64,000 nt of DNA. Source: Mesobacillus sp. AQ2 (GTDB lineage: Bacteria; Bacillota; Bacilli; Bacillales; Cytobacillaceae). The position numbers and the translations under genes are program-made. The stretch is taken from assembly GCF_030122805.1 (NCBI RefSeq), contig NZ_CP126080.1:2795001-2859000 (forward strand), written 5' to 3'. The notes below the pieces were generated by a model. That model worked only from the letters and a program-made list of their open reading frames with translations. It did not search any database and was not told the origin of the DNA. Below, piece after piece: positions 1-64,000 of the stretch (the first letter of the stretch is position 1; the number at the start of each line of letters is the position of its first letter).

Positions 1-1041
1 CGCTTTTAACTGTTTAAAATGAAGACTTTGCTCATTTCCCACAACGTATAAAGATGTAATAAAAGAATGCTGATCATATCGATACTTGGCCGCGGCCAAA
101 TCCCGGGTCGCATACAATGTGGCACCGTCTGATTTTTTAATCAGGCAGGGTGGCAGGCCGATATCTTCCAATTGAACGACCAGAGCCCCATCTGATTCGT
201 CAAGAAGCTCTTTGTTCCTTAGCATTTCAACAATAGGCTCCATTTTATCATTATAGAATGCTTCTCCAGCATATGAATCAAATTCAATCCCCAGCAGCTC
301 ATAAACCTTCTTGAACTCTTTCAATGATTCTTCCTTGAACCATTTCCACAATCCGAGTGCCTCTACATCTCCGTTTTCAAGACGCCTGAACCAATTTCGG
401 CCTTCCTGCTCGAGTTCAGGATTGGTTTCTGCGGCTTCATGAAACTTTATATAAAGGGCCAGAAGCTCCTTTATCGGACTCTCTTTCACTTTCTGTTCAC
501 TGCCCCAAAGCTTATAGGCCGTAATTAGTTTGCCAAACTGAGTCCCCCAGTCTCCAAGATGGTTTATTTTAAACGTCTTGAATCCACACTTTTCATAAAT
601 TAGTGAAAGAGAATTTCCTATAACGGTAGAACGTAGATGCCCCATAGAAAAAGGTTTGGCAATATTAGGGGAGGAAAGATCAATTGTCACCGTATGTTGA
701 CGTCCTCGATTATAGTCCCCGTAATGGTTTTTCTTTTCTGTAATTTCATTGAGGATATAAGCTGCTGCTTTTGATTTATCCAAAAAAGCATTCACATACC
801 CGCCAATTGCTTCAAAACGATCAAAGTCAGATTCATTTTTGGACTGTAATTTTTGGCTAATGTCTTTGGCAATTTCCACAGGTGACTTTCTCAGGGCTTT
901 TGCCATCTGGAAGCAAGGAAAGGCCAAATCTCCGTGTTTCAGAAATTTTGGTTTTTCGATCAAACGTTCAATATTCTCATCAGATAGTATTCCTTTTAGT
1001 TCTTGAGCGAGTAATCCAGAATATTTTTTACGGTATTTCAT
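1..1041 (-). CDS. argS: Arginyl-tRNA synthetase, C-terminus cut by window edge
   Basis: Charges tRNA-Arg with arginine in the cytoplasm. I read 347 residues from the ATG at 1041, which has a GGGAGG ribosome binding site 5 nt upstream; the family is usually about 550-590 residues, so roughly 40% (part of the catalytic domain and the anticodon-binding DALR domain) lies outside the window. The N-terminal Add-1 region is followed by the class I signature written here as SPNIAKPFSMGHLRST (HIGH replaced by SMGH) and by NHLGDWGTQFGKL, both typical of ArgRS. The gene sits behind an arginine-type T-box leader. In B. subtilis the housekeeping argS lacks a T-box as far as I recall, so this may be a second, amino-acid-responsive ArgRS; that is inference. 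Confidence 0.95.
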   Translation of the reverse strand, partial: MKYRKKYSGLLAQELKGILSDENIERLIEKPKFLKHGDLAFPCFQMAKALRKSPVEIAKDISQKLQSKNESDFDRFEAIGGYVNAFLDKSKAAAYILNEITEKKNHYGDYNRGRQHTVTIDLSSPNIAKPFSMGHLRSTVIGNSLSLIYEKCGFKTFKINHLGDWGTQFGKLITAYKLWGSEQKVKESPIKELLALYIKFHEAAETNPELEQEGRNWFRRLENGDVEALGLWKWFKEESLKEFKKVYELLGIEFDSYAGEAFYNDKMEPIVEMLRNKELLDESDGALVVQLEDIGLPPCLIKKSDGATLYATRDLAAAKYRYDQHSFITSLYVVGNEQSLHFKQLKA

Positions 1042-1061
1042 TGTAGACCTCCCTTTAAAAA

Positions 1062-1300
1062 ATAAAAAACCCCCGCCTCTAAAAAGAGACGAGAGTTTTA
1101 TCCCGCGGTACCACTCTAATTGTTCCTGAAAGGAACCTGCTTTCATTGATAACGGAGTTCATTCCGGCCATCCCTAATGGTTTTCAGGAAGGCATCTCAA
1201 AAGTGCGCTTCATTACCCTATTTGCACCAGGCTTTCACCGTCCCCGGCTCGCTAACTCAAAAAAGGATAACTACTCTCTTTCTCATCGATTAGATATTTT
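1062..1300 (-). promoter_or_regulatory. T-box riboswitch leader of argS
   Basis: On the minus strand the core TGGTACCGCGGGA (complement of 1101-1113) is the universal T-box antiterminator bulge that pairs with uncharged tRNA NCCA. It is followed by a hairpin (about 1066-1097) and a run of T, the competing terminator, ending about 20 nt before argS. Upstream, Stem I hallmarks are visible: AGAGAGTAG near 1272-1280 and AGCGAGCCGGGGA followed by GGTGAAAGCC (about 1224-1253). A CGC triplet (complement of 1205-1207) followed by A is well placed on the 3' side of the specifier loop and would match an arginine tRNA. A plausible sigma-A promoter precedes it: TTGCAA (1329-1334) and TATAAC (1305-1310) with 18-bp spacing. 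Confidence 0.92.
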
Positions 1301-1334
1301 TACCGTTATAAACAACAACTATGATCGATTGCAA

Positions 1335-1811
1335 TCATTTTTTCACAGCCAAAACTGTATCAAATTCCTGGGTTGAACAATTGTTATCATCAAAGGTTTC
1401 AATATAATTTCCACCTGTATAATCTCCTATTACCTTCCGCCAAAAACTTCTCGCTGGTTCGTTTTTCTCGACCTGGATGACACTCCATCCGCCAGGAAAT
1501 TGATCAAACAGCCTGGTAGCGACAATTCTGCCGAACCCTCTTCTGTAAAATTTCCTAAGGATAAAAAATTCGAGGATGACATTGGGTTCCCCGCTTTCAA
1601 CCATGGCAAACCCAGCATATTCACCTTCATGTATGATGAAGAAAGCATGAAGATTCATATCAGTCCAATATGGTTTCAAATCAAACGGTGCGTAACTTCC
1701 GTTCTCCTCAAGCCTGATTTCCTGAAACAACGTAAACTCGTAGATATAGAATTGAATCAGATTCTGAAGGACTGCTTCATCCTCCTGTTTCACACGTACC
1801 AAATCGATCAC
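1335..1811 (-). CDS. GNAT-family N-acetyltransferase
   Basis: A 158-residue protein of the usual GNAT length, starting at a GTG with an AAGGGGAA ribosome binding site. The acetyl-CoA pyrophosphate-binding motif A is seen as FYRRGFGRIVATRLFDQ (about residues 88-105), preceded by the beta-4 strand and followed by a QVEKNEPARSFW segment that matches the motif B region. Substrate is not predictable from sequence. The end of the gene overlaps the likely promoter of the argS T-box transcript, which runs in the same direction. Confidence 0.85.
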   Translation of the reverse strand: MIDLVRVKQEDEAVLQNLIQFYIYEFTLFQEIRLEENGSYAPFDLKPYWTDMNLHAFFIIHEGEYAGFAMVESGEPNVILEFFILRKFYRRGFGRIVATRLFDQFPGGWSVIQVEKNEPARSFWRKVIGDYTGGNYIETFDDNNCSTQEFDTVLAVKK

Positions 1812-1897
1812 AAGGATTCCCCTTTTTGAAACTGAATTTTTTATTTTAATTATTCGTTGATAATAAAGGAAAATCCTCTTTTAACCCGCTTTCATTT

Positions 1898-2806
1898 TTA
1901 TTCCTCTCTGTCAGGATATGAATATTGGTAGGTAAGTTCTTTCTCATCTTTTGTTATCTCAACTATTTCCATCCCATCAGCAGATTCAAAAATATAGGAT
2001 GGTCCCTCACCTCCAGTATGCTTCCAAACACCTGTTGCCTGGATCTTATCAAGATAATCTTTCATGTTTTGATCGGTACCTCGGTCCCAAGTATATTTTT
2101 CTGTGCCCCCATCGATTTCTGCCGGCCGTAACCCTACTGGATAAGGGAGCTTCCCATAGCCATGCACAACATATAGCAGCTGTTCGTGTTGATAAGGGGC
2201 TGGATTTTTAAGATCAAGTGACCCAATAATCTGAAATATTTCAGCATATTCAAGCTTTGGATAATCAAAGCTGAAATATAAAATATTCTTGCCCGCTTCC
2301 ACAAAAAAGTGGTAACGGAGGCTGACATCCATCATTTTTACATGTTCGATATATAATGTTGTAGGATAGGGAAAATTCTGCAGTTCTTTTTCAACATTCA
2401 TCGCTTTGGAACTGATGATTTCCTTCTTTTTACGGTCATTCACGAATTCGGCAAAACCAACCTTTTCAGATTCTCCTTTTTTGTAAAATTCATAACCATC
2501 TGGACTTCTTTCACTATATATAGTTTCTAAATCCCATTTCAGACTGAACTCATTTACAGCATGTGATTGACCTGATCTGTCTTCATGTTGATCATAATTT
2601 TGAACTTGAAACAACAAGCCAGCAGATAAAAGCAGAAATAGCGACGTAAATACAACGTTTTTCAAATCGAATGTTCTTTCCTTCTTTTTTTGTGCTTTAA
2701 TAGTTCGAATGGATGACCTTATTTTCAACCTCATTCTATCCCTTTCGCATTCACCTGGTGTCAGCTTTTTCAGCAATTCCCATTGTTCATCAGAAAATTT
2801 GTTCAT
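1898..2806 (-). CDS. Probable membrane-anchored anti-sigma factor (RsiX-like position)
   Basis: A 302-residue protein with a short charged cytoplasmic N-terminus (about 45 residues, ending in a KAQKKKER stretch), one transmembrane segment (about residues 51-67, VVFTSLFLLLSAGLLFQ) and a long extracytoplasmic domain without cysteine clusters. It overlaps the 3' end of the ECF sigma gene by 17 nt, the classical arrangement for sigma/anti-sigma pairs, so the inferred role is to hold the sigma factor inactive at the membrane until an envelope signal arrives. I see no zinc-binding HxxxCxxC anti-sigma motif. The topology resembles RsiX, but sequence identity to a named family is not claimed. It could instead be an unrelated sensor protein. 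Confidence 0.6.
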   Translation of the reverse strand: MNKFSDEQWELLKKLTPGECERDRMRLKIRSSIRTIKAQKKKERTFDLKNVVFTSLFLLLSAGLLFQVQNYDQHEDRSGQSHAVNEFSLKWDLETIYSERSPDGYEFYKKGESEKVGFAEFVNDRKKKEIISSKAMNVEKELQNFPYPTTLYIEHVKMMDVSLRYHFFVEAGKNILYFSFDYPKLEYAEIFQIIGSLDLKNPAPYQHEQLLYVVHGYGKLPYPVGLRPAEIDGGTEKYTWDRGTDQNMKDYLDKIQATGVWKHTGGEGPSYIFESADGMEIVEITKDEKELTYQYSYPDREE

Positions 2807-3341
2807 TGTGTCCGCCTCCTTCCGCTATGTCCTTTTTCCTTAGTTCCGCAAGTCCCCTGGATAGTGTTTTCCTTATTTTTGATTCAGACCAGCCTAGGAT
2901 TTCGACAATTTCTTTAGTGGAACAATCCTCGATTTTTTTCAGCGTGATCACAAGCCGGTGGTCAGGTTTAAGCTGTTGAATTGCTTTAAGGCTCCTTTCT
3001 ACCGTATCTCGGTTTTCTATATATTTTTCGATATTTAAAGGTGATGCAATGTCTTTCCCCTCAGAAAATAACGTGATACTCCTTCTTCTTTTCCGCCTGC
3101 GTATTTCATCGAATACGAGGTGCTTTGCAATACTAAAAAGCCAGGTCTTCACACTCGCCCTCTTTTCAAATTTCTCGAAGGACGTATAAGCACGCAGAAA
3201 TGTATCATGAACGAGGTCCTCACAGGATTGGCGATCACCCAGCATATAATAGATAAAACGGTAAAGATCTTTATAATACAATTCATACCATTCCATTACT
3301 TTTTGTTCTTTTAAGTTATCGCTAATTGTTGCCCACCTCAT
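2790..3341 (-). CDS. ECF-type RNA polymerase sigma factor (SigX-like)
   Basis: Region 2 is read in YYKDLYRFIYYMLGDRQSCEDLVHDTFLRAY and the following KTWLFSIAKHLVFDEIRRRKRRR; region 4 is the helix-turn-helix TKEIVEILGWSESKIRKTLSRG near the C-terminus. Length (about 168-183 residues) fits group IV sigma factors. The ATG at 3341 lies only 1 nt after its purine stretch and only about 14 nt from the predicted transcription start, so translation probably begins further in; the ATG at codon 16 (3296, MEWYELYYKDL) matches where SigX homologues begin, although its ribosome binding site is weak. An AGGTGG at 3333-3338 would serve a start near 3326, where only an ATT is available. Directly followed by the putative anti-sigma gene. 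Confidence 0.88.
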   Translation of the reverse strand: MRWATISDNLKEQKVMEWYELYYKDLYRFIYYMLGDRQSCEDLVHDTFLRAYTSFEKFEKRASVKTWLFSIAKHLVFDEIRRRKRRRSITLFSEGKDIASPLNIEKYIENRDTVERSLKAIQQLKPDHRLVITLKKIEDCSTKEIVEILGWSESKIRKTLSRGLAELRKKDIAEGGGHNEQIF

Positions 3342-3361
3342 TTCCTTTATCTATACGATAG

Positions 3362-3387
3362 GTCGAAGAAAATTCAATAATGTGACA
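3362..3387 (-). promoter_or_regulatory. ECF sigma-type promoter, probable autoregulation
   Basis: On the minus strand TGTCAC (complement of 3382-3387) and CGAC (complement of 3362-3365) are separated by 16 bp. From memory, SigX-type promoters are TGTAAC about 16-17 bp from CGAC, so this is a one-mismatch match placed directly upstream of the sigma gene. Autoregulation is the usual behaviour of ECF sigma operons; here it is inferred from position. Confidence 0.6.
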
Positions 3388-3416
3388 CTTTTTCTCCTCT
3401 TTTTTCCATTATAAAA

Positions 3417-3458
3417 TAAAATGGGCCGTTACCTTGTTAAGATAACGGCCCATTTTTT
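3417..3458. terminator. Bidirectional Rho-independent terminator
   Basis: Ten-base arms TGGGCCGTTA (3422-3431) and TAACGGCCCA (3443-3452) with A-tract before and T-tract after. On the minus strand it lies immediately after the stop of the OsmC selenoprotein gene and separates it from the sigma-factor transcript. Confidence 0.85.
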
Positions 3459-3927
3459 AATCTTCTTCTATTTCCCATGTATGTTCGAATTGTATACAGC
3501 CTTTTAATGTTTGTGCAACCGGACATCCTCTTTCGAAAACATTCAACGCCCTTTCGGCTGCTTCCCTTTTGCCAGTTGGAATCTTAAGTATATAGTGACA
3601 ACTGATTTTCGTTATTTTCAATACTCCTTCAGGTGCTTCAATTGTACCTTGTACCTGTGCCTTTACTTTATCGGGTGAAGTCGGTATTTTACGCGCCTCC
3701 AGCGCGCCTGATAGGGTGCCGACCAGTCAGCCCCCTGCAGCAGCAACGATGTGATCCAGGGTTGAAGGGTATTCCACTTTAGGATTGACACCGTAGAATT
3801 GTTTTACACCGCCGTGTACACCGAACAACAAAGGTTCCTGGAAACCATCAATGTAGGCTTCTCTAATTTTGTTGGGAGTATCTTTTTGAATTACCGTTAT
3901 TTTTGTTAAGGCAATTGGGTCAGACAA
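3457..3927 (-). CDS. OsmC/Ohr-family protein with in-frame UGA, predicted selenoprotein
   Basis: OsmC/Ohr proteins are thiol peroxidases that reduce organic hydroperoxides using a Cys pair. Reading from the TTG at 3927 (AAGGAGGG ribosome binding site, 9-nt spacing) through a UGA at 3727-3729 to the TAA at 3457-3459 gives one frame of 156 residues, the family's normal length. The UGA falls in AAAGG-U-LVGTLSGALEAR, exactly where the family has its first catalytic cysteine; the resolving cysteine is present in RGCPVAQTL. The predicted product is therefore a Sec peroxidase. A SECIS-like hairpin follows the UGA, and selB lies 8 kb away. A sigma-A-like promoter is TTGAAA (3982-3987) and TATGGT (3959-3964), 17-bp spacing. 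The alternative, a nonsense-mutated pseudogene, is disfavoured by the intact downstream frame. Standard gene callers would cut it at 3727. Confidence 0.85.
3680..3729 (-). promoter_or_regulatory. Bacterial SECIS-like element of the OsmC selenoprotein
   Basis: Beginning at the UGA (3729-3727, minus strand), an outer GTCGG/CCGAC pairing encloses a perfect hairpin CGCGC-TGGAG-GCGCG (3706-3692). The apical loop TGGAG puts GG at 27-28 nt after the UGA, within the distance range known for bSECIS elements read by SelB. Folding was done by eye. Confidence 0.7.
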
Positions 3928-4126
3928 TGAAACGATCCCTCCTTTTTTAGTTATTACAACCATAATAGAAAGATTAGTATTTTTCAAATAAAGTCCTTTG
4001 CATAAAAAAGGCAGCCCTTATTTTGATTCCTATGATACAAGCTGATGCTCGTCCGATAATTTTACATATGATGTTGTTGTAAGGTTCGGATCTTACCTAT
4101 CTTCTTTAAAGGAAGGGGGTGGGGAG

Positions 4127-4264
4127 ATGTTAATCACTGCTATCGTGGTACTATTGTTGGCTCTGGCTTTGGTCGTTGCTATCTTGTTGAATCAGGATGC
4201 ACTTGCTGACGTCCTCTACAGATGCATCGGCGAAGTTATTGCTGTTGATAATGGTGTTGCTTAA
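4127..4264 (+). CDS. Small single-pass membrane peptide (45 aa)
   Basis: ATG at 4127 follows a purine-rich GGAAGGGGGTGGGGAG stretch, a strong ribosome binding site. The product has a hydrophobic N-terminal half (about residues 2-21, rich in L, A, V, I) and a short C-terminal tail ending in DNGVA. No family is recognised. It lies 97 nt upstream of the coiled-coil protein gene at 4362 on the same strand, so the two may be co-transcribed. No function is assigned. Confidence 0.5.
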   Translation: MLITAIVVLLLALALVVAILLNQDALADVLYRCIGEVIAVDNGVA

Positions 4265-4361
4265 TCTCTTCAAATGATGTAGAACCTGGACCTTGTGACT
4301 GGCTCCCTGGCTATACCGGTATTGGCCGGGGAGACCCAAAATATCGAAAGGATCGGTGAAG

Positions 4362-4787
4362 ATGAAAGAGAATGACCTAAATCTGGACATTGACATTGAC
4401 CGTTTGAAAAAAGATCCCTCCTTGAATGAGGTACTTAATTTAACCCAGGCCATTTTTAAAAAGCTGCCACAAGAAACAAACGATGAGAAACCGATAAATT
4501 CAAAACCAGCTGAAACAACCACTTTCAACCAAGATAGTATTCAATCATTGTTGACAACAGCACAAAGTATCATCAACCCTGCTACTCTATCACTTCTCTC
4601 AAATGCATTGAAGCAGCAAAGTAACAAATCAGAGATTTCCAGGCAGGCGGTTGATGAGCTTACCTCCAGCATGAATGCTTTAAAAGAGGAATTGAAACAG
4701 GTGAAAACCGAGTTAGTAGAGAGGAACCAGCGTTTGACTGCGCTGGAATCAGAAGTAAAATCTCTTAAACACCGCAAGAGACGGTAA
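4362..4787 (+). CDS. Small hydrophilic protein with C-terminal coiled coil
   Basis: The 141-residue product starts best at the ATG at 4362, which has AAAGGA nine nt upstream (an in-frame GTG at 4356 is too close). The N-terminal half is acidic and polar (LNLDIDIDRLKKD), the middle holds an SIQSLLTTAQSIINPATLSLLSNALKQ-like segment split by polar residues, and residues about 95-135 have heptad-like ALKEELKQVKTELVER and LTALESEVKSLK, ending in the basic HRKRR. The domain pattern is what one sees in Bacillus sporulation or cell-envelope accessory proteins, but I do not recognise it. A terminator follows at once. Confidence 0.65.
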   Translation: MKENDLNLDIDIDRLKKDPSLNEVLNLTQAIFKKLPQETNDEKPINSKPAETTTFNQDSIQSLLTTAQSIINPATLSLLSNALKQQSNKSEISRQAVDELTSSMNALKEELKQVKTELVERNQRLTALESEVKSLKHRKRR

Positions 4788-4791
4788 AAAA

Positions 4792-4830
4792 CTGAGAGTC
4801 CTTCATCCAGATATGAAGAACTCTTTTTTC
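4792..4830 (+). terminator. Rho-independent terminator
   Basis: Inverted repeat GAGAGTCCTTCAT with ATGAAGAACTC around a short loop, followed by TTTTTT, directly after the stop of the 4362-4787 gene. Confidence 0.75.
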
Positions 4831-4916
4831 GTTTCTTTCTATTGTTTAGGATCGCCGAGAAGGATTTGGCAGATTTTTGGAGAATAAGGTCATATCATGC
4901 GATGGAGGTTTTGATT

Positions 4917-5657
4917 TTGAATACTGACACTTTGACAATCAATAAAACAAGCTGGGATGAGGTGGCCCGAAACTTTTTTGGGAGAACGGCTTTGCCGGAA
5001 TATGGTCCCTTTGCTCCTGACGAAAAGGAACTGAACCTATTCGGGGATTTAAACCATAAAAAAGTATTGGATATCGGATGCGGAAGCGGGCACTCCCTGA
5101 AATACACGCAAGAAAAAAAGGCCGATGAGCTGTGGGGCCTCGATCTTTCCAGCTCACAAATTCAGGCAGCCACAGAATTATTAAAAGGAACGAATGTCAA
5201 ATTGTTTCAATCTCCTATGGAAGTGAACCCTGGAATTCCCGAAAGCCACTTTGATATTGTATACTCCATTTTTGCTTTAGGCTGGACAACCAATCTGGAA
5301 CAGACGCTGATTAACATCAATCAATATTTAAAGCCGGGCGGAGCGTTTATTTTCAGTTGGGAACATCCTCTGTTTAGCCGGGTGCGAAATACTGAGCATG
5401 GACTTTTACTCACAAAGTCTTATCATGAGGAAGGACCCTATGACCATGAAGCATGGAACCATCCCGCCATCATGCAGCAGCATAAAATCAGCACCTATCT
5501 CAATTCACTAGTCGAAGCTGGCTTTAAGATCGAAAAAATAATCGAGGAAATCAGGGTTTCCGAAGAACTATTGTCCAGAGATTCTAACAGGTGGTATAAC
5601 TGGGAGAAAGTTAAGGCCGTTCCGACGACCGTTATTTTTAAATGCACGAAAGTATAG
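4917..5657 (+). CDS. Class I SAM-dependent methyltransferase
   Basis: A 246-residue protein. The open frame extends upstream to 4842, but GGAGG at 4904-4908 sits 8 nt before a TTG at 4917, giving the start NTDTLTINKTSWDEVARNFF. Motif I is KVLDIGCGSGHSLKY (near residue 50), with the acidic SAM-ribose contact in LWGLDLSSSQIQAA and motif III-like LKPGGAFIFSWEHP. It resembles UbiE/Coq5-like methyltransferases of unknown substrate. The gene stands alone between two terminators. Confidence 0.85.
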   Translation: MNTDTLTINKTSWDEVARNFFGRTALPEYGPFAPDEKELNLFGDLNHKKVLDIGCGSGHSLKYTQEKKADELWGLDLSSSQIQAATELLKGTNVKLFQSPMEVNPGIPESHFDIVYSIFALGWTTNLEQTLININQYLKPGGAFIFSWEHPLFSRVRNTEHGLLLTKSYHEEGPYDHEAWNHPAIMQQHKISTYLNSLVEAGFKIEKIIEEIRVSEELLSRDSNRWYNWEKVKAVPTTVIFKCTKV

Positions 5658-5686
5658 TAATTAAAGCGAGACTTCAACGATAATAT

Positions 5687-5718
5687 AAAAAAAGGACTTT
5701 TGACTAGGTCCTTTTTTC
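5687..5718. terminator. Bidirectional terminator
   Basis: A-tract, AGGACT, an 8-nt loop, GGTCCT and T-tract. It ends the methyltransferase transcript from the left and the small-membrane-protein/Nudix transcript from the right. Confidence 0.8.
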
Positions 5719-5720
5719 AA

Positions 5721-5891
5721 TCAATCTCTAAAGAGTTTTTGTGAAATAAAAGCTATTAAAAGATAGACTATGAAGGCAATAATACCAAAGTATATTCTGT
5801 TCTCCCATACGTATCCGCGGGCGAACGTCAGAATGGTAGCAGCAAAAAAACCTGTGAACAGGACCTGGTCAAGATTAAATTTGGTTTTCAT
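5721..5891 (-). CDS. Small membrane protein, 56 aa
   Basis: ATG at 5891 overlaps the end of the upstream Nudix gene by 17 nt, which supports translational coupling. The product has a hydrophobic stretch VLFTGFFAATILTFA (about residues 10-24) and a second YFGIIAFIVYLLIAFI (about 34-49) separated by a charged RGYVWENR loop: two transmembrane helices. No family recognised. It would be missed by callers with a longer minimum length. Confidence 0.6.
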   Translation of the reverse strand: MKTKFNLDQVLFTGFFAATILTFARGYVWENRIYFGIIAFIVYLLIAFISQKLFRD

Positions 5892-6357
5892 CCTCTAACT
5901 CCAATCTGAACGAAACTATAAATCGTATTATTCCCAAATCTACCTGGTCAATTTGGATATCTTCTTTTAAATCCCATAGTTTTATTTCAGAAGTCTCCTC
6001 GTTTTGAATAAAAGGCATAAGTGAATAGATCGTAGAGAAGTATAGAGGATTGAACTTATCAGCCTTTGTCACGTGATTTTTTACCCTGGCTACCCCGATT
6101 AATTGCATACTTTCTACAATCTGTCCCGTTTCTTCAACCAATTCCCTTTTTGCACACTCCAATGGTGTTTCATTTTCTTCTCTTTTGCCAGCCGGCAACT
6201 CCCATTGCTGTCTCAAGCTGTTGTATCCCAGAAGATATTCCCCCTCCTTTTCAACAATCGCAAAAGACCCAGCCAGTGGATGAACATGTTCTATTTCCCG
6301 TTCACTCATTCTTATGCACTCAATCAATTCAAAACCATTATTCTGAGGTGATGCCAT
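5875..6357 (-). CDS. Nudix hydrolase
   Basis: Nudix enzymes cleave nucleoside diphosphates linked to another moiety, using a Mg-binding helix. The Nudix box is complete: G-KREENET-PLECAKRELVEETGQ (about residues 57-79; GX5EX7REUXEEXGU). Length 160 residues. It overlaps the upstream HIT gene by 20 nt and the downstream small membrane protein by 17 nt, so the three form one coupled transcript. Substrate is unknown; ADP-ribose and modified dNTPs are the common ones. Confidence 0.9.
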   Translation of the reverse strand: MASPQNNGFELIECIRMSEREIEHVHPLAGSFAIVEKEGEYLLGYNSLRQQWELPAGKREENETPLECAKRELVEETGQIVESMQLIGVARVKNHVTKADKFNPLYFSTIYSLMPFIQNEETSEIKLWDLKEDIQIDQVDLGIIRFIVSFRLELEDENQI

Positions 6358-6718
6358 TAAGCAGCCGTCCTTTTTCGTCCCTTACTCTTGCACCAAAATG
6401 AACATGCCAATGCATATGTTTATTGCTTTGATAGTTACCTGCATTGGTAGAAATGGTACAGGCTCCATATTCTTTTTCAAGCCTCACTGCTACTTCCCTG
6501 ACAACCTGGAGCACATCCTCCAATAAATCCTTTTCTTCGGCTGTAACAGTCAAGAAAGAATGTATATGTTTTTTTGGAATGACAATGATATGTACTTCAT
6601 AATAAGGGCGGGTATGGTAAAAGGCGAGACTATGTTCCGTTTCTTTGATGGTCTTTACAACCGTTTTGCCAGAAAGCACCTCATAACAATAAAAATCTTC
6701 CCATTGATTGTTAGCCAC
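6338..6718 (-). CDS. HIT-family nucleotide hydrolase/transferase
   Basis: A 126-residue histidine-triad protein. The HxHxHxx active-site motif is read as HMHWHVHFG near the C-terminus, preceded by the typical NAGNYQSNKH segment and an N-terminal VIPKKHIHSF strand that is also conserved in HIT proteins. Family members hydrolyse nucleoside phosphoramidates or dinucleotides. It is the first gene of a coupled group with the Nudix hydrolase, so a nucleotide clean-up role is plausible but inferred. Confidence 0.9.
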   Translation of the reverse strand: MANNQWEDFYCYEVLSGKTVVKTIKETEHSLAFYHTRPYYEVHIIVIPKKHIHSFLTVTAEEKDLLEDVLQVVREVAVRLEKEYGACTISTNAGNYQSNKHMHWHVHFGARVRDEKGRLLNGITSE

Positions 6719-6781
6719 GTTTCAAACACCCCTCTTCATCCATCTAGTTTTTTCTGTTTATTTATCCCTGTTGCCGTTCTA

Positions 6782-7246
6782 TTAAGGTTCATTACTTTTA
6801 TCAAGATAACCTTGAATATATTTTAAATAACCTGACTGCAAATCTTTCGGCAAAAAGTACAAATGAAAGAACTTAAGATCGACTGATTCATGTTCATCTT
6901 TTTCCAAAATCCCTTTATATTCCCTTGTTGAATAAACAGTTGTGACAGAATAAAGTTCGTCTCCGTTCGCCACTTTTAAATAGAAGTCAGCGCCTGAGTA
7001 CACGCCTTCGAGATTGAGGTCGCCTATAATAAGCCCTGTTTCTTCCTTTACTTCCCTTCTTGCTGTTTCCTCAAGACTCTCCCCTAACTCCATCAATCCA
7101 CCTGGCAGGCCCCAGCCACCATCACTCCGAAGCTGCAGAAGCAATTCATCTTTCTCATTAAAAATCATGACAACTGCCCCGGGTAAAATCAGTGGCCGAT
7201 GGCCAACCAACTTTCTTAGCTCAGCAATATATTCCAATGGTTTCAC
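6782..7246 (-). CDS. Nudix hydrolase (second)
   Basis: A 154-residue protein with the Nudix box GGLMELGESLEETARREV and KEETGL (about residues 50-72). The N-terminal MKPLEYIAELRKLVGHRPL segment is characteristic of a Bacillus group of Nudix proteins that begin with a short helix before the fold. It is 63 nt upstream of the HIT gene on the same strand and could belong to the same transcript. Confidence 0.9.
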   Translation of the reverse strand: MKPLEYIAELRKLVGHRPLILPGAVVMIFNEKDELLLQLRSDGGWGLPGGLMELGESLEETARREVKEETGLIIGDLNLEGVYSGADFYLKVANGDELYSVTTVYSTREYKGILEKDEHESVDLKFFHLYFLPKDLQSGYLKYIQGYLDKSNEP

Positions 7247-7433
7247 TCCATGCTATTTTTTAAAGGCCCTTTTCTCAAACTTTCTTGCTATTGACTACTA
7301 ATTTGGATTGAATGACCTAGTTTTCTTTATAATATTCAAGCTTAATCTGAGAAAAGAGCTTGCACACTTAAAAACGAACTTCAAAATTGCTTATAGCACG
7401 TTAAAATCGGCTTTAAGATTTTAACAACAATCT

Positions 7434-8150
7434 TTACGAAACTGCCTTTTTAAATAATCCAGCCAACAGTTCACTTGTTCCAAAAAGGCCTTCTTCAGGT
7501 GACCTGTCATTCATTTCCCTGATTTCCACTACTTCAAAATCCCTGAAGATTCTAGTTAGTTTTTCAAATGTAAAACCTAATCCGCCTTTCATGCTTCTCC
7601 CTCTGTACACTTCCCAATCAGAAATGTCCGACCCGCCAAGTTTTCCACCCACAACAAAGCAGGTAAGGGCGAAATGGCCTCCGGGCTTTAAAGCACGAGT
7701 TACTAGGTCAATATAATCCATTCTCCGGTGTGGAGGGATATGATGAAAGCACCCTGAGTCATAGACTAGATCGTATGAACCCTCTTCTATATCCAATTCA
7801 AAAATATTTTGCTTTAGAAAGTTCACTTTCACATTTTCATCAAGCGCCCTTTCTTTTCCCCAGTTCAACCCCTCTTCAGATTGATCCACCGCATCCACAG
7901 AAAAACCTTTTCCAGCTAAATAAATAGCATTTCTTCCTGGACCGCATCCCAACTCCAGGACTTTACCAGTAGTTAATTTCCTTGTTTCCACATACTCTGC
8001 CAGATTCTCATCAGGGTAGTTTTTAAAAAAAGGGACTCCTCTGTCTCTGTCGGAATAAAAAACGTCCCAATTGAATTGCCTTTCCTCACTCAAAAGCTGA
8101 TCAAGCATCTCCAATAAATCATCATAGCTGTATATACTTTCTTTCATCAT
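7434..8150 (-). CDS. Class I SAM-dependent methyltransferase
   Basis: A 238-residue protein. Motif I is VLELGCGPGRNAIYLA, followed by VDAVDQSEEGLNW (acidic ribose contact), YDLVYDSGCFHHIPPH and LKPGGHFALTCFV. The IPPH(R/R) stretch after motif II is common in thiopurine/tellurite-type methyltransferases. It starts 18 nt... downstream of the orphan sliding-clamp stop region, that is, the clamp gene's stop at 8169 precedes it on the opposite side, both on the minus strand with this gene lying downstream. A GTTAAAATC/GATTTTAAC hairpin (7399-7425) follows its stop without a clear T-tract. Confidence 0.85.
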   Translation of the reverse strand: MMKESIYSYDDLLEMLDQLLSEERQFNWDVFYSDRDRGVPFFKNYPDENLAEYVETRKLTTGKVLELGCGPGRNAIYLAGKGFSVDAVDQSEEGLNWGKERALDENVKVNFLKQNIFELDIEEGSYDLVYDSGCFHHIPPHRRMDYIDLVTRALKPGGHFALTCFVVGGKLGGSDISDWEVYRGRSMKGGLGFTFEKLTRIFRDFEVVEIREMNDRSPEEGLFGTSELLAGLFKKAVS

Positions 8151-8168
8151 TTTCCTCCTTTAATTCCC

Positions 8169-9278
8169 TTATCCCATCACTGGAGATATCATCTGCAAAT
8201 GTTGTTTATCGCTGTTTGGCTTAATTACAACTGGTCTCATGGACCCAGAGAAACTCATCACAATTTCTTCGTCGGAAATTGATTTAAGAGCATCAATTAG
8301 AAAACTATTATTCAATGAAATCAAAATCTCCGGATTTCCTTCGAGTTCCCTGATAGGGATAGTCTCCTCTGTTCCCCCTAAATCTGAAGAATAGGAAGCA
8401 ACCATTAGTCTCCCTTCCGAAACACTCAATTTCACCTTGTTTCTGCTTGTGTCGCGAGTAAACAGGCTGGCACGGTCAATAGCATTCAATAACTTCCTGG
8501 TAGAAAGGATCATTGATGTTTTTGATTCTGATGGGATAATGCTTGAAAGGTCAGGATAGTTCCCCTCAATCAATCTTGAGTACAAGGATAAATCTTGTGA
8601 CTCGAAGACAAAGTAATTTTCTGATACATGGATTGTAACGGTACTATCATTGAAAAATCTTATGAATTCCCTTATTGAATTCAGTGGAATTATGTATGAA
8701 CCGGCAATAGGGGATTCAAAATCAAGTTCACTCATTGACAATCGATGAGAATTTGTGGCTGCACATCTTAGTTTGTTGTTCAGGAACGAAATCGATATCC
8801 CTGTAAGGACCTGGCGAGAATCCTTTACTGAAGCTGCGAATACAGTCTGTTTAACCATTTCGTGGAGGTGGTTTGCCTGCAGCTGGACGGTTTCATCGCT
8901 ATTCACTTTTGGCAATGATGGGTATTCATCAACATTGAGACCATTTAGCTGAATCTTTATCTCATCAGCCTTTATAATAAGTTTATTATTATCCCCTGTT
9001 TCCACCGTGATTTCACCAGGCAATTTTTTAATTAACTCTGCTAAATATTTAGCAGGTGCAACAAAGCTGCCCTTTTCAATGATTTCAAGGTTTCCCTCAT
9101 TACCAAACAGCTCTTTTTTCAGAAAAAAGTTATGATTGCTGACAATAAGAGTCAAACCTTCAGAATGGGCAACTACTTTAATGCCGCATAAAATTTGCGG
9201 AATAGGATTGGCCAAAACACTCCTGCTTAAATTCGATAGTGCTTCATAAAACAAGCCACTCTTAATGATAAATTTCAT
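8169..9278 (-). CDS. DNA polymerase III beta subunit (sliding clamp) paralogue
   Basis: Sliding clamps encircle DNA and tether polymerase. The 369-residue product aligns end to end with B. subtilis DnaN from memory: conserved blocks include LNGLNVDEYPSLP, VKQTVFAAS, LTGISISF, CAATNSHRLSMSELDF, YSRLIEGNYPDLSSIIP, LNAIDRASLF and the C-terminal SGSMRPVVIKP. The usual QLILPVR C-terminal strand that lines the partner-binding pocket is altered to QMISPVMG. It lies among methyltransferase and Nudix genes, not next to dnaA, so it is most likely a second clamp of the kind seen in some Bacillus genomes. Whether it loads on DNA is unknown. Confidence 0.9.
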   Translation of the reverse strand: MKFIIKSGLFYEALSNLSRSVLANPIPQILCGIKVVAHSEGLTLIVSNHNFFLKKELFGNEGNLEIIEKGSFVAPAKYLAELIKKLPGEITVETGDNNKLIIKADEIKIQLNGLNVDEYPSLPKVNSDETVQLQANHLHEMVKQTVFAASVKDSRQVLTGISISFLNNKLRCAATNSHRLSMSELDFESPIAGSYIIPLNSIREFIRFFNDSTVTIHVSENYFVFESQDLSLYSRLIEGNYPDLSSIIPSESKTSMILSTRKLLNAIDRASLFTRDTSRNKVKLSVSEGRLMVASYSSDLGGTEETIPIRELEGNPEILISLNNSFLIDALKSISDEEIVMSFSGSMRPVVIKPNSDKQHLQMISPVMG

Positions 9279-9345
9279 GCTTCTTTCCTTTCCTCTTTCT
9301 ATATACTATAAATTCGACAAATTTTTGGAAAATCCTTGTAAAAAT

Positions 9346-9384
9346 TAAAAAAGTGACCCCTCTTTAAGAAGAATCACTTTTGTT
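9346..9384 (-). terminator. Terminator of the TehB-like methyltransferase gene
   Basis: On the minus strand AAAAGTGATTC, a loop, and GGTCACTTTTTT with trailing T residues, immediately after the stop of the 9384-9989 gene. Confidence 0.75.
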
Positions 9385-9989
9385 CAATTTGCATTTTTTT
9401 TGATGATAACCTGAATAACATGACCGGTGCCTGTGTGCAATTCACCTTCCACTCTTTCCTGTTCTCCATAAAAGAAATGAAGTACTTTGTAGCCTTTAAT
9501 CCATTCTAAAACATCAGATGGATCGTAAAGCATCTCAACCGTCTTAGGTCCGCCTGTTCCGTATTTGACCTGGTCTTCTGAATATACCTCGAACATGATG
9601 GTGCCCCCCGGCTTGACAGTTGAAATCAATTTATCCATCACGGTTTTTTGATCATCTTTACTAAAATGACCAAATACCATAAAGGCTGCATCGAATTCTT
9701 CAGCAGGTACCCCATCATGTATTAAATTCTTTAGTTCCGTTGAGATTTTCACTTTATGCCGCTCCGCCAATGCATTCGTCTTATTCAAACCATTTTCTGC
9801 ATAATCATAAGCCGTAACTATATGCCCCTGCAGTGCAAGATAAACCGCATTCCGGCCTTCTCCTTCAGCAAACGCCACGATTTTACTTCCTTTTCCTAAT
9901 CTGTGTGCTTGTTCTTTTATGAATTGATTTGGTTCTTCACCATATACATACTGTTCGGTACCAAAACGTTCATGCCACGAATTTCCCAT
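9384..9989 (-). CDS. Class I SAM methyltransferase, TehB/thiopurine-methyltransferase-like
   Basis: A 201-residue protein starting MGNSWHERFGTEQYVYGEEPN, the W..R(Y/F)G....YG..PN opening typical of TehB-like methyltransferases. Motif I is degenerate (KIVAFAEGEGRNAVYLA), the common form in this group, followed by VTAYDYAENGLNK and VKPGGTIMFEVYS. Members methylate tellurite, selenite or thiol compounds; a selenium-detoxifying role would suit a Sec-using organism but is only speculation. Divergent from the thioredoxin selenoprotein gene at 10102. Confidence 0.85.
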   Translation of the reverse strand: MGNSWHERFGTEQYVYGEEPNQFIKEQAHRLGKGSKIVAFAEGEGRNAVYLALQGHIVTAYDYAENGLNKTNALAERHKVKISTELKNLIHDGVPAEEFDAAFMVFGHFSKDDQKTVMDKLISTVKPGGTIMFEVYSEDQVKYGTGGPKTVEMLYDPSDVLEWIKGYKVLHFFYGEQERVEGELHTGTGHVIQVIIKKNAN

Positions 9990-10101
9990 ACGATCACTCC
10001 TTCCTAATCATTATACCCATTACCCTTTTTTTAGTATGATAAAAGTTCAGGTGGCTATTCTATTTTTAAGTGGGTATCAGTAACGAAAGGAGCTGAATTA
10101 A

Positions 10102-10431
10102 ATGAAAGAATTAACATCAATTGATGAAGTAAAAAGTTTAATCAATGATAACGAATTAAGTTTTATTTATGTCTTGACCGATGGTTGAAGTGTCTGTCAC
10201 GGATTGCTTCCTCAGGTCGAGGAAGTTTTGAAAGATTTCCCTAAAATCGAGACTGGGCTGGTCAATGCCGGGAAGGTCGAAGAAATAGCGGGATTCCTTA
10301 TGGCGTTTACAGTACCCGTTTTAGTCTTGTATGCAGATGGACGAGAGTATTTAAGAGAGGCAAGAATCGTCCAGGTTGAGAAACTCAGGGAAGACGTCTC
10401 CAGGATTTATGAAGGATTCTTTGGAGAATAA
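10102..10431 (+). CDS. Thioredoxin-fold protein with in-frame UGA (U-x-x-C), predicted selenoprotein
   Basis: Thioredoxins reduce protein disulfides with a CxxC motif. ATG at 10102 has AAAGGAG nine nt upstream; the frame runs through UGA at 10186-10188 to TAA at 10431, giving 109 residues, the normal thioredoxin length. The UGA is residue 29 in FIYVLTDG-U-SVCHGLLPQVEE, replacing the first Cys of the redox motif; the second Cys (SVC) is intact, and the cis-proline loop is seen as FTVPVLVLY. So the active site would be Sec-Ser-Val-Cys. A perfect hairpin with a GG loop follows the UGA. Read as one gene, start signal, fold and length all fit; read as two pieces, neither does. Monocistronic, with its own terminator; the nearby selB supports decoding. 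Confidence 0.88.
10186..10227 (+). promoter_or_regulatory. Bacterial SECIS-like element of the thioredoxin selenoprotein
   Basis: The UGA at 10186 is followed by a perfect 7-bp stem CTTCCTC (10207-10213) and GAGGAAG (10219-10225) with loop AGGTC. The GG of the loop is 27-28 nt after the UGA, the same spacing as in the OsmC gene, and the loop sequence has the GGU seen in the E. coli fdhF SECIS. Confidence 0.75.
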
Positions 10432-10435
10432 TTGG

Positions 10436-10465
10436 GGGGCTTGGTTAATCCAAGCTCTCGTTTTT
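10436..10465 (+). terminator. Terminator of the thioredoxin selenoprotein gene
   Basis: GGGCTTGG, loop TTAAT, CCAAGCTC followed by a T-rich tract, starting 5 nt after the stop codon. Confidence 0.75.
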
Positions 10466-10475
10466 CTTTTATATT

Positions 10476-10747
10476 GGCTCTGTTAAACAAGACTGTTGAT
10501 TTTCGTTCCAGGCGCTTCGCTTTCCGCTGGAAGAATATTAAAAAACCAACTGCCGTCTTTTTCATAAGCAATTCTTCCTTGGGGCTGGCGCTGAGCCTCC
10601 TCGTCGCTTTGCTCCTGTGGGGTGCAAATGATTCCTCACGTGAATCATTTCACCTAGGTCTCACCTGTCCAGCTGCGCCCGCATGAGTCTTCGCGCCTTC
10701 CCCTACAATCAACAGGTGTAAAAACAACATTGAGCTTTAACAGAGCC
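10476..10747. mobile_element. MITE-like element, 272 bp, no coding capacity
   Basis: Perfect 12-bp terminal inverted repeats GGCTCTGTTAAA (10476-10487) and TTTAACAGAGCC (10736-10747). The flanks carry a direct repeat TTATATT on each side (10469-10475 and 10748-10754), a 7-bp target duplication, though AT-rich. Inside there is a second inverted pair, CTGTTGATT near 10492 and AATCAACAG near 10707. No transposase frame is present, so it would need a partner in trans. The GGCTCT tip resembles ISL3-family ends as I remember them (those make 8-bp duplications). It sits just after the terminator of the thioredoxin gene. From 10755 to 11015 I see no gene; only AT-rich DNA and the DUF3231 ribosome binding site. 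Confidence 0.75.
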
Positions 10748-11015
10748 TTATATTAAGGGTATTTTTCGTTAAGATCCATCAATTATGAAATATAATAACT
10801 TTATATTTCAACTTGGGAGGAAATCTTGCACCGATACCTACAATTTGTCTGAACACGATACCGATTTCGATAAATTCTGTGTTTTAATCCTCTCACTCCC
10901 AATCCGATATTCCCTTCTATCTCCTCTAAATATTAATCTTAGGTTAATGCATGAATTGTTCTCTTTTAAACAAAATAAGCCTTGTTGACAATTTCCTTTC
11001 CTAAGGAGAAACAAA

Positions 11016-11552
11016 ATGAATATAAACACAATAAGGAGTGCGGTTATGGGAATTTTAAGCGGAAATCCAAAAGATGAACCTATGCATTATGGTGAGGTAT
11101 ATGGGGCCTGGACTCATTTATCAGTCAATCATGGTCTGATCGCTGCATACCAGACCTTTATCAATCACATTGGTGATGAGGATCTTAAAAAGCTTGTCCA
11201 AGAAGCAATTGAGGCGATGCAGGAAGAAAATAAGCAGGTTGAAGAACTGCTAAAAACGAATGGCATCGGGCTCCCTCCATCTTCACCTGAACGTCCTGTT
11301 GCCCATCTGGAAGATATTCCTCCTGGAGCAAGATTCAGTGACCCTGAAATTTCGGCGGCAGTCTCAAAGGATGTTGCAGAAGGTCTGATTGCCGCGAGTA
11401 CTATGATCGGCCAGTCCATCAGAGAAGATATCGCGATGATGTACGGCCAATTCCATATGGCAAAGGCACAATTTGGCGCTAAAATGCTAAAGTTAAACAA
11501 AACAAAAGGCTGGCTGATTCCTCCTCCACTACAGGTAAAATCTACCGAGTAA
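11016..11552 (+). CDS. DUF3231 family protein
   Basis: A 178-residue protein with a TAAGGAG ribosome binding site 8 nt before the ATG. Alpha-helical, with the segments HYGEVYGAWTHLSVNHGLIAAYQTF, EDLKKLVQEAIEAMQEE and the central LPPSSPERP linker that I associate with DUF3231 proteins, which form paired four-helix bundles and are abundant in spore-forming Bacilli; a link to sporulation (CotF-like fold) is suggested in the family but not shown here. No transmembrane segment. Confidence 0.75.
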   Translation: MNINTIRSAVMGILSGNPKDEPMHYGEVYGAWTHLSVNHGLIAAYQTFINHIGDEDLKKLVQEAIEAMQEENKQVEELLKTNGIGLPPSSPERPVAHLEDIPPGARFSDPEISAAVSKDVAEGLIAASTMIGQSIREDIAMMYGQFHMAKAQFGAKMLKLNKTKGWLIPPPLQVKSTE

Positions 11553-11589
11553 AAATAATCATATTATGTAAACAATTTTTAAAACCAGA

Positions 11590-11626
11590 CAAAAACAGCA
11601 GAACCCATGGCTCTGCTGTTTTTTGT
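11590..11626. terminator. Bidirectional terminator between DUF3231 and selB
   Basis: AACAGCAGA (11594-11602) and TCTGCTGTT (11612-11620) with A-tract before and T-tract after; the convergent selB gene ends at 11627. Confidence 0.85.
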
Positions 11627-13513
11627 TTAACTTTTTCTCCAAACCCTTTTGTTCTCGATCCTTCTCGTGTATCCAAGTGCATCGAGACGTTCAAGGAATG
11701 GAATCATATACTTACGTGATAACTCCACTGCTTCTTTTGCCTGTGAGACTTCAAATTCATCTCCCGTTTGCTCTTTCAGCTTACTCACTGCATCAGCAAA
11801 ATGTTCTCCATACCAGGCGTATTGGTCATCCAGCATAACAATAACTTCCTGGTCTTCGAGGAAGCGTTTTAGTTCAAAGGAGATAGAGTCAGGTATGCCT
11901 GCATTTTTAATATAGTCATGCAAATAAGCAACCTTTAAGCCGTCTTTCTTCAGCTCGTTGATCAGATTCTCTGTCCGTTTTTCCCAGTTTTTCGGGACAT
12001 GCGGAACAAATGCTGCAAGCGAGATATATTGTTCTTTTCTCATGAATAACCCCTTGCTGATTCCATTTTCGATTATGAATTCCAGCAACGTTTTAGAAAA
12101 AGATTTTTGCAGTGTTTGCAACAATTCAGCTTTATTCATGCCAGGACGCATTGGGCTTTCCTCGTGATAATCTTCCAATCGATCCATGATATCTTCTTCG
12201 ATAAGGTCAATGATTGATGTCAGGGCATATTCTTTATTTGATACTTTGACAAACTGGTCATCTTTTAGATTGGATAAAATAGATCCCTCATCAAGCGCTG
12301 TCCGCTTAATCAGCTCTTCGACCGTCAGGCTTTTTGCTTCATATAAGGCAGCGTTCATTCTTTCAATCGGTGTTCCAGCTTTCTTTTTTTCCAACTCCTC
12401 AATTGTCTGCTGTCCAAATCGATACTTGTTTCCACGTGGGTCGATTACCCAACCGCCACCAATTGTCTCCTGCGGACTTGGCCTGCGAACAATGAACCGG
12501 TCTCCTCGTTTAGTGACGATTTTTTCATCAAGGCGCAGCTGGCAAAGAATCTCCCCATTCTCTTCTTTTAGTTCGTTTCTGTCAAAAAAGACAATCCGTC
12601 CCATTACTTCGGCCGTACCGATATGGCACTTTATTGGCGTCCTTTGTTTTACCAGGTGGTCAAGGTCCTCAACGACTCTGATTGCGACGTCAATTGTATT
12701 GGTAACGATAAAATGCTCAGAAGAAACCAGCACCTCACCCCGTTCAAGCTCGTCCCTCGATACCCCTGAAAGATTAATGGCAGCCCGCTGACCCGCGAAC
12801 GCTTTTTTGGCAGGCTGATGATGTACCTGAAGCTGTCGTGCCCTTACTTCATGCCCTGATGGCAAGACTTTTAATTGCTGCCCTTCTTCAACCGTCCCCT
12901 CGTAAACAGTGCCTCTGACAACGGTGCCCTGGCCTTTTACCGAAAATACCTGGTCGATGGGCAGACGGAAAGCTCCCTTTACATCACGCATTTCCTGTTC
13001 TTTCAGCGTACCAATAATCAGTTCTTTCAGTTCGATGATTCCTTTTTTAGATAGGCTATCGACCATCATAAAAGGTGCATTTTCAAAAACGGTCCCTTTA
13101 AGCTCGCCAAGAATGTCGTCTTTCACAAGTTCGATGAAATCCTCTTCCACCCTGTCAATCTTTGTGATTGCAATAATTCCTGAACGAATCCCCAGAAATC
13201 CAAGAATGTCCAGATGCTCACGAGTTTGCGGCATGACCCCTTCATCGGCAGCGACAACAAGAACGACAAGATCAATCCCAGCTACACCGGCGATCATCTG
13301 GCGGATAAAGCGCTCATGTCCCGGTACGTCCACCACCGAAATTTGCAGTTCTTCATCTTCATATAGTGGCGCAAAGCCCAGTTCAATCGAAATTTGCCGT
13401 TCTTTTTCTTCTTTCAGGCGGTCAGTGTCCACATTTGTCAACGCCTTGGTCAACGACGTTTTCCCGTGATCAATATGACCTGCCATCCCGATGGTAAAAT
13501 ACCTCTTGCTCAA
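11627..13513 (-). CDS. selB: Selenocysteine-specific translation elongation factor SelB
   Basis: SelB replaces EF-Tu for Sec-tRNA and delivers it to UGA codons marked by a SECIS hairpin. The 628-residue product has the full length of SelB. N-terminal EF-Tu-like GTPase motifs: GHIDHGKTSLTKAL (G1), DVPGHERFIRQM (G3) and TKID (G4), with the SelB-type switch sequence DTDRLKEEKERQISIELGFA. Domains 2 and 3 follow (to about residue 350), then about 270 residues of winged-helix repeats that bind the SECIS, ending near VSQAKEAVELSRKYMIPFLERLD. The start is a TTG at 13513 with a GAAGGTG ribosome binding site. selA and selC, which often neighbour it, are not here. Its presence is the key support for the two UGA genes at 3457 and 10102. 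Confidence 0.95.
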   Translation of the reverse strand: MSKRYFTIGMAGHIDHGKTSLTKALTNVDTDRLKEEKERQISIELGFAPLYEDEELQISVVDVPGHERFIRQMIAGVAGIDLVVLVVAADEGVMPQTREHLDILGFLGIRSGIIAITKIDRVEEDFIELVKDDILGELKGTVFENAPFMMVDSLSKKGIIELKELIIGTLKEQEMRDVKGAFRLPIDQVFSVKGQGTVVRGTVYEGTVEEGQQLKVLPSGHEVRARQLQVHHQPAKKAFAGQRAAINLSGVSRDELERGEVLVSSEHFIVTNTIDVAIRVVEDLDHLVKQRTPIKCHIGTAEVMGRIVFFDRNELKEENGEILCQLRLDEKIVTKRGDRFIVRRPSPQETIGGGWVIDPRGNKYRFGQQTIEELEKKKAGTPIERMNAALYEAKSLTVEELIKRTALDEGSILSNLKDDQFVKVSNKEYALTSIIDLIEEDIMDRLEDYHEESPMRPGMNKAELLQTLQKSFSKTLLEFIIENGISKGLFMRKEQYISLAAFVPHVPKNWEKRTENLINELKKDGLKVAYLHDYIKNAGIPDSISFELKRFLEDQEVIVMLDDQYAWYGEHFADAVSKLKEQTGDEFEVSQAKEAVELSRKYMIPFLERLDALGYTRRIENKRVWRKS

Positions 13514-13554
13514 ATGCTGACACCTTCTTTTACTATGTATAAAGTAACTCTAAC

Positions 13555-13690
13555 TTTAAATCGAAAATAGTTCAAGCGACGAAATGGGACAAGTATCCTG
13601 GTTCTCACATAAATTGTAAGTGAAGATACATCTGCTTCCCGAACCTTGGTCACTACATATCCAGGCAGGGTCTTTTGTCAATTAAACTCT
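13555..13690 (-). other. Possible structured leader RNA upstream of selB
   Basis: On the minus strand, after a TTGACA (about 13682), the 5' region of selB contains pairings GACcAAG with CTTGTC, GTTC with GAAC, and two internal hairpins, GAAG...CTTC and TCAC...GTGA, forming a multibranched fold. I checked it for tRNA-Sec features (UCA anticodon in a proper loop, GGTTCGA T-loop) and for known riboswitch signatures and found neither. It could be a leader controlling selB or an unrelated small RNA; folding was by eye. Confidence 0.3.
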
Positions 13691-13705
13691 TCTTACTCTC
13701 GTTAT

Positions 13706-13745
13706 AAAAAAACTGCAGACACTTTCTTGCTTGTCTGCAGGTCTA
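13706..13745 (-). terminator. Terminator of the hut operon
   Basis: Minus strand CTGCAGACA, 10-nt loop, TGTCTGCAG then seven T (complement of 13706-13740), just after hutG. Confidence 0.85.
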
Positions 13746-13758
13746 TTTTTACTATAAA

Positions 13759-15988
<2,230 letters not shown>

Positions 15989-16074
15989 CTATATCGAATT
16001 AGGAAGCAACTTCGAAAAGAGCAATTAAACACGTTAGAATCTGAACTCGTTCGAATTCCCCGTTCTTTTCTACA

Positions 16075-17739
16075 TTACGGAAGCATTGGAATATCTACGC
16101 CTTTTTCTTTCGCTGTTTCAATCGCTTTTTCGTAACCTGCATCTGCATGGCGGGCAACGCCCATTCCAGGGTCCGTGGTCAGGACTCTTCTCAGTCTTTC
16201 CTCCGCCAGGTCCGTTCCATCAGCAACTGCAACCATACCTGCGTGAAGAGAATAGCCCATCCCTACTCCCCCTCCATGGTGGACAGAAATCCACGAGCCG
16301 CCGGCAGCGACATTGATTAGTGCATTAAGGATTGCCCAATCGCCGACTGCATCGCTGCCATCTTTCATCGCTTCAGTTTCCCGGTTTGGCGAAGCAACGG
16401 ACCCGCTGTCCAAATGGTCTCTGCCGATTACAATCGGAGCTTTCAATTCACCATTTCGTACCAGCTCATTGATTGCCAATCCCATTTTCACTCGCTCACC
16501 ATAGCCAAGCCAGCAAATCCGCGATGGCAGACCCTGGAATTCAACCTTTTCCTGAGCCATGTCAATCCAGCGCTGGAGGGCTTCATTTTCAGGGAAAAGT
16601 TCTTTGATTAGTTCATCTGTGCGATGGATGTCAGCAGGGTCACCTGACAAAGCTGCCCAGCGAAAAGGGCCTTTTCCTTCACAGAACAGCGGACGGATAT
16701 AAGCAGGGACAAATCCAGGAAAGTCAAAAGCTTGCTCTTCTCCATGGTCCTTGGCCACCTGGCGAATATTGTTTCCGTAATCGAAAGTAACCGCTCCTCG
16801 GCGCTGGAACTCAAGCATGGATGCAACATGCTTAGCCATTGAGAATGATGATTGCTTAACATATTCCTCCGGGTTATTTTCCCGCAGTTGTGCTGCCTCC
16901 TCCAGATTCACCCCGACAGGTATATAGCCATTCAATGGATCGTGAGCCGAAGTCTGGTCCGTTACGATTTCGACTTGAAAGTTTCTTGACAAAAGTTCAA
17001 GATGGACTTCTGCTGCATTGCCTACAAGACCAATCGAAAGTGCTGTACCCTTATGCTTCGCTTCCTTTGCCCATTGAATCGCTTCATCGATTGAATGGGT
17101 CATCCTGTCGCAATAACGCGTATCCAGACGTTTTTGGATACGCTGCGGGTCGATTTCCACCGCAATGCAAACACCTCCGTTCATCGTGACGGCCAGCGGC
17201 TGGGCTCCTCCCATGCCTCCGAGACCCGCGGTCAGTGTAATTGTATGTTTTAGCGTACCGCCAAAATGCTGTCTCGCAACCTCGGCGAAGGTTTCATATG
17301 TGCCCTGCAGAATCCCTTGTGAACCAATATAAATCCAGCTTCCCGCAGTCATCTGCCCATACATCATCAAACCTTTTTTATCAAGTTCATGGAAATGATC
17401 CCAATTTGCCCATTTAGGGACCAATACTGAATTCGAAATCAAGACGCGGGGAGCTGCTTGGTGTGTTTTGAATACCGCAACAGGTTTACCAGATTGGACA
17501 AGCATTGTTTCATCATTTTCGAGCCTTCTTAGCGTTTCAACAATTGCATCGAACGCCTCCCAGTTACGCGCGGCTTTGCCAATTCCTCCATAAACGACTA
17601 GGTCTTGCGGTTTTTCTGCGACCTCGGGGTCTAGATTGTTATAAAGCATTCTTAATGCCGCTTCCTGTTCCCAGCCTTTACATTCGAGTTCCAGGCCCTT
17701 TTTCGCTTTAATATTGCGTTTCGCTTTTATTGTCATCAT
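16075..17739 (-). CDS. hutU: Urocanate hydratase (urocanase)
   Basis: Converts urocanate to imidazolonepropionate using tightly bound NAD+. The 554-residue product contains [45 protein letters not shown] (the NAD-binding loop) and [12 protein letters not shown], all urocanase signatures, and the [11 protein letters not shown] stretch near the C-terminus. The best start is the ATG at 17739, five nt after GGAG; a GTG at 17745 overlaps that site. It begins 27 nt after hutH. Confidence 0.97.
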
Positions 17740-17766
17740 TTCCACTCCTCTTAATAAATTAGATTA

Positions 17767-19287
17767 TCAAACTAAGCTCCCATGCTTTTTTATAGCTGTC
17801 CACTGCCAGTTATTTTTTTTTAGCCACTCTGCCAGTCTCTCAATATCCTCAGAGAAAACGCGATCTTCTGTGATTGAAGGAACAATCTTTCTGGCATCCT
17901 CGTAAAAGCTTCTTGTTTTTGGCGCCATTTTTTCGATTCCCCGGTATTGGACTGCCTGGAGTGCACAAATACATTCTATGGCCAGCACACGCCTGACATT
18001 CTGAATAATGCTGTAGGCATGGCGGGCTGCAATGGTCCCCATGCTCACATGGTCCTCCTGGTTGGCTGAGGATGGAATAGAATCTACACTTGCCGGATGT
18101 GCGAGCGTCTTATTTTCGGAAACAAGAGAGGCCGCGCTGTATTGCATGATCATCGCACCAGACTGAAGTCCAGGCTGTGGACTCAAAAATGGAGGAAGGT
18201 CATTTAATTGAGGATTGACCAGCCGCTCAATACGTCTTTCAGAAATACTCGCAAATTCTGCGACAGCAATTTTCATGAAGTCCATCGCAATGGCAATCGG
18301 CTGGCCATGGAAGTTGCCTCCCGATATTACCGTCTCACCACTGTCAAAAATAAGAGGATTATCCGTAGCAGCATTCATTTCGATTTCAAGCTTTTCTTTC
18401 ACATAATCAAGTGCCTGCCAGGAAGCACCATGCACCTGTGGTATGCATCTTAGCGAATATGCGTCCTGCACCCGTTTTTCTCCCTGGTGTGTCGTCAGCT
18501 TGCTCCCTGCAAGCAGGTCTCTCATACGTTCAGCTACGTCCATTTGCTGCTGGTAACCTCTCGCCGAATGGACAGCAGGATGGAATGCATCAATGACGCC
18601 CTCCAGTCCTTCCATAGTAAGGGAAGCAATCCACTCTGACTGATATGCCAGATCGTTTGCCTCCAGCCAATTGACAACCCCCATCGCCGTCATTGCCTGT
18701 GTACCATTAATTAGTGCAAGACCCTCTTTAGCTTTTAACTCGATCGCTTCGAGTCCTTCTTTTTCATATGCTTCGGAAGTGGAGCATACCTTGCCCTGAT
18801 AATAAACTTTCCCTTCTCCGAGCAGAACAAGTGCCAAATGTGAAAGCGGAGCTAAATCTCCGGAAGCACCAAGCGAACCTTGCTGCGGCACAACTGGATG
18901 GATCTGCAGGTTAAGCAATTCCTTTAATCGTTCTACAATCACTGGCCTGATCCCGGAATATCCTTTGATTAAGGCGTTAAGCCGCAGCAAAATCATTGCC
19001 CGTGAAACCACTTCCGGAAAAGGATCCCCCACGCCGCAGGCATGCGAACGAATCAAATTCAATTGCAGTGAGTTAACATCCCGTTCATCGATGATGACAT
19101 CACTGAATTTGCCAAAACCTGTGTTTATTCCGTAAATCGTACGCTTTTCCGCTACGATTTTTTCTACTGCTTCCCTGCTTTTTTCAACCTTTTCCATACT
19201 TTCCGGACTGATCGCTACGATTTCATCCTGATAACAAACCTGCCTGATTTGTTCCAAGGTTAATGATTCACCCGTTAATACAACCAT
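17767..19287 (-). CDS. hutH: Histidine ammonia-lyase (histidase)
   Basis: Deaminates histidine to trans-urocanate, the committed step. The Ala-Ser-Gly triad that cyclises to the MIO cofactor is in [15 protein letters not shown] (near residue 143). Other family blocks are [25 protein letters not shown] and [13 protein letters not shown]. Length 506 residues is standard. It is the first enzyme gene after the HutP-controlled terminator region at 19310-19385. Confidence 0.97.
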
Positions 19288-19309
19288 TCAAGCTACCCCC
19301 TGATCGGAT

Positions 19310-19385
19310 AAAATAAAAAGGAGACGATAATGGCATACTTAAACCATCATCGCCTCCTTATGACTAGTGGACTATAGGCAATGCA
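19310..19385 (-). promoter_or_regulatory. HutP-dependent terminator/antiterminator between hutP and hutH
   Basis: On the minus strand a long stem GGAGGCGATGATGG with CCATTATCGTCTCC (complements of 19344-19357 and 19320-19333) is followed by a T-rich tract: an intrinsic terminator between hutP and hutH. Just before it lies a UAG-rich stretch, TATAGTCCACTAGTC (two UAG triplets five nt apart), matching the NAG repeats that HutP hexamers bind with histidine and Mg2+ in B. subtilis to prevent termination. Confidence 0.75.
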
Positions 19386-19388
19386 ACT

Positions 19389-19823
19389 TCATATATGATT
19401 GATTCCCAACCCAACCGTTTCGTGTTCAGAACCTTTTACTGGAGCGCCAATCGTTCCATAGAACGCAACAGCAATCCATTCACCTTCTGCACGATCCTCG
19501 AAGGGTGTTCCCCTTACGACAGCAAATCTCAGACCGACTGTCCTGCTCATTTCACCAATAGATAGATGGCCGCGTGTAACACCTTCCATCCCTTCCATTA
19601 TTGCATGGTACAGAGCATGTGTTTCACGGTATAAATGAGGATGAATGAGTCCATGGCGTTTGGCAGCTGTTTCCACTGCGGAAATTACCTTTTGTAAATT
19701 CATTGATCCTACCTTGCCAAGACAATAGCTTACATCACTCAACCTATCCTGAAAAAACACCATCTCTTCTTCTGTGAAAGATGCCAGCAGGACCGCTGTT
19801 TTCCCAATCGCAATTTTACTCAT
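19389..19823 (-). CDS. hutP: Hut operon antiterminator HutP
   Basis: RNA-binding hexameric protein that, with L-histidine and Mg2+, disrupts the terminator before hutH. The 144-residue product shows the family blocks RHGLIHPHLYRETHALYHAI (the His-rich metal/histidine site), GHLSIGEMSRTVGLRFAVVRG and VAFYGTIGAPVKGSEHE. The ATG at 19823 has GGAG six nt upstream; an upstream in-frame ATG at 19835 overlaps that site. Confidence 0.95.
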   Translation of the reverse strand: MSKIAIGKTAVLLASFTEEEMVFFQDRLSDVSYCLGKVGSMNLQKVISAVETAAKRHGLIHPHLYRETHALYHAIMEGMEGVTRGHLSIGEMSRTVGLRFAVVRGTPFEDRAEGEWIAVAFYGTIGAPVKGSEHETVGLGINHI

Positions 19824-19871
19824 CACTAACTCCATTTTCTGAATTTTAACTATTGACTAATAACTTACGTT

Positions 19872-19900
19872 AATTTTATGTTTCCTGATGGCTGGTGTCA
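19872..19900 (-). promoter_or_regulatory. Sigma-A promoter of the hut operon
   Basis: Minus strand TTGACA (complement of 19895-19900), exactly 17 bp, then TAAAAT (complement of 19872-19877). Near-consensus, about 50 nt upstream of hutP. I did not find a convincing cre site close to it. Confidence 0.8.
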
Positions 19901-19957
19901 ACCACTTTGGAAAATTTTAGTATTCTAATATAGTAGTATGATACCCTGTTAAAGCGA

Positions 19958-19986
19958 TAAAAAAAGCACCGCAAAGGCGCTTTACA
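19958..19986 (-). terminator. Terminator downstream of the 191-aa hypothetical gene
   Basis: Minus strand AAAGCGCC, loop TTTGC, GGTGCTTTTTTT (one wobble in the stem), abutting the stop at 19987. Confidence 0.7.
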
Positions 19987-20562
19987 TTACTTATCTTCTA
20001 TAGATTCCGCCAATTTGAAAAGAAAATCATAAATTAGAATAAAAGCATCTTTTATAGATAGGCTCTCCTTGTATCCTTCCAGGCCATTCAATGCGAAATT
20101 GAGGCTCCATAATCCTTCATTGCCGTCGAACATTAAATCGTATCCTGCATCATGAAGGCTCTGCTCAAGATAGTTTTTGATGGCCGGCCCCATCTTTTTT
20201 TGCAGTTTAAGGCCAAGCATGACATCGTAGGTCCCAAATACATCATCATTTTCAAAACTTACTGCATCGACACCGATCAAATCAAACCATTTCGATTCCA
20301 TGTACATGAATTCATTTTTCCGGTCTTTAAAATAGGAGATTGGCTTCTCGAGGAAGTCGAATGATTCCTCACCAAGGAATTCCTCCGTTTCTTTGTCCCC
20401 TCTTTCAATATATGCACGATCAAAAAGGGTACCCGAATCTAAAACTTTTGCCTCTGTTCCCTCGAGAAGTCCTTGGCGTTCCGCATATTCTTTTACGACA
20501 TTATGTAATTCGACAGGCCCATCTTGTGTTGTGAGATAATTCTCCACCTGGTTTTTCAGCAT
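19987..20562 (-). CDS. Conserved-looking hypothetical protein, 191 aa
   Basis: Starts at the ATG at 20562, eight nt after GGAGG; an upstream ATG at 20577 overlaps that site. Acidic, soluble, mixed alpha/beta composition; no signal peptide, transmembrane helix or metal motif. Visible segments: AKVLDSGTLFDRAYIERGDKE, an aromatic ESKWFDLIGVDAVSFENDDVFGTYDVMLGLKL-like middle broken by acidic residues, and a C-terminal helix FILIYDFLFKLAES. I do not recognise a family and assign no function. It stands alone, between the hut promoter and the spore-surface cluster. Confidence 0.7.
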   Translation of the reverse strand: MLKNQVENYLTTQDGPVELHNVVKEYAERQGLLEGTEAKVLDSGTLFDRAYIERGDKETEEFLGEESFDFLEKPISYFKDRKNEFMYMESKWFDLIGVDAVSFENDDVFGTYDVMLGLKLQKKMGPAIKNYLEQSLHDAGYDLMFDGNEGLWSLNFALNGLEGYKESLSIKDAFILIYDFLFKLAESIEDK

Positions 20563-20755
20563 TTCATTACCCTCCATAATTGGTTAACTGTTATTTATAT
20601 TGAATGGTTATTTTGGAAATAGCAAATATTCTTGATCATTATTCCCCAAATTTACTAAAGTTTTACGGAAGTATAGTCACATCCCCATACATTCCACTGC
20701 TTTTCCCCATATCCTGTTATTACACCACCATTCGAATGAAAGGAGAGGCGAATTC

Positions 20756-21796
20756 ATGAATTATTATTACAAGGATGACCATCGGCCAGACGACCATGAC
20801 CTCTGGCATTCCAAAGACAAAAATAAACAACGGAAACATGATCAGCATAAACAATGGGATAACTGGGATGACCACAAGGACCTCAAAAAACGCAAGGATA
20901 AGGATAAACACAAGGACTGGGACCATAATCACCATTACGAATCGGATGACTGGGACGACCATAGGGATTCCAAAAAATGCAAGGATAAGGATAAACACAA
21001 GGACTGGGACCATGATTTCCATTATGAATCGGATGACTGGGATGACCGCAAGGACCGTAAAAAATGCAAGGATAAGGATAAACACAAGGACTGGGACCAT
21101 GATTTCCATTATGAATCGGATGACTGGGATGACCGCAAGGACCGTAAAAAATGCAAGGATAAGGATAAACACAAGGACTGGGACCATGACCACCATAACG
21201 AATCGGATGACTGGTTTGACCACAAGGATCGTAAAAAATGGAGGGGAAAAGATAAACACAAGGACTGGGACGATGATTTCCATGATTGCGGCTGTGAAAA
21301 AGACCATCACCATGAAAAACATTCCCATAATTGCGTTTGCAAAAAGGTAAGGGATATAAATGAAGCTCAGCATAAGGTATCAAAAAGGAAAAACGGCTGT
21401 GATGTCAGCTGCGAGCGTTCGATTCAGGAACTGCTGCAGCAAGGCAAGCATCCAAACTTTGATACCATTCCCTTTAAATTATTATGCGGTTGCAGCAAAG
21501 GTAACTGTGAGACATTTGTAGGTACCGGAGTAGTGAAGATCGATGGCTGTTTTTATGATATAAAATCTACCTTTTTCCGCGTTGTTGATTTTGTAAAAGG
21601 ATCTAGCTGCTGCGCGATTCTCGAACTGCTTTGTCCTGAGAGATGTGAAGGAAAGCATCATGGCATTGAAGGCTTTATCAGAACAGGAGCTTGCTTTGAA
21701 GTCGATTTAAAAGATTTCGTAGGCATTACCTGCTTTCCCCCAGTCAAAGCCAAAAAAATGGACCCACATAAGCTCTTATGCTCTGGACGCGGGTGA
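20756..21796 (+). CDS. CotY/CotZ-like spore coat (crust/exosporium) protein with charged N-terminal repeats
   Basis: The C-terminal domain (about residues 205-346) has the cysteine-rich layout of CotY/CotZ/ExsY: CERSIQELL, FKLLCGCSKGNCETFVGTG, SSCCAILELLCPE and the final MDPHKLLCSG, proteins that cross-link into the outermost spore layer. The N-terminal 200 residues are unusual: almost only D, H, K, W, with five copies of a 29-residue repeat (KDKDKHKDWDHDFHYESDDW core) and a CGCEKDHHHEKHSHNCVC patch that could bind metal. ATG at 20756 has AGGAGAGG upstream. An upstream CATATCCTG resembles part of a sigma-K minus-10. Repeat plus coat domain looks like a lineage-specific fusion. Confidence 0.85.
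   Translation: MNYYYKDDHRPDDHDLWHSKDKNKQRKHDQHKQWDNWDDHKDLKKRKDKDKHKDWDHNHHYESDDWDDHRDSKKCKDKDKHKDWDHDFHYESDDWDDRKDRKKCKDKDKHKDWDHDFHYESDDWDDRKDRKKCKDKDKHKDWDHDHHNESDDWFDHKDRKKWRGKDKHKDWDDDFHDCGCEKDHHHEKHSHNCVCKKVRDINEAQHKVSKRKNGCDVSCERSIQELLQQGKHPNFDTIPFKLLCGCSKGNCETFVGTGVVKIDGCFYDIKSTFFRVVDFVKGSSCCAILELLCPERCEGKHHGIEGFIRTGACFEVDLKDFVGITCFPPVKAKKMDPHKLLCSGRG
20876..21286 (+). repeat. 87-bp in-frame tandem repeat, about 4.7 copies
   Basis: Encodes the 29-residue D/H/K/W-rich units at residues 41-69, 70-98, 99-127, 128-156 and a partial fifth. Copies 2 and 3 are nearly identical at DNA level, so recent expansion is likely and copy number may differ between strains. Confidence 0.9.
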
Positions 21797-21807
21797 TCCC
21801 AATAGAT

Positions 21808-21836
21808 TGAATGCCCCACTTATGTGGGGTTTATTT
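21808..21836 (+). terminator. Terminator of the repeat coat protein gene
   Basis: CCCCAC, loop TTAT, GTGGGG followed by TTTATTTA, just after the stop at 21796; the T-tract is imperfect. Confidence 0.65.
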
Positions 21837-22024
21837 ACTGTTAGTTCATAAATACCTATCAATTTCTCTTATCTGTACTTTTCGGTAAAAATATGTGAAT
21901 GCCCCCTATCATTCGTCTATTCAATCATTGGTGTACTGGCATATACAATAGTAAGTCAAAAGAAAGGAGCAGAGTCAGACTGTTCCTTGAAGCTTTTGAT
22001 ATAAAAAAATAAGGAGTGAAAGAA

Positions 22025-22759
22025 ATGAGAAAAAATACAGGCTGCAACACTTCCCATGGCTGCCCGCCACAGACTTCATGCGATAAGGCAAAAACGCTTC
22101 GTGTTGATTGCGACAGTGTATCTAATCCACCTACTGGGGTAGACCTCACATACCCGGTTGCTGATATCGATGTTTCTCTTGCGGTAGTAGATCTTCAGGT
22201 AGATGTTGAAAGTGATATTCATCTCCCAACACCAGCCCGAGAAATCAAGAACATGAAAAGGAATGTTTCCTTAACCCAGTGTAAGGCAATCATTTCTTCA
22301 ATGAATAGCGGAACTGTCAAACTCTATGTCTCCGGTATTGTTCACAAAAATATCCAGTATATAGATCAATGCAGCGGATTTATGCGGGACCATAGTGTCG
22401 ATGTGCCGTTTACATGTATTCAGGCAGTTGAAGTCTTCAATCAGCCTACTGAAGAAATTTTGAGCAATAAGAATTCTATTAGTGAAAGAAGGTTCATCGA
22501 CAAAAAAGGTCTTGGTGCCGATCGTTGCACTTCGGGTGCCTTTACGGAAGAATATTTCAATGAGCCAATTAAATGCAAACTGCTCTATTCTTTCGTCAAT
22601 GACATTGATCTTTTCAAGGACTTTGACAACTGGGGAAGATTCAGCCGCATCACCGAAAAGATGGAAGTCGGTTTAAAGATTAAATTACTGCAAAAGCAGC
22701 AGGTTAACCTGGATTATTGCAATGCTCCAGAACCAGAATATGACGAATCTTCTTCCTAA
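22025..22759 (+). CDS. SPOCS/CsxC-like spore surface protein
   Basis: A 244-residue protein starting at ATG 22025, eight nt after GGAG (a GTG at 22016 is too close). N-terminus is Cys-rich (CNTSHGCPPQTSCDKAK), then a region shared with the three minus-strand proteins downstream: a VDLQVDVESDIHLPTPAREIKNM-type strand, KNVSLTQC-like, VKLYVSGIVHKNIQYID and a late MEVGLKIKLLQKQQVNL. This pattern (VxG.(V/I).KNIQY) is the SPOCS/DUF3794-like fold of spore-morphogenesis proteins; CsxC of clostridial exosporium is similar by memory. Function is structural by inference. Upstream CATATACAATA is a loose sigma-K-like minus-10. Confidence 0.65.
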   Translation: MRKNTGCNTSHGCPPQTSCDKAKTLRVDCDSVSNPPTGVDLTYPVADIDVSLAVVDLQVDVESDIHLPTPAREIKNMKRNVSLTQCKAIISSMNSGTVKLYVSGIVHKNIQYIDQCSGFMRDHSVDVPFTCIQAVEVFNQPTEEILSNKNSISERRFIDKKGLGADRCTSGAFTEEYFNEPIKCKLLYSFVNDIDLFKDFDNWGRFSRITEKMEVGLKIKLLQKQQVNLDYCNAPEPEYDESSS

Positions 22760-22847
22760 GACTAAGACTTCTATATGGTATTACAACCTGGAAGCATGAA
22801 GGACAGATGAAAGGTTTAAAGATTCGGAATCAAGAATAGCAAACAGG

Positions 22848-22880
22848 CAAGGGTGTCTCGTCTGAGGCACCCTTTTTAAA
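22848..22880. terminator. Shared terminator
   Basis: GGGTGTCTCG, loop, GAGGCACCC and a T-tract, between the convergent genes ending at 22759 and 22882. Confidence 0.7.
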
Positions 22881-22881
22881 T

Positions 22882-23952
22882 TTATTGTGAAAGTAGCTTT
22901 TGCAAGTCCAGGCATTGTTTCTGAAAAAGATCGATCTTCATCCGTGCAGTACCCTGGAACATGATTTTGTCTTGGTCAACAAATTGTTCATTCCAAACAC
23001 AGTGCAGATTCGCTAAAGTGAAGTCCACCTTTTCCACTAAACTCTCTTTATATTCACGCGTAAATCCTGCTTCCATTCCCAGCGGGGAAGTGAACATATA
23101 TTCTTTGCTGTGTTTTGAGGAAAGTTCGGGCTGATGAATCCAATTAACCGGGATGATTTTTTTCCATGGCAAGTGGATTTTTAGTGAATGCAAGGTCCCT
23201 AGATCGTCGTTATTTACATAATCCATAGTCAAAAGAAGGATTCCCTTCGTAAATAACTTTGCCGATGGCAGCAATACTTCTGCATCAAGTGATTGCAAAG
23301 AGCATCGAACATTTGATATAGAAGAGATGGGTCTTGAGAGCTTGAATGTATCAAATATGTCTATTTCGAGATCGACATCTGCCAACTGTAAAGGAAGCCT
23401 CACCTTAGTCCTTTCATACGTTTTATTAATTCCACGGTATGCAGCCGTTGCTAATTGGATAGGCTCTGATGATGACTCTTCATAGGATTCATTCGAATCC
23501 TGAAAATCAGGTTCAAAATCTGCATCTTCCTGAGACTCTTCGTTCATTCTGGGTTGATTGTAAGATTCTTGATCATGATTGAATTCGCTGGATTCCACTA
23601 ATATTTCATTAATCTCTTCATCAGGACTTTCCTTGACTTCTTCCTGATCGATATCATCCGATTCGGCAACAACTGAAATATCCCTGTTGTCACTTGACTC
23701 GACCTCTATTTCATCCATCTGTAGTGTATTTTTCTGGGATGTCTTTTCTTCAACACTTTTAATTACCGGCGGAGAAAGTATCAAAGGTTTTCCCGAACCC
23801 TTTGAATCCCTGCTTGTTCGGTTATTGCTTAAATTGGTATTATTTCTATCATTCTCAAGACTTTCCGAACCTCTATTACGTCCTCCAGAGAGATTTCTCA
23901 AACTTCCGGTAAAAAAATTCATTTCTTGAAACATTCTATTGGTGTTATCCAT
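22882..23952 (-). CDS. SPOCS/CsxC-like protein with long disordered acidic N-terminus
   Basis: From the ATG at 23952 (GGAGGAG 14 nt upstream, rather far) the product has 356 residues; the frame is open to 24024, so the start is uncertain. The first 180 residues are low-complexity and acidic (S, E, D, N-rich), followed by the shared domain: VRLPLQLADVDLEIDIFDT, SNVRCSLQSLDAEVLLPSAKLF, TKGILLLTMDYVN and a final IMFQGTARMKIDLFQKQCL. Cysteines are few. It looks like a structural spore-surface protein with a tether region; the role is inferred from its neighbours. Confidence 0.55.
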   Translation of the reverse strand: MDNTNRMFQEMNFFTGSLRNLSGGRNRGSESLENDRNNTNLSNNRTSRDSKGSGKPLILSPPVIKSVEEKTSQKNTLQMDEIEVESSDNRDISVVAESDDIDQEEVKESPDEEINEILVESSEFNHDQESYNQPRMNEESQEDADFEPDFQDSNESYEESSSEPIQLATAAYRGINKTYERTKVRLPLQLADVDLEIDIFDTFKLSRPISSISNVRCSLQSLDAEVLLPSAKLFTKGILLLTMDYVNNDDLGTLHSLKIHLPWKKIIPVNWIHQPELSSKHSKEYMFTSPLGMEAGFTREYKESLVEKVDFTLANLHCVWNEQFVDQDKIMFQGTARMKIDLFQKQCLDLQKLLSQ

Positions 23953-24067
23953 CTTAACTGGATGGTTCTCCTCCAAATTGAAACCGATCCATGCCCTCCT
24001 TCCTATATAAAGGCAAAAGGGCATATACTATAGTTGCCTAGTATAATACCCCGTCTTTTACTGTTAT

Positions 24068-24847
24068 TTATTCTGATTCGTCATAGCAATCAGGATCATT
24101 CGTTGCAGAAGATACCCGGATTTGCTGGTTTTGAAGAACGCGTACGGTAAAATCGATCACCATTTTTTCTTCAATTGTCTGGAAAAATCCTTCGTCGATC
24201 GGTGAAGAGGTTGGAAGCGGCTGACGGTCAATTGCCTCATCCCATTCAATAATTTGGCTGGAAACTAATTCACAGAACGGCAGTTCATTATAGTGCTGTG
24301 AGCTTTCCTGATGGAATTGGCTCAAGTCGCTGGTCAATAACTCATCTTTTTCCGGAAACCCTGTTGACAATGGTTTGGATACAAAGAAATCAAATTCCTT
24401 ACGATTATTCACCTGCGGCATTACAGGGTGTGAAAGGAAGTTCTTGACTTCTGTCACAACTTGGAACGGAATATCTACTGTATAGGAATGCAAGTCAGAA
24501 GCTACTGATGAGGATGATGAAGCTTCAATCTCCTGGCTAGGGCTGGCATATTGGATGTTCTTCCTTACAAAACCTTTGATAAACAGCTTATTGGTCGGCA
24601 ATAGCAATCGGCATTGAGTCAATTTAATTCTCTTTTTTATATCCTTAATTTCAAGCACTGGTTCTGGAAATTTAATTAACGTATCCAAATTCACGTGCAG
24701 CGTCAGCTCTGCAAGGACAACAGGAACTTTCGTTACGACCTTCCCTAAGCTTACATGTGGGTGATGATGCTTTGGTGTGCATTCAAAATGGTCTTTTGAA
24801 GGCTTACACTCATAATCGGGCTTTTTATTTTTATCTAATTCAAACAT
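24068..24847 (-). CDS. SPOCS/CsxC-like spore surface protein
   Basis: The ATG at 24847 has AAGGAGGA eight to nine nt upstream, giving 259 residues; an earlier in-frame ATG at 24898 has no clear site. Shared blocks: VPVVLAELTLHVNLDTL, FPEPVLEIKDIKKRIKLTQCR, NKLFIKGFVRKNIQYA, YTVDIPFQVVTEVKNF, LPFCELVSSQIIEWDEAIDR and FTVRVLQNQQIRV. It is clearly paralogous to the 25146-25916 protein (same block order throughout). An upstream GGGGCATACGCCTA loosely resembles a sigma-K-type minus-10. Confidence 0.7.
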   Translation of the reverse strand: MFELDKNKKPDYECKPSKDHFECTPKHHHPHVSLGKVVTKVPVVLAELTLHVNLDTLIKFPEPVLEIKDIKKRIKLTQCRLLLPTNKLFIKGFVRKNIQYASPSQEIEASSSSSVASDLHSYTVDIPFQVVTEVKNFLSHPVMPQVNNRKEFDFFVSKPLSTGFPEKDELLTSDLSQFHQESSQHYNELPFCELVSSQIIEWDEAIDRQPLPTSSPIDEGFFQTIEEKMVIDFTVRVLQNQQIRVSSATNDPDCYDESE

Positions 24848-25087
24848 ACATGGCTCCTCCTTAAACTCCTTAGAGTGAAGATGTTCTATCCTATGCATCC
24901 TGATTTATTGGGTCTAGGCGTATGCCCCCCCCTATGTGAGTTAAAAAAGGGCATGGACCTTTTTAAATCATTTATTTTCATAGCGATGTACTGGCCAGGA
25001 AAGAACTAAAAATTTTTTTTGATACTTTTTATACGTCAGGAATACGAGCAGCCTGAAGAAAATCGGCATATGTATAGAAGAGTCCAT

Positions 25088-25126
25088 AAAAAATGGCGAA
25101 GACAATAGCCTTCGCCATTTTGTTTC
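25088..25126. terminator. Terminator between the two SPOCS-like genes
   Basis: AAAATGGCGAAG, loop, CTTCGCCATTTT with A- and T-tracts; on the minus strand it follows the gene at 25146. The rest of 24899-25145 holds only the promoter region of the gene at 24068. Confidence 0.8.
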
Positions 25127-25145
25127 TTATTAATAGTAGTGGTAG

Positions 25146-25916
25146 TTAGCCATTACCATTGTCGTCGCCATTTCCATTCAAGGCAACTTGCTGGTTCTGT
25201 AAAACTCTCACACGGAATTGAAGGAAAGTTTTTTCCACAATCTTGTGGAAGGTGCCTTCTTCAAATGGTGAATGATGTGGTGTTAAAGGTTGACGGTCGA
25301 TAGCTTCGTCCCATTGAACGATGCTGCTGGATACCAGTTCGCAGAATGGAATCTGATTGTAGTTTTGAGTACTCACTTGATGGAATTGTGATAAGTCGCT
25401 GGATAGCAACTGATCCTTTTCTGGAAATCCATGTCCCAGGTTCTGTGCCCTGAAGAAATCGAATTCTGCACGAGTATTAACAACTGGATTTACTGGGGGA
25501 GTCAGGAAATCAGTGATAACCGTTACACACTCAAACGGTACGTCTACAGTAAGAGATCGCATTTCTGACGCTACACAGTCACTTGATGAATGAGGACATG
25601 GTGTTGCGTACTGAATATTCTTGCGAATGAACCCTTTGATGAATAATGGAATTCCTGTTGCAGCGTCTGAAGTAGGTCCTATAAGCAATCTGCACTGTAC
25701 GATTTTTACTCTCTTCTTAATGTCCTTGATTTCCAAGACCGGATCCGGAAAATGGATATCGGCAACCAGATGATCTGAAACTGTAATATCTGCTAAAGTT
25801 ACTGGAACATTGGCAGAAGGCACTAAACCCGGTGTAGGTACGTTGACACACTCACTTCTGGATGCAGACTGATTTACATTTACACATCCATGCTTACCTT
25901 TATGGTCATTAGTCAT
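25146..25916 (-). CDS. SPOCS/CsxC-like spore surface protein
   Basis: A 256-residue protein with AAAAGGAGGAAC before the ATG at 25916. Blocks parallel the 24068 gene: VPVTLADITVSDHLVADIHF, PDPVLEIKDIKKRVKIVQCR, LFIKGFIRKNIQYATP, LTVDVPFECVTVITDF, IPFCELVSSSIVQWDEAID and FRVRVLQNQQVAL, ending in a Gly/Asn tail (NGDDNGNG). The alternation of KGF(V/I)RKNIQY and QWDEAIDRQPL across copies shows tandem duplication within this cluster. Probable exosporium or coat component. Confidence 0.7.
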   Translation of the reverse strand: MTNDHKGKHGCVNVNQSASRSECVNVPTPGLVPSANVPVTLADITVSDHLVADIHFPDPVLEIKDIKKRVKIVQCRLLIGPTSDAATGIPLFIKGFIRKNIQYATPCPHSSSDCVASEMRSLTVDVPFECVTVITDFLTPPVNPVVNTRAEFDFFRAQNLGHGFPEKDQLLSSDLSQFHQVSTQNYNQIPFCELVSSSIVQWDEAIDRQPLTPHHSPFEEGTFHKIVEKTFLQFRVRVLQNQQVALNGNGDDNGNG

Positions 25917-26117
25917 TTTTGTTCCTCCTTTTAAAATTTCTTGTACAATTTATCCTATTCTTTCTAGATTTTTTGGACTAGATGAATCAATCAGAACAAA
26001 CGCGGATTTTTTTGGTTTTATCATGCTTTTTCTTTATTTCTTCCTTTTTCTATTTCTATTGGGTACTTGCACAATGGAACATACCTTTTGCATAGGATTC
26101 AAAAGGAGGAGGATGAA

Positions 26118-27308
26118 ATGAACAATTATAATTATCTTGCAGTCGACATAGGCAACAGCTGGTATAAGGTTCTGGCCTCTGATGATGGGCAGTTGAGCGA
26201 ATACCAAATGCCAAACGCAATCGCGCTATACGATGATGAGTTTTATGAAAAGCCCTATGACGAAGAGGATATTGAACTCGAAGAAAATTTGATCGTAGAG
26301 ATAAAAAGCCCGGCGGTCACAAACAAAAGGGAAATCTTTTACGCAGGAAAGGCTGCCGCAAGACAGAGGAATGTGAGCCTGACCTCAAGCAATAATCAAA
26401 AAGCAGACGAAGACCGGACCTATATCCTTTTATTCGCCGCTGCAGCCTATCATGCTTCCAACTTAAATCCGGAGGACATTGAAATAAGCTACTGTGTGGA
26501 CCAATTAGCTGTATCACTTCCTACAACTCAATATAAGGAAAAAAAGGAATTACTTAAACAGCGTTTAATTGGCAGCCATACCATCACCCTTCATAAGGTA
26601 CCCGGCATTTCCGAACCTAAAGAACTGATCGTCAAGCTTGAGATAAAAGATGTGATTGTCGGTGCAGAAGGAGCATGTGCATATCTAGGGTTAATACGTG
26701 ACATTGACACACTCGCCATTAAGGATGACGGTCTCGTGAAAGATTCCAGGAAAGGAGTCATCATTGGTGACCTGGGCGGTGATTCGGTGGACTTTGTCGG
26801 CATCAAAAACAGCAAGCCTGTGGCGTCGGTTGAAGGTGACCATTTTGGCATTAATCTGTTCCTGGATACAGTCATAAAGAAGGTAAGCAAGAATGAACTC
26901 TATACCTTCGATTCCAGGTCTGAACTCGAGGAGAAACTTTCAGCAGGACAATCAGAGTGGTATGTTGAACCTTTTGCAGGTGTCAGGAAAGATATAAGCA
27001 AGTACGTTATCCCTCAACTCAGAATCATGGCAATCAAATACCTTGAGCATTTTGACCGTGCAAGGAGCAGTTCCAGCGAAATCAAGGGGGCGTCCCGCTA
27101 TATTGCAGTGGGCGGTGCAGCTAAACTTGCACAAAAGCAAATACAGGAAGCAGCGGTAAGATGGGCTGACAAAGGGCGACCGATTGAACTGACTTTTCCT
27201 GAGAACCTGGAAAAACTGAATGTCTTCGGACTCATGATTCTAGCCAAAATGAATCAAATTAAGAAACAACATGAGAATACCGAGGAACTAATTCCCATTG
27301 AAGGGTGA
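26118..27308 (+). CDS. ParM/Alp-like actin-family ATPase
   Basis: ATG at 26118 with AAAGGAGGAGGATG directly upstream gives 396 residues. Actin-fold motifs are visible: phosphate 1 LAVDIGNSWYKVLA (residues 5-18), phosphate 2 GVIIGDLGGDSVDFVGI (about 232), and an adenosine-type motif RYIAVGGAAKLAQ (about 340). The architecture fits ParM/StbA or Alp filament proteins that segregate plasmids or phage DNA. It is followed at once by a small gene in the position of a ParR-type adaptor. I see no plasmid replication or phage gene in the window, so it may be a chromosomal homologue of unknown cargo. Confidence 0.85.
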   Translation: MNNYNYLAVDIGNSWYKVLASDDGQLSEYQMPNAIALYDDEFYEKPYDEEDIELEENLIVEIKSPAVTNKREIFYAGKAAARQRNVSLTSSNNQKADEDRTYILLFAAAAYHASNLNPEDIEISYCVDQLAVSLPTTQYKEKKELLKQRLIGSHTITLHKVPGISEPKELIVKLEIKDVIVGAEGACAYLGLIRDIDTLAIKDDGLVKDSRKGVIIGDLGGDSVDFVGIKNSKPVASVEGDHFGINLFLDTVIKKVSKNELYTFDSRSELEEKLSAGQSEWYVEPFAGVRKDISKYVIPQLRIMAIKYLEHFDRARSSSSEIKGASRYIAVGGAAKLAQKQIQEAAVRWADKGRPIELTFPENLEKLNVFGLMILAKMNQIKKQHENTEELIPIEG

Positions 27309-27313
27309 TCGGT

Positions 27314-27688
27314 ATGTCAAACACCTATACGGATTATGTTAATAAAGTTGCGATAACAGTTCCTGATCGATATATTGACGTCAAAACCGGCGAATCTTAT
27401 TCAATATCACCAAAGGTAATTGAACAAATTGAATACCATGCAGAAAACAATTCTTTGAGCCATCTCGTCCTTGCTGCGCTCCATCATTACCTTACTCCTA
27501 AGCCTGCGGTGAATGGGGGTTCTGCTGAAATCCTCCAGCAGCTCGCTGACATCCGGTCGATACTTGATAATGGCTCTTTTTTCATTCAGCCATCTGTAAA
27601 ATCAAGGGGTACAAAAGAGCAAACTGAGGCAGCTAAATTGCTCGATATGAAGGAAGTTGAGGACATCCTTGATGCATTCGGGGGCTAA
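27314..27688 (+). CDS. Small partner protein of the actin-like ATPase (ParR-like position)
   Basis: The 124-residue product starts at ATG 27314, five nt after the ATPase stop. The first half contains KVAITVPDRYIDVKTGESYSIS and PKVIEQIEYHAENNSLSHLVLAAL, a short strand and helix arrangement that could be a ribbon-helix-helix dimer; the second half is a loose helical tail ending LLDMKEVEDILDAFGG. In ParM-type systems the second gene is the DNA-binding adaptor, so that role is inferred from position and size. No ParR family motif can be confirmed by eye. Confidence 0.6.
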   Translation: MSNTYTDYVNKVAITVPDRYIDVKTGESYSISPKVIEQIEYHAENNSLSHLVLAALHHYLTPKPAVNGGSAEILQQLADIRSILDNGSFFIQPSVKSRGTKEQTEAAKLLDMKEVEDILDAFGG

Positions 27689-27694
27689 ATATAC

Positions 27695-27730
27695 AAAGAA
27701 AGGACGGTACTTATGTACTCGTCCTTCACT
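27695..27730 (+). terminator. Possible terminator after the actin-like operon
   Basis: AAGGACG, 13-nt loop containing GTAC twice, CGTCCTT; T-tract is weak. Confidence 0.45.
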
Positions 27731-27814
27731 GTTTGAAGTAGTAGGTATTTGTTTTATACTCAACAGGTTTTTTTAGCAGCCGCTTCAAACCCCACCTATT
27801 GTCATTCTGGAAAT

Positions 27815-28471
27815 TCATTGTTGAAGAGCGCCGGAAACGATGGAAAGCAGTTTAGGATAATGATGGACGTAGAATTCAAGATCAGAGGCATCGGCTTTTT
27901 TATTATAGAAATCAATGATTCTGTGGACCGCTTCTTTTTTGTGATGAACTGGTATGTGGAAAAAATCGATAATTGGTGAATAAGTACCATCCCCCGCTGG
28001 AAGCAGATACCCCAAAAGTAAGTCATGGTCCCCAGGATGATGGTATATTTCATTATAGATGGCAACCAGCCTCTCCTTCATGCGCAATACATCATGGACA
28101 ACGAGCAAACGGTCACCATAAAATTCATTAATTATGTAAAATCCCGGTGATGCGTATTTCCATTCACTGATGATTCTGTGGATTCTGGGATTCCTTCTGC
28201 TTTTGTATTCAGGTGAATTTAGATATTGCTCTAAGATTGTCTTCTTTGTGTCAGGGAGGTGATGGCAAAACACTGCCCAGGAAATAAAATGAGGAATTAA
28301 TGAAGAGGCTATTTTTTCAGGTATTTGTTCTGTTTCAATGAAATCATCAACTAAATGAAGTAAATATTCACCAAAATATTCATTGGCGAAATAAAACAAT
28401 TCCTCTATTTCCTCAAATGCCTGATCTTTTAATCGTTCCTGTATGGAAATTACTTTTTGATCCGTGACCAT
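27815..28471 (-). CDS. Hypothetical protein, 218 aa
   Basis: ATG at 28471 lies nine nt after AGGAGA; the frame stays open to 28525 without a site. Helix-rich, with aromatic and acidic residues (FEEIEELFYFANEYFGEYLLHLV, IIDFFHIPVHHKKEAVHRI). No signal peptide or transmembrane helix. I do not recognise the family. It converges on the actin-like operon and is separate from the glutaminase gene downstream on its side. Confidence 0.65.
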   Translation of the reverse strand: MVTDQKVISIQERLKDQAFEEIEELFYFANEYFGEYLLHLVDDFIETEQIPEKIASSLIPHFISWAVFCHHLPDTKKTILEQYLNSPEYKSRRNPRIHRIISEWKYASPGFYIINEFYGDRLLVVHDVLRMKERLVAIYNEIYHHPGDHDLLLGYLLPAGDGTYSPIIDFFHIPVHHKKEAVHRIIDFYNKKADASDLEFYVHHYPKLLSIVSGALQQ

Positions 28472-28577
28472 ACATATAACTCTCCTTTCAGTTAATATAA
28501 ACCACCCCCTTATCTTACCATGCAAAAAAATACTCGCACGGGTAATATTTGTCTGGATTTTTACAAATCTCAGCCTG

Positions 28578-29504
28578 CTAGAACATGCTCATATCGTATT
28601 TAGCAGACATCATTTCCAATAGCTTGATACCGCCAATGCTGTTGCCCTTTTCATCAAGTGCCGGCCCTAGAATGCCAATTCCAAACCTGTTCGGTACTGA
28701 GCCCATGATACCGCCAGATACTCCGCTCTTCGCAGGAATCCCAACCCTGACTGCGAACTCTCCAGATGCATTATACATTCCACAAGTGACCATAAAGGTC
28801 TTGCATAGGCGAGCCACATGTGCAGGAATCAGCCTGCGGTTGGTGACAGGCTCCAAACCGTCCATTGCAAAGACACAGCCAATACGTGCAAGGTCAAGAC
28901 AATCCATTTCAATCGCACATTGCTTTGTATACACCATCAGCAGTTCTTCTACATCTTCATCGATGACGCCATGCTGCTTCAAAAAATAACTTAAGGCTCT
29001 GTTCAAGTCGGAAGTTTCGAATTCGGAATCGGCGATTTCCTTGGAATATCCGATTGAGGAATTGCCGGCAAGATCCTGGATAAAAGTCAGGATTCGATTG
29101 AACCTGTCATCCGCATCCTCCCCTTTTATCATATGTGTCACCGCAAGGGCTCCAGCATTAATCATCGGATTCAGAGGTTTGGATGGACTGAATTCCAGCT
29201 TGACGATTGAATTGAATGGGTCACCTGTTGGTTCATACCCCACTTTATCAAACACTGCTTCTTCCCCATAATCCATCAGCGCCAGTGCAAGTGTCAGAAC
29301 TTTGGAGACACTTTGCAATGAGAGCTTTTGCTGGATATCACCAGCGGATACACAGGTTCCGTCATCATGGAAAATAGCGACTGATAGCTCCTCACGATTG
29401 GCTTTTGCCAGTGCAGGAATATAATCTGCAACCTTGCCGCCAAATGTGTAATGTTTTGCTTTTTGAACGAGTTCATTCAATTCATCAGTTGTTCTGCATG
29501 GCAT
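28578..29504 (-). CDS. glsA: Glutaminase
   Basis: Deamidates glutamine to glutamate and ammonia. The 308-residue length fits the serine-dependent glutaminase family; the SxxK nucleophile is in LSLQSVSKVLTLALAL, and other signatures are GYEPTGDPFNS, PMINAGALAV, and KSGVSGGIMG near the C-terminus. GGAGGAG six nt upstream supports ATG 29504. Single gene. Confidence 0.95.
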   Translation of the reverse strand: MPCRTTDELNELVQKAKHYTFGGKVADYIPALAKANREELSVAIFHDDGTCVSAGDIQQKLSLQSVSKVLTLALALMDYGEEAVFDKVGYEPTGDPFNSIVKLEFSPSKPLNPMINAGALAVTHMIKGEDADDRFNRILTFIQDLAGNSSIGYSKEIADSEFETSDLNRALSYFLKQHGVIDEDVEELLMVYTKQCAIEMDCLDLARIGCVFAMDGLEPVTNRRLIPAHVARLCKTFMVTCGMYNASGEFAVRVGIPAKSGVSGGIMGSVPNRFGIGILGPALDEKGNSIGGIKLLEMMSAKYDMSMF

Positions 29505-29547
29505 ACTCTACTCCTCCGAATCTTATCGCATTATTAATCTTAGTAAT

Positions 29548-29580
29548 AGAAAAAGGCAATGAAAGGACCATTGCCTGAAT
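29548..29580 (-). terminator. Terminator of the UbiB-family gene
   Basis: Minus strand GGCAATG, loop, CATTGCC followed by TTTTTCTA, just past the stop at 29585. Confidence 0.75.
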
Positions 29581-29584
29581 CGCC

Positions 29585-31261
29585 TTAAAATCTTCCCGAT
29601 CTTAAAATCGAATAAATAATCAATAAAAACATACCGAACGCTATGAAGAATCCTATTTCTATAGCAGGTACGCTAGTCAATATCGTATTATTCCCAAAAG
29701 TCGCTCCTACTATCAAACCGAGGACTACAATACTGAAGGCGAGCAGCGTAAGGCTAAAAGAAACCTGGTTGCTGATCCGATCGAATTTATTGAGGATCCG
29801 ATTGATTTCCGAAAGGCTGATTTCAAATTTTAAATCGCCTTTGGATGCCTTGTCCAGGACATTTTCAACTTGATTTGGGATATTAACAAATGTATCTGAT
29901 AAGTCTTCTGCTTGATTCAAGAGCCTTTTCCCCATCTTGATCGGATCATAGCGTTCCCTCATAAGCTGTTCTCCATAAGGTTTTGCAATCTCGATCATAT
30001 CCAGGGTTGGATCCAGCTCAGAAATGATCCCTTCTATTGTGATCAGGGCTTTACCCATCATCGTCATTTCCTTTGGGAGGATAATCCGGTGTTCCTGGGC
30101 AGCCGCAAATAGCTCCTTGACCGTCAATCCTAGACTCAGGCCATCTTTGGATGAGAGTTCTACTGTTTTCCTGATGCCATCCACGTGGTCATAAAAGTGC
30201 TGTTCATCTATGTCGGATGGAACATATGCCATCCGGAATATCGCCTTGACAATGCGATGGGTATCCTGCTGGATGATTCCCATCATCATCGAAGCGGAAT
30301 GGTATCTCATACTTGCCGAAAGCCTTCCTACCTGGCCAAAGTCAATAAACACCAGCTGCTGTTTTTCCAGGCTATAGAGGATATTACCCGGATGCGGGTC
30401 CCCATGAAAAAATCCTTCTTTAAGAATTTGAGTTATAAATGCACTTACCAGTAAATCTGCAATTTTTCGTTTTTCTTCTTTTCCTGCAACCATTGCGTTT
30501 AACTCATTCAGTTTGATTCCTTCAGCCTTTTCCATGGTGAGAATTTGGGTTGTGGAGTAATCATGGAAGATTAGCGGAACTTTAATTGAGTCACAATCCT
30601 CAAATTGCAGTTGAACCATATCTGTATTCCGGGCCTCTTCAGAATAATCCAGTTCCCTTCTGATTGATTCAGAAAGTTCCTCAACCATATCCGTTATGTT
30701 ATAATACTGCGCCCAGTCGTATCGCTGTTCGATTAGTTTTGCAAAATCCCTTAAAATCTCCAGGTCAGTAAGCACAATATTCTTGATCCCCGGACGCTGG
30801 ACTTTGACCATGACTGATTCTCCACTGTGTAAAACGGCTTCATGAACCTGTCCGATAGAAGCTGCGGCGACATAATCTTCATTGAAAAAATGAAAGATTT
30901 CAGTAACAGGCCTGCCAAATTCATGCTTGATCTTCTTTTTTATTTCTTCTACCTGGACGGGTGGTACCTGATCCTGGAGCAGTTCCAATTCCTTTACAAT
31001 TTCATCGGGCAACAGGTCACTCCTAATGCTGAGAAGCTGTCCAAGCTTGATAAAGGCCGGGCCCAATTCCTCCAGCATACAGCGGATGCGATAACCCATT
31101 TCCTGTGTATTACCATCTTTCACTTCTGCTTTTACTTTATCTTTTAGCGATAGAATATGGAAAAGGCCGACTTCTTCCAAAACATAGCCAAATCCATATT
31201 TCACAAATAAGGAACCAATCTCCTTGTATCTATTTAAACGTCTCAAACGGTCCGTCAACAT
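29585..31261 (-). CDS. UbiB/ABC1/AarF-family atypical kinase
   Basis: A 558-residue member of the ADCK/UbiB family, which in other organisms supports quinone synthesis. Signatures: LGPAFIKLGQLLSIRSDLLPDE (the KxGQ motif), VKVQRPGIKNIV, FFHGDPHPGNILY and FIDFGQVGRLS (catalytic loop and metal-binding DFG). Two transmembrane segments close the protein (FSLTLLAFSIVVLGLIVG and IGFFIAFGMFLLIIYSIL), which would tether it. The next gene (31276) ends 15 nt upstream, so they are probably co-transcribed. Confidence 0.9.
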   Translation of the reverse strand: MLTDRLRRLNRYKEIGSLFVKYGFGYVLEEVGLFHILSLKDKVKAEVKDGNTQEMGYRIRCMLEELGPAFIKLGQLLSIRSDLLPDEIVKELELLQDQVPPVQVEEIKKKIKHEFGRPVTEIFHFFNEDYVAAASIGQVHEAVLHSGESVMVKVQRPGIKNIVLTDLEILRDFAKLIEQRYDWAQYYNITDMVEELSESIRRELDYSEEARNTDMVQLQFEDCDSIKVPLIFHDYSTTQILTMEKAEGIKLNELNAMVAGKEEKRKIADLLVSAFITQILKEGFFHGDPHPGNILYSLEKQQLVFIDFGQVGRLSASMRYHSASMMMGIIQQDTHRIVKAIFRMAYVPSDIDEQHFYDHVDGIRKTVELSSKDGLSLGLTVKELFAAAQEHRIILPKEMTMMGKALITIEGIISELDPTLDMIEIAKPYGEQLMRERYDPIKMGKRLLNQAEDLSDTFVNIPNQVENVLDKASKGDLKFEISLSEINRILNKFDRISNQVSFSLTLLAFSIVVLGLIVGATFGNNTILTSVPAIEIGFFIAFGMFLLIIYSILRSGRF

Positions 31262-31275
31262 TCCATCACCTGCTG

Positions 31276-31659
31276 CTATTCAATGTCTTTTGAAAAACCA
31301 GGTGGGACATTCTCCATCCCATTCTCCGCCTGGTCGAATTCTGTATTCATTTTATTTTTGCGATTCAATGAAACTTCTTCCTTCAATAATGCAAGCTGGG
31401 CCTGGACAACATCTAATTCTTCTTTTGTCACAAATCCCCATTCGCTCAGCTGGCTTCTTGCCATCTTTTTAAATTCATCATTCCATTCCTCACTTTTATT
31501 TTCACCTTTTTTAAAAAGTTCATCAAAAATCGTATCAGCCTCTGTCTGTGTCATACTTCCTTTTTCGACCAGCTTCATGATTGTTTCATCAATTTTTTCC
31601 TTTCCTGCAACCGCGGCTCCAAGCCCAAGTAAAAAACCACTTTTTAGAAAATTATTCAT
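31276..31659 (-). CDS. Phasin-like/PhaF-type small coiled-coil protein
   Basis: A 127-residue protein starting MNNFLKSGFLLGLGAAVAGKEKIDETIMKLVEKG, followed by a helix (DELFKKGENKSEEW) and EELDVVQAQLALLKEEVSL, a heptad-rich coiled coil. This layout, LLGLGA...KEKIDE plus a C-terminal heptad, matches proteins annotated as polyhydroxyalkanoate synthesis regulators/phasin-like, often placed beside UbiB genes. Role inferred. Confidence 0.65.
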   Translation of the reverse strand: MNNFLKSGFLLGLGAAVAGKEKIDETIMKLVEKGSMTQTEADTIFDELFKKGENKSEEWNDEFKKMARSQLSEWGFVTKEELDVVQAQLALLKEEVSLNRKNKMNTEFDQAENGMENVPPGFSKDIE

Positions 31660-31732
31660 TGATAAGGCCCTCCAATATAAAATATATTTACTTATCTAAT
31701 ACCCAAAAACCAGGGACAATTACCCTTTTACA

Positions 31733-31766
31733 TAAAAAAAGCAGCTGGCTCGATAAAACCAGGTGC
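31733..31766 (-). terminator. Terminator reading from the repeat array
   Basis: Minus strand GCACCTGG, 10-nt loop, CCAGCTGC (one mismatch) then TTTTTTT. It lies downstream of the 52-bp repeat array on the minus strand and has no gene between, so it probably ends a transcript that comes from the LysM-GH18 gene and contains the array. Confidence 0.65.
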
Positions 31767-31823
31767 TTGGATACTTTGGATTGGTACATATTTTTTAAGG
31801 GAACTAACTCTATTCTGGCGGTG

Positions 31824-32447
31824 TTGTGTCCGAACCTGCACCTACTTCGGACATTTTCTTCATGGTCAGCCGACGTTTTGTCCGAACTTCCACCTGCTTT
31901 GGACATTTTCTTCATGATCTGCCTACGCTTTGTCTGAACCTACCTCTTCTTCGGACATTTTCTTCATGATCTGCCGGCGTTTTGTCTGAACCTACCCCTT
32001 CTTCGGACATTTTCTTCATGATCTGCAGCAGTTTTGTCCGAACTTGCACCTACTTCGGACATTTTCTTCATGATCTCCCGGCGCTTTGTCCGAACTTCCA
32101 CCTACTTCGGACATTTTCTTCATGATCTGCCGGCGTTTTGTCCGAACTTCCACCTACTTCAGACATTTTCTTCATGATCTCCCGGTGTTTTGTCCGAACT
32201 TCCACCTACTTCAGACATTTTCTTCATGATCTGACTACGTTTTGTCTGAACCTACACCTGCTTCGGACATTTTCTTCATGATTTGCAAGCATTTTGTCCG
32301 AACTTACACCTGCTTCGGACAATTCCTCCATGGTCTACGGGCGCTTTGTCCGAACTTCCACCTGCTTCGGACATTTTCTTCATGATCTGCCGACGTTTTG
32401 TCCGAACCTGTACCTGCTCCAGTGACAGCCAGGTGTTTTGACAAAAC
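31824..32447. repeat. Twelve tandem 52-bp repeats, each with an 8-bp inverted repeat
   Basis: Period 52 bp. Unit core: TTTTGTCCGAACTTCCACC then TACTTCGGACATTTTCTT then CATGATCTGCCGGCG. Each unit contains TGTCCGAA and TTCGGACA around an 11-nt spacer, so each copy can form a hairpin; a few units have a C-to-T change in one arm, conserved as wobble or mismatch. Because 52 is not a multiple of 3 no frame is kept, so it is non-coding. There are no unique spacers, so this is not a CRISPR array. It fills most of 31660-32487. Confidence 0.9.
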
Positions 32448-32487
32448 TTCTATCCACTTTAAAACAAACACACCTCTCCAACACTAT

Positions 32488-33747
32488 CTAAACTATATCG
32501 GCCTTATCAAGATAAGCCCAGTTTTGGGGAGCCCGGAAGCTTAGTTGCCAGTAGGTTGCTCCATTCAATCCATATAAATCAATCAGCCTGTATTTCTCGA
32601 TATAGCTGCGGATATCTTCAAACCAGACGATGTGTTCCTCCGTTCCTCTCCAGTACCTGAACCAGGGTGACTTTGCTGCTGAATCATATTGAATGACTGA
32701 ACCTGTTGAGATGGCAAGATTTTGCGCATCCAGCACGGAAAGGGCACGAAACTGAGTAGAGGATACTATTTTGTCATGTCCATATAGCGGAAGGCCAATC
32801 TGTAACTTTTCCCGAGGGATAAGGGTCAATGAATATCTGACAACGAGTGCGATCCACCAAAGCGGCGAAACTGGATCCGGCGGACCGCTCGGATACCCAT
32901 AATCAATCGTCATCACAGCGACGATATCAGCAATCTCACCGATTTTCTTATAATCATAAGCTCCTATGATTGGATTGGAAGGTATATCTTCAGTCTTTGC
33001 ATGGACATTCACATGCATGATAAGACTGCCCATTGCTGTTTTCAGTTCCTTGAGGAATGTATTGAAATCCTCTCGCTGAGGAGGCGGAATAAATTCCAGG
33101 TCTACGCTGATCCCCCGGTATCCTCTTTTTAAAGCGAGATTGACCAGGCTTGCCACAAGATTCCTTCGATATGCTGGCGATGACAGAACTCTTCCTGCAA
33201 GTTCTTTACTAAAACCTGCGGATGTTGTATTTTGAACCATTAACAACGGAATGATATTCAATTCATTGCTTTGAATGACGATAGGGACATCATCACCTGT
33301 TACATACGCATATCCTTCTTCTGTGAAGGAAAATGCTGCAACTGCCAGGTAAGTAAGGTGAGGTGCAATTTCTGCTAAATCGTTCAGGAATGTTGGAGAA
33401 GAACCAGGGACGATAAATCCTAAAGTGGAGAACTGTGGTTTGATAGGAGAAGGTATGTTGATGTTCTGGCCAATATATAATCTGTTTGGATCCAGACCGG
33501 GATTGGCATTTAGTATATTGTTTATACTTGTATTGAATTGCAGCGAAAGTTTCCACAATGTGTCACCGGCTTTAATTTTATAAAACCTGATGATCGGTTG
33601 CTTGTCTGGTATGTAAAGGGCAAGTCCTGGAACGATAAAATTTGCCGAAGGAAGACCATTAACTTCCACTATATTTTGAATCGTTACCCCATGCGTTTTG
33701 GAAATGGACCAGAGGTTTTCTCCTGATTTCACGATGTGGACAGCCAT
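32488..33747 (-). CDS. LysM-GH18 spore cortex hydrolase (SleL/YaaH-like)
   Basis: Two N-terminal LysM peptidoglycan-binding domains (MAVHIVKSGENLWSISKTHG and YKIKAGDTLWKLSLQFN, with their NGLPS and NPGL turns; residues about 2-48 and 54-100), then a glycoside hydrolase 18 barrel (about 110-419) in which GISVDLEFIPP supplies the acid residue (E) of the catalytic strand, plus MTIDYGYPSGPPDPVSP. This is the layout of SleL/YaaH/YdhD, which trim cortex fragments in spores or on germination. No signal peptide is visible. Transcription probably runs on into the 52-bp repeat array. Confidence 0.9.
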   Translation of the reverse strand: MAVHIVKSGENLWSISKTHGVTIQNIVEVNGLPSANFIVPGLALYIPDKQPIIRFYKIKAGDTLWKLSLQFNTSINNILNANPGLDPNRLYIGQNINIPSPIKPQFSTLGFIVPGSSPTFLNDLAEIAPHLTYLAVAAFSFTEEGYAYVTGDDVPIVIQSNELNIIPLLMVQNTTSAGFSKELAGRVLSSPAYRRNLVASLVNLALKRGYRGISVDLEFIPPPQREDFNTFLKELKTAMGSLIMHVNVHAKTEDIPSNPIIGAYDYKKIGEIADIVAVMTIDYGYPSGPPDPVSPLWWIALVVRYSLTLIPREKLQIGLPLYGHDKIVSSTQFRALSVLDAQNLAISTGSVIQYDSAAKSPWFRYWRGTEEHIVWFEDIRSYIEKYRLIDLYGLNGATYWQLSFRAPQNWAYLDKADIV

Positions 33748-33827
33748 TTAATCACACCTTTTTTATTTTATCCTTCTTTTATCATATGGCTGTTGTTCTG
33801 TTATATATTACTTTCGTTTTCCAAAGA

Positions 33828-33858
33828 AGCAGGGCTTAAACAACTAAGCCCTGCTGAT
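33828..33858 (-). terminator. Probable terminator after the SUV3-like helicase gene
   Basis: Minus strand AGCAGGGCTTA, loop GTTGTT, TAAGCCCTGCT; arms are perfect but the T-tract is short (TTCTTT). Confidence 0.6.
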
Positions 33859-33864
33859 AATTAA

Positions 33865-36441
33865 TCATCTCCACCGGTCCTTTGGAGCACTGCGTTTCCT
33901 GTATCTTGCAGCATGACAGGCATCACATATCTGGTAAGGAGAGTCAGTGTGGATTCCCTTCCCGCAGTGCCTGCATTTCTTTTTATAATTTTTCACCTCT
34001 GCCTTTAAGAACTCATGTACTTCATCACTTAACTCTGTACGGACCCTTTCCCAATAAATAGCCTCTGTTTTTCTTCCCAGTTTATATAAAAACAAAAGGT
34101 GGAGTCCGATCGCTTTATAAGAAAGCTCGAGCTCTTCAAGACTGGCCGTTTTTACAGGAGGTTCAGGCAGCTCATATCCAGCAACAATCGCCTTGATCGT
34201 TTCCAGCCACTGTTCGATAAGCGCTGGCTCTCTCGATGAAAAAGGAAGATGCAGGAATCCGTATAGCTCCATCATTGGCAGCCTTGCCTCGATTTCGGTG
34301 TCCCTCACGTATTCATAAAGTTCTCTTTCTTCAGACAGAGAAGCTTTGTTTGTGCCCTTTGGGCTCTCGAACTGATCCCATAATTCGAAGAATACAGCCA
34401 GCGTTCGATGATACTTCTGGAACCTTTCAAAAATGGCTGAAGTAGGTGCGATAGAAAAGGTCTCTACAAGTTTATCCTCTTTTTCAAGCAGCCTGGACAT
34501 CAAGTCAATTTCTGAAGTGAAAGCCACTCTGCCTACATTGTAAATTCCCTTTCTTCCTGCACGGCCAGCGATTTGCTTGATTTCCTGGGAAGTCAGCCTC
34601 CTTCTCCTCGTTCCATCAAACTTTTCATTTTCAAGGAAGACGATTCTCCTGATCGGCAAATTCAATCCCATGCCAATAGCATCAGTAGCTACAACGACAC
34701 TTGTTTCTCCGTTGATGAATCGATCTATTTGCTTTTTCCTTGTTTCTGGCGGCATACTGCCATAAATCATGCTGACCTGGCGGCCGCTGTTTTGCAATTT
34801 AGCTGCATTTTCAAGCACCTGTTTCCGTGAGAAACAAACCAGTGCATCGCCCTTCTTGGTATTCTTAAGGCTGAATTCCTTGTTTTCGACCTGGAGAGGA
34901 ATTTCCCGGGTGTATTCATATATTTCTGCCACCCCATCATCGAGAAGATCCATCATCATTGCCTTGATATTTTTGCTGCCTATGATATGAACTTCCTCCG
35001 CATTTGCTTTTGTAATTGCTTTAAACCAGGAGAAGCCACGGTCCTTATCAGCAATCATCTGGGATTCATCAATGACCACTACATGGTAAAAGTCTTTTTC
35101 ATGGAACATTTCAACTGTACAGGAAATATGGTTTGCACCTGAAACTGGTTTCTCTTCTTCCCCTGTCTTTAATGAGCATGGAACGCCCTCAGCATTTAAT
35201 TTTTCGTATACCTCAAGTGCAAGCAACCGCAGAGGAGCGAGATAAAGGCCGCTTTTTGCTTGTTTCATCCGTTCAAGTGCCTGGTGGGTTTTGCCGGTAT
35301 TGGTTTCACCGATATGCAAAATGTACCGGACATTGCGCCTGAGTGAAGGGTTGTATTCCCTGCCGAAAATATCTTCCATCATTCGGGCTTCTTCTTCTCT
35401 TTTCCTTTCAAGTTCTGCCTGTTCTTCCACCCTCCTGCGCTTTCTTTCTGCCAGGTCCTTTTCATAAATTTCCTGATGAGTTTCATAATCAAATGTAATA
35501 TCCTGCAACCTTAAAAGATCACTGATATACTCTTCCTGAAGCTTATACATGAAACCGTCAATATAAATTTCGGCCAAATCACTGATGCTTCTCCAGATCT
35601 CAGGAATAGATAATGAATCGTCGAATGCAACTTGATAACCGTTGATTAATTCCTGGTCAAGACATTCCAGCACCTTCTCTGCTGCTATGCCTGAAAAATA
35701 TTCCAGTACCGCTTTTTCGAAATGATACTGGTAGGTTTCATACTCAAAATAATACCGGCCCCAGTGAGAGGTCTGATGAATTTGCCCTGTCAGCTCATCA
35801 AAAAAATCGGCCATTGTCCTGTAGTCTTCTGTGTTGAACGAACCAATCACCGTCAATTTTTCCTCGAGCATGAATGTGTCTATATCCTTGTATTTTGATT
35901 CTTCCTGAAAAATTCTTTTAAGCTCGACAGCCATACTATGTCTGATTCTTAAATAGGCAAGTTCCTGGAAATCATTTAAAACTGTCTGGGCATGTTGATA
36001 GATCGTTTCAATGATTTTGGCCTTTTTTTCAAGCAAGCGATCTTCTTCCTTTTTCTTCAGGAACTTCTTTCTTGATTGCTCGTACAAATCAGGCCAGTTG
36101 TCCTCACTGATGGCCGAAGCAATCCAATCTTTCGGGTCAAAAGGCTGATAGCTTCTTATTTCATTCCTGAAAAGCTTATTGATGAGTTTACGGTCGACAC
36201 CTTCAACAATATAATCCCGCTCACTTAAAAATTCCTTTTTATCACGCTTTGAAAAGTCATTTGTCGATTTCGTCAGCCAAACATTCAGCCAAATCTGGTT
36301 AATATATGTGGCTCTTGTTTTCAGGTATTCTTCCAATTCAGGAAGACTCTCTTGTTCGCCAAGGAATTTCGCAATGTCTTCCATGACCTTATTTTTCGTA
36401 TTCTCAACTGCTTGCTGATAAATTGTTTCAATTTGTTTCAT
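33865..36441 (-). CDS. SUV3-like DExH RNA helicase with C-terminal zinc finger
   Basis: From ATG 36441 (GAGGGGATCAGAT before it) the product has 858 residues. About 370 residues of helical N-terminus with a coiled coil precede the helicase core: motif I GETNTGKTHQAL, motif II VVIDESQM, motif VI-like IKQIAGRAGRKG. The DE(S/H)Q box and GxxxTGKT loop resemble SUV3/Hel112-type helicases that are known from mitochondrial RNA turnover. The C-terminus carries a CRHCGKGIH...CDACHA zinc ribbon. Possible role in RNA decay; not proven. Stands alone with its own terminator. Confidence 0.85.
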   Translation of the reverse strand: MKQIETIYQQAVENTKNKVMEDIAKFLGEQESLPELEEYLKTRATYINQIWLNVWLTKSTNDFSKRDKKEFLSERDYIVEGVDRKLINKLFRNEIRSYQPFDPKDWIASAISEDNWPDLYEQSRKKFLKKKEEDRLLEKKAKIIETIYQHAQTVLNDFQELAYLRIRHSMAVELKRIFQEESKYKDIDTFMLEEKLTVIGSFNTEDYRTMADFFDELTGQIHQTSHWGRYYFEYETYQYHFEKAVLEYFSGIAAEKVLECLDQELINGYQVAFDDSLSIPEIWRSISDLAEIYIDGFMYKLQEEYISDLLRLQDITFDYETHQEIYEKDLAERKRRRVEEQAELERKREEEARMMEDIFGREYNPSLRRNVRYILHIGETNTGKTHQALERMKQAKSGLYLAPLRLLALEVYEKLNAEGVPCSLKTGEEEKPVSGANHISCTVEMFHEKDFYHVVVIDESQMIADKDRGFSWFKAITKANAEEVHIIGSKNIKAMMMDLLDDGVAEIYEYTREIPLQVENKEFSLKNTKKGDALVCFSRKQVLENAAKLQNSGRQVSMIYGSMPPETRKKQIDRFINGETSVVVATDAIGMGLNLPIRRIVFLENEKFDGTRRRRLTSQEIKQIAGRAGRKGIYNVGRVAFTSEIDLMSRLLEKEDKLVETFSIAPTSAIFERFQKYHRTLAVFFELWDQFESPKGTNKASLSEERELYEYVRDTEIEARLPMMELYGFLHLPFSSREPALIEQWLETIKAIVAGYELPEPPVKTASLEELELSYKAIGLHLLFLYKLGRKTEAIYWERVRTELSDEVHEFLKAEVKNYKKKCRHCGKGIHTDSPYQICDACHAARYRKRSAPKDRWR

Positions 36442-36476
36442 ATCTGATCCCCTCAAGATTGCCTAATATAAATAAA

Positions 36477-36510
36477 AGGCCGCACAATTGGAATGTGCGT
36501 CCCTTCCATA
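36477..36510 (-). terminator. Terminator between the helicase and the 36547 gene
   Basis: Minus strand GCACATT, short loop, AATTGTGC then GGCCTTTTATTT; an imperfect stem. Confidence 0.5.
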
Positions 36511-36546
36511 TCCTATACTCTGTAAAATCAGAGGAATGGGGTGTTA

Positions 36547-36927
36547 CTATGCCTGCTTTACCTTTAACTTCTTCATTACCCTAGTAGAAATTTTCTTATC
36601 ATCCTTCGTAACAGACTTCGGTTTATAAGGCGATACAGGTTTAATCCCATCGTTATTTTCAATACTTAGAATTTCAAGGTAAAATGCTGTACTCTCCCGA
36701 TTGCCATTTAAATATCCCCTGAGGATTTTCATTTTCTCCGGAGTCCCTGTAAAATCACCTTGATAGTCCCATTCTATTTCATTTTCATATCTCGAATCCA
36801 TCTTTTCCTTTAATGCAAAAGCCTCTGACAATGCATCCTCAGGTGTCGAAAAATAGGATTTCGTCCTCCTAAGCCCCTTCTTTTTGCTGCCATCTCCAGC
36901 TTTTGCCTGATATAGTTTGATTAACAT
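36547..36927 (-). CDS. Small hypothetical protein, 126 aa
   Basis: Start ATG 36927 lies nine nt after GAGG (ATGAGGAAG separates them); longer frames reach 36981. The product opens MLIKLYQAKAGDGSKKKGLRRTKSYFSTPEDALSEAF, has EIEWDYQGDFTGTPEKMKILRGYL in the middle and a basic C-terminal tail (KKISTRVMKKLKVKQA). No transmembrane segment. Family not recognised. Confidence 0.6.
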   Translation of the reverse strand: MLIKLYQAKAGDGSKKKGLRRTKSYFSTPEDALSEAFALKEKMDSRYENEIEWDYQGDFTGTPEKMKILRGYLNGNRESTAFYLEILSIENNDGIKPVSPYKPKSVTKDDKKISTRVMKKLKVKQA

Positions 36928-37117
36928 CTTCCTCATCCTCTCTGGTTTGGTCTCACGCCTTCTCATGGTAAGTCGAAACACCAGAAGACCCGAGGAATTA
37001 CATATAATTCTAGTATACCCTTTTTCCCATCAGTTACCTATTAATAAGGAAATAAGCATTCAATAAACTTCTATAGTGACTATAAATAACTTCTGTCGGT
37101 CAGCCAAAATTAAAAAA

Positions 37118-37150
37118 TAAAGGAGCGTGGTTTTGACACACGCTCCCATA
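37118..37150 (-). terminator. Terminator of ppdK
   Basis: Minus strand GGAGCGTG, loop, CACGCTCC followed by TTTATTTTTT, directly after the stop at 37156. Confidence 0.85.
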
Positions 37151-37155
37151 ACTCA

Positions 37156-39828
37156 CTATTTAGCTGTTACAACTTCTTTTTCATTATTTTTTTCGTGACG
37201 GATTGTTGCCTGTGCAGCTGCAAGTCTTGCAAGCGGCACCCGGTAAGGAGAGCAGCTGACGTAGTCAAGTCCAGCATTATAGCAGAATTCAATCGAACTC
37301 TTCTCTCCGCCATGCTCCCCGCAAATTCCAGTCTTCAAACCAGGCTTTGATTTTCGGCCCAGTTCCACACCTGTCTCCACCAATTTGCCCACTCCCTCGC
37401 GATCAAGGACAGCAAATGGATTTTCAGGAAGGACTTTTTGCTCGATATATGCCTGAAGGAATTTGCCCTCTGCATCGTCACGGCTGTATCCGAAAGTCGT
37501 CTGTGTCAGGTCATTCGTCCCAAATGAGAAGAAGTCTGCTTCCTCAGCAATCTGATCAGCAGTCAGGGCTGCACGCGGGATTTCAATCATCGTTCCCACT
37601 GTATATTCGAACTCCTTGCCTGTTTCTTCTTTTATACTAAGTGCTGCTGCATTTACAAGTTCACGCATTTCTTTCAGTTCATTCACATGGCCGACTAGCG
37701 GAATCATGATTTCAGGCTTCGCCTCGATTCCTTTATCAGCCAGTTTCGCTACTGCATAAAAGATTGCTCTAGCCTGCATTTCATATATTTCAGGATGGAT
37801 CATTCCAAGTCGGCAGCCGCGATGGCCAAGCATCGGATTAAACTCATCAAGCTGGCGCACTTTCTTCAGCAATGCTTCTTTTTCCTTAAGTTCCTTTGAT
37901 TCCGGGTCTAAGATTTGAAGTTTTGTAATCTCCACCAAAAGTTCTTCTTTATCAGGAAGGAACTCATGCAATGGAGGGTCAAGCAAGCGAATCGTTACAG
38001 GCAGTCCCTGCATCACTTCCAGAATTCCTTCAAAATCTCCCTGCTGCATCGGCAGGAGTTCATCCAAAGCAGCGTTCCGCTCTTCAAATGTTTCTGCCAG
38101 GATCATCTTCTGAACAATCGGCACCCTTGCAGCGTCCATGAACATATGCTCTGTACGGCAAAGACCAATGCCGCCAGCTCCAAATTCCAGAGCTTTCGCG
38201 GAATCCTCAGGATTATCTGCATTCGCGCGGACGCCAATTTTACGCTCCTCATCTGCCCATGACAGTAATAATTGGAACTCCGCAGATAACTCAGGTTCAA
38301 TCATCGGGATTTCGCCGAGCATGATTTCTCCTGTTCCCCCATCAATCGTGATGATATCCCCATGGTTCACGGTAATTTCACCGACTCGGAACTGCTTTTC
38401 GTGTAAATCGATTTTCATCGCTTCGCATCCGCAAATACATGCTTTACCCATTCCGCGAGCAACTACTGCAGCGTGACTAGTCATACCGCCACGGCTGGTT
38501 ACGACAGCCTGGGCGGAAATGATGCCATGGATATCATCAGGAGTGGTTTCGGGACGCACCAGGATGACCTTTTGGCCTTCATTTGCCAGCAGCTCTGCTT
38601 CATCTGCATCAAAAACAACCTTGCCAGTTGCTGCACCAGGTGATGCAGGAAGGCCTTTAGCCAGCTGGTTGCGTTCATAATTCTCGTCAATCCTGCGGTG
38701 AAGTAGCTGGTCAAGCTGTTCAGGATCAACACGGAGCAGGGCAGTCTTTTTATCAATGATTCCTTCTTTCACAAGTTCTGTTGCAATACGGATAGCAGCC
38801 TGCGCGGTGCGTTTCCCTGTACGTGTCTGAAGGATGAAAAGCTCACCGCGTTCAACAGTAAATTCAATATCCTGCATGTCCTCGTAATGCTGTTCAAGCC
38901 GGTTGCAAGTGTCAACGAATTGCTGATAAACAGCAGGCATTTCATCTTTTAATGTCTGGATTGGCTGAGGAGTCCGTATGCCTGCCACAACATCTTCTCC
39001 CTGAGCGTTGATCAAGTATTCTCCATACAGAATGCTTTCGCCTGTGGATGGGTCCCTAGTAAAAGCAACACCAGTTCCTGAATCGTCTCCCATGTTCCCG
39101 AATACCATGCTCTGGATATTTACCGCTGTGCCTAAATGTGATGGAATTTTGTTCAAACGGCGGTAAACAATCGCCCGTTGATTGTTCCATGAGTCAAAAA
39201 CTGCGTTGATCGACAGGAATAGCTGCTCTTTTGGATCCTGCGGAAACGGCTTCCTCGTATGCTTTGTCACGATATTCTTATATCCTTCGATTACTTCCTT
39301 CCAATCTTCTGCAGTCATCTCAGGGTCTGAATTATAGCCTTTCGCTTCTCTTGTTTCTTCCAGTAATCGCTCGAAGAAGAAAACATCAACATCGAGGACA
39401 ACATCACTGAACATCTGAATGAAGCGGCGAAAGGAATCGTACGCAAAACGCGGGTTGTTTGTAAGCTTCGCCATTCCTTCAACTGTCTCATCATTCATGC
39501 CAAGGTTCAGGATTGTATCCATCATTCCCGGCATTGAGAATACTGCGCCAGAGCGTACAGAGACTAGCAGGGGATTCTCCGGATTACCAAGTTCCTTTCC
39601 AGTTTTCTTTTCAAGCTCACCGAGTGCTTCGAGAACCTGTGCCTGAACTTCTGCCGGGATAGTCTTCCCCTCATCGTAATAGGAGTTGCACGCTTCTGTC
39701 GAAATCGTGAATCCGAAAGGTACCGGAAGACCGATACGTGTCATTTCCGCCAGGTTTGCACCCTTCCCACCCAGTTTTTCTTTCATTCCGCTGTTTCCTT
39801 CATTAAAAAGATACACAAATTTAGACAT
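37156..39828 (-). CDS. ppdK: Pyruvate, phosphate dikinase
   Basis: Interconverts pyruvate + ATP + Pi and phosphoenolpyruvate + AMP + PPi. ATG at 39828 with GAGGAG eight nt upstream gives 890 residues. Domains: N-terminal ATP-grasp (about 1-340, KLGGKGANLAEMTRIGLPVP), the swivelling phospho-His domain (TSRGGMTSHAAVVARGMGK, residue H in MTSHAA near 455) and the PEP/pyruvate-binding TIM barrel at the C-terminus (GICGEHGGEKSSIEF). It starts 4 nt downstream of the PDRP stop, so translation is coupled with that regulator. Confidence 0.97.
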   Translation of the reverse strand: MSKFVYLFNEGNSGMKEKLGGKGANLAEMTRIGLPVPFGFTISTEACNSYYDEGKTIPAEVQAQVLEALGELEKKTGKELGNPENPLLVSVRSGAVFSMPGMMDTILNLGMNDETVEGMAKLTNNPRFAYDSFRRFIQMFSDVVLDVDVFFFERLLEETREAKGYNSDPEMTAEDWKEVIEGYKNIVTKHTRKPFPQDPKEQLFLSINAVFDSWNNQRAIVYRRLNKIPSHLGTAVNIQSMVFGNMGDDSGTGVAFTRDPSTGESILYGEYLINAQGEDVVAGIRTPQPIQTLKDEMPAVYQQFVDTCNRLEQHYEDMQDIEFTVERGELFILQTRTGKRTAQAAIRIATELVKEGIIDKKTALLRVDPEQLDQLLHRRIDENYERNQLAKGLPASPGAATGKVVFDADEAELLANEGQKVILVRPETTPDDIHGIISAQAVVTSRGGMTSHAAVVARGMGKACICGCEAMKIDLHEKQFRVGEITVNHGDIITIDGGTGEIMLGEIPMIEPELSAEFQLLLSWADEERKIGVRANADNPEDSAKALEFGAGGIGLCRTEHMFMDAARVPIVQKMILAETFEERNAALDELLPMQQGDFEGILEVMQGLPVTIRLLDPPLHEFLPDKEELLVEITKLQILDPESKELKEKEALLKKVRQLDEFNPMLGHRGCRLGMIHPEIYEMQARAIFYAVAKLADKGIEAKPEIMIPLVGHVNELKEMRELVNAAALSIKEETGKEFEYTVGTMIEIPRAALTADQIAEEADFFSFGTNDLTQTTFGYSRDDAEGKFLQAYIEQKVLPENPFAVLDREGVGKLVETGVELGRKSKPGLKTGICGEHGGEKSSIEFCYNAGLDYVSCSPYRVPLARLAAAQATIRHEKNNEKEVVTAK

Positions 39829-39832
39829 TCGC

Positions 39833-40645
39833 TTAACTCCTCTCACTTTTTAGAATATCAAGTATCAGTCCTGCTGTTTCTTCAATGGCCTTATTGGAAA
39901 CATTGATGACCGGGCAGCCAACACGTTTCATGATTTTTTCAGCGTAATCCAGCTCTTCGAGAATTCGCTCATAGCTGGCATAATTCGCCCTGGCTCCAAG
40001 TCCGAGCGCCTTCAGCCTTTCCGTCCTGATTTCGTTCAGCTTATCCGGTGAAATGATCAAACCTACACATTTGCTTCTTGGAATCTGGAATAATTCATCC
40101 GGCGGTTTGACCTCCGGTACGATCGGTACATTGGCTACTTTGTAGCGCTTATGTGCCAGGTACATTGACAATGGGGTTTTCGATGTTCTGGAAACACCGA
40201 CCAAAACAATGTCTGCCCTCAATATCCCGCGCGGATCACGGCCATCATCATACTTTACGGCAAATTCGATGGCTTCGATCTTGCGGAAATATTCATCGTC
40301 CAATTTACGCATCATGCCGGGACGATGGTTAGGCTCTTTGTTGAACTTCTTTTCAAACGCGTTCATAAGTGGATTCAACAAATCAACTGCGTAAATCCCC
40401 TCTTCTTTTGCTCTCCGGTCCAGATAGGCTTTTAGGGCGGGTACGACAATGGTATATGCGATGATTGAATGTCCTTGCCTGGCCATCATCAAAATGTCCT
40501 CAATGTCTTCCTCATCCTCAACATATGAATTCCTTCTTATATCAACCTGCCCGCCGTTAAACTGTGTTGCCACAGCTTTAACTACAAATTCTGCTGTTTC
40601 CCCGACTGAGTCGGATACCACATAGACAACTTCCTTCATATCCAA
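39833..40645 (-). CDS. PPDK regulatory protein (pyruvate phosphate dikinase kinase/phosphorylase)
   Basis: A 270-residue member of the DUF299/PSRP family (YqfL in B. subtilis, PpsR in E. coli). The P-loop-like LVGVSRTSKTPLSMYLA (about residues 147-163) is intact, and the SDSVGETAEFV opening and VINVSNKAIEETAG C-terminus are standard. It uses ADP to phosphorylate a threonine in PPDK, inactivating it, and Pi to reverse this. Start is TTG 40645 or, better, ATG 40639. Gap to ccpN 14 nt. Confidence 0.95.
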   Translation of the reverse strand: MDMKEVVYVVSDSVGETAEFVVKAVATQFNGGQVDIRRNSYVEDEEDIEDILMMARQGHSIIAYTIVVPALKAYLDRRAKEEGIYAVDLLNPLMNAFEKKFNKEPNHRPGMMRKLDDEYFRKIEAIEFAVKYDDGRDPRGILRADIVLVGVSRTSKTPLSMYLAHKRYKVANVPIVPEVKPPDELFQIPRSKCVGLIISPDKLNEIRTERLKALGLGARANYASYERILEELDYAEKIMKRVGCPVINVSNKAIEETAGLILDILKSERS

Positions 40646-40659
40646 AGTGCGCTCACTTC

Positions 40660-41313
40660 CTAGACAGATTTTTGCTCTGCGATTTCTAAATATACCTTGG
40701 TTATCGTTGTTTTGGTTATTCGCCCGATAACCTCATATGAATCGGGGTTGCTGCTGAGTTCACGTACAACAGGGAGAGAATCGATTCTATTCGTCACCAG
40801 TTTCCTGGCAGCCTGCAGCAGCGTTTCTTCAGGTTTTACCGTTATGATGTTAGGCATCCTCGTCATGATGACGCTTACAGGAAGATCTTCGAGGTTCTTG
40901 TTTCCAATCGCAGCCCTCAGTAAATCCTTTCTCGAAATGACTCCAGCCAGGCAACCCTCTGAATCAACAGCATACAAAGTCCCGACATCCTCAAGGAACA
41001 TCTGGACGATCGCATCATATACAGAGGAAGATTTTTGCACCACAATTGGATGGCCTTTATAATCCTTCACCTTCAAATTCAGTACCTCTGTCGGTTCGAA
41101 TAATCTCTCTTTATCCTTATTGAAAAAATAGCCGACTCTTGGCCTCGCTTCAAGACTTCCTGCCATTGTAAGGATTGCCAGATCGGGACGAAGGGTTGCC
41201 CGTGTCAGCTTCAGTTTTTCGGCAATCTGCTCCCCGGTAATCGGGCCATCCTCTTTTACAATTTGAACGATTTCTTCCTGCCGTTTTGTTAGTTTAATAG
41301 AACTCACCACCAA
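40660..41313 (-). CDS. ccpN: CcpN-like transcriptional repressor (HTH + CBS domains)
   Basis: N-terminal winged helix (RQEEIVQIVKEDGPITGEQIAEKLKLTRATLRPDLAILT, residues about 9-47) and two CBS domains (about 75-215: VVQKSSSVYDAIVQMFLEDVGTLYAVD and MTRMPNIITVKPEETLLQAARKLV). In B. subtilis CcpN represses gluconeogenic genes (gapB, pckA) on glucose and is followed by yqfL; here the operon extends to ppdK. TTG at 41313 is one of several close start options (TTG-GTG-GTG). The 41314-41591 gap holds AT-rich promoter DNA and the ExoA terminator. Confidence 0.92.
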   Translation of the reverse strand: MVVSSIKLTKRQEEIVQIVKEDGPITGEQIAEKLKLTRATLRPDLAILTMAGSLEARPRVGYFFNKDKERLFEPTEVLNLKVKDYKGHPIVVQKSSSVYDAIVQMFLEDVGTLYAVDSEGCLAGVISRKDLLRAAIGNKNLEDLPVSVIMTRMPNIITVKPEETLLQAARKLVTNRIDSLPVVRELSSNPDSYEVIGRITKTTITKVYLEIAEQKSV

Positions 41314-41548
41314 CGTACCCCCAATAATAATTATGTAACATTATCAAGGATTTTTTAAATGTGTTATCCTTATTAATTTATAGTATATAACATTTAATGA
41401 AAAATCAAAAGAAAAGGTTTTAATTTTTATAGTTTTCTTTTAAAAATGCTGCCTTTAAATGGTTTATCACTGTTATTAGGTTTGGAATTAGGTCATACTG
41501 TTTAAATTTCCGCATCCTCTTAAACACTTCGATGTCTGTATAATACAA

Positions 41549-41580
41549 AAAATCCCCTGTAACACTACCCAGGGGATTCT
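41549..41580 (-). terminator. Terminator of exoA
   Basis: Minus strand CCCCTGG, loop TAGTGTTA, CAGGGG followed by ATTTTTT, right after the stop at 41592. Confidence 0.8.
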
Positions 41581-41591
41581 AGCTATAGGCC

Positions 41592-42347
41592 TTATACATT
41601 CAATTCGAGTGTCACAGGACAGTGGTCGCTGCCCATTATTAAACATTCTGCTCCTGCTTGATGAATGGCAGGCGCCAGTTTTTCTGAAACAATGAAGTAA
41701 TCAATGCGCCAGCCTATATTCCTTTCTCTCACTTTACTCATATAAGACCACCAGGTGTATACATCCTTGGCATCAGGATAAAGGTATCGGAAAGAATCAA
41801 CAAAACCACTGTTCAGGAGTTGAGTCATCTTCCCGCGTTCTTCGTCGGTAAACCCGGAATTCCCTCGATTCGATTTAGGGTTTTTCAGGTCGTGGTCATG
41901 GTGGGCGACATTCAGGTCTCCGGTCAGGACAACTGGCTTTTCCTTTTCCAATTCGAGCATGTAATCCCTAAGCTTGTCTTCCCAGGATAAACGATAGCCG
42001 AGGCGGGCAAGATCACGCTGAGAGTTCGGCGTATAAACATTGATAAGATAAAACTGATCAAACTCAACGGTAATTGCCCTGCCCTCATGATCATGTTCGG
42101 CTGATCCGATGCCGTATTTTACTGATATAGGCTTTTGTCTGGTGAAAACAGCGGTACCAGAATACCCTTTCTTTTCAGCATAGTTCCAGTACTGGTGATA
42201 CCCTTCCATTTCAAGGCTTATCTGGCCTTCCTGCAGTTTGGTTTCCTGAATGCAAAATACATCCGCCCCCGCATCCCGGAAGAAATCCAAAAACCCTTTC
42301 CGGGCACAAGCCCTTATGCCGTTCACGTTCCATGATACTAATTTCAT
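41592..42347 (-). CDS. exoA: Exodeoxyribonuclease III (AP endonuclease family 1)
   Basis: Removes abasic sites and 3' blocks in base-excision repair. The 251-residue sequence begins MKLVSWNVNGIRACARKGF, with catalytic motifs IQETKLQEG (metal Glu), DLNVAHHDHDLKNPKSN and SDHCPVTLEL (final His). Length and all three motifs fit ExoA of Bacillus. Single gene. Confidence 0.96.
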   Translation of the reverse strand: MKLVSWNVNGIRACARKGFLDFFRDAGADVFCIQETKLQEGQISLEMEGYHQYWNYAEKKGYSGTAVFTRQKPISVKYGIGSAEHDHEGRAITVEFDQFYLINVYTPNSQRDLARLGYRLSWEDKLRDYMLELEKEKPVVLTGDLNVAHHDHDLKNPKSNRGNSGFTDEERGKMTQLLNSGFVDSFRYLYPDAKDVYTWWSYMSKVRERNIGWRIDYFIVSEKLAPAIHQAGAECLIMGSDHCPVTLELNV

Positions 42348-42404
42348 AAACCACTTTCTCCTCGATTATTATTCTGCCTTGCAGAAAACTTGTATTCTCC
42401 TATT

Positions 42405-43814
42405 CTAACAGTCTTCGATCAGCGATTCTAATACTGCGATTCCCTTAACAATATCTTTAACCCGAGCGTTGGCAAATGAAAGCCGGAAGTGCAGGCTTCT
42501 TTGGTTCGTGTAAATCCTGCCGGGATTGATCAGCACCCCATTCGCAAGTGCCTTGCGGTATAAGTCAGCCAAAGAGATTTCCTGCTTTATTTTAACCCAT
42601 ATGAAAAAACCGCCTGCAGGATGTTCCCACTCAGCATATCGGCTCAAGTGCTGTTCCAGTGCTTGCAGCACTGCATTCCTCCGTATTTTCAGATGCTTCC
42701 TGACCTCTGTGACATGCTTCTCGTAAAGTCCGCTTGAAAGCCATTCTGCCGCTGCTCTTTGGGAAAGGGAACTTGTGCCATAGTCTGTTTGCATTTTCAG
42801 GTCTGCCAGGCGGTCAATGACAGCTTCAGGGCCTACTAGCCACCCAATTCTCAATCCCGGATTCAGGCTCTTTGACAGGCTGCCTAAGTATAAAACATTG
42901 CCATGCCTATCGTGGGATTTGATTGGCATAGGGGGAGGACTGTCGAGCCATAAATCACCGTACACATCATCTTCAATTATTGGGATCTGGGCATTTTCCG
43001 CCAAACTCAACAATTCCCGTCTTCTTTTTTCCCCCATCAATGCCCCTGTTGGATTATGGAAGGTGGGATGACAATAAAGCACTGAGTTCTTGCTTGGGTG
43101 GATCTTTTCTATCTTCCCGGGAATGATGCCCTCATGGTCAATCGGAACTCCCTGAAGCTGCATTCCTGCGGATTGGAAGGTCGATAAAGAATTCACATAG
43201 GATGGAGTTTCCAGTAACACTGTTGATCCTCTTTCCAGCAGCCCAATCGAAATAAGGTGTAGTGCTTGCAAAGCACCAGAAACAATAAGGATTGAGGACG
43301 AAGAAGTATTGATCCCTTTTTGACTAAGGTATTTGGCAATTTCATCCCTCAACTGTGGATTCCCCTTCGGTTCCTCGTAGCCAAAAGGTTCAAGATTTTG
43401 TCCTACTTTCGTTATAACAGCCCTCATCTCCTCAAGAGGGAATAAGTCTTTTGAAAGCTCTCCCTTGCTTAGCTGAATCAAGCCTTCATTGGATTCTGCC
43501 TGGTTTATTGCCTGGACTGTTGGCATGCTTGCCTGATGAGTACCCAGTCCTACCTGTTCATTCCAGTTCAATGGAGGTTCCGATCGCATAAGTGTCCATG
43601 TGTTGTTGACAACAATTGTTCCCATCCCTGTTTTCCCTTCGATCAGGCCATCGGCGGCCATTTCATCCAACGCTGTCACAATCGTGCTCCTGTTTACTCC
43701 GAATTGACTGGCGAGAGCGCGCTGGCTCGGCAGCCTGCTGCCAACCGGCCAAGTACCATTCGTAATCTGTTCTTTTATATAATCTTTAATCATCTTGTAC
43801 TTCGGTGCTTTCAT
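42405..43814 (-). CDS. MocR-type GntR/aminotransferase transcriptional regulator
   Basis: N-terminal GntR winged helix (about residues 1-75: YIKEQITNGTWPVGSRLPSQRALA, the HTH) joined to a full aminotransferase I domain (about 110-460) with the PLP lysine in YLGSLSKSLNPGLRIGWLVG. This is the MocR/PdxR class, in which PLP acts as effector. It is divergently placed to the EamA transporter (ycxD/ycxC-like pair), with 112 bp between, so it probably regulates that exporter and itself. Confidence 0.92.
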   Translation of the reverse strand: MKAPKYKMIKDYIKEQITNGTWPVGSRLPSQRALASQFGVNRSTIVTALDEMAADGLIEGKTGMGTIVVNNTWTLMRSEPPLNWNEQVGLGTHQASMPTVQAINQAESNEGLIQLSKGELSKDLFPLEEMRAVITKVGQNLEPFGYEEPKGNPQLRDEIAKYLSQKGINTSSSSILIVSGALQALHLISIGLLERGSTVLLETPSYVNSLSTFQSAGMQLQGVPIDHEGIIPGKIEKIHPSKNSVLYCHPTFHNPTGALMGEKRRRELLSLAENAQIPIIEDDVYGDLWLDSPPPMPIKSHDRHGNVLYLGSLSKSLNPGLRIGWLVGPEAVIDRLADLKMQTDYGTSSLSQRAAAEWLSSGLYEKHVTEVRKHLKIRRNAVLQALEQHLSRYAEWEHPAGGFFIWVKIKQEISLADLYRKALANGVLINPGRIYTNQRSLHFRLSFANARVKDIVKGIAVLESLIEDC

Positions 43815-43926
43815 TCACAGGCTCCATTCAAAATTGGTTGGTTTCAATATACCCCTATTGGTTGGATACATTTTACCAAGTCCCGATTATATTTAAAAGA
43901 CATAAGGTTAATAAGGATTAAATTGG

Positions 43927-44844
43927 ATGGTTTTTATTGAGGTGGAGGATTTGAATATTAAATTGATAACAGCACACTTGCTCGTCATCCTTTTATGGGG
44001 TTCGGCATTCGCCGGTATAAGACACGGACTGGAGGGATATTCTGCAGAGCACTTATCCTTTCTTCGGCTTTTGGTGGGATCGATTACTCTTGTCTGCTAT
44101 GCCGCCATTACAAAGATGAAGATGCCGGAGGTCAGAGATTTGCCTGTCATCTTCCTGTTTGGATTCCTGGGGTTTGCGGTCTACCAAACAGCCCTGAATT
44201 TCGGGGAACAAACAGTCAGTGCAGGGGCAGCAAGTTTGCTTGTATCTACATCACCTGTTTTCATTGGATTATTAGGAAGGATTTTCTTTCAGGAACGTGC
44301 AGGAAAAAGGTACTGGACTGGCGCTGCCATCAGCATGGCAGGAATCGTCCTTATTTCAATTGGCTCCGGCAAAGGTCTAGATTTAGGAATTGGCGTGATG
44401 TTGATCTTGCTTGCTTCATTTTCAGAATCCATATATTTCGTGTTCCAAAAAAAACATCTGGATAAATACGGACCACTCCCATTTACTGCCTACACGATAT
44501 GGAGTGCTACCATCTTCATGGGATTCTTTGCTTCCGATCTCTCAGCTCAAATTTCTTCAGCATCCTCCGGAGCAACGATTAGCGCCGTCTATCTTGGAGT
44601 TTTTCCGACCGTAATAGCCTATTTCGCTTTAGCTTATATAACCGCGAAATCAGGTGCATCAGAAGCGGCCAGTTCTTTATACCTTACTCCGGCCGCCTCT
44701 TTCCTGGTAGCCTGGGTTTGGTTGGGAGAAGTACCAAGCTTCCTGACCATTGCAGGCGGCATAATCACTCTTTTAGGAGTTTCCCTGACTTACCTGAAAG
44801 GATGGGGCAATGTGCCAGAACCCTTTTCAGATATCAAAGGATAG
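43927..44844 (+). CDS. EamA/DMT-family transporter
   Basis: A 305-residue ten-helix permease: two repeated EamA halves, with hydrophobic stretches such as LVILLWGSAFAGIRHGL near the N-terminus and LYLTPAASFLVAWVWLGE in the second half. Start is uncertain: ATG 43927 has a weak site, while GTGGAGG at 43940 would serve a TTG or ATT a few codons in. Divergent from the MocR regulator. The stop region overlaps the end of the convergent photolyase gene by 18 nt. Confidence 0.9.
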   Translation: MVFIEVEDLNIKLITAHLLVILLWGSAFAGIRHGLEGYSAEHLSFLRLLVGSITLVCYAAITKMKMPEVRDLPVIFLFGFLGFAVYQTALNFGEQTVSAGAASLLVSTSPVFIGLLGRIFFQERAGKRYWTGAAISMAGIVLISIGSGKGLDLGIGVMLILLASFSESIYFVFQKKHLDKYGPLPFTAYTIWSATIFMGFFASDLSAQISSASSGATISAVYLGVFPTVIAYFALAYITAKSGASEAASSLYLTPAASFLVAWVWLGEVPSFLTIAGGIITLLGVSLTYLKGWGNVPEPFSDIKG

Positions 44845-46215
44845 CTGGCCTGTTTCGCCCTCACCGTTTTTTCCAGAGGGTTTATTTTGTTTCGTTAGAC
44901 TATCAAACCTTTGCCGCGCCAGCTTATTCGCTTTTACGACATCAATCATCGGAGGTGGATAGCCTAGTTGATAAAAAGCAGGATAAAGCCATGGTTCATG
45001 AACATACTCTACTGGAATTGTTTCCAATTCACTTATATAACGGCGAATGAATCCTCCTTCCGGATCGATTTGCTTGCTGATTTTTACTGGATTTGCGATT
45101 TTTACCTTTTTTGTCCTCAAGCCAGTTATTTGCTGAACATAAAAATCATGTAATGCAGGGTCGTAATCCAAATACAATTGTGCAAGCACTGCAGAGGGTT
45201 TCTGCCCATCCAGCAATAAAGTATTGGCAATAAATGAGGTCACCATTTCCCTTAACGTGTAGTTCAACCAGCCTGTTTTAACCAGGCTTCTCATTGCAGC
45301 GTCGATGACAGGAACTCCTGTCATTCCCTCGATCCAGCGCTGGAACCACTCTTCATTCCAGTCCTTCTTGATTCTTGATACCTCTTCGATCTGCTTGTCT
45401 TCCGGTGGATGGCAGACGGTTCTCATCATGGAAGTTAATTTTGATAAAAATGCTTCTAGCTGAAGTTTTTCATCATCATTTTCGCATAATTGAAGTTTTT
45501 CGGATGTTTTCTGTAAAATTGTCCTCACCGAGATATTCCCCCAGGAAATATAAGCGGAAAGCCTGGAAGAAGAAAACGATGATGGAAGCGGTTTATGCTG
45601 GTTAACAATATAATTCGCACATCTTTCCTCAAGGAAGGATTCCAGCGTCTCGATTGCCCGGGATTCGCCCCCTTGTTGGCCAAAACGAATTCTCTGGCCT
45701 TTTACGTGGAAATGATAGATTTTTTTCATATCTGTGAACAGAATTGACGGCGTTTCTTCAGGAACCTGAATCTCGTCTGGCGCTTGGATAAGTGGCTCAT
45801 CCAAATATGACTGAACCTGCTTTTTAACACCCCTGGCTGATACCTGATCAATTTCTGCTCCATAAATAAACAGTCGTTGCTGATTCTTCCCCATCCATTC
45901 GATAACCTTTTTTAAAATCCTTGAATTCCGATGGATAAAGACATTGATAGATTCATAAGCTTCCATCAGTTTCTCGAAAACATCACACATTTTATTGATG
46001 GAAAAAAAGAGTTTGCCGCCCCGCTTTTCAATCTGATGAGAAAGGTCTTCAAGACTTTCAACTACAAATTGGAAATGACGAACTGAATAGGCAGCATCCT
46101 CCCATTGTGATGGCTCAATTATATAAAGAGGCAAGACTTCGCCCATCTTTGCTGCTTCTGCAATCGGTTGATGGTCAAATATGCGCAGGTCTCTATCGAA
46201 AAGGATGATATTCAT
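44827..46215 (-). CDS. Cryptochrome/DNA photolyase family protein, divergent
   Basis: From ATG 46215 (GGAG eight nt upstream) 462 residues, with the photolyase N-terminal alpha/beta domain (NIILFDRDLRIFDHQPIAEAAK) and the FAD-binding helical domain (RWIEGMTGVPVIDAAMRSLVKTGW). However, the conserved HNRxRM after TGW is replaced by NYTLREMVTSF, and the NNGGWQW block is replaced by LHDFYVQQITG, so FAD-contact residues differ from CPD photolyases. Closest to the more diverged bacterial cryptochrome-like groups. Whether it repairs DNA or senses light is unknown. Confidence 0.75.
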   Translation of the reverse strand: MNIILFDRDLRIFDHQPIAEAAKMGEVLPLYIIEPSQWEDAAYSVRHFQFVVESLEDLSHQIEKRGGKLFFSINKMCDVFEKLMEAYESINVFIHRNSRILKKVIEWMGKNQQRLFIYGAEIDQVSARGVKKQVQSYLDEPLIQAPDEIQVPEETPSILFTDMKKIYHFHVKGQRIRFGQQGGESRAIETLESFLEERCANYIVNQHKPLPSSFSSSRLSAYISWGNISVRTILQKTSEKLQLCENDDEKLQLEAFLSKLTSMMRTVCHPPEDKQIEEVSRIKKDWNEEWFQRWIEGMTGVPVIDAAMRSLVKTGWLNYTLREMVTSFIANTLLLDGQKPSAVLAQLYLDYDPALHDFYVQQITGLRTKKVKIANPVKISKQIDPEGGFIRRYISELETIPVEYVHEPWLYPAFYQLGYPPPMIDVVKANKLARQRFDSLTKQNKPSGKNGEGETGQLSFDI

Positions 46216-46338
46216 TCCGATCACTCCGTTAATCTAGTTATTCCAGGCTAAACTGAAAACAAGCACAGTAAACAGTTATCAAAATCTATTATTAAATAAA
46301 TCCTCATTTTAAGCCGAAACTTGCACGGCAAGTTCTTG

Positions 46339-47208
46339 TTAATTGATTAATTCTCTAAGTAGAATCCCGAACATGATGCCAAGGAACATGGAGGTCAGTG
46401 TGCCGAGCAAGAAATATTCCGCCCAGTCCCTGTCGTCCATTTGCTTGAAGCGGGCGATTGATTTCGCAGTCACAATGAAGGCGATTGCCGGATATGAGCT
46501 ATAATAAGTAAGGAGGATGACAAGCAGCCTTTCGATGTAGCCAATCAGTTTTCCGCGGGAAAGGTCGTGTTTGTTGAAGATCATGTAGCTGTATTGCTCA
46601 GAGAGTCCGCTATCTCCCTTATTTTTTGGGTATGAAGGGCCGGTCATTTCGTTTTTGAAAGTATATTTCCCTTCAAAGGTCAAAAGCTGGCCAGGCAGTG
46701 TGCCAAGCAGGATTTTGATAATATGGCCGCTTACCGTTGTACCCAGAATCAAAATGACCAAAATAACCAGCAAGATGGAGGCTGGATCCAATTGCCGGCC
46801 TTCTGTGAAAAGAAGCCCTATAAATCTCTTTATATACATAACTAGTGGAATTTTGTAAAACAATTGCAGTGCAGCCAACAGCATGGTGAGATGAAGAAGC
46901 TGATCCAGGACAAAGAACCATAATTTATTGAGATGACCGCTTGCTGTATATTGATCAATGAGTTTGATTTTTAATAGATCAATAATCAAATGGGTGAATG
47001 TAATGAACAGGACTGGCCATATTACAGCCATTACTGGATCATTTTCCTGATTAAAAAGGGACCAGCCTGCTCCCAGGACCAGAGTGTTCACCATTAAATG
47101 ATGAAGTATATGCTTTTTCAAACTCCTTAGTTTGGCCTCTACCATACGATCTGTCTGCAGGTAAAAGTCCGCTATTAAATGCGCGATGATAAGACTTAAT
47201 AAAAGCAT
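46339..47208 (-). CDS. DUF3307 membrane protein
   Basis: A 289-residue protein with a MLLLSLIIAHLIADFYLQTDRMVEAK opening, the DUF3307 signature (HxxxDFxLQ-like) that I recognise, and several transmembrane helices (for example VMAVIWPVLFITFTHLIIDLL and ILLVILVILILGTTVSGHII). It starts 24 nt after the SatD-type regulator stop on the same strand, so the two form an operon. DUF3307 proteins are often beside SatD genes; function is unknown. Confidence 0.8.
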   Translation of the reverse strand: MLLLSLIIAHLIADFYLQTDRMVEAKLRSLKKHILHHLMVNTLVLGAGWSLFNQENDPVMAVIWPVLFITFTHLIIDLLKIKLIDQYTASGHLNKLWFFVLDQLLHLTMLLAALQLFYKIPLVMYIKRFIGLLFTEGRQLDPASILLVILVILILGTTVSGHIIKILLGTLPGQLLTFEGKYTFKNEMTGPSYPKNKGDSGLSEQYSYMIFNKHDLSRGKLIGYIERLLVILLTYYSSYPAIAFIVTAKSIARFKQMDDRDWAEYFLLGTLTSMFLGIMFGILLRELIN

Positions 47209-47231
47209 GCTCCCTCTCCTTTCCCCTGAAC

Positions 47232-47966
47232 CTAGAGTCTAAAAACTTCCCGCACCTGGCCTTTGATGTCGTTTTTAATATTAGTTTGTATGACATTCTC
47301 CCTATGGAGCTTCAAGTCCGGGAATGATTTAGCCTCAATGGACTCCAAAACACCGACAATTTCTCGGAAACTTTGAAAAATTTGTTCGCTATGCCCCTTC
47401 TTGAAATGACTGTAAACAGTAGGTGCTGATCGGCCAAGGAGGTCTGCTACCGCATTCTGCTTGCCATAAATTAAATACAGTGAACAAACCAAACGCTGTA
47501 TTTCAGTCTGCTGTGCGCTTAATACATGCTGAAGGCTCAGCACGCCATTCATCATATCCAGAAGTTCGGGCTCAATATCAATACTTTGAAAATGGAATGA
47601 TTCCCTGTCCTTTTGTTTTTTCAGGTATTCATTGGCGTCTCTTGCCTGTTTCACCAGAGGGTGGATCCATTTTTCGATATCAATTGTATCGATGTTCTTC
47701 TCTATGCCGCCAAAGGATAGTCCAAAATAGGGAGCATTCAGACGATAACCCCAAATTCTGCTAATATAAAAGGCGATGATAAAAGCAGATGAATATCCTT
47801 CTGCCAGTACAATCAATTCATCGCCTGCCCTGTGATTTACCTGAACCCTCCCAGACCAAGACTTGACCGTTGATTCAAGCTTACTTAAATAGCGGCTCAA
47901 TGTTTCTCCATTATCAGCAGAAGAAGAGTTTGATACATCCATAATAAAAACTGAAGCCGGTATCAT
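47232..47966 (-). CDS. SatD-family regulator
   Basis: 244 residues from ATG 47966, seven nt after AGGTGG (an earlier ATG 47984 lacks a site). SatD-type proteins are small regulators found next to DUF3307 genes. The C-terminal part contains an HTH-like NAVADLLGRSAPTVYSHFKKG helix pair (about residues 190-210) of the sigma-70 region 4 type, and the middle is AFIIAFYISRIWGYRLNAPYFGLSFGGIEKN. A perfect palindrome lies at the promoter, the likely operator. Confidence 0.75.
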   Translation of the reverse strand: MIPASVFIMDVSNSSSADNGETLSRYLSKLESTVKSWSGRVQVNHRAGDELIVLAEGYSSAFIIAFYISRIWGYRLNAPYFGLSFGGIEKNIDTIDIEKWIHPLVKQARDANEYLKKQKDRESFHFQSIDIEPELLDMMNGVLSLQHVLSAQQTEIQRLVCSLYLIYGKQNAVADLLGRSAPTVYSHFKKGHSEQIFQSFREIVGVLESIEAKSFPDLKLHRENVIQTNIKNDIKGQVREVFRL

Positions 47967-47984
47967 TGCCAGACCACCTATCAT

Positions 47985-48008
47985 AAATTAGATTCTATAA
48001 TCTAATTT
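47985..48008. promoter_or_regulatory. Palindromic operator at the satD promoter
   Basis: AAATTAGATT, four nt CTAT, AATCTAATTT: perfect 10-bp arms (47985-47994 and 47999-48008). It lies between a plausible minus-strand promoter (TTGACT, then TTAAAT about 17 bp downstream) and the start of the SatD gene, so binding here would block transcription. Autorepression by SatD is an inference. Confidence 0.6.
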
Positions 48009-48112
48009 AATCAATATTAGATAATATAGTCAAATATATTGAATATTAGCCTGTAAGATTTATCCTCTCCATCTTAACAAGAGCGTATGTTCGATTCAAT
48101 AGGTAATTGAGT

Positions 48113-48143
48113 ATAAAAAAAGAGCCCGCGGGCTCTTTTTCAT
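48113..48143. terminator. Terminator of ppiB (bidirectional)
   Basis: AAAAAGAGCCC and GGGCTCTTTTT around CG, self-complementary with T-tracts both ways, downstream of ppiB on the minus strand. Confidence 0.85.
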
Positions 48144-48149
48144 ACTCAA

Positions 48150-48587
48150 TCATTCTTCTGTTACAACGACTTTTTCCATAACATCGCCATTGCTCATCCC
48201 TTTGGCAGCTTCCAGGTTGGAAGTCACTTTTCCAAAAACAGTATGGACACCGTTTAAGTGCGGCTGTGATTCATGTACGATGAAGAACTGGCTTCCGCCT
48301 GTATCTTTACCTGCATGCGCCATTGAAAGTGAACCCGGTTCGTGCTTGTGCGGATTGCCTTCTGTTTCACATTTGATGGTATATCCTGGTCCGCCAGTAC
48401 CTGTTCCATTTGGGCATCCCCCCTGGCTAACAAATCCAGGAATGACACGGTGGAAAGTCAATCCATTATAAAAGCCTTCGTTTGCAAGCTTTTCAAAGTT
48501 CGCAACTGTTCCAGGTGCTTCGTTTGGATATAGTTCGAATTCGATTTTTTCTCCATTTTGCATTTCTATGTATCCTTTTTTCGCCAT
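48150..48587 (-). CDS. ppiB: Cyclophilin-type peptidyl-prolyl isomerase
   Basis: Isomerises X-Pro bonds in the cytoplasm. ATG 48587, nine nt after AGGAG, gives 145 residues. Cyclophilin core motifs: [25 protein letters not shown] and [19 protein letters not shown], with [10 protein letters not shown] near the C-terminus. Single-domain, no signal peptide. Single gene. Confidence 0.95.
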
Positions 48588-48702
48588 GAAAATCATCTCC
48601 TTAATGTAAAATCACTGTTATCATACCACTATTCGATTTAAAAATAAAAGTATCCACCTTTCAAAGTGTATTTTTCCTTTATGTATGTGTTAAAATAAAA
48701 AT

Positions 48703-48823
48703 GCCTCTGCCGGACATTCGCTTGTTGCGGGACACTTAACCACTGTACGGACGGCAGAGGCCCTGCTTTGCAGGCTCATAGTTATAATCTGCTAAGCCTT
48801 GCCATGGTAAGGTTTTTTATTTT
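48703..48823 (+). ncRNA. Predicted small structured RNA upstream of the VanZ gene
   Basis: An extended minus-10 TGTTAAAAT (48688-48696) predicts a start near 48703. The transcript opens with a perfect 10-bp stem GCCTCTGCCG/CGGCAGAGGC (48703-48712 and 48752-48761) enclosing 39 nt, then a CCTGC-TTT-GCAGG hairpin, then a CCTTGC-CATG-GTAAGG terminator stem followed by TTTTTTATTTT. Length about 120 nt. The minus strand also ends in a T-tract, so orientation is favoured, not proven, to be plus. I could match it to no riboswitch or housekeeping RNA (not SRP, 6S, tmRNA or tRNA-Sec). It could be a leader of the VanZ/GNAT genes with attenuation, or an independent sRNA. Confidence 0.55.
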
Positions 48824-48859
48824 ATGACCAAAATATAGATTAAGATTTTAGGAGAATAC

Positions 48860-49351
48860 ATGATTAATCAAATAGATTCCAAATACAAAAAATGGATAAC
48901 AGCCACCTCTTACAGTCTCTTTACGCTATATATCATCATTGCTGCCGTTTTGTTATTCCTCAGTCCTTACAGACAGGCAGCATACGAGCTGAACACTACT
49001 GGCTCAAACCCCTATAACATCATTCCATTCAAAACGATTACAGACTATATCAAAGCATCATCCCATATCAATCAAAGCATATGGATTTCCAACCTGTTTG
49101 GAAATATCCTGGCATTCCTGCCATTGGGCATCTTCCTCCCATGGTTGTTTGAGCGATTCATCGGATTTTGGAGGACAACCGGAACTGTTCTCCTCGCAAC
49201 TGCACTGGTCGAGATCCTCCAGTTTTTTACCAGGGTCGGCAGTTTTGATATTGATGATATAATTCTTAACACACTGGGCGGAGCAATAGGCTACGTGCTA
49301 ATCAGAATTACTTACCAGCTTTTTATGAGGGGGGTTCAAGATGGAAATTAG
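48860..49351 (+). CDS. VanZ-family membrane protein
   Basis: A 163-residue membrane protein with an AGGAGA ribosome binding site. VanZ signature: NIIPFKTITDYIKASSHI, NLFGNILAFLPLGIFLPWLF and EILQFFTRVGSFDIDDIILNTLGG, with four to five transmembrane helices. Some VanZ proteins give low-level glycopeptide resistance; most have no known role. Overlaps the following acetyltransferase gene by 11 nt. Confidence 0.9.
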   Translation: MINQIDSKYKKWITATSYSLFTLYIIIAAVLLFLSPYRQAAYELNTTGSNPYNIIPFKTITDYIKASSHINQSIWISNLFGNILAFLPLGIFLPWLFERFIGFWRTTGTVLLATALVEILQFFTRVGSFDIDDIILNTLGGAIGYVLIRITYQLFMRGVQDGN

Positions 49352-49814
49352 GAGGCTGAAACAAGGCGAACAGCCTCCCTGGGATCTGCTGCTTCTTGCC
49401 GATCCTTCACAGGACATGGCATCTCAATATCTAGAAGAAGGATTGTGTTATGTCGCTGAATCGGATGCCAGTGAGACCCTGGGAGTAATCGTGCTGCTGC
49501 CGGCAGGAGGACACAGCATAGAAATAAAAAACCTGGCAGTCGCTGAACCTGCTCAAGGCAAAGGCATCGGAAAAAGCCTAATTGCACATGGAATTCAATT
49601 GGCCAGAAAAACGGGGTATAAGACCATCGAAATTGGTACAGGAAATTCGAGCATTAACCAGCTTGCTCTTTACCAGAAAGCTGGCTTCAGGATCACCAGC
49701 ATCATCCAGGACTTTTTCTTGAGTAATTACCCTGAACCCATATACGAGAACGGGATCCATTGCAGGGATATGATCAGATTGACCATGTGTTTGAGTAATG
49801 AAAACAAAGGATAA
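49341..49814 (+). CDS. GNAT-family N-acetyltransferase
   Basis: 157 residues, start ATG 49341 after GGGGGG. Motif A is LAVAEPAQGKGIGKSLIAHGI (about residues 68-88), then a GTGNSSINQLALYQKAGFRI motif B. Translationally coupled to VanZ. Substrate unknown. Confidence 0.88.
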   Translation: MEIRRLKQGEQPPWDLLLLADPSQDMASQYLEEGLCYVAESDASETLGVIVLLPAGGHSIEIKNLAVAEPAQGKGIGKSLIAHGIQLARKTGYKTIEIGTGNSSINQLALYQKAGFRITSIIQDFFLSNYPEPIYENGIHCRDMIRLTMCLSNENKG

Positions 49815-49856
49815 ATATTAGGATTAAGACTTACATTATCACATAGGCAATTCTTG

Positions 49857-49895
49857 TTGGTCACCAATTAAGCCTGTTGGTGACCTCTTTTTCTC
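49857..49895. terminator. Terminator of the VanZ/GNAT operon
   Basis: GGTCACCAA, loop TTAAGCCTG, TTGGTGACC followed by TCTTTTTCTCTTTT, 43 nt after the GNAT stop. Confidence 0.85.
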
Positions 49896-49939
49896 TTTTC
49901 CGGATTTGATGGACGACATTCTACCCGAACCAAAGTCTT

Positions 49940-50458
49940 TTAATCTGTATTTAATATCTCAATCCACTCCGGCAATTGTTTATAAATCTCGACGATTTCA
50001 TCTATTTTCATTCTGACCAGGCCACTTGACGATGGTGCGACGAAATCGATTGTTCCTGCCACTACGCATTCATCTTGCTTTCCCCATGGTATAACTTTTT
50101 TTCCGCTGTATTGCTGATAAACTCCCTTGCCAACGAAGCAGACAATTCTCGGACGGTATTCCTCAATTTTTTTCCTCAGCTCCAGTTTTCCCTGCTGATA
50201 TTCGTCTTTCGTAATTTCATCTGCTGCTTTGGTCGGTCTCGCGACAATATTCGTCATGCCGTATCCGAGCTCCAAAAGCTTGTAATCCTCGGATGAATCA
50301 TATTTTCTAGGAGTAATCCCAGATTCATAAAGAATTTTCCAAAACCGGTTATTTGGATTGGCGTAATGATGCCCTGTTTCGGATGATCGTATGCTTGGAT
50401 TGAAACCGACAAAGACAACATCCAGCTTTTTCTTTAAATGATCTGATATTGGCTGCAT
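49940..50458 (-). CDS. mug: Mismatch-specific (G:T/U) DNA glycosylase
   Basis: ATG 50458 with GAGGAGAAAGG before it, 172 residues. Uracil-DNA glycosylase superfamily (MUG/TDG): VVFVGFNPSIRSSETGHHYANPNNRFW, GYGMTNIVARPTKAADEI and APSSSGLVRM, which give the N in the GFNP motif (nucleophile activation) and the late helix. Base-excision repair of mispaired uracil or thymine. Confidence 0.92.
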   Translation of the reverse strand: MQPISDHLKKKLDVVFVGFNPSIRSSETGHHYANPNNRFWKILYESGITPRKYDSSEDYKLLELGYGMTNIVARPTKAADEITKDEYQQGKLELRKKIEEYRPRIVCFVGKGVYQQYSGKKVIPWGKQDECVVAGTIDFVAPSSSGLVRMKIDEIVEIYKQLPEWIEILNTD

Positions 50459-50496
50459 ACCTTTCTCCTCTCTCAATATATATCTACCTGTAGAGC

Positions 50497-50739
50497 TCAC
50501 CAATATCGGGGTGGCAACTCATTATTTTTTATGATGTTCTTAAAAATCCTTAAATGGAAGAGGAATTCATCATAGTACATTTCGGCATTCTCAAATGAAT
50601 ATGCATCTGCAAAGTGATCTAACAGTTCGGCATCAATGCTGTCTTCAAGGCCGCTGAGCCACATTTTGTAGCCATGTTGGTCATTAATGGTGGAGAGGCC
50701 TGCCCATTCGAACATCTCTCGCATTTCTTTTTCACCCAT
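50497..50739 (-). CDS. Small acidic hypothetical protein, 80 aa
   Basis: Product begins MGEKEMREMFEWAGLSTINDQHGYKMW and is rich in acidic and aromatic residues, without membrane segments. Its stop (50497) overlaps the open frame that extends upstream of mug, though mug itself starts at 50458, so they are 38 nt apart. Family not recognised. Confidence 0.55.
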   Translation of the reverse strand: MGEKEMREMFEWAGLSTINDQHGYKMWLSGLEDSIDAELLDHFADAYSFENAEMYYDEFLFHLRIFKNIIKNNELPPRYW

Positions 50740-50858
50740 TCTATCACTCCTTCAGCTTTCACCTCCATTTTCCCATACTTTTACATCCCTTATACCAAAG
50801 CTGATACAGAGAAGCTTATGAATGTTAATGAGCTAAGGAATAAAGAAAAGCCAGGGGT

Positions 50859-51692
50859 TTATACCTGACTTTCTTTGACTCCGTATTTTGCTTCTGCAAT
50901 ACGTTCAGGGTGCGTATAAACATTCAGCGATCGATTCCTGATAAAACCAATAGTGGTGATCCCCAATTCATCAGCAAGTTTTAGGGCAAGTTCTGTTGGG
51001 GCAGACTTGGACAGTACGATTGGACAGCCGATTTTAGCTACCTTCAATAAAATCTCTGAGGAAATTCTGCCGCTGAAAACAATCACTTTATCATGTATCG
51101 AGATATCATTCTTCAGACAATGTCCATATATTTTATCGAGGGCATTGTGGCGGCCTATATCCATTCGAGAAACGACAGGGCCAAACAGACTGCAAAGAGA
51201 TGCATTATGGACTCCCCCTGTATTCTGAAAAAGTTCAGCGGATTCCTGCATTTCTTCCATTAGCCTGAAGCAATCCTCAACTTCGAGCTCAGTTCCAATC
51301 TGGTGAAGTTTTTTGGCTGTCATTGCATCAGTAGCGAATACAAATCCAGACCTGCTCGCTCCACAGCAGGATGTTAAATAACGTTTCCCCTGCAGATTCC
51401 TATAAATAGAGTTGGATCGCGAGGTTATTTTCACATGGACAAATCCCTCTTTCTCCTGAATCCATAAATCTTCTATATCCGTATATTTTTTGATGATTCC
51501 TTCGGAAGCGAGATACCCTATGACCATTTCTTCAATATAATCTGGCGTGCAGACCATCGTTACAAGTTCTTCCCCATTCACTTTCACTGTGACAGTGAAT
51601 TCTGTTACAATGCTGTCTTCCAGTCTTTCAGCCTGGCCATTCCCGAAACGAAGGATTTCCCTTTTAACTTCGACAGGTTCCACAGCTGTCAT
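50859..51692 (-). CDS. fdhD: Formate dehydrogenase sulfurtransferase FdhD
   Basis: Transfers sulfur to the molybdenum cofactor of formate dehydrogenase, needed for activity. The Cys pair is in YLTSCCGASRSG (near residue 116), and IGRHNALDKIYGHCLKN and SGRISSEILLKVAKIGCP are standard family blocks. 277 residues is normal. It is downstream of the FDH operon on the same strand, separated by a terminator. Confidence 0.96.
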   Translation of the reverse strand: MTAVEPVEVKREILRFGNGQAERLEDSIVTEFTVTVKVNGEELVTMVCTPDYIEEMVIGYLASEGIIKKYTDIEDLWIQEKEGFVHVKITSRSNSIYRNLQGKRYLTSCCGASRSGFVFATDAMTAKKLHQIGTELEVEDCFRLMEEMQESAELFQNTGGVHNASLCSLFGPVVSRMDIGRHNALDKIYGHCLKNDISIHDKVIVFSGRISSEILLKVAKIGCPIVLSKSAPTELALKLADELGITTIGFIRNRSLNVYTHPERIAEAKYGVKESQV

Positions 51693-51755
51693 CCTCTCTA
51701 TTTGGGTTCGCCTTACAGTCTTTTACTTTTAACCTATAAAAGAAAAATCAAACCT

Positions 51756-51812
51756 AAAAAAGCAGGGAGCATTGACATCAAATGATATCAGAATGCCCCC
51801 TGCATTATTTTT
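51756..51812 (-). terminator. Terminator of the formate dehydrogenase operon
   Basis: A long inverted repeat (GCAGGG...GCATT with AATGC...CCCTGC, ATC/GAT in the interior) flanks about 18 nt; on the minus strand it is followed by TTTTTTAGG, just beyond the stop at 51814. Confidence 0.75.
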
Positions 51813-51813
51813 T

Positions 51814-52368
51814 TTACCGATTCTCCAACCGGCCATCCTTGCTCTGGTGAATGTCCTGATCTTCTGGAAGCTGGGTCGTCCTTTCCAGTCCTTCCGTTTT
51901 TTCACCCATGCCTTTGAGGAATTCAAAGAGCAGTGACAAAGCACGGTTGATTTCCGGATCCTTCAGTGAACGGACAATATCGAAATAACCAAGCTTGTCA
52001 TCATCACTATCACGGTATTCTGCCACTCTGGCAATACCGGAATTCAATTTCAACAATAGCGGCTCGAGCTGCTGGACATTTATGGTTCCAAGAACACCTA
52101 CCATCAGCAGCAGGTTCTTTAATGTATTCGTAGCTTCAGTGTTGTCTGCCGCTTTAACAAGGACGTTAAGGACTTTATCCCCCTCGCTGAACAATCCGTC
52201 AAGAAGCGACAAAACGCCGCGCTCATTCATATGCTTGATGATGTCTAGTGACTGTAAAATCGAATCCTTGTTATCTAGCAATGCAGTCTCGATTTCTTCC
52301 AGATCCATCTTTCTTTTCTGTTCCTCAGTCAGCTCGATCCGTTTAATATTTGTGATTGCTTTAGCCAT
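51814..52368 (-). CDS. DUF1641 protein, formate dehydrogenase partner (YjgD/YrhD-like)
   Basis: A 184-residue helical protein whose start overlaps the FDH stop by 8 nt. It has [46 protein letters not shown] DUF1641 blocks, as in B. subtilis YjgD beside YjgC. The role is probably assembly or membrane connection of FDH; not established to my knowledge. Confidence 0.85.
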
Positions 52369-55318
52369 GCTGGGTCCGCTCCTTTTTCACAAGATCTCCA
52401 GGGAAGATATAATCTGGACGCTCCCACTTCTTCTGGACTTGTACACCGATTTGCGGCTGTGGATTTCCATATCTGAAATTGTTCCTTGGCAATGGATTGA
52501 CGCCTTCATATTGAAGGATTTCCATTTTTGCCTTCGTCTCCTTATATGCAGGAGTGTCCGTGTCCTTATCTGCAAAGCTGCTTGTCAGGAGATTGATTGC
52601 CGCATCACCCTGGTCATTCATTGGCAGATAGACTTCCTTCCCCTGAACTCTGTCAGTTACCACACATCTGACCTTAACATTGCCATATGGTGAGGTTAAT
52701 CTTACCAGTGTTCCATCTTTCAGGCCTCTGTCTTCGGCAAGCTCAGGTGATACTTCAAGGAAGGTTTCTGGAGTTTTTGATGAAATACCTTCTGATTTAT
52801 AGGTAAGATTCCCTTCATGGAAATGCTCCAGCAAACGGCCATTGTTGACGTGGATGTCATATTCTTCACCAAACTGAACCGGAATGGACCATTTAACCGG
52901 ATGAAGCCTTGCTTTTCCATCAGGGAACGGAAATCCATCCAAATACAGGACAGGACTGTCAGTGCCATCCGGCTGAACCGGCCATTGAAGACTGTTGTAT
53001 CCCTCCAGGCGTTCATAAGTGACACCGGAATAGATCGGCATCATACTGGCCGCCTCTGCCATAATTTCACTTGGGTGCTCATAAGTCCATCCAGCGCCAA
53101 GGCGGTTTGCCACTTCAATCAAGATCTGCCAATCCGGCTTGGATTCACCCATTGACTCAAACACCTGGTATAAGCGCTGAATCCTGCGCTCCGTATTCGT
53201 GAACGTACCTTCTTTTTCAAAGCTAGGACTTGCTGGCAGTACTACGTCAGCGAACTGTGCAGTCCTTGAGAAGAACACATCCTGGACAACAAAGAAATCC
53301 AGCTTTTCATAGCCCGCTTGGACATGGTTGATGTTGGAATCCACAAGTCCCATTTCTTCGCCCTTAACGTAAAGCGCTTTGAGCGTTCCATCATGCATTC
53401 CTTCAACCATGTCATGATTATTGATGCCTGGCTCTGCCGGAAGCTTAGTGCCCCATGCCTGTTCGAATTTCTGACGAGCAGCATCATCAAATACCTTTTG
53501 ATATCCTGGCAGTGAATCGGGGGCGCTGCCAAAATCGCCTGCACCCTGCACGTTATTGTGCCCGCGCAGTGGGTACGCACCAGTTCCAGGACGACCATAA
53601 TTTCCGGTAATCAGCAACAAATTTGATATTGCAGTACTAGTGTCACTTCCGCCAAGATGCTGTGTAACTCCCATGGCCCATAATGCGCAAACACTTTTTG
53701 CTTCATGGATACTTTTAGCGATCTCGATGAGTGTTTCTTTTGATAGTCCTGATGTTTTTTCCGCATATTCCAGCGTAAATCCTTCCAGGCTGTCAACATA
53801 CTCGGAAAGACCGTTTACTTTATTATTCAGGAATTCTTCATCTGCCCAGCCCTGGTCGATGATATATTTTGTTACCGCCGAAATCCAGACCAGGTCGCTT
53901 CCTGCTTTAGGTCTAACGAACATATCCGCACGGTCCGCCATTTCATGCTCGCGAAGATCAGCCACAATCAGCTTTTGACCATTAAGTTTTTGGGCACGTT
54001 TTACCCTTGTTGCCAGGACTGGATGAGCCTCGGCAGTATTCGATCCGATAATGATGACTAAATCAGCCATCGCGATATCCTTGATGGACCCTGCATCCCC
54101 TCCGTGACCGACTGTCCTGAACAGTCCTACTGTAGCAGGGGTTTGGCAATATCTTGAACAATTATCGACGTTATTTGTACCGATTACTGACCTGGCAAGC
54201 TTCTGCATTAAATAAGACTCTTCATTTGTACATTTGGATGAAGTAATGAAGCCCAGGGAATCGGGGCCAAATTCATTCTTGATTTCAGTGAATTTCTTTG
54301 CCATCAGGTTCAATGCCTCTTCCCACTCGGCCTCCCTGAAGCTGTCGCCTTCACGGATGAGCGGCTTAGTCAGGCGTTCCTCACTATTGACAAAATCCCA
54401 GCCGAATTTACCTTTTATACAAGTAGAAATACCATTTGCAGGGGCCTCAACCTGTGGTTCAACCTTCAGGATTTCACGTCCTTTCGTCCATACATCGAAG
54501 CTGCATCCAACTCCACAGTAGGTGCAAACAGTCTTCGTCTTCTTGATTCTTGAGTCACGCATCTCCGATTCCATATCTGAAATCGCGAGAATGGATCCAT
54601 ATCCCGTTTCCACTCCCTTGGTAATCTCAATCATCGGGCGCAATGTTTCTTTCGCAATCCCTGTCAAGAAGCCCGCTTCACCTTCCATTCCTTTTTCCAT
54701 CATTGCATTACAAGGGCAAACCGTTGAACAATGGCCGCAAGACACGCACGATGATTCATTGATTGGCACATCGTTGTCCCAAATGACTCTAGGACGGTCA
54801 CGCTCCCAGTCAATCCTCAAGGTTTCGGTTACCTGTACGTCCTGGCAGGCTTCAACGCATCTGCCGCATAAAATGCACTGATCCGGATCATAACGATAGA
54901 AAGGGTTGGATTCATCCCTTTCATAGGGTTTCTGGTCAAAAGGGATGCTCTGGTGATTGATTTTCATTTCTTTGACTGTGTTATGTACCTCACAAGTCCC
55001 ATTATTGTAGTCACAGACTGTACAGTACAGTTCATGGTTATAAAGGATTTTATCCATTGCCATTGTTTGTGCCTTCTTGACATCAGGCGCAACTGTGTCG
55101 ATGATATCGCCGTTTTTAAGGACGGTCGAACACGATCTGACCATTTCCCCGTTCACTTCTACAATACAGGTATCACATGTCTCGATAGGTCCAAGGCTTG
55201 GATGAAAACATACATTTGGTACCTCAATCGAGCTGTCTGAAAGGTATTGAAGGATTGTTTGATTTCCGTCAGCCGTCACTTCGGCACCGTTGATAGTTAC
55301 ATTAATTTTGCCAGACAA
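52361..55318 (-). CDS. Formate dehydrogenase, alpha subunit (YjgC-like), Cys type
   Basis: Oxidises formate to CO2 using a Mo/W-bis-MGD. Domains over 985 residues: N-terminal [2Fe-2S] (C37, C48, C51, C63), a His-Cys3 cluster region ([16 protein letters not shown]), two [4Fe-4S] ferredoxin motifs ([11 protein letters not shown] and [13 protein letters not shown]), the proximal [4Fe-4S] [10 protein letters not shown], then the MGD-binding domain. The active-site position is [13 protein letters not shown], Cys where Sec-type enzymes have U. GTL..SPYGNV and the C-terminal MopB dinucleotide domain follow. The start ATG is at 55318. Overlaps the DUF1641 gene by 8 nt. Confidence 0.95.
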
Positions 55319-55508
55319 AGCCTCATCTTCCTTTCTGTATATAAATCATTCCCCTTTCTCCTACCCTTTCAGGAATAAACATTAACCATTTTTATTGGTG
55401 TTTTTTAAAACACTGCCATGGCAATAATCTTTGCTCTTGCATACAAAAAGACTTTTCATTTAGAAAAGAAAAGGCTTCATTCTTATAAATCAACTTGCTC
55501 GTGTTGGC

Positions 55509-55931
55509 TTATAAAAACCTGCATGAGTCCTGTTCCGCTTCATCAGAGACGAGGAGATAAAAAGTTCTTCCCTCAGCTGTGATTTCCTTTGTAAAACCAT
55601 AACGTTCCAATGCTTCGCAGTCGTTTTCTACTAAGATAGCTGACGAAAATAGCAATGCCTGCAAATGGAATAACATTATCTCCAATGCCTCCTTAAGCGA
55701 GTTATCAAGAGGAAGATCTTCCACTATAGATAGCCTTCCTCGGATGCCAAATGCTTCCTTAGCAAACTCGATTGTCTCTGTGAACCTCTCGGATATAGAT
55801 GAAGCACTGCTAAGGATATCATTCCAATTATCGTCAAAAACGTAAGCCTGCCAAGATGATTCCTTAGAAGTTGCTAAAATCTCAATTTTAAGATAATGAA
55901 CTTGATCATCATAATAATAAATGGCTTCCAT
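55509..55931 (-). CDS. Hypothetical protein, 140 aa
   Basis: ATG 55931 has AAAGGAG nine nt upstream; a much longer frame reaches 56078 but lacks such a site. The product is acidic with EAIYYYDDQVHYLKIEIL, SWQAYVFDDNWNDIL and a final YGFTKEITAEGRTFYLLVSDEAEQDSC. No family recognised. Between 55319 and 55508 I see no gene. Confidence 0.6.
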   Translation of the reverse strand: MEAIYYYDDQVHYLKIEILATSKESSWQAYVFDDNWNDILSSASSISERFTETIEFAKEAFGIRGRLSIVEDLPLDNSLKEALEIMLFHLQALLFSSAILVENDCEALERYGFTKEITAEGRTFYLLVSDEAEQDSCRFL

Positions 55932-56109
55932 TTGGGCTAACTCCTTTACTATTTTTGATATAGTCTTCCTCATCCGGCCAAGCTTGATTAAAGGTTTGTA
56001 TAAATATTGGTATTGGGAAAATACTTTGAAAATAGAAATATGTTTGCATGATTTTTGCAGGTAAGGGAAATTAAACACTGAGAAGTTTAAAGTAAGGAGG
56101 ATGAATCAA

Positions 56110-56268
56110 GTGAAAAGAGAGCAAAACAACATTATTAAATCTGAACAGGAACTTGAACATGATCAGCAGCACAGCATGGTGTGCAATGATCAGCTATTCT
56201 TCCAGGAATTAAGGATTGCGGCTGAAGAAGCAGAACGTGACCGAATTGAAAATGGGGAAAATGCATAA
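56110..56268 (+). CDS. Small acidic hypothetical protein, 52 aa
   Basis: GTG 56110 lies nine nt after AAGGAGG; the in-frame ATG at 56101 touches the site. Translation gives KREQNNIIKSEQELEHD, then QQHSMVCNDQLFFQELRIAAEEAERDR and ENGENA, a helical, charged peptide. Such short proteins are common in Bacillus; no function is known to me. Followed at once by a terminator. Confidence 0.5.
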   Translation: MKREQNNIIKSEQELEHDQQHSMVCNDQLFFQELRIAAEEAERDRIENGENA

Positions 56269-56269
56269 T

Positions 56270-56306
56270 AAAAAAAAAGAGAAAGGCGATTTTGCCTTTC
56301 TCCGTC
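56270..56306. terminator. Shared terminator
   Basis: GAGAAAGGC (56279-56287), loop, GCCTTTCTC (56294-56302) preceded by an A-run and followed by CGTCTT, between the small ORF and the convergent gene ending at 56311. Confidence 0.75.
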
Positions 56307-56310
56307 TTAA

Positions 56311-56559
56311 TTAACTGATGAACCTATCTCTTTCTGCAGCTTCTTCTTCACGCTGAGCTTCACGGTCTTCATACCAAAATTTAATATGGGTCAAAATTGA
56401 GAAAACAAGGAAAAAATTCATTGTCCAGACACTGACAAACGGGGCGATCCCCCCAAAATCGATCGCTTCATAATTTTTTAGGACCATGACAATATATGAT
56501 TCAATGAACACAAGGACAAAGCCGGCTACACCTGCAATTGCCATACGCATCATAATCAA
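56311..56559 (-). CDS. Small two-helix membrane protein, 82 aa
   Basis: MIMMRMAIAGVAGFVLVFIESYIVMVL and FVSVWTMNFFLVFSILTHIKFWY are two clear transmembrane segments, followed by a charged EDREAQREEEAAERDR tail. The start may be an internal ATG (56553) with GGTGG nine nt upstream. Family unknown. Confidence 0.6.
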   Translation of the reverse strand: MIMMRMAIAGVAGFVLVFIESYIVMVLKNYEAIDFGGIAPFVSVWTMNFFLVFSILTHIKFWYEDREAQREEEAAERDRFIS

Positions 56560-56675
56560 TAACCACCTTATCGTTTATTCAGATTATTTAAATAATACGA
56601 CTAATTATTGATTAGCGCAACTATTTTGTTCAATATTTTGCCACATTTACTCATTGACAATTTGTCACACTGTTT

Positions 56676-56864
56676 TTATCTATTCAGCCTCTTCTGTTTG
56701 AGCATGATTTCATATGATTTTTCGATAATATCTGTCAAAACATCACCTTTGTAGATCCTGCCAATTTTCGTATTTTCCTGATAGTATTCTACAATTTCAT
56801 CAAGCTTGTCCGAGGTCTCTTTGGATACCCTGACGTTTAACTGAATCCTTTGGGCTTCATTCAT
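56676..56864 (-). CDS. Small ribbon-helix-helix-like protein, 62 aa
   Basis: A single 62-residue chain: RIQLNVRVSKETSDKLDEIVEYYQEN followed by GRIYKGDVLTDIIEKSYEIML, a beta-strand with alternating residues (QLNVRVS), a turn and two helices, the RHH/CopG layout. Probably a small DNA-binding repressor; target unknown. No paired toxin gene is adjacent. From 56865 to 57084 I see no gene. Confidence 0.6.
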   Translation of the reverse strand: MNEAQRIQLNVRVSKETSDKLDEIVEYYQENTKIGRIYKGDVLTDIIEKSYEIMLKQKRLNR

Positions 56865-57084
56865 AATGCTGACTTCCCTCCAACTCCTTCAAAAACTTCT
56901 ATCTATCTGCTAGCAATCTGATATTATGTAGATATATGTCGCTAACTATACTGCAACGACCTCTATTTTAGCATATTCCTTCAGTATAAAACACTATGTT
57001 GTTCCCGGAACCAGTTTCCGCCCCATCCGCAAGGGGTATCTTATAAATATATGCCTTTTAGAAGATAAAAGATGGAGATAATCT

Positions 57085-57333
57085 ATGAAACTGACAATAT
57101 GGTCATACACAAAAAGATATAATATTAAAGCTCAATTTGACAAGTATCCTAACTCCGTAGTTATTTTCCGCCAAATCAAAGATTATTACTTCGTTTATAC
57201 TGTTAACTGGGCCATAAGTGATCCTTTGGTTACGAAAAGTGCATTAGAGGAAATGGAATTGCTTCTCAACAGTGAACTTGGTACTCTGGATGAATACCGC
57301 CTTAGAAAGGTTTTTCACCAGGATTATGAATGA
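57085..57333 (+). CDS. Hypothetical protein, 82 aa
   Basis: ATG 57085 preceded by GATGGAGATAATCT (weak site). Sequence KLTIWSYTKRYNIKAQFDKYPNSVVIFRQIKDYYFVYTVN has alternating aromatic/basic residues, without membrane segments. Not recognised. Confidence 0.45.
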   Translation: MKLTIWSYTKRYNIKAQFDKYPNSVVIFRQIKDYYFVYTVNWAISDPLVTKSALEEMELLLNSELGTLDEYRLRKVFHQDYE

Positions 57334-57355
57334 TTTATTTTTAAATAATTAACCA

Positions 57356-57384
57356 TTTACAATTCCGGACAATTGCTTTAAGAT
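57356..57384 (+). promoter_or_regulatory. Putative promoter of the ykoFEDC transcript
   Basis: TTTACA (57356-57361), 17 bp, TAAGAT (57379-57384), about 30 nt upstream of the TPP aptamer. Confidence 0.5.
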
Positions 57385-57415
57385 AATTTTGGAAACAACA
57401 ACTGCATAGATTTTT

Positions 57416-57500
57416 GCACTAGGGGAGCTTTTTGCTGAGAAGAACTTTGTTCTGACCCTTATTACTCGATCTGGATAATACCAGCGTGGGGAAGTGCGGG
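57416..57500 (+). promoter_or_regulatory. TPP riboswitch (THI element)
   Basis: The conserved TPP aptamer pieces are in order: GCACTAGGGGAGC, TTTGCTGAGAA, GACCCTTATT, CTGGATAATACCAGCGTGGG and GAAGTGCGGG. Binding of thiamine pyrophosphate should favour the terminator at 57543-57575 and switch off ykoFEDC. Confidence 0.95.
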
Positions 57501-57540
57501 AGAAACTCATCGTTCCCCTTTTTTATAAGCGATAGTATTC

Positions 57541-57578
57541 GACTGCATCCATCACGCTGGATGCAGTTTTTGTTTTTC
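57541..57578 (+). terminator. Riboswitch expression-platform terminator
   Basis: CTGCATCC (57543-57550), loop, GGATGCAG (57559-57566), then TTTTTGTTTTT, about 35 nt before ykoF. Confidence 0.85.
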
Positions 57579-57609
57579 CGAGACTTAAAAAAAGGGAGTC
57601 GTTGAGAAA

Positions 57610-58212
57610 ATGGAAAAGAATTTGTGCGGTACAAGCGAGATTACTGGGGCAAGATTTTCGATTTACCCCATGTCAGACAGATTCGTGGAAATAATCCTGT
57701 CAGCACTGAAAGAAGTAGACACAACAAAAGTATGGATGAAGACAGATGATATTAGCACCTGTGCACGCGGGCGGTCTGAACATGTATTTGATGTTGTTAA
57801 AGCAATCTTTTTAAATGCTTCAAAAGGCGGAGACCATGTAGTCCTGAATGCTACCTTTTCAAATGGATGCCCTGGCGATTCTGCAGGCGATACCTTGATG
57901 GCAGAAGACTCCATATTGCTAAATGAAAAACTCTCAAACAGCATCAGCCAGGAAGTTGCCTGCCAGTTCGCACTCTATCCACTGGGAATAGCGAATTATA
58001 TGGAGGTAATCATGGATCAAATTAAGACCGTTGAGGAACAAGGTGTGTTCGGTGGCGGAGTGCATTATGCCTCCAGGCTTGATGGGGATGCGAACCAGGT
58101 ATTCACTGGTTTAGAAAAAGCATTTGACGGAGCGAGGTCCAGTGATTCTTCCCATATTGTAATGACTGTAACCATGTCAGCAAATAGTCCTTCAAGAAAG
58201 GAGGCAAAATAA
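57610..58212 (+). CDS. ykoF: Thiamine/HMP-binding protein YkoF
   Basis: A 200-residue protein made of two repeated ferredoxin-like halves (GARFSIYPMSDRFVEIIL and CQFALYPLGIANYMEVIM). B. subtilis YkoF binds thiamine and HMP and is encoded with the ykoEDC transporter. GGAG-like GGGAGTCGTTGAGAAA precedes the ATG. Its stop overlaps ykoE by one nt. Confidence 0.93.
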   Translation: MEKNLCGTSEITGARFSIYPMSDRFVEIILSALKEVDTTKVWMKTDDISTCARGRSEHVFDVVKAIFLNASKGGDHVVLNATFSNGCPGDSAGDTLMAEDSILLNEKLSNSISQEVACQFALYPLGIANYMEVIMDQIKTVEEQGVFGGGVHYASRLDGDANQVFTGLEKAFDGARSSDSSHIVMTVTMSANSPSRKEAK

Positions 58213-58808
58213 TGATCGAAAATTGGAAACTTCGTGAAGTGATTGTGTTATCCGTCCTTGCAGTCGTTTTCGGTGTCGTGTACCTGCTTTTTTTACAGGT
58301 GGGAAATGTTCTGGTCGGGTTATTCGGTATGATAGGCTATGATTTGATTTTTGGTATTTGGTTCATTGTTTCAATCATCGCTGCCTATATCATCAGAAAG
58401 CCTGGAGCAGCTGTACTGTCAGAGACCATAGCGGCCATAATAGAAGTTATGCTTGGAAATGCCGTAGGACCAAGACTGATCCTTGCAGGTCTTATTCAGG
58501 GACTGGGAGCTGAAGCAGTCTTCGCCGCAACAAAATGGAAAAACTACTCAACATGGGTACTGATTACTGCAGGTATGGGATCTTCCATCACCAGTTTTGT
58601 CTGGGGATATTTTTTGGGAGGATTTTCTGCTTTATCCCCAGGCTATGTGGCAGCAATGTTTTTTGTAAGATTATTAAGCGGGGCACTGCTAGCCGGACTA
58701 TCAGGCAAATACATAAGTGACAGCCTTGCCAGGACCGGGGCACTGAATAGCTTCCCTCTTGGAAAAGAAGCAAGAAAGGAAAAGCTTGCCGATGAGCGGC
58801 CAGCATAA
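58212..58808 (+). CDS. ykoE: ECF transporter S component YkoE (HMP/thiamine)
   Basis: 198 residues, five to six transmembrane helices (VIVLSVLAVVFGVVYLLFLQ, FGMIGYDLIFGIWFIVSIIA, ITAGMGSSITSFVWGYFLGG). The substrate-binding protein of an ECF transporter, predicted to take up hydroxymethylpyrimidine or thiamine. ATG starts at the ykoF stop region. Confidence 0.93.
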   Translation: MIENWKLREVIVLSVLAVVFGVVYLLFLQVGNVLVGLFGMIGYDLIFGIWFIVSIIAAYIIRKPGAAVLSETIAAIIEVMLGNAVGPRLILAGLIQGLGAEAVFAATKWKNYSTWVLITAGMGSSITSFVWGYFLGGFSALSPGYVAAMFFVRLLSGALLAGLSGKYISDSLARTGALNSFPLGKEARKEKLADERPA

Positions 58809-60462
58809 GACTCCCTTGCTTGAAGTCTCCAATTTAAACTTCAAGTTTGAGGACGATTCCATACTTGAAAATATCTCTTTTAATATTAATGAAAATGAGA
58901 ACATTTTTATACTTGGTCCAAGCGGTTCCGGGAAAAGCACCCTCGCTTATTGTCTAAATAATCTTTATCCAGACTCTATCGGCGGAATCAAAACTGGAAG
59001 CATCCAATATAAAGGCCTTGAGATCTCCTCGTTCGCTCCTGGAGAGATCAATCAAAAAATCGGTTTGGTCATGCAGGATCCAGATTCTCAATTCTGCATG
59101 CAGACAGTTGAAGAAGAATTAATCTTTATACTTGAGAACATCAGGCTTCCGAGAACCGAATTTGAACAAAGGATACGTAATGCTCTTGGACTGGTGGATA
59201 TGCTTCCCATGAAGAAGCGTGTGATACAAAGCCTTTCAGGAGGACAAAAACAAAAGCTCGCGATTGCCTGTGCACTGGCTATGGAGCCAGAGATGCTAAT
59301 CCTTGATGAGCCAACTGCAAACCTTGATCCCGCCTCCAGTTTTGAACTTGTCAGGACGCTAAAAAGCTTGAAAAAGCAACGCCCATTCAGTATCCTTGTC
59401 ATCGAACATAATCTTGATTATTGGCAGGATTTTATGGATCGCTGCCTGATTTTAAACACTGAGGGTGAATTGATATTTGATGGACCTGAAGGGATTTGTT
59501 TTTCCGATTATGCAGAAATGCTGGCGAAGGAAGGAATCTGGCTCCCCAGGGCTGTAGATGCTGGTTTAAGATTGCGAAATGCCGGGTTGCTCACAACCTC
59601 TTCCCTGCCCATTACAATCGCTGAAATCATCAGGAAGACAGACGATTTCCAAAAATGTCTCCAGCTCCTCTCAGGTAAAGAGCACAGGAAAAGAGACGAT
59701 CACTCTGCATTCATTTTCGAAACCAATGGTGTCAGCTATGTAAAAACCAACAAAGCAATCATTGAAAACATCAGTTTGTCTATAAAGGAAGGGGAATTTA
59801 TAGCAATAGCAGGATCCAACGGCTCGGGCAAGACGACCTTTTCAAGATGTCTGTCAGGCCTTCTCGAATTTGAAGGAGAAATAAAATTTTATGGAAAATG
59901 GTTAGATGATTGGCTTGAAACATCTAAATGGAGAAAAATGGGCTATGTTTTCCAAAACCCGGAACATCAATTCATCACGGATTCAGTAAAAGAGGAAATC
60001 TTTTATAGCTTGAAGGGGCAAAACAAACATGAGCAAAACGATAGATTAAAAGAAATTTTGAAACTCCTGCGGATGGAGGATAAGGAATACAGCCACCCCT
60101 TTTCATTAAGCCAGGGTCAAAAGAGGAGATTAAGTGTAGCGACGATGCTCGTCAATGGTCAGGAAGTCATTCTCCTGGACGAACCAACATTCGGCCAGGA
60201 TGCCAATACAGCGAAAGAACTGATTGATCTCATAAAAAAGTCTTTACCCGAAACAGGCTGTATCATCATGATCACCCATGATATGGATATCATCGAGCAG
60301 CATGCAGATAAAGTGTTGGTGATGGACGGAGGAAAAATGCTATTTTACGATACTCCCCATCTCCTTTGGAGCCAATCAGATCTATTGGCCAGGGCTAACC
60401 TCAGGCTGCCGTTCGTCAAGGAACTGGAAATGTATCTGGAGGGAAGTTATCTTGCTAAATAA
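58792..60462 (+). CDS. ykoD: ECF transporter ATP-binding protein with two ABC domains YkoD
   Basis: 556 residues from ATG 58792 (AAAGGAAAAGC before it). Two ATPase domains: Walker A GPSGSGKSTLAY and GSNGSGKTTFSR, signatures LSGGQKQKLAIACALAM and LSQGQKRRLSVATMLV, Walker B LILDEPTANLD and VILLDEPTFGQD. It overlaps the ykoE stop by 17 nt. Confidence 0.95.
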   Translation: MSGQHKTPLLEVSNLNFKFEDDSILENISFNINENENIFILGPSGSGKSTLAYCLNNLYPDSIGGIKTGSIQYKGLEISSFAPGEINQKIGLVMQDPDSQFCMQTVEEELIFILENIRLPRTEFEQRIRNALGLVDMLPMKKRVIQSLSGGQKQKLAIACALAMEPEMLILDEPTANLDPASSFELVRTLKSLKKQRPFSILVIEHNLDYWQDFMDRCLILNTEGELIFDGPEGICFSDYAEMLAKEGIWLPRAVDAGLRLRNAGLLTTSSLPITIAEIIRKTDDFQKCLQLLSGKEHRKRDDHSAFIFETNGVSYVKTNKAIIENISLSIKEGEFIAIAGSNGSGKTTFSRCLSGLLEFEGEIKFYGKWLDDWLETSKWRKMGYVFQNPEHQFITDSVKEEIFYSLKGQNKHEQNDRLKEILKLLRMEDKEYSHPFSLSQGQKRRLSVATMLVNGQEVILLDEPTFGQDANTAKELIDLIKKSLPETGCIIMITHDMDIIEQHADKVLVMDGGKMLFYDTPHLLWSQSDLLARANLRLPFVKELEMYLEGSYLAK

Positions 60463-61228
60463 CATGAATCCCAGTTTGAAGGCTTTTAGTGTCCTGATCG
60501 GCATCATCATGCTTTCTGTGTTTTTTGATCCCATCACTCCATTGATTAGTCTTATATTAACGGTAGCAATCACTTTTGTTTTGGGCAAAGTCAGCTTAAA
60601 GAGATGGATTCTGCTATTCTCACCTTTCATTTTTATGAGTATTGTCTATGTCTGGTCATCCCTTTTGTTTCCACGGACATATCCTGGAGACAATATCATC
60701 TGGCAATGGCAGTTCATTTCGATCACTTCAGAGGGTCTCCTGCGAAGTTTGGCACTGGGATTAAGAATATTGAGTTTCGCCTCTCTCTCACTTTTATTTG
60801 TCCTGACGACAAATCCCATCCGCTTTCTTCACAGTTTGATGCAGCAATGCAGGCTATCACCCAAATTGGCCTATTCCATCATGGCTGGGTATCAATTCCT
60901 TCCTTTGATAAAGGAAGAGTTTGAGATTATCAGGAATGCTCACCTTGTGCGGGGAGCAGGGAGATCAAGAACCATAATGGATAAAATCAGGCAAATCAAG
61001 AAATATACCATCCCTTTGCTTGCAAACGGGATCAGAAAAGCAGAGAGAACAGCGATTGCGATGGAGTCAAAAGGTTTTACAGGGGATAAAAACAGAGAGT
61101 ATTATCATATCATCACTATTTCAAAAAAAGACTGGCTGCTTTCCTGTGTGCTCGTCAGCATTGTATTTATCAGCATAACTGTTTCTTTTCTGTTCGGCTA
61201 TCTGAATTTCTATAATGGTCAGCTATGA
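60452..61228 (+). CDS. ykoC: ECF transporter T component YkoC
   Basis: 258 residues starting at TTG 60452, nine nt after GGAGGG. A multi-helix membrane scaffold with the ECF coupling-helix motif region VRGAGRSRTIMDKIRQIKKYTIP (A-R-G-type) near 165-187. Couples YkoD to YkoE. Confidence 0.92.
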   Translation: MLNNMNPSLKAFSVLIGIIMLSVFFDPITPLISLILTVAITFVLGKVSLKRWILLFSPFIFMSIVYVWSSLLFPRTYPGDNIIWQWQFISITSEGLLRSLALGLRILSFASLSLLFVLTTNPIRFLHSLMQQCRLSPKLAYSIMAGYQFLPLIKEEFEIIRNAHLVRGAGRSRTIMDKIRQIKKYTIPLLANGIRKAERTAIAMESKGFTGDKNREYYHIITISKKDWLLSCVLVSIVFISITVSFLFGYLNFYNGQL

Positions 61229-61262
61229 ACAAACCCAGCACCTAATTAAAGGTGCTGGGTTT
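61224..61262. terminator. Terminator of the yko operon
   Basis: AAACCCAGCACCT, loop AATTA, AGGTGCTGGGTTT, perfect 13-bp arms; also serves the convergent cytochrome gene. Confidence 0.85.
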
Positions 61263-61271
61263 GTCCCGTCT

Positions 61272-62204
61272 TTATTTCTTTACACTAACCAGTGCTTCCC
61301 AGTCGATTGTTCCGTTCTTAATCTGCTCACGTTTTTCTTTATTCATGATATCCGCTGGTCTGCCGCCTTTTGGCCAGTCTCCTTCATGCCCAGTGAATTC
61401 TGGTCTGTCATGTGAAAGGATATACGCCGCTACATCGATTGCCTGCTGGTCAGTCAAAGTGCCTCCCTGTCCCTTAGGCATATTCTTCTGGACATATCCT
61501 GCCATTTTAGTCAGTCGTGACATTCCCGCTCCATCATTGAAGGAATGTTCACCCCAGACAGCCGGCCCAGTATTTGTACCAGTTCCTCCTCCATCTGCTG
61601 CATGGCAAGCCGCACATGATTGTGCATAAACCTTTTCTCCATCCTCTATGCTTGGAACAGGAAATTGTTTTGGCTCTTTTGCAGCTCTCCAGGGAATATC
61701 CGCCCCTGAAGGTACTCCTTCAGACATATAATGCAAATAAGCAATCATCGCTCTCATTTCTTTACTGTCTTCAGGAATCATCTTTCCATTCATGCTGCGG
61801 ATCATACAGCCATTAATTCGATCTTCAAGTGTATATACTTCTCCTTCACGAGGCCTGTACTCTGGATAGACAGCAGTGAGCCCAATCATTGGCGCCTCAT
61901 CCTTGACTGTGCCTCCGTTTGCGTGGCAGCTTGCACAGGATAAATTATTGCCTACATACTCATCGGCGAGGGTATTTGTTTCCATCATTAAGTCATATCC
62001 ATATTTGATGCTTTCACCCAGCGGCCCATCTGGAACATCCTCCATGCTTGGCGGATTGAATTCAATGGTATTGCTTGCTGTCCCTTCTGACTGCTGAGGA
62101 GCAGTTGCTGTTTCAGCAGGTCCGAGATCCTGACTGATTTTCCAGCCGACAAATAAAGATCCAAAGATTAAAAAACCAATAATAATTGCTAGACTGTTCT
62201 TCAT
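61272..62204 (-). CDS. Membrane-anchored dihaem cytochrome c, TsdA-like
   Basis: 310 residues with an uncleaved N-terminal anchor (AIIIGFLIFGSLFVGW). Haem 1 CASCH in NNLSCASCHANGGT, haem 2 CAACH in YAQSCAACHAADGG. Between them a NGCMIRSMNGKMIP stretch matches the (C/I)xxRSMNG motif of TsdA thiosulfate dehydrogenases, in which the Cys is the distal haem ligand. Function (thiosulfate to tetrathionate, or another electron transfer) is inferred. Confidence 0.8.
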   Translation of the reverse strand: MKNSLAIIIGFLIFGSLFVGWKISQDLGPAETATAPQQSEGTASNTIEFNPPSMEDVPDGPLGESIKYGYDLMMETNTLADEYVGNNLSCASCHANGGTVKDEAPMIGLTAVYPEYRPREGEVYTLEDRINGCMIRSMNGKMIPEDSKEMRAMIAYLHYMSEGVPSGADIPWRAAKEPKQFPVPSIEDGEKVYAQSCAACHAADGGGTGTNTGPAVWGEHSFNDGAGMSRLTKMAGYVQKNMPKGQGGTLTDQQAIDVAAYILSHDRPEFTGHEGDWPKGGRPADIMNKEKREQIKNGTIDWEALVSVKK

Positions 62205-62317
62205 AATTATTCCTCCCTATGTAACATTTCCAAATCTGCATTTCATTTTCCCTATACCCATTCTAGTATAAAACGCTTCATTATTTATATATTAAATATG
62301 TAAAAATAGTGAAAACT

Positions 62318-62350
62318 ATAAAAATAGGAACTGGAATTCTCCAGCTCCTA
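62318..62350 (-). terminator. Terminator of the ferritin-like gene
   Basis: Minus strand AGGAGCTGGA, loop GAAT, TCCAGTTCCT then ATTTTTATA; overlaps the stop. Confidence 0.75.
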
Positions 62351-62776
62351 CTTCTCTTTCCCGTAAAAATAAAGGAACCATACAGCGTGGTTTTGCTCAT
62401 CATATGCCGCACGTCTGAAAACCTCTTTTATGACCGGGTCGGCAGCTTCATCACCAATTTCATGATAAAAATCTACCGTCACTTGTTCATCATTAAAGGA
62501 TGCTTCAAGTCCCTGGATGTAAGTCCTCGCGCACTCTTCAGTCATCTTAAGCTGAGGCTGCTTTCCCGTAAGAGCGGAATAAATTTGAGAAAACTGTTGC
62601 AAATGTTTTTTTTCATCATTCAATATTTCATTGATTCGCTTTTTCTGTTCTTCATTCGGTGCCATTGCTGCTAGCTCAGCGTAACACTTCGTAGCAGTAT
62701 ATTCTCCATTGATGGCTTTGGTTATGTCATTGATTAATTTTTGATTTTGCCTATAATGATCATAATAAGGATACAT
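62348..62776 (-). CDS. Ferritin-like/rubrerythrin-like protein
   Basis: ATG 62776 with GGGGAGGATTGAG upstream gives 142 residues. Four-helix bundle with metal ligands ExxH-like: INGEYTATKCYAELAAMAPNEEQKKRI and NDEKKHLQQF in the first half, EQVTVDFYHEIGDEAADP and DEQNHAVWF in the second. Such proteins bind di-iron and detoxify peroxide or oxygen; role here is inferred. Confidence 0.75.
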   Translation of the reverse strand: MYPYYDHYRQNQKLINDITKAINGEYTATKCYAELAAMAPNEEQKKRINEILNDEKKHLQQFSQIYSALTGKQPQLKMTEECARTYIQGLEASFNDEQVTVDFYHEIGDEAADPVIKEVFRRAAYDEQNHAVWFLYFYGKEK

Positions 62777-62837
62777 CTCAATCCTCCCCAAGTTATTTAT
62801 AACAGTGTATGGAGAGGATCTGACTGATGTGCCTGTA

Positions 62838-63431
62838 TCATGCTTTTCCCTCGTATTCAACGAAGATACCCTTGAAGTATTTCTTTTCTCTTGTCATCTC
62901 TATTCCGGATTCTCTCATGTAACGGCCGGTATCCCGATTCAAATGACAGCCGTCACACAGTCTCTTCCAAGCAGGCGTGAGGAAATCCTGCAGGGCGGCA
63001 AGGGATTTGGATTCCGTCCTTACATGTTCGAATAGGACAATCCTGCCTCCCTTTTTGCATACTCTTTTCATTTCTTTAAATACTTGGCGGGGTTCCTCGA
63101 CGGAACATAAAACTAGAGTAGCGACCACTGTATCGAACTCTCCATCACTAAATGGAAGCGACTCGGCCATCCCCTTATGGAATTCAACTTGCAAACCATT
63201 CTTTTCAGCTTGTTCTTGTGCCTGCTCAAGCATATACGGATTTGGTTCAATGGAAACAAGCCTATCCACTTTTCCTTTTGAATAATATGGATAATTAGCC
63301 CCTGTACCTGCACCAATCTCAAGTATTTTCCCCTCTAGACCAGAAATGATATTTTTCCTCACATGCGCAATCCATCTTTTTTCAAGCGGACTCATTAGCG
63401 TGTCATAAAAAGAAGCAAATAATTTTGCCAC
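62838..63431 (-). CDS. Class I SAM-dependent methyltransferase, UbiE-like
   Basis: 197 residues from GTG 63431 (GAGGAG seven nt upstream; frame open to 63464). Motif I GKILEIGAGTGANYPYY, post-I VDRLVSIEPNPYMLEQA and FDTVVATLVLCSVEEPRQVFKE. This layout is common in phospholipid and quinone methyltransferases. The C-terminus has GCHLNRDTGRYMRESGIEM, unusual for the family. Confidence 0.85.
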   Translation of the reverse strand: MAKLFASFYDTLMSPLEKRWIAHVRKNIISGLEGKILEIGAGTGANYPYYSKGKVDRLVSIEPNPYMLEQAQEQAEKNGLQVEFHKGMAESLPFSDGEFDTVVATLVLCSVEEPRQVFKEMKRVCKKGGRIVLFEHVRTESKSLAALQDFLTPAWKRLCDGCHLNRDTGRYMRESGIEMTREKKYFKGIFVEYEGKA

Positions 63432-63556
63432 AATAAAAGCTCCTCGCTGTTTTATTTCCCTCATTATATAAAAAATGGCCCCTGATAGCTAATGCCAGGC
63501 CAGGTATATCCTTTAAAGAAACAATTGATAACGCGAATACGATCTTGGACATGAAG

Positions 63557-63585
63557 AAAGACAGCCGTTATCAGGCTGCCTTAGT
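63557..63585 (-). terminator. Terminator of the dehydrogenase gene
   Basis: Minus strand GGCAGCC, loop TGATAAC, GGCTGTC followed by TTTCTTC, nine nt past the stop. Confidence 0.6.
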
Positions 63586-63593
63586 AAGTCTTA

Positions 63594-64000
63594 TCATGGT
63601 TTTAAAACTACTTTTATGCAATCATCTTTTCGGTCGTTAAATATATCATACCCTTTCGCTGCATCTTCGAGCGGGATTTTGTGGGTAATGATATCAGTTG
63701 GGTCGAATTCTCCATTCACAACCATATCAAAAAGCTTTGGCATGTAATGAATGACCGGAGCCTGTCCCATTTTCATCGTAATATTACGTTCGAAAAATCG
63801 GCCAAGCGGGAACATATTATATCTTAATCCATATACACCGGTAAGCTGGACTGTACCAAATTTGCGCACAGCTGTATGCGCAATTTCCAGCGCAGAAAGC
63901 GTTCCGCCCTGCAGCTTCAATTTTTGTTCAACTTTTTCCACCACTGATTTTTTCCCATCCATCCCTACACAATCGATGACGACATCCGCCCCGCCATTCG
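63594..64000 (-). CDS. Zinc-type alcohol dehydrogenase, N-terminus cut by window edge
   Basis: Only the C-terminal 135 residues are visible, reading in from the edge: NGGADVVIDCVG, the second half of the Rossmann fold, then VQLTGVYGLRYNMFPLGRFFERNITMKMGQAPV, split by a VVNGEFDPTDIITHKIPLEDAAKGYDIF block and ending IKVVLKP. It matches zinc-dependent medium-chain dehydrogenases (the glutathione-independent formaldehyde dehydrogenase type), though substrate cannot be set from this part. The open frame extends beyond 64000. Confidence 0.9.
   Translation of the reverse strand, partial: NGGADVVIDCVGMDGKKSVVEKVEQKLKLQGGTLSALEIAHTAVRKFGTVQLTGVYGLRYNMFPLGRFFERNITMKMGQAPVIHYMPKLFDMVVNGEFDPTDIITHKIPLEDAAKGYDIFNDRKDDCIKVVLKP

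Follow-up and report, generated by a model that had tools for sequence, protein, structure and literature searches.

The canonical thioredoxin active site reads W-C-G-P-C, and thioredoxin-fold proteins carrying selenocysteine (Sec, U) in a UxxC site are expected to exchange disulfides, with Sec as the attacking residue and the second Cys as the resolving one. The Sec-containing thioredoxin (Trx, PF00085, UxxC) already figured as a known selenoprotein family in papers of 2005 and 2006 (PMC1088965; PMC1794560), and is listed as experimentally verified in Table 1 of a 2026 inventory (PMC13188914). The same table holds two further thioredoxin-like UxxC proteins, SaoT (NF040730) and a HUIPC-motif selenoprotein (NF047660). 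For the Bacillales, Table 2 of a 2006 survey counted three selenoproteins (PMC1794560). The bacterial SECIS element, as outlined in PMC1088965, is a hairpin just downstream of the UGA whose small apical loop contains a conserved G.

The locus analysed here lies in a 64,000-nucleotide stretch of DNA from Mesobacillus sp. AQ2 (the whole of which is called the window). Its product shares with the Sec-containing Trx a predicted thioredoxin fold, the replacement of the first redox Cys by a putative Sec and the retention of the second Cys, but differs in its G-U-S-V-C-H active site, in a PF00085 score below the gathering cut-off and in a C-terminal G-x-E-x-x-R-x-x-R signature. With SaoT and the HUIPC-motif protein it has in common the thioredoxin-like character and the UxxC site; neither NF040730 nor NF047660 matched the window protein at E values up to 0.01, nor was either among the nine families matched by 41 aligned members of its family at E up to 0.001. 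Sec thioredoxins being already known, the window protein, of a thioredoxin-like subfamily, adds to that known kind, and it brings a well-supported thioredoxin-like selenoprotein to the relatives of Bacillus. No description of the subfamily was recognised in full-text literature searches, as judged from titles and abstract openings among the matches listed, which is no proof of absence from print, nor in the passages that term searches returned from PMC13188914, PMC9312934, PMC1088965 and PMC1794560, a term search of PMC12013277 giving no passage.

A thioredoxin-like frame interrupted by UGA

The frame runs from ATG to TAA on the forward strand with exactly one in-frame TGA, at residue 29 (Table 1), which confirms the observation made in the initial annotation of a 109-residue thioredoxin-like frame with UGA at the first Cys position of a U-S-V-C pair. 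With the UGA read as Sec the active-site motif becomes G-U-S-V-C-H and the redox pair U29-S-V-C32. Under translation table 11 the frame falls apart into a 28-residue ORF (10102-10188) and a 75-residue ORF from the TTG at 10204, so that calling the latter alone does hide the gene, as had been warned; the locus illustrates how standard gene calling cuts a selenoprotein gene in two at its UGA. The good ribosome-binding site that had been claimed is present as AAAGGAG. The claim that the gene has its own terminator held in part: a hairpin with a T-rich tail does start 3 nt past the stop codon, but this was a single site where 1.0 was expected in shuffled sequence and so is not significant by itself. 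A promoter scan found no sigma-70-like promoter in 9900-10600.

Table 1. Features of the thioredoxin-like gene and its vicinity, in window coordinates.
Feature	Position	Strand	Remark
Sec-containing thioredoxin-like protein gene (predicted)	10102..10431	+	109 aa + TAA, UGA read as Sec
Ribosome-binding site AAAGGAG	10086..10092	+	9 nt upstream of ATG, read from the sequence
UGA, putative Sec codon (U29), first position of redox pair U-S-V-C	10186..10188	+	aligned with UGA (50) or a Cys codon (55) in 105 homologous loci
Putative resolving Cys codon, C32 (second of pair)	10195..10197	+	invariant in 41 aligned homologues; Gly in the later-fetched L232
SECIS-like hairpin	10206..10226	+	8-pair stem, 10206-10213 with 10219-10226; loop AGGUC 10214-10218
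Codon of P72, likely cis-Pro facing the redox pair	10315..10317	+	invariant in 41/41; role suggested by the thioredoxin fold
Intrinsic-terminator-like hairpin, then T-rich tail	10435..10459	+	1 site found, 1.0 expected in shuffles
DUF3231 gene, between the thioredoxin-like gene and selB	11016-11552	+	
selB, selenocysteine-specific elongation factor	11627..13513	-	TIGR00475, 362 bits against a cut-off of 242.25

A structure model built with 30 Cys homologues, taken from the listed Cys loci of named relatives described below, reached a mean pLDDT of 92.5, and Foldseek returned thioredoxins and designs on that fold, with TM values (query length) of 0.76-0.89 among the 50 matches listed. The product is confidently modelled as having the thioredoxin fold, and its CxxC-type site opens a helix, as is typical of the superfamily. 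The closest solved structure by sequence was PDB 4euy, deposited as an uncharacterised protein (family-profile E value 2.6e-30), which was absent among the 50 Foldseek matches listed. Residues C/U29, V31, C32, P72, G80, E82, R85 and R88 were invariant across the 41 aligned homologues, all of which carried CxxC or UxxC, and P72 is likely the cis-Pro opposite the redox pair. The Pfam Thioredoxin model PF00085, matched by 40 of the 41 aligned members at E up to 0.001, gave the window protein 19.8 bits against a gathering cut-off of 23.5; the canonical TrxA models gave 21.7 against 96.8 bits (TIGR01068) and 25 against 140 bits (NF047697), and in the NCBIfam profile search the window protein reached no cut-off. 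Because these scores fell short whilst the families matched most often by the aligned members were thioredoxins and their relatives, we place the protein in a thioredoxin-like subfamily.

UGA and Cys codons among homologues and the Sec machinery

Homologues were sought in 299 related genomes, including that of the window, and matches at E values up to 1e-8 were found in 103 of them, giving 105 loci that were aligned one by one to the window protein. Residue 29 was encoded by UGA at 50 loci and by a Cys codon at the other 55, always at the same aligned residue, so the alignment with Cys homologues that the initial annotation had proposed, and its view that a chance nonsense mutation was unlikely, were both borne out. 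An in-frame UGA where homologues have Cys is a mark of bacterial selenoproteins, seen here in a comparison of 105 loci. All 19 of the other sampled members of the genus had the UGA form. No other stop interrupted the aligned stretch at 48 of the 50 UGA loci; the two exceptions (L031 and L028) contain a further TAA near the C-terminus, in L028 with an apparent frameshift.

The UGA form co-occurs with selA, which was found in 218 of the 299 genomes. UGA occupied residue 29 at 50 of the 75 loci in genomes with selA and at none of the 30 loci (28 genomes) in which selA was not detected; the Cys loci divide accordingly into 25 with and 30 without detected selA. Together with the UGA gene, these Cys counterparts lend themselves to a comparison of a thioredoxin-like enzyme with and without selenium. 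A true stop in relatives lacking Sec had been named as an outcome that would speak against the selenoprotein reading, and none was seen, all 30 of these loci carrying Cys. selB was detected in 49 of the 50 genomes with the UGA form, the exception (G010) being 66% complete. When the sampling was widened to 397 genomes of the order, three more UGA homologues came to light in two other families (in genomes G551, G527 and G488), 46-55% identical and each accompanied by selA. One of them (L232, in G488, with its TGA at 385) is a natural homologue reading U-S-V-G, which has lost the second Cys and kept the UGA and the hairpin. On a poorly resolved tree of 104 rows and 108 columns at least two changes between Sec and Cys labels were required, the average with shuffled labels being 35; the UGA loci are therefore clustered and do not amount to 50 independent events. 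As a side observation, one related genome (G159) gave two matches each for selA and selB.

Cys counterparts were also collected in a search whose pattern required Cys and could not detect UGA forms; it found 254 relatives, of which 79 loci were listed, 41-56% identical to the window protein. These proteins, from Bacillus velezensis, Bacillus timonensis, Anoxybacillus, Oceanobacillus and Virgibacillus among others, with PDB 4euy grouped alongside, have the same length and a C-[SG]-V-C motif, with a Cys codon where the window gene has UGA.

The genome itself (one contig of 4.80 Mb, estimated as 100% complete) encodes selA, selB, selC and selD, as expected of a bacterium that makes selenoproteins. 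The search for tRNA-Sec suggested at the outset detected selC, whose absence had been named as refuting the selenoprotein reading, at 56.1 bits against an Rfam gathering score of 47, with 14 weaker matches falling below it, and ARAGORN called the best match tRNA-SeC with anticodon tca. selA scored 567.6 bits, selD carries its own UGA in a UGCK motif, and selB lies within the window, 1.2 kb from the thioredoxin-like gene on the opposite strand. Two formate dehydrogenase genes of the genome have UGA in a UH (UGA-His) motif, followed by a hairpin with the loop GGUCU, and the hairpin of the SelD gene is tipped by GGUU. These two formate dehydrogenase alpha matches, at G000:C1:2864274-2866295 (-) and G000:C1:4683046-4683798 (-) (L221 and L225), are further selenoprotein candidates outside the window.

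It is conceivable that the UGA acts as a selenium-dependent switch, low selenium giving the 28-residue peptide and the 75-residue protein from TTG 10204, with the full-length protein a side product. Both short ORFs do exist in the sequence, but the shorter protein would go without the first strands and helix and both redox residues, and nearly every homologue aligns over the full-length frame, Cys forms with no stop to switch at among them; we regard such a switch as very improbable.

A SECIS-like hairpin under RNA-level constraint

Downstream of the UGA, inside the coding region, the sequence forms the hairpin CUUCCUC-AGGUC-GAGGAAG, which begins 17-18 nt after the UGA and has the small apical loop with a conserved G of a bacterial SECIS. 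A 50-nt segment starting at the UGA folds into this eight-pair hairpin, with an unexceptional z of -1.15 against shuffles. The loop AGGTN (AGGUN) was found in all 50 UGA genes and in 13 of the 55 Cys genes. Each of the eight stem pairs was retained in 45-50 of the 50 UGA genes, and the mean folding energy of the 25-nt hairpin segment was -11.0 kcal/mol in UGA genes and -2.3 kcal/mol in Cys genes. Some UGA genes have an imperfect stem, as in L059 with 5 of 8 pairs.

Within the UGA genes no stem pair had changed on both sides and three of the eight pairs never varied. Since the stem hardly varies, covariation is uninformative, and synonymous diversity was therefore used instead, with the Cys genes as a control. 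At codons 36-41 the pairwise fraction of synonymous differences among UGA genes was 0.13 against 0.50 elsewhere, the lowest of any six-codon window scored, whilst for the same codons in Cys genes it was 0.58 against 0.57 elsewhere, ranking 58th of 101 windows. The hairpin is thus constrained at the RNA level in UGA genes only, which we consider the best evidence for an RNA signal; the Cys genes of this comparison are those among the 105 loci of related genomes, the loci of the named species lying outside it.

A covariance model was built from 46 distinct UGA sequences, that of the window included. Scanned over the window, it scored the thioredoxin-like site at 72.2 bits, the sole place above noise, with the next at 7.9 bits, and it recovered the hairpin at 48-54 bits in the three UGA homologues outside the model (G551, G527 and G488). 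When 12 of the 56 Cys homologue loci were scanned, one had no hit and the other 11 scored 11-32 bits. The highest of these scores (L081, 31.9 bits; L096, 29.8 bits) might hint at a fossil SECIS, but part of the stem is already favoured by the P-Q-V-E-E motif of the protein, and no selA was detected in the genome of L096. A comparable hairpin was defined as a stem of at least seven pairs and a loop of 4-6 nt containing GGT, beginning at a distance of 18-37 nt counted from the first base of the TGA. Counting both strands, the window has 2835 TGA triplets, and 8 of them, that at 10186 included, came with such a hairpin, a measure of how often one arises by chance.

UGA is in general a leaky stop codon, and near-cognate readthrough might insert another amino acid such as Trp or Cys at residue 29, the hairpin being merely a generic stimulator. 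Against this, the UGA is confined among homologues to the residue that is Cys in the others and to genomes that have selA, and the GGU-tipped hairpin resembles those of the formate dehydrogenase and SelD genes of the same genome, which leaves this explanation little room. Least credible of all is a nonsense mutation or sequencing error in a decaying Cys gene, for although one substitution turns TGT or TGC into TGA, which the standard table takes as a stop, the UGA is kept at 50 loci in 50 genomes (48 of these loci having no further stop where they align) as well as in three homologues from other families, is absent from all 30 loci whose genomes gave no selA match, and precedes a hairpin under synonymous constraint in UGA genes only.

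Proposed mechanism and genomic surroundings

The selenoprotein reading of the UGA at 10186 put forward in the initial annotation is strongly supported, and we estimate a probability of about 0.93 that 10102-10431 encodes a small thioredoxin-fold thiol/selenol-disulfide oxidoreductase in which this codon is decoded as Sec. We counted in its favour the complete set of sel genes, the restriction of UGA to loci of genomes with selA, the hairpin and its synonymous constraint, the predicted fold, and the loops of the formate dehydrogenase and SelD genes. Weighed against it were the lack of two-sided stem changes, the unexceptional z, the imperfect stems, the GGA loop of an OsmC-like gene (see below), the Pfam score below gathering, the clustering of UGA loci on the tree, the lack of a gene partner, the extra TAA codons (L031, L028) and the U-S-V-G homologue (L232). 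On general knowledge of such proteins, SelB carrying Sec-tRNA(Sec) with anticodon UCA would bind the GGU-loop hairpin inside the coding region and the ribosome would read UGA 10186 as Sec. Sec29, which opens the first long helix, might then attack a client at its disulfides or at sulfur in another oxidised form, with C32 resolving the mixed selenosulfide and the U-S-V-C pair being returned to its reduced state, thioredoxin reductase or bacillithiol being the probable cellular reductant.

A broader history for the family can be offered tentatively, and we rather doubt it: in this thioredoxin-like redox family of Bacillus relatives Sec and Cys would have replaced one another on more than one occasion, with the SECIS tied to the L-P-Q-V-E-E motif of the protein. 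The hairpin of some Cys forms would be a decaying remnant of a Sec state since lost, and at least one member (U-S-V-G) would dispense with the second Cys. If true, the family could show the stepwise gain, loss and re-use of Sec within one order.

For the gene neighbourhood, ORFs of 99 loci (20 larger stretches from relatives and the 79 listed Cys loci) were clustered, and among these no conserved gene partner pointing to a client was found. The four most frequent neighbour clusters, present at 24-49 loci, lay mostly or wholly on the opposite strand; one of the four resembles, on visual inspection, an ABC transporter ATPase. A plasmid search with the thioredoxin-like gene region gave no match.

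That the window holds another gene with UGA at a redox position had also been claimed, and an OsmC-like gene with UGA at residue 87 is indeed present at 3460-3987 on the minus strand. Its motif U-L-V-G-T reads, presumably, as that of the OsmC-like selenoprotein kind, and we treat it as the second selenoprotein candidate of the window, with the same Sec machinery at its disposal. Its predicted hairpin loop is GGA and not GGU, so the GGU tip is not shared by all such hairpins of the genome. Matches to the OsmC-like gene came from 31 out of 121 related genomes; of the 33 stretches matched, 29 contained a TGA at some position, and several had TAA or TAG as well. The described OsmC-like selenoprotein (UxxT), to which the gene is likened from the entries in PMC1088965 and PMC13188914, is unrelated to the thioredoxin-like protein.

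Just after the thioredoxin-like gene, at 10476-10752, lies a repeat of about 277 bp with inverted ends GGCTCTGTTAAA ... TTTAACAGAGCC; its 73 matching segments in the genome suggest that it is probably a dispersed repeat or a non-autonomous mobile element. Elsewhere in the window, a DnaN-like sliding-clamp gene at 8169-9278 (-) (TIGR00663, 258.8 bits) is flanked by two methyltransferase genes, and a T-box leader at 1082-1295 (-) and a TPP riboswitch at 57411-57509 (+) scored above their gathering scores.
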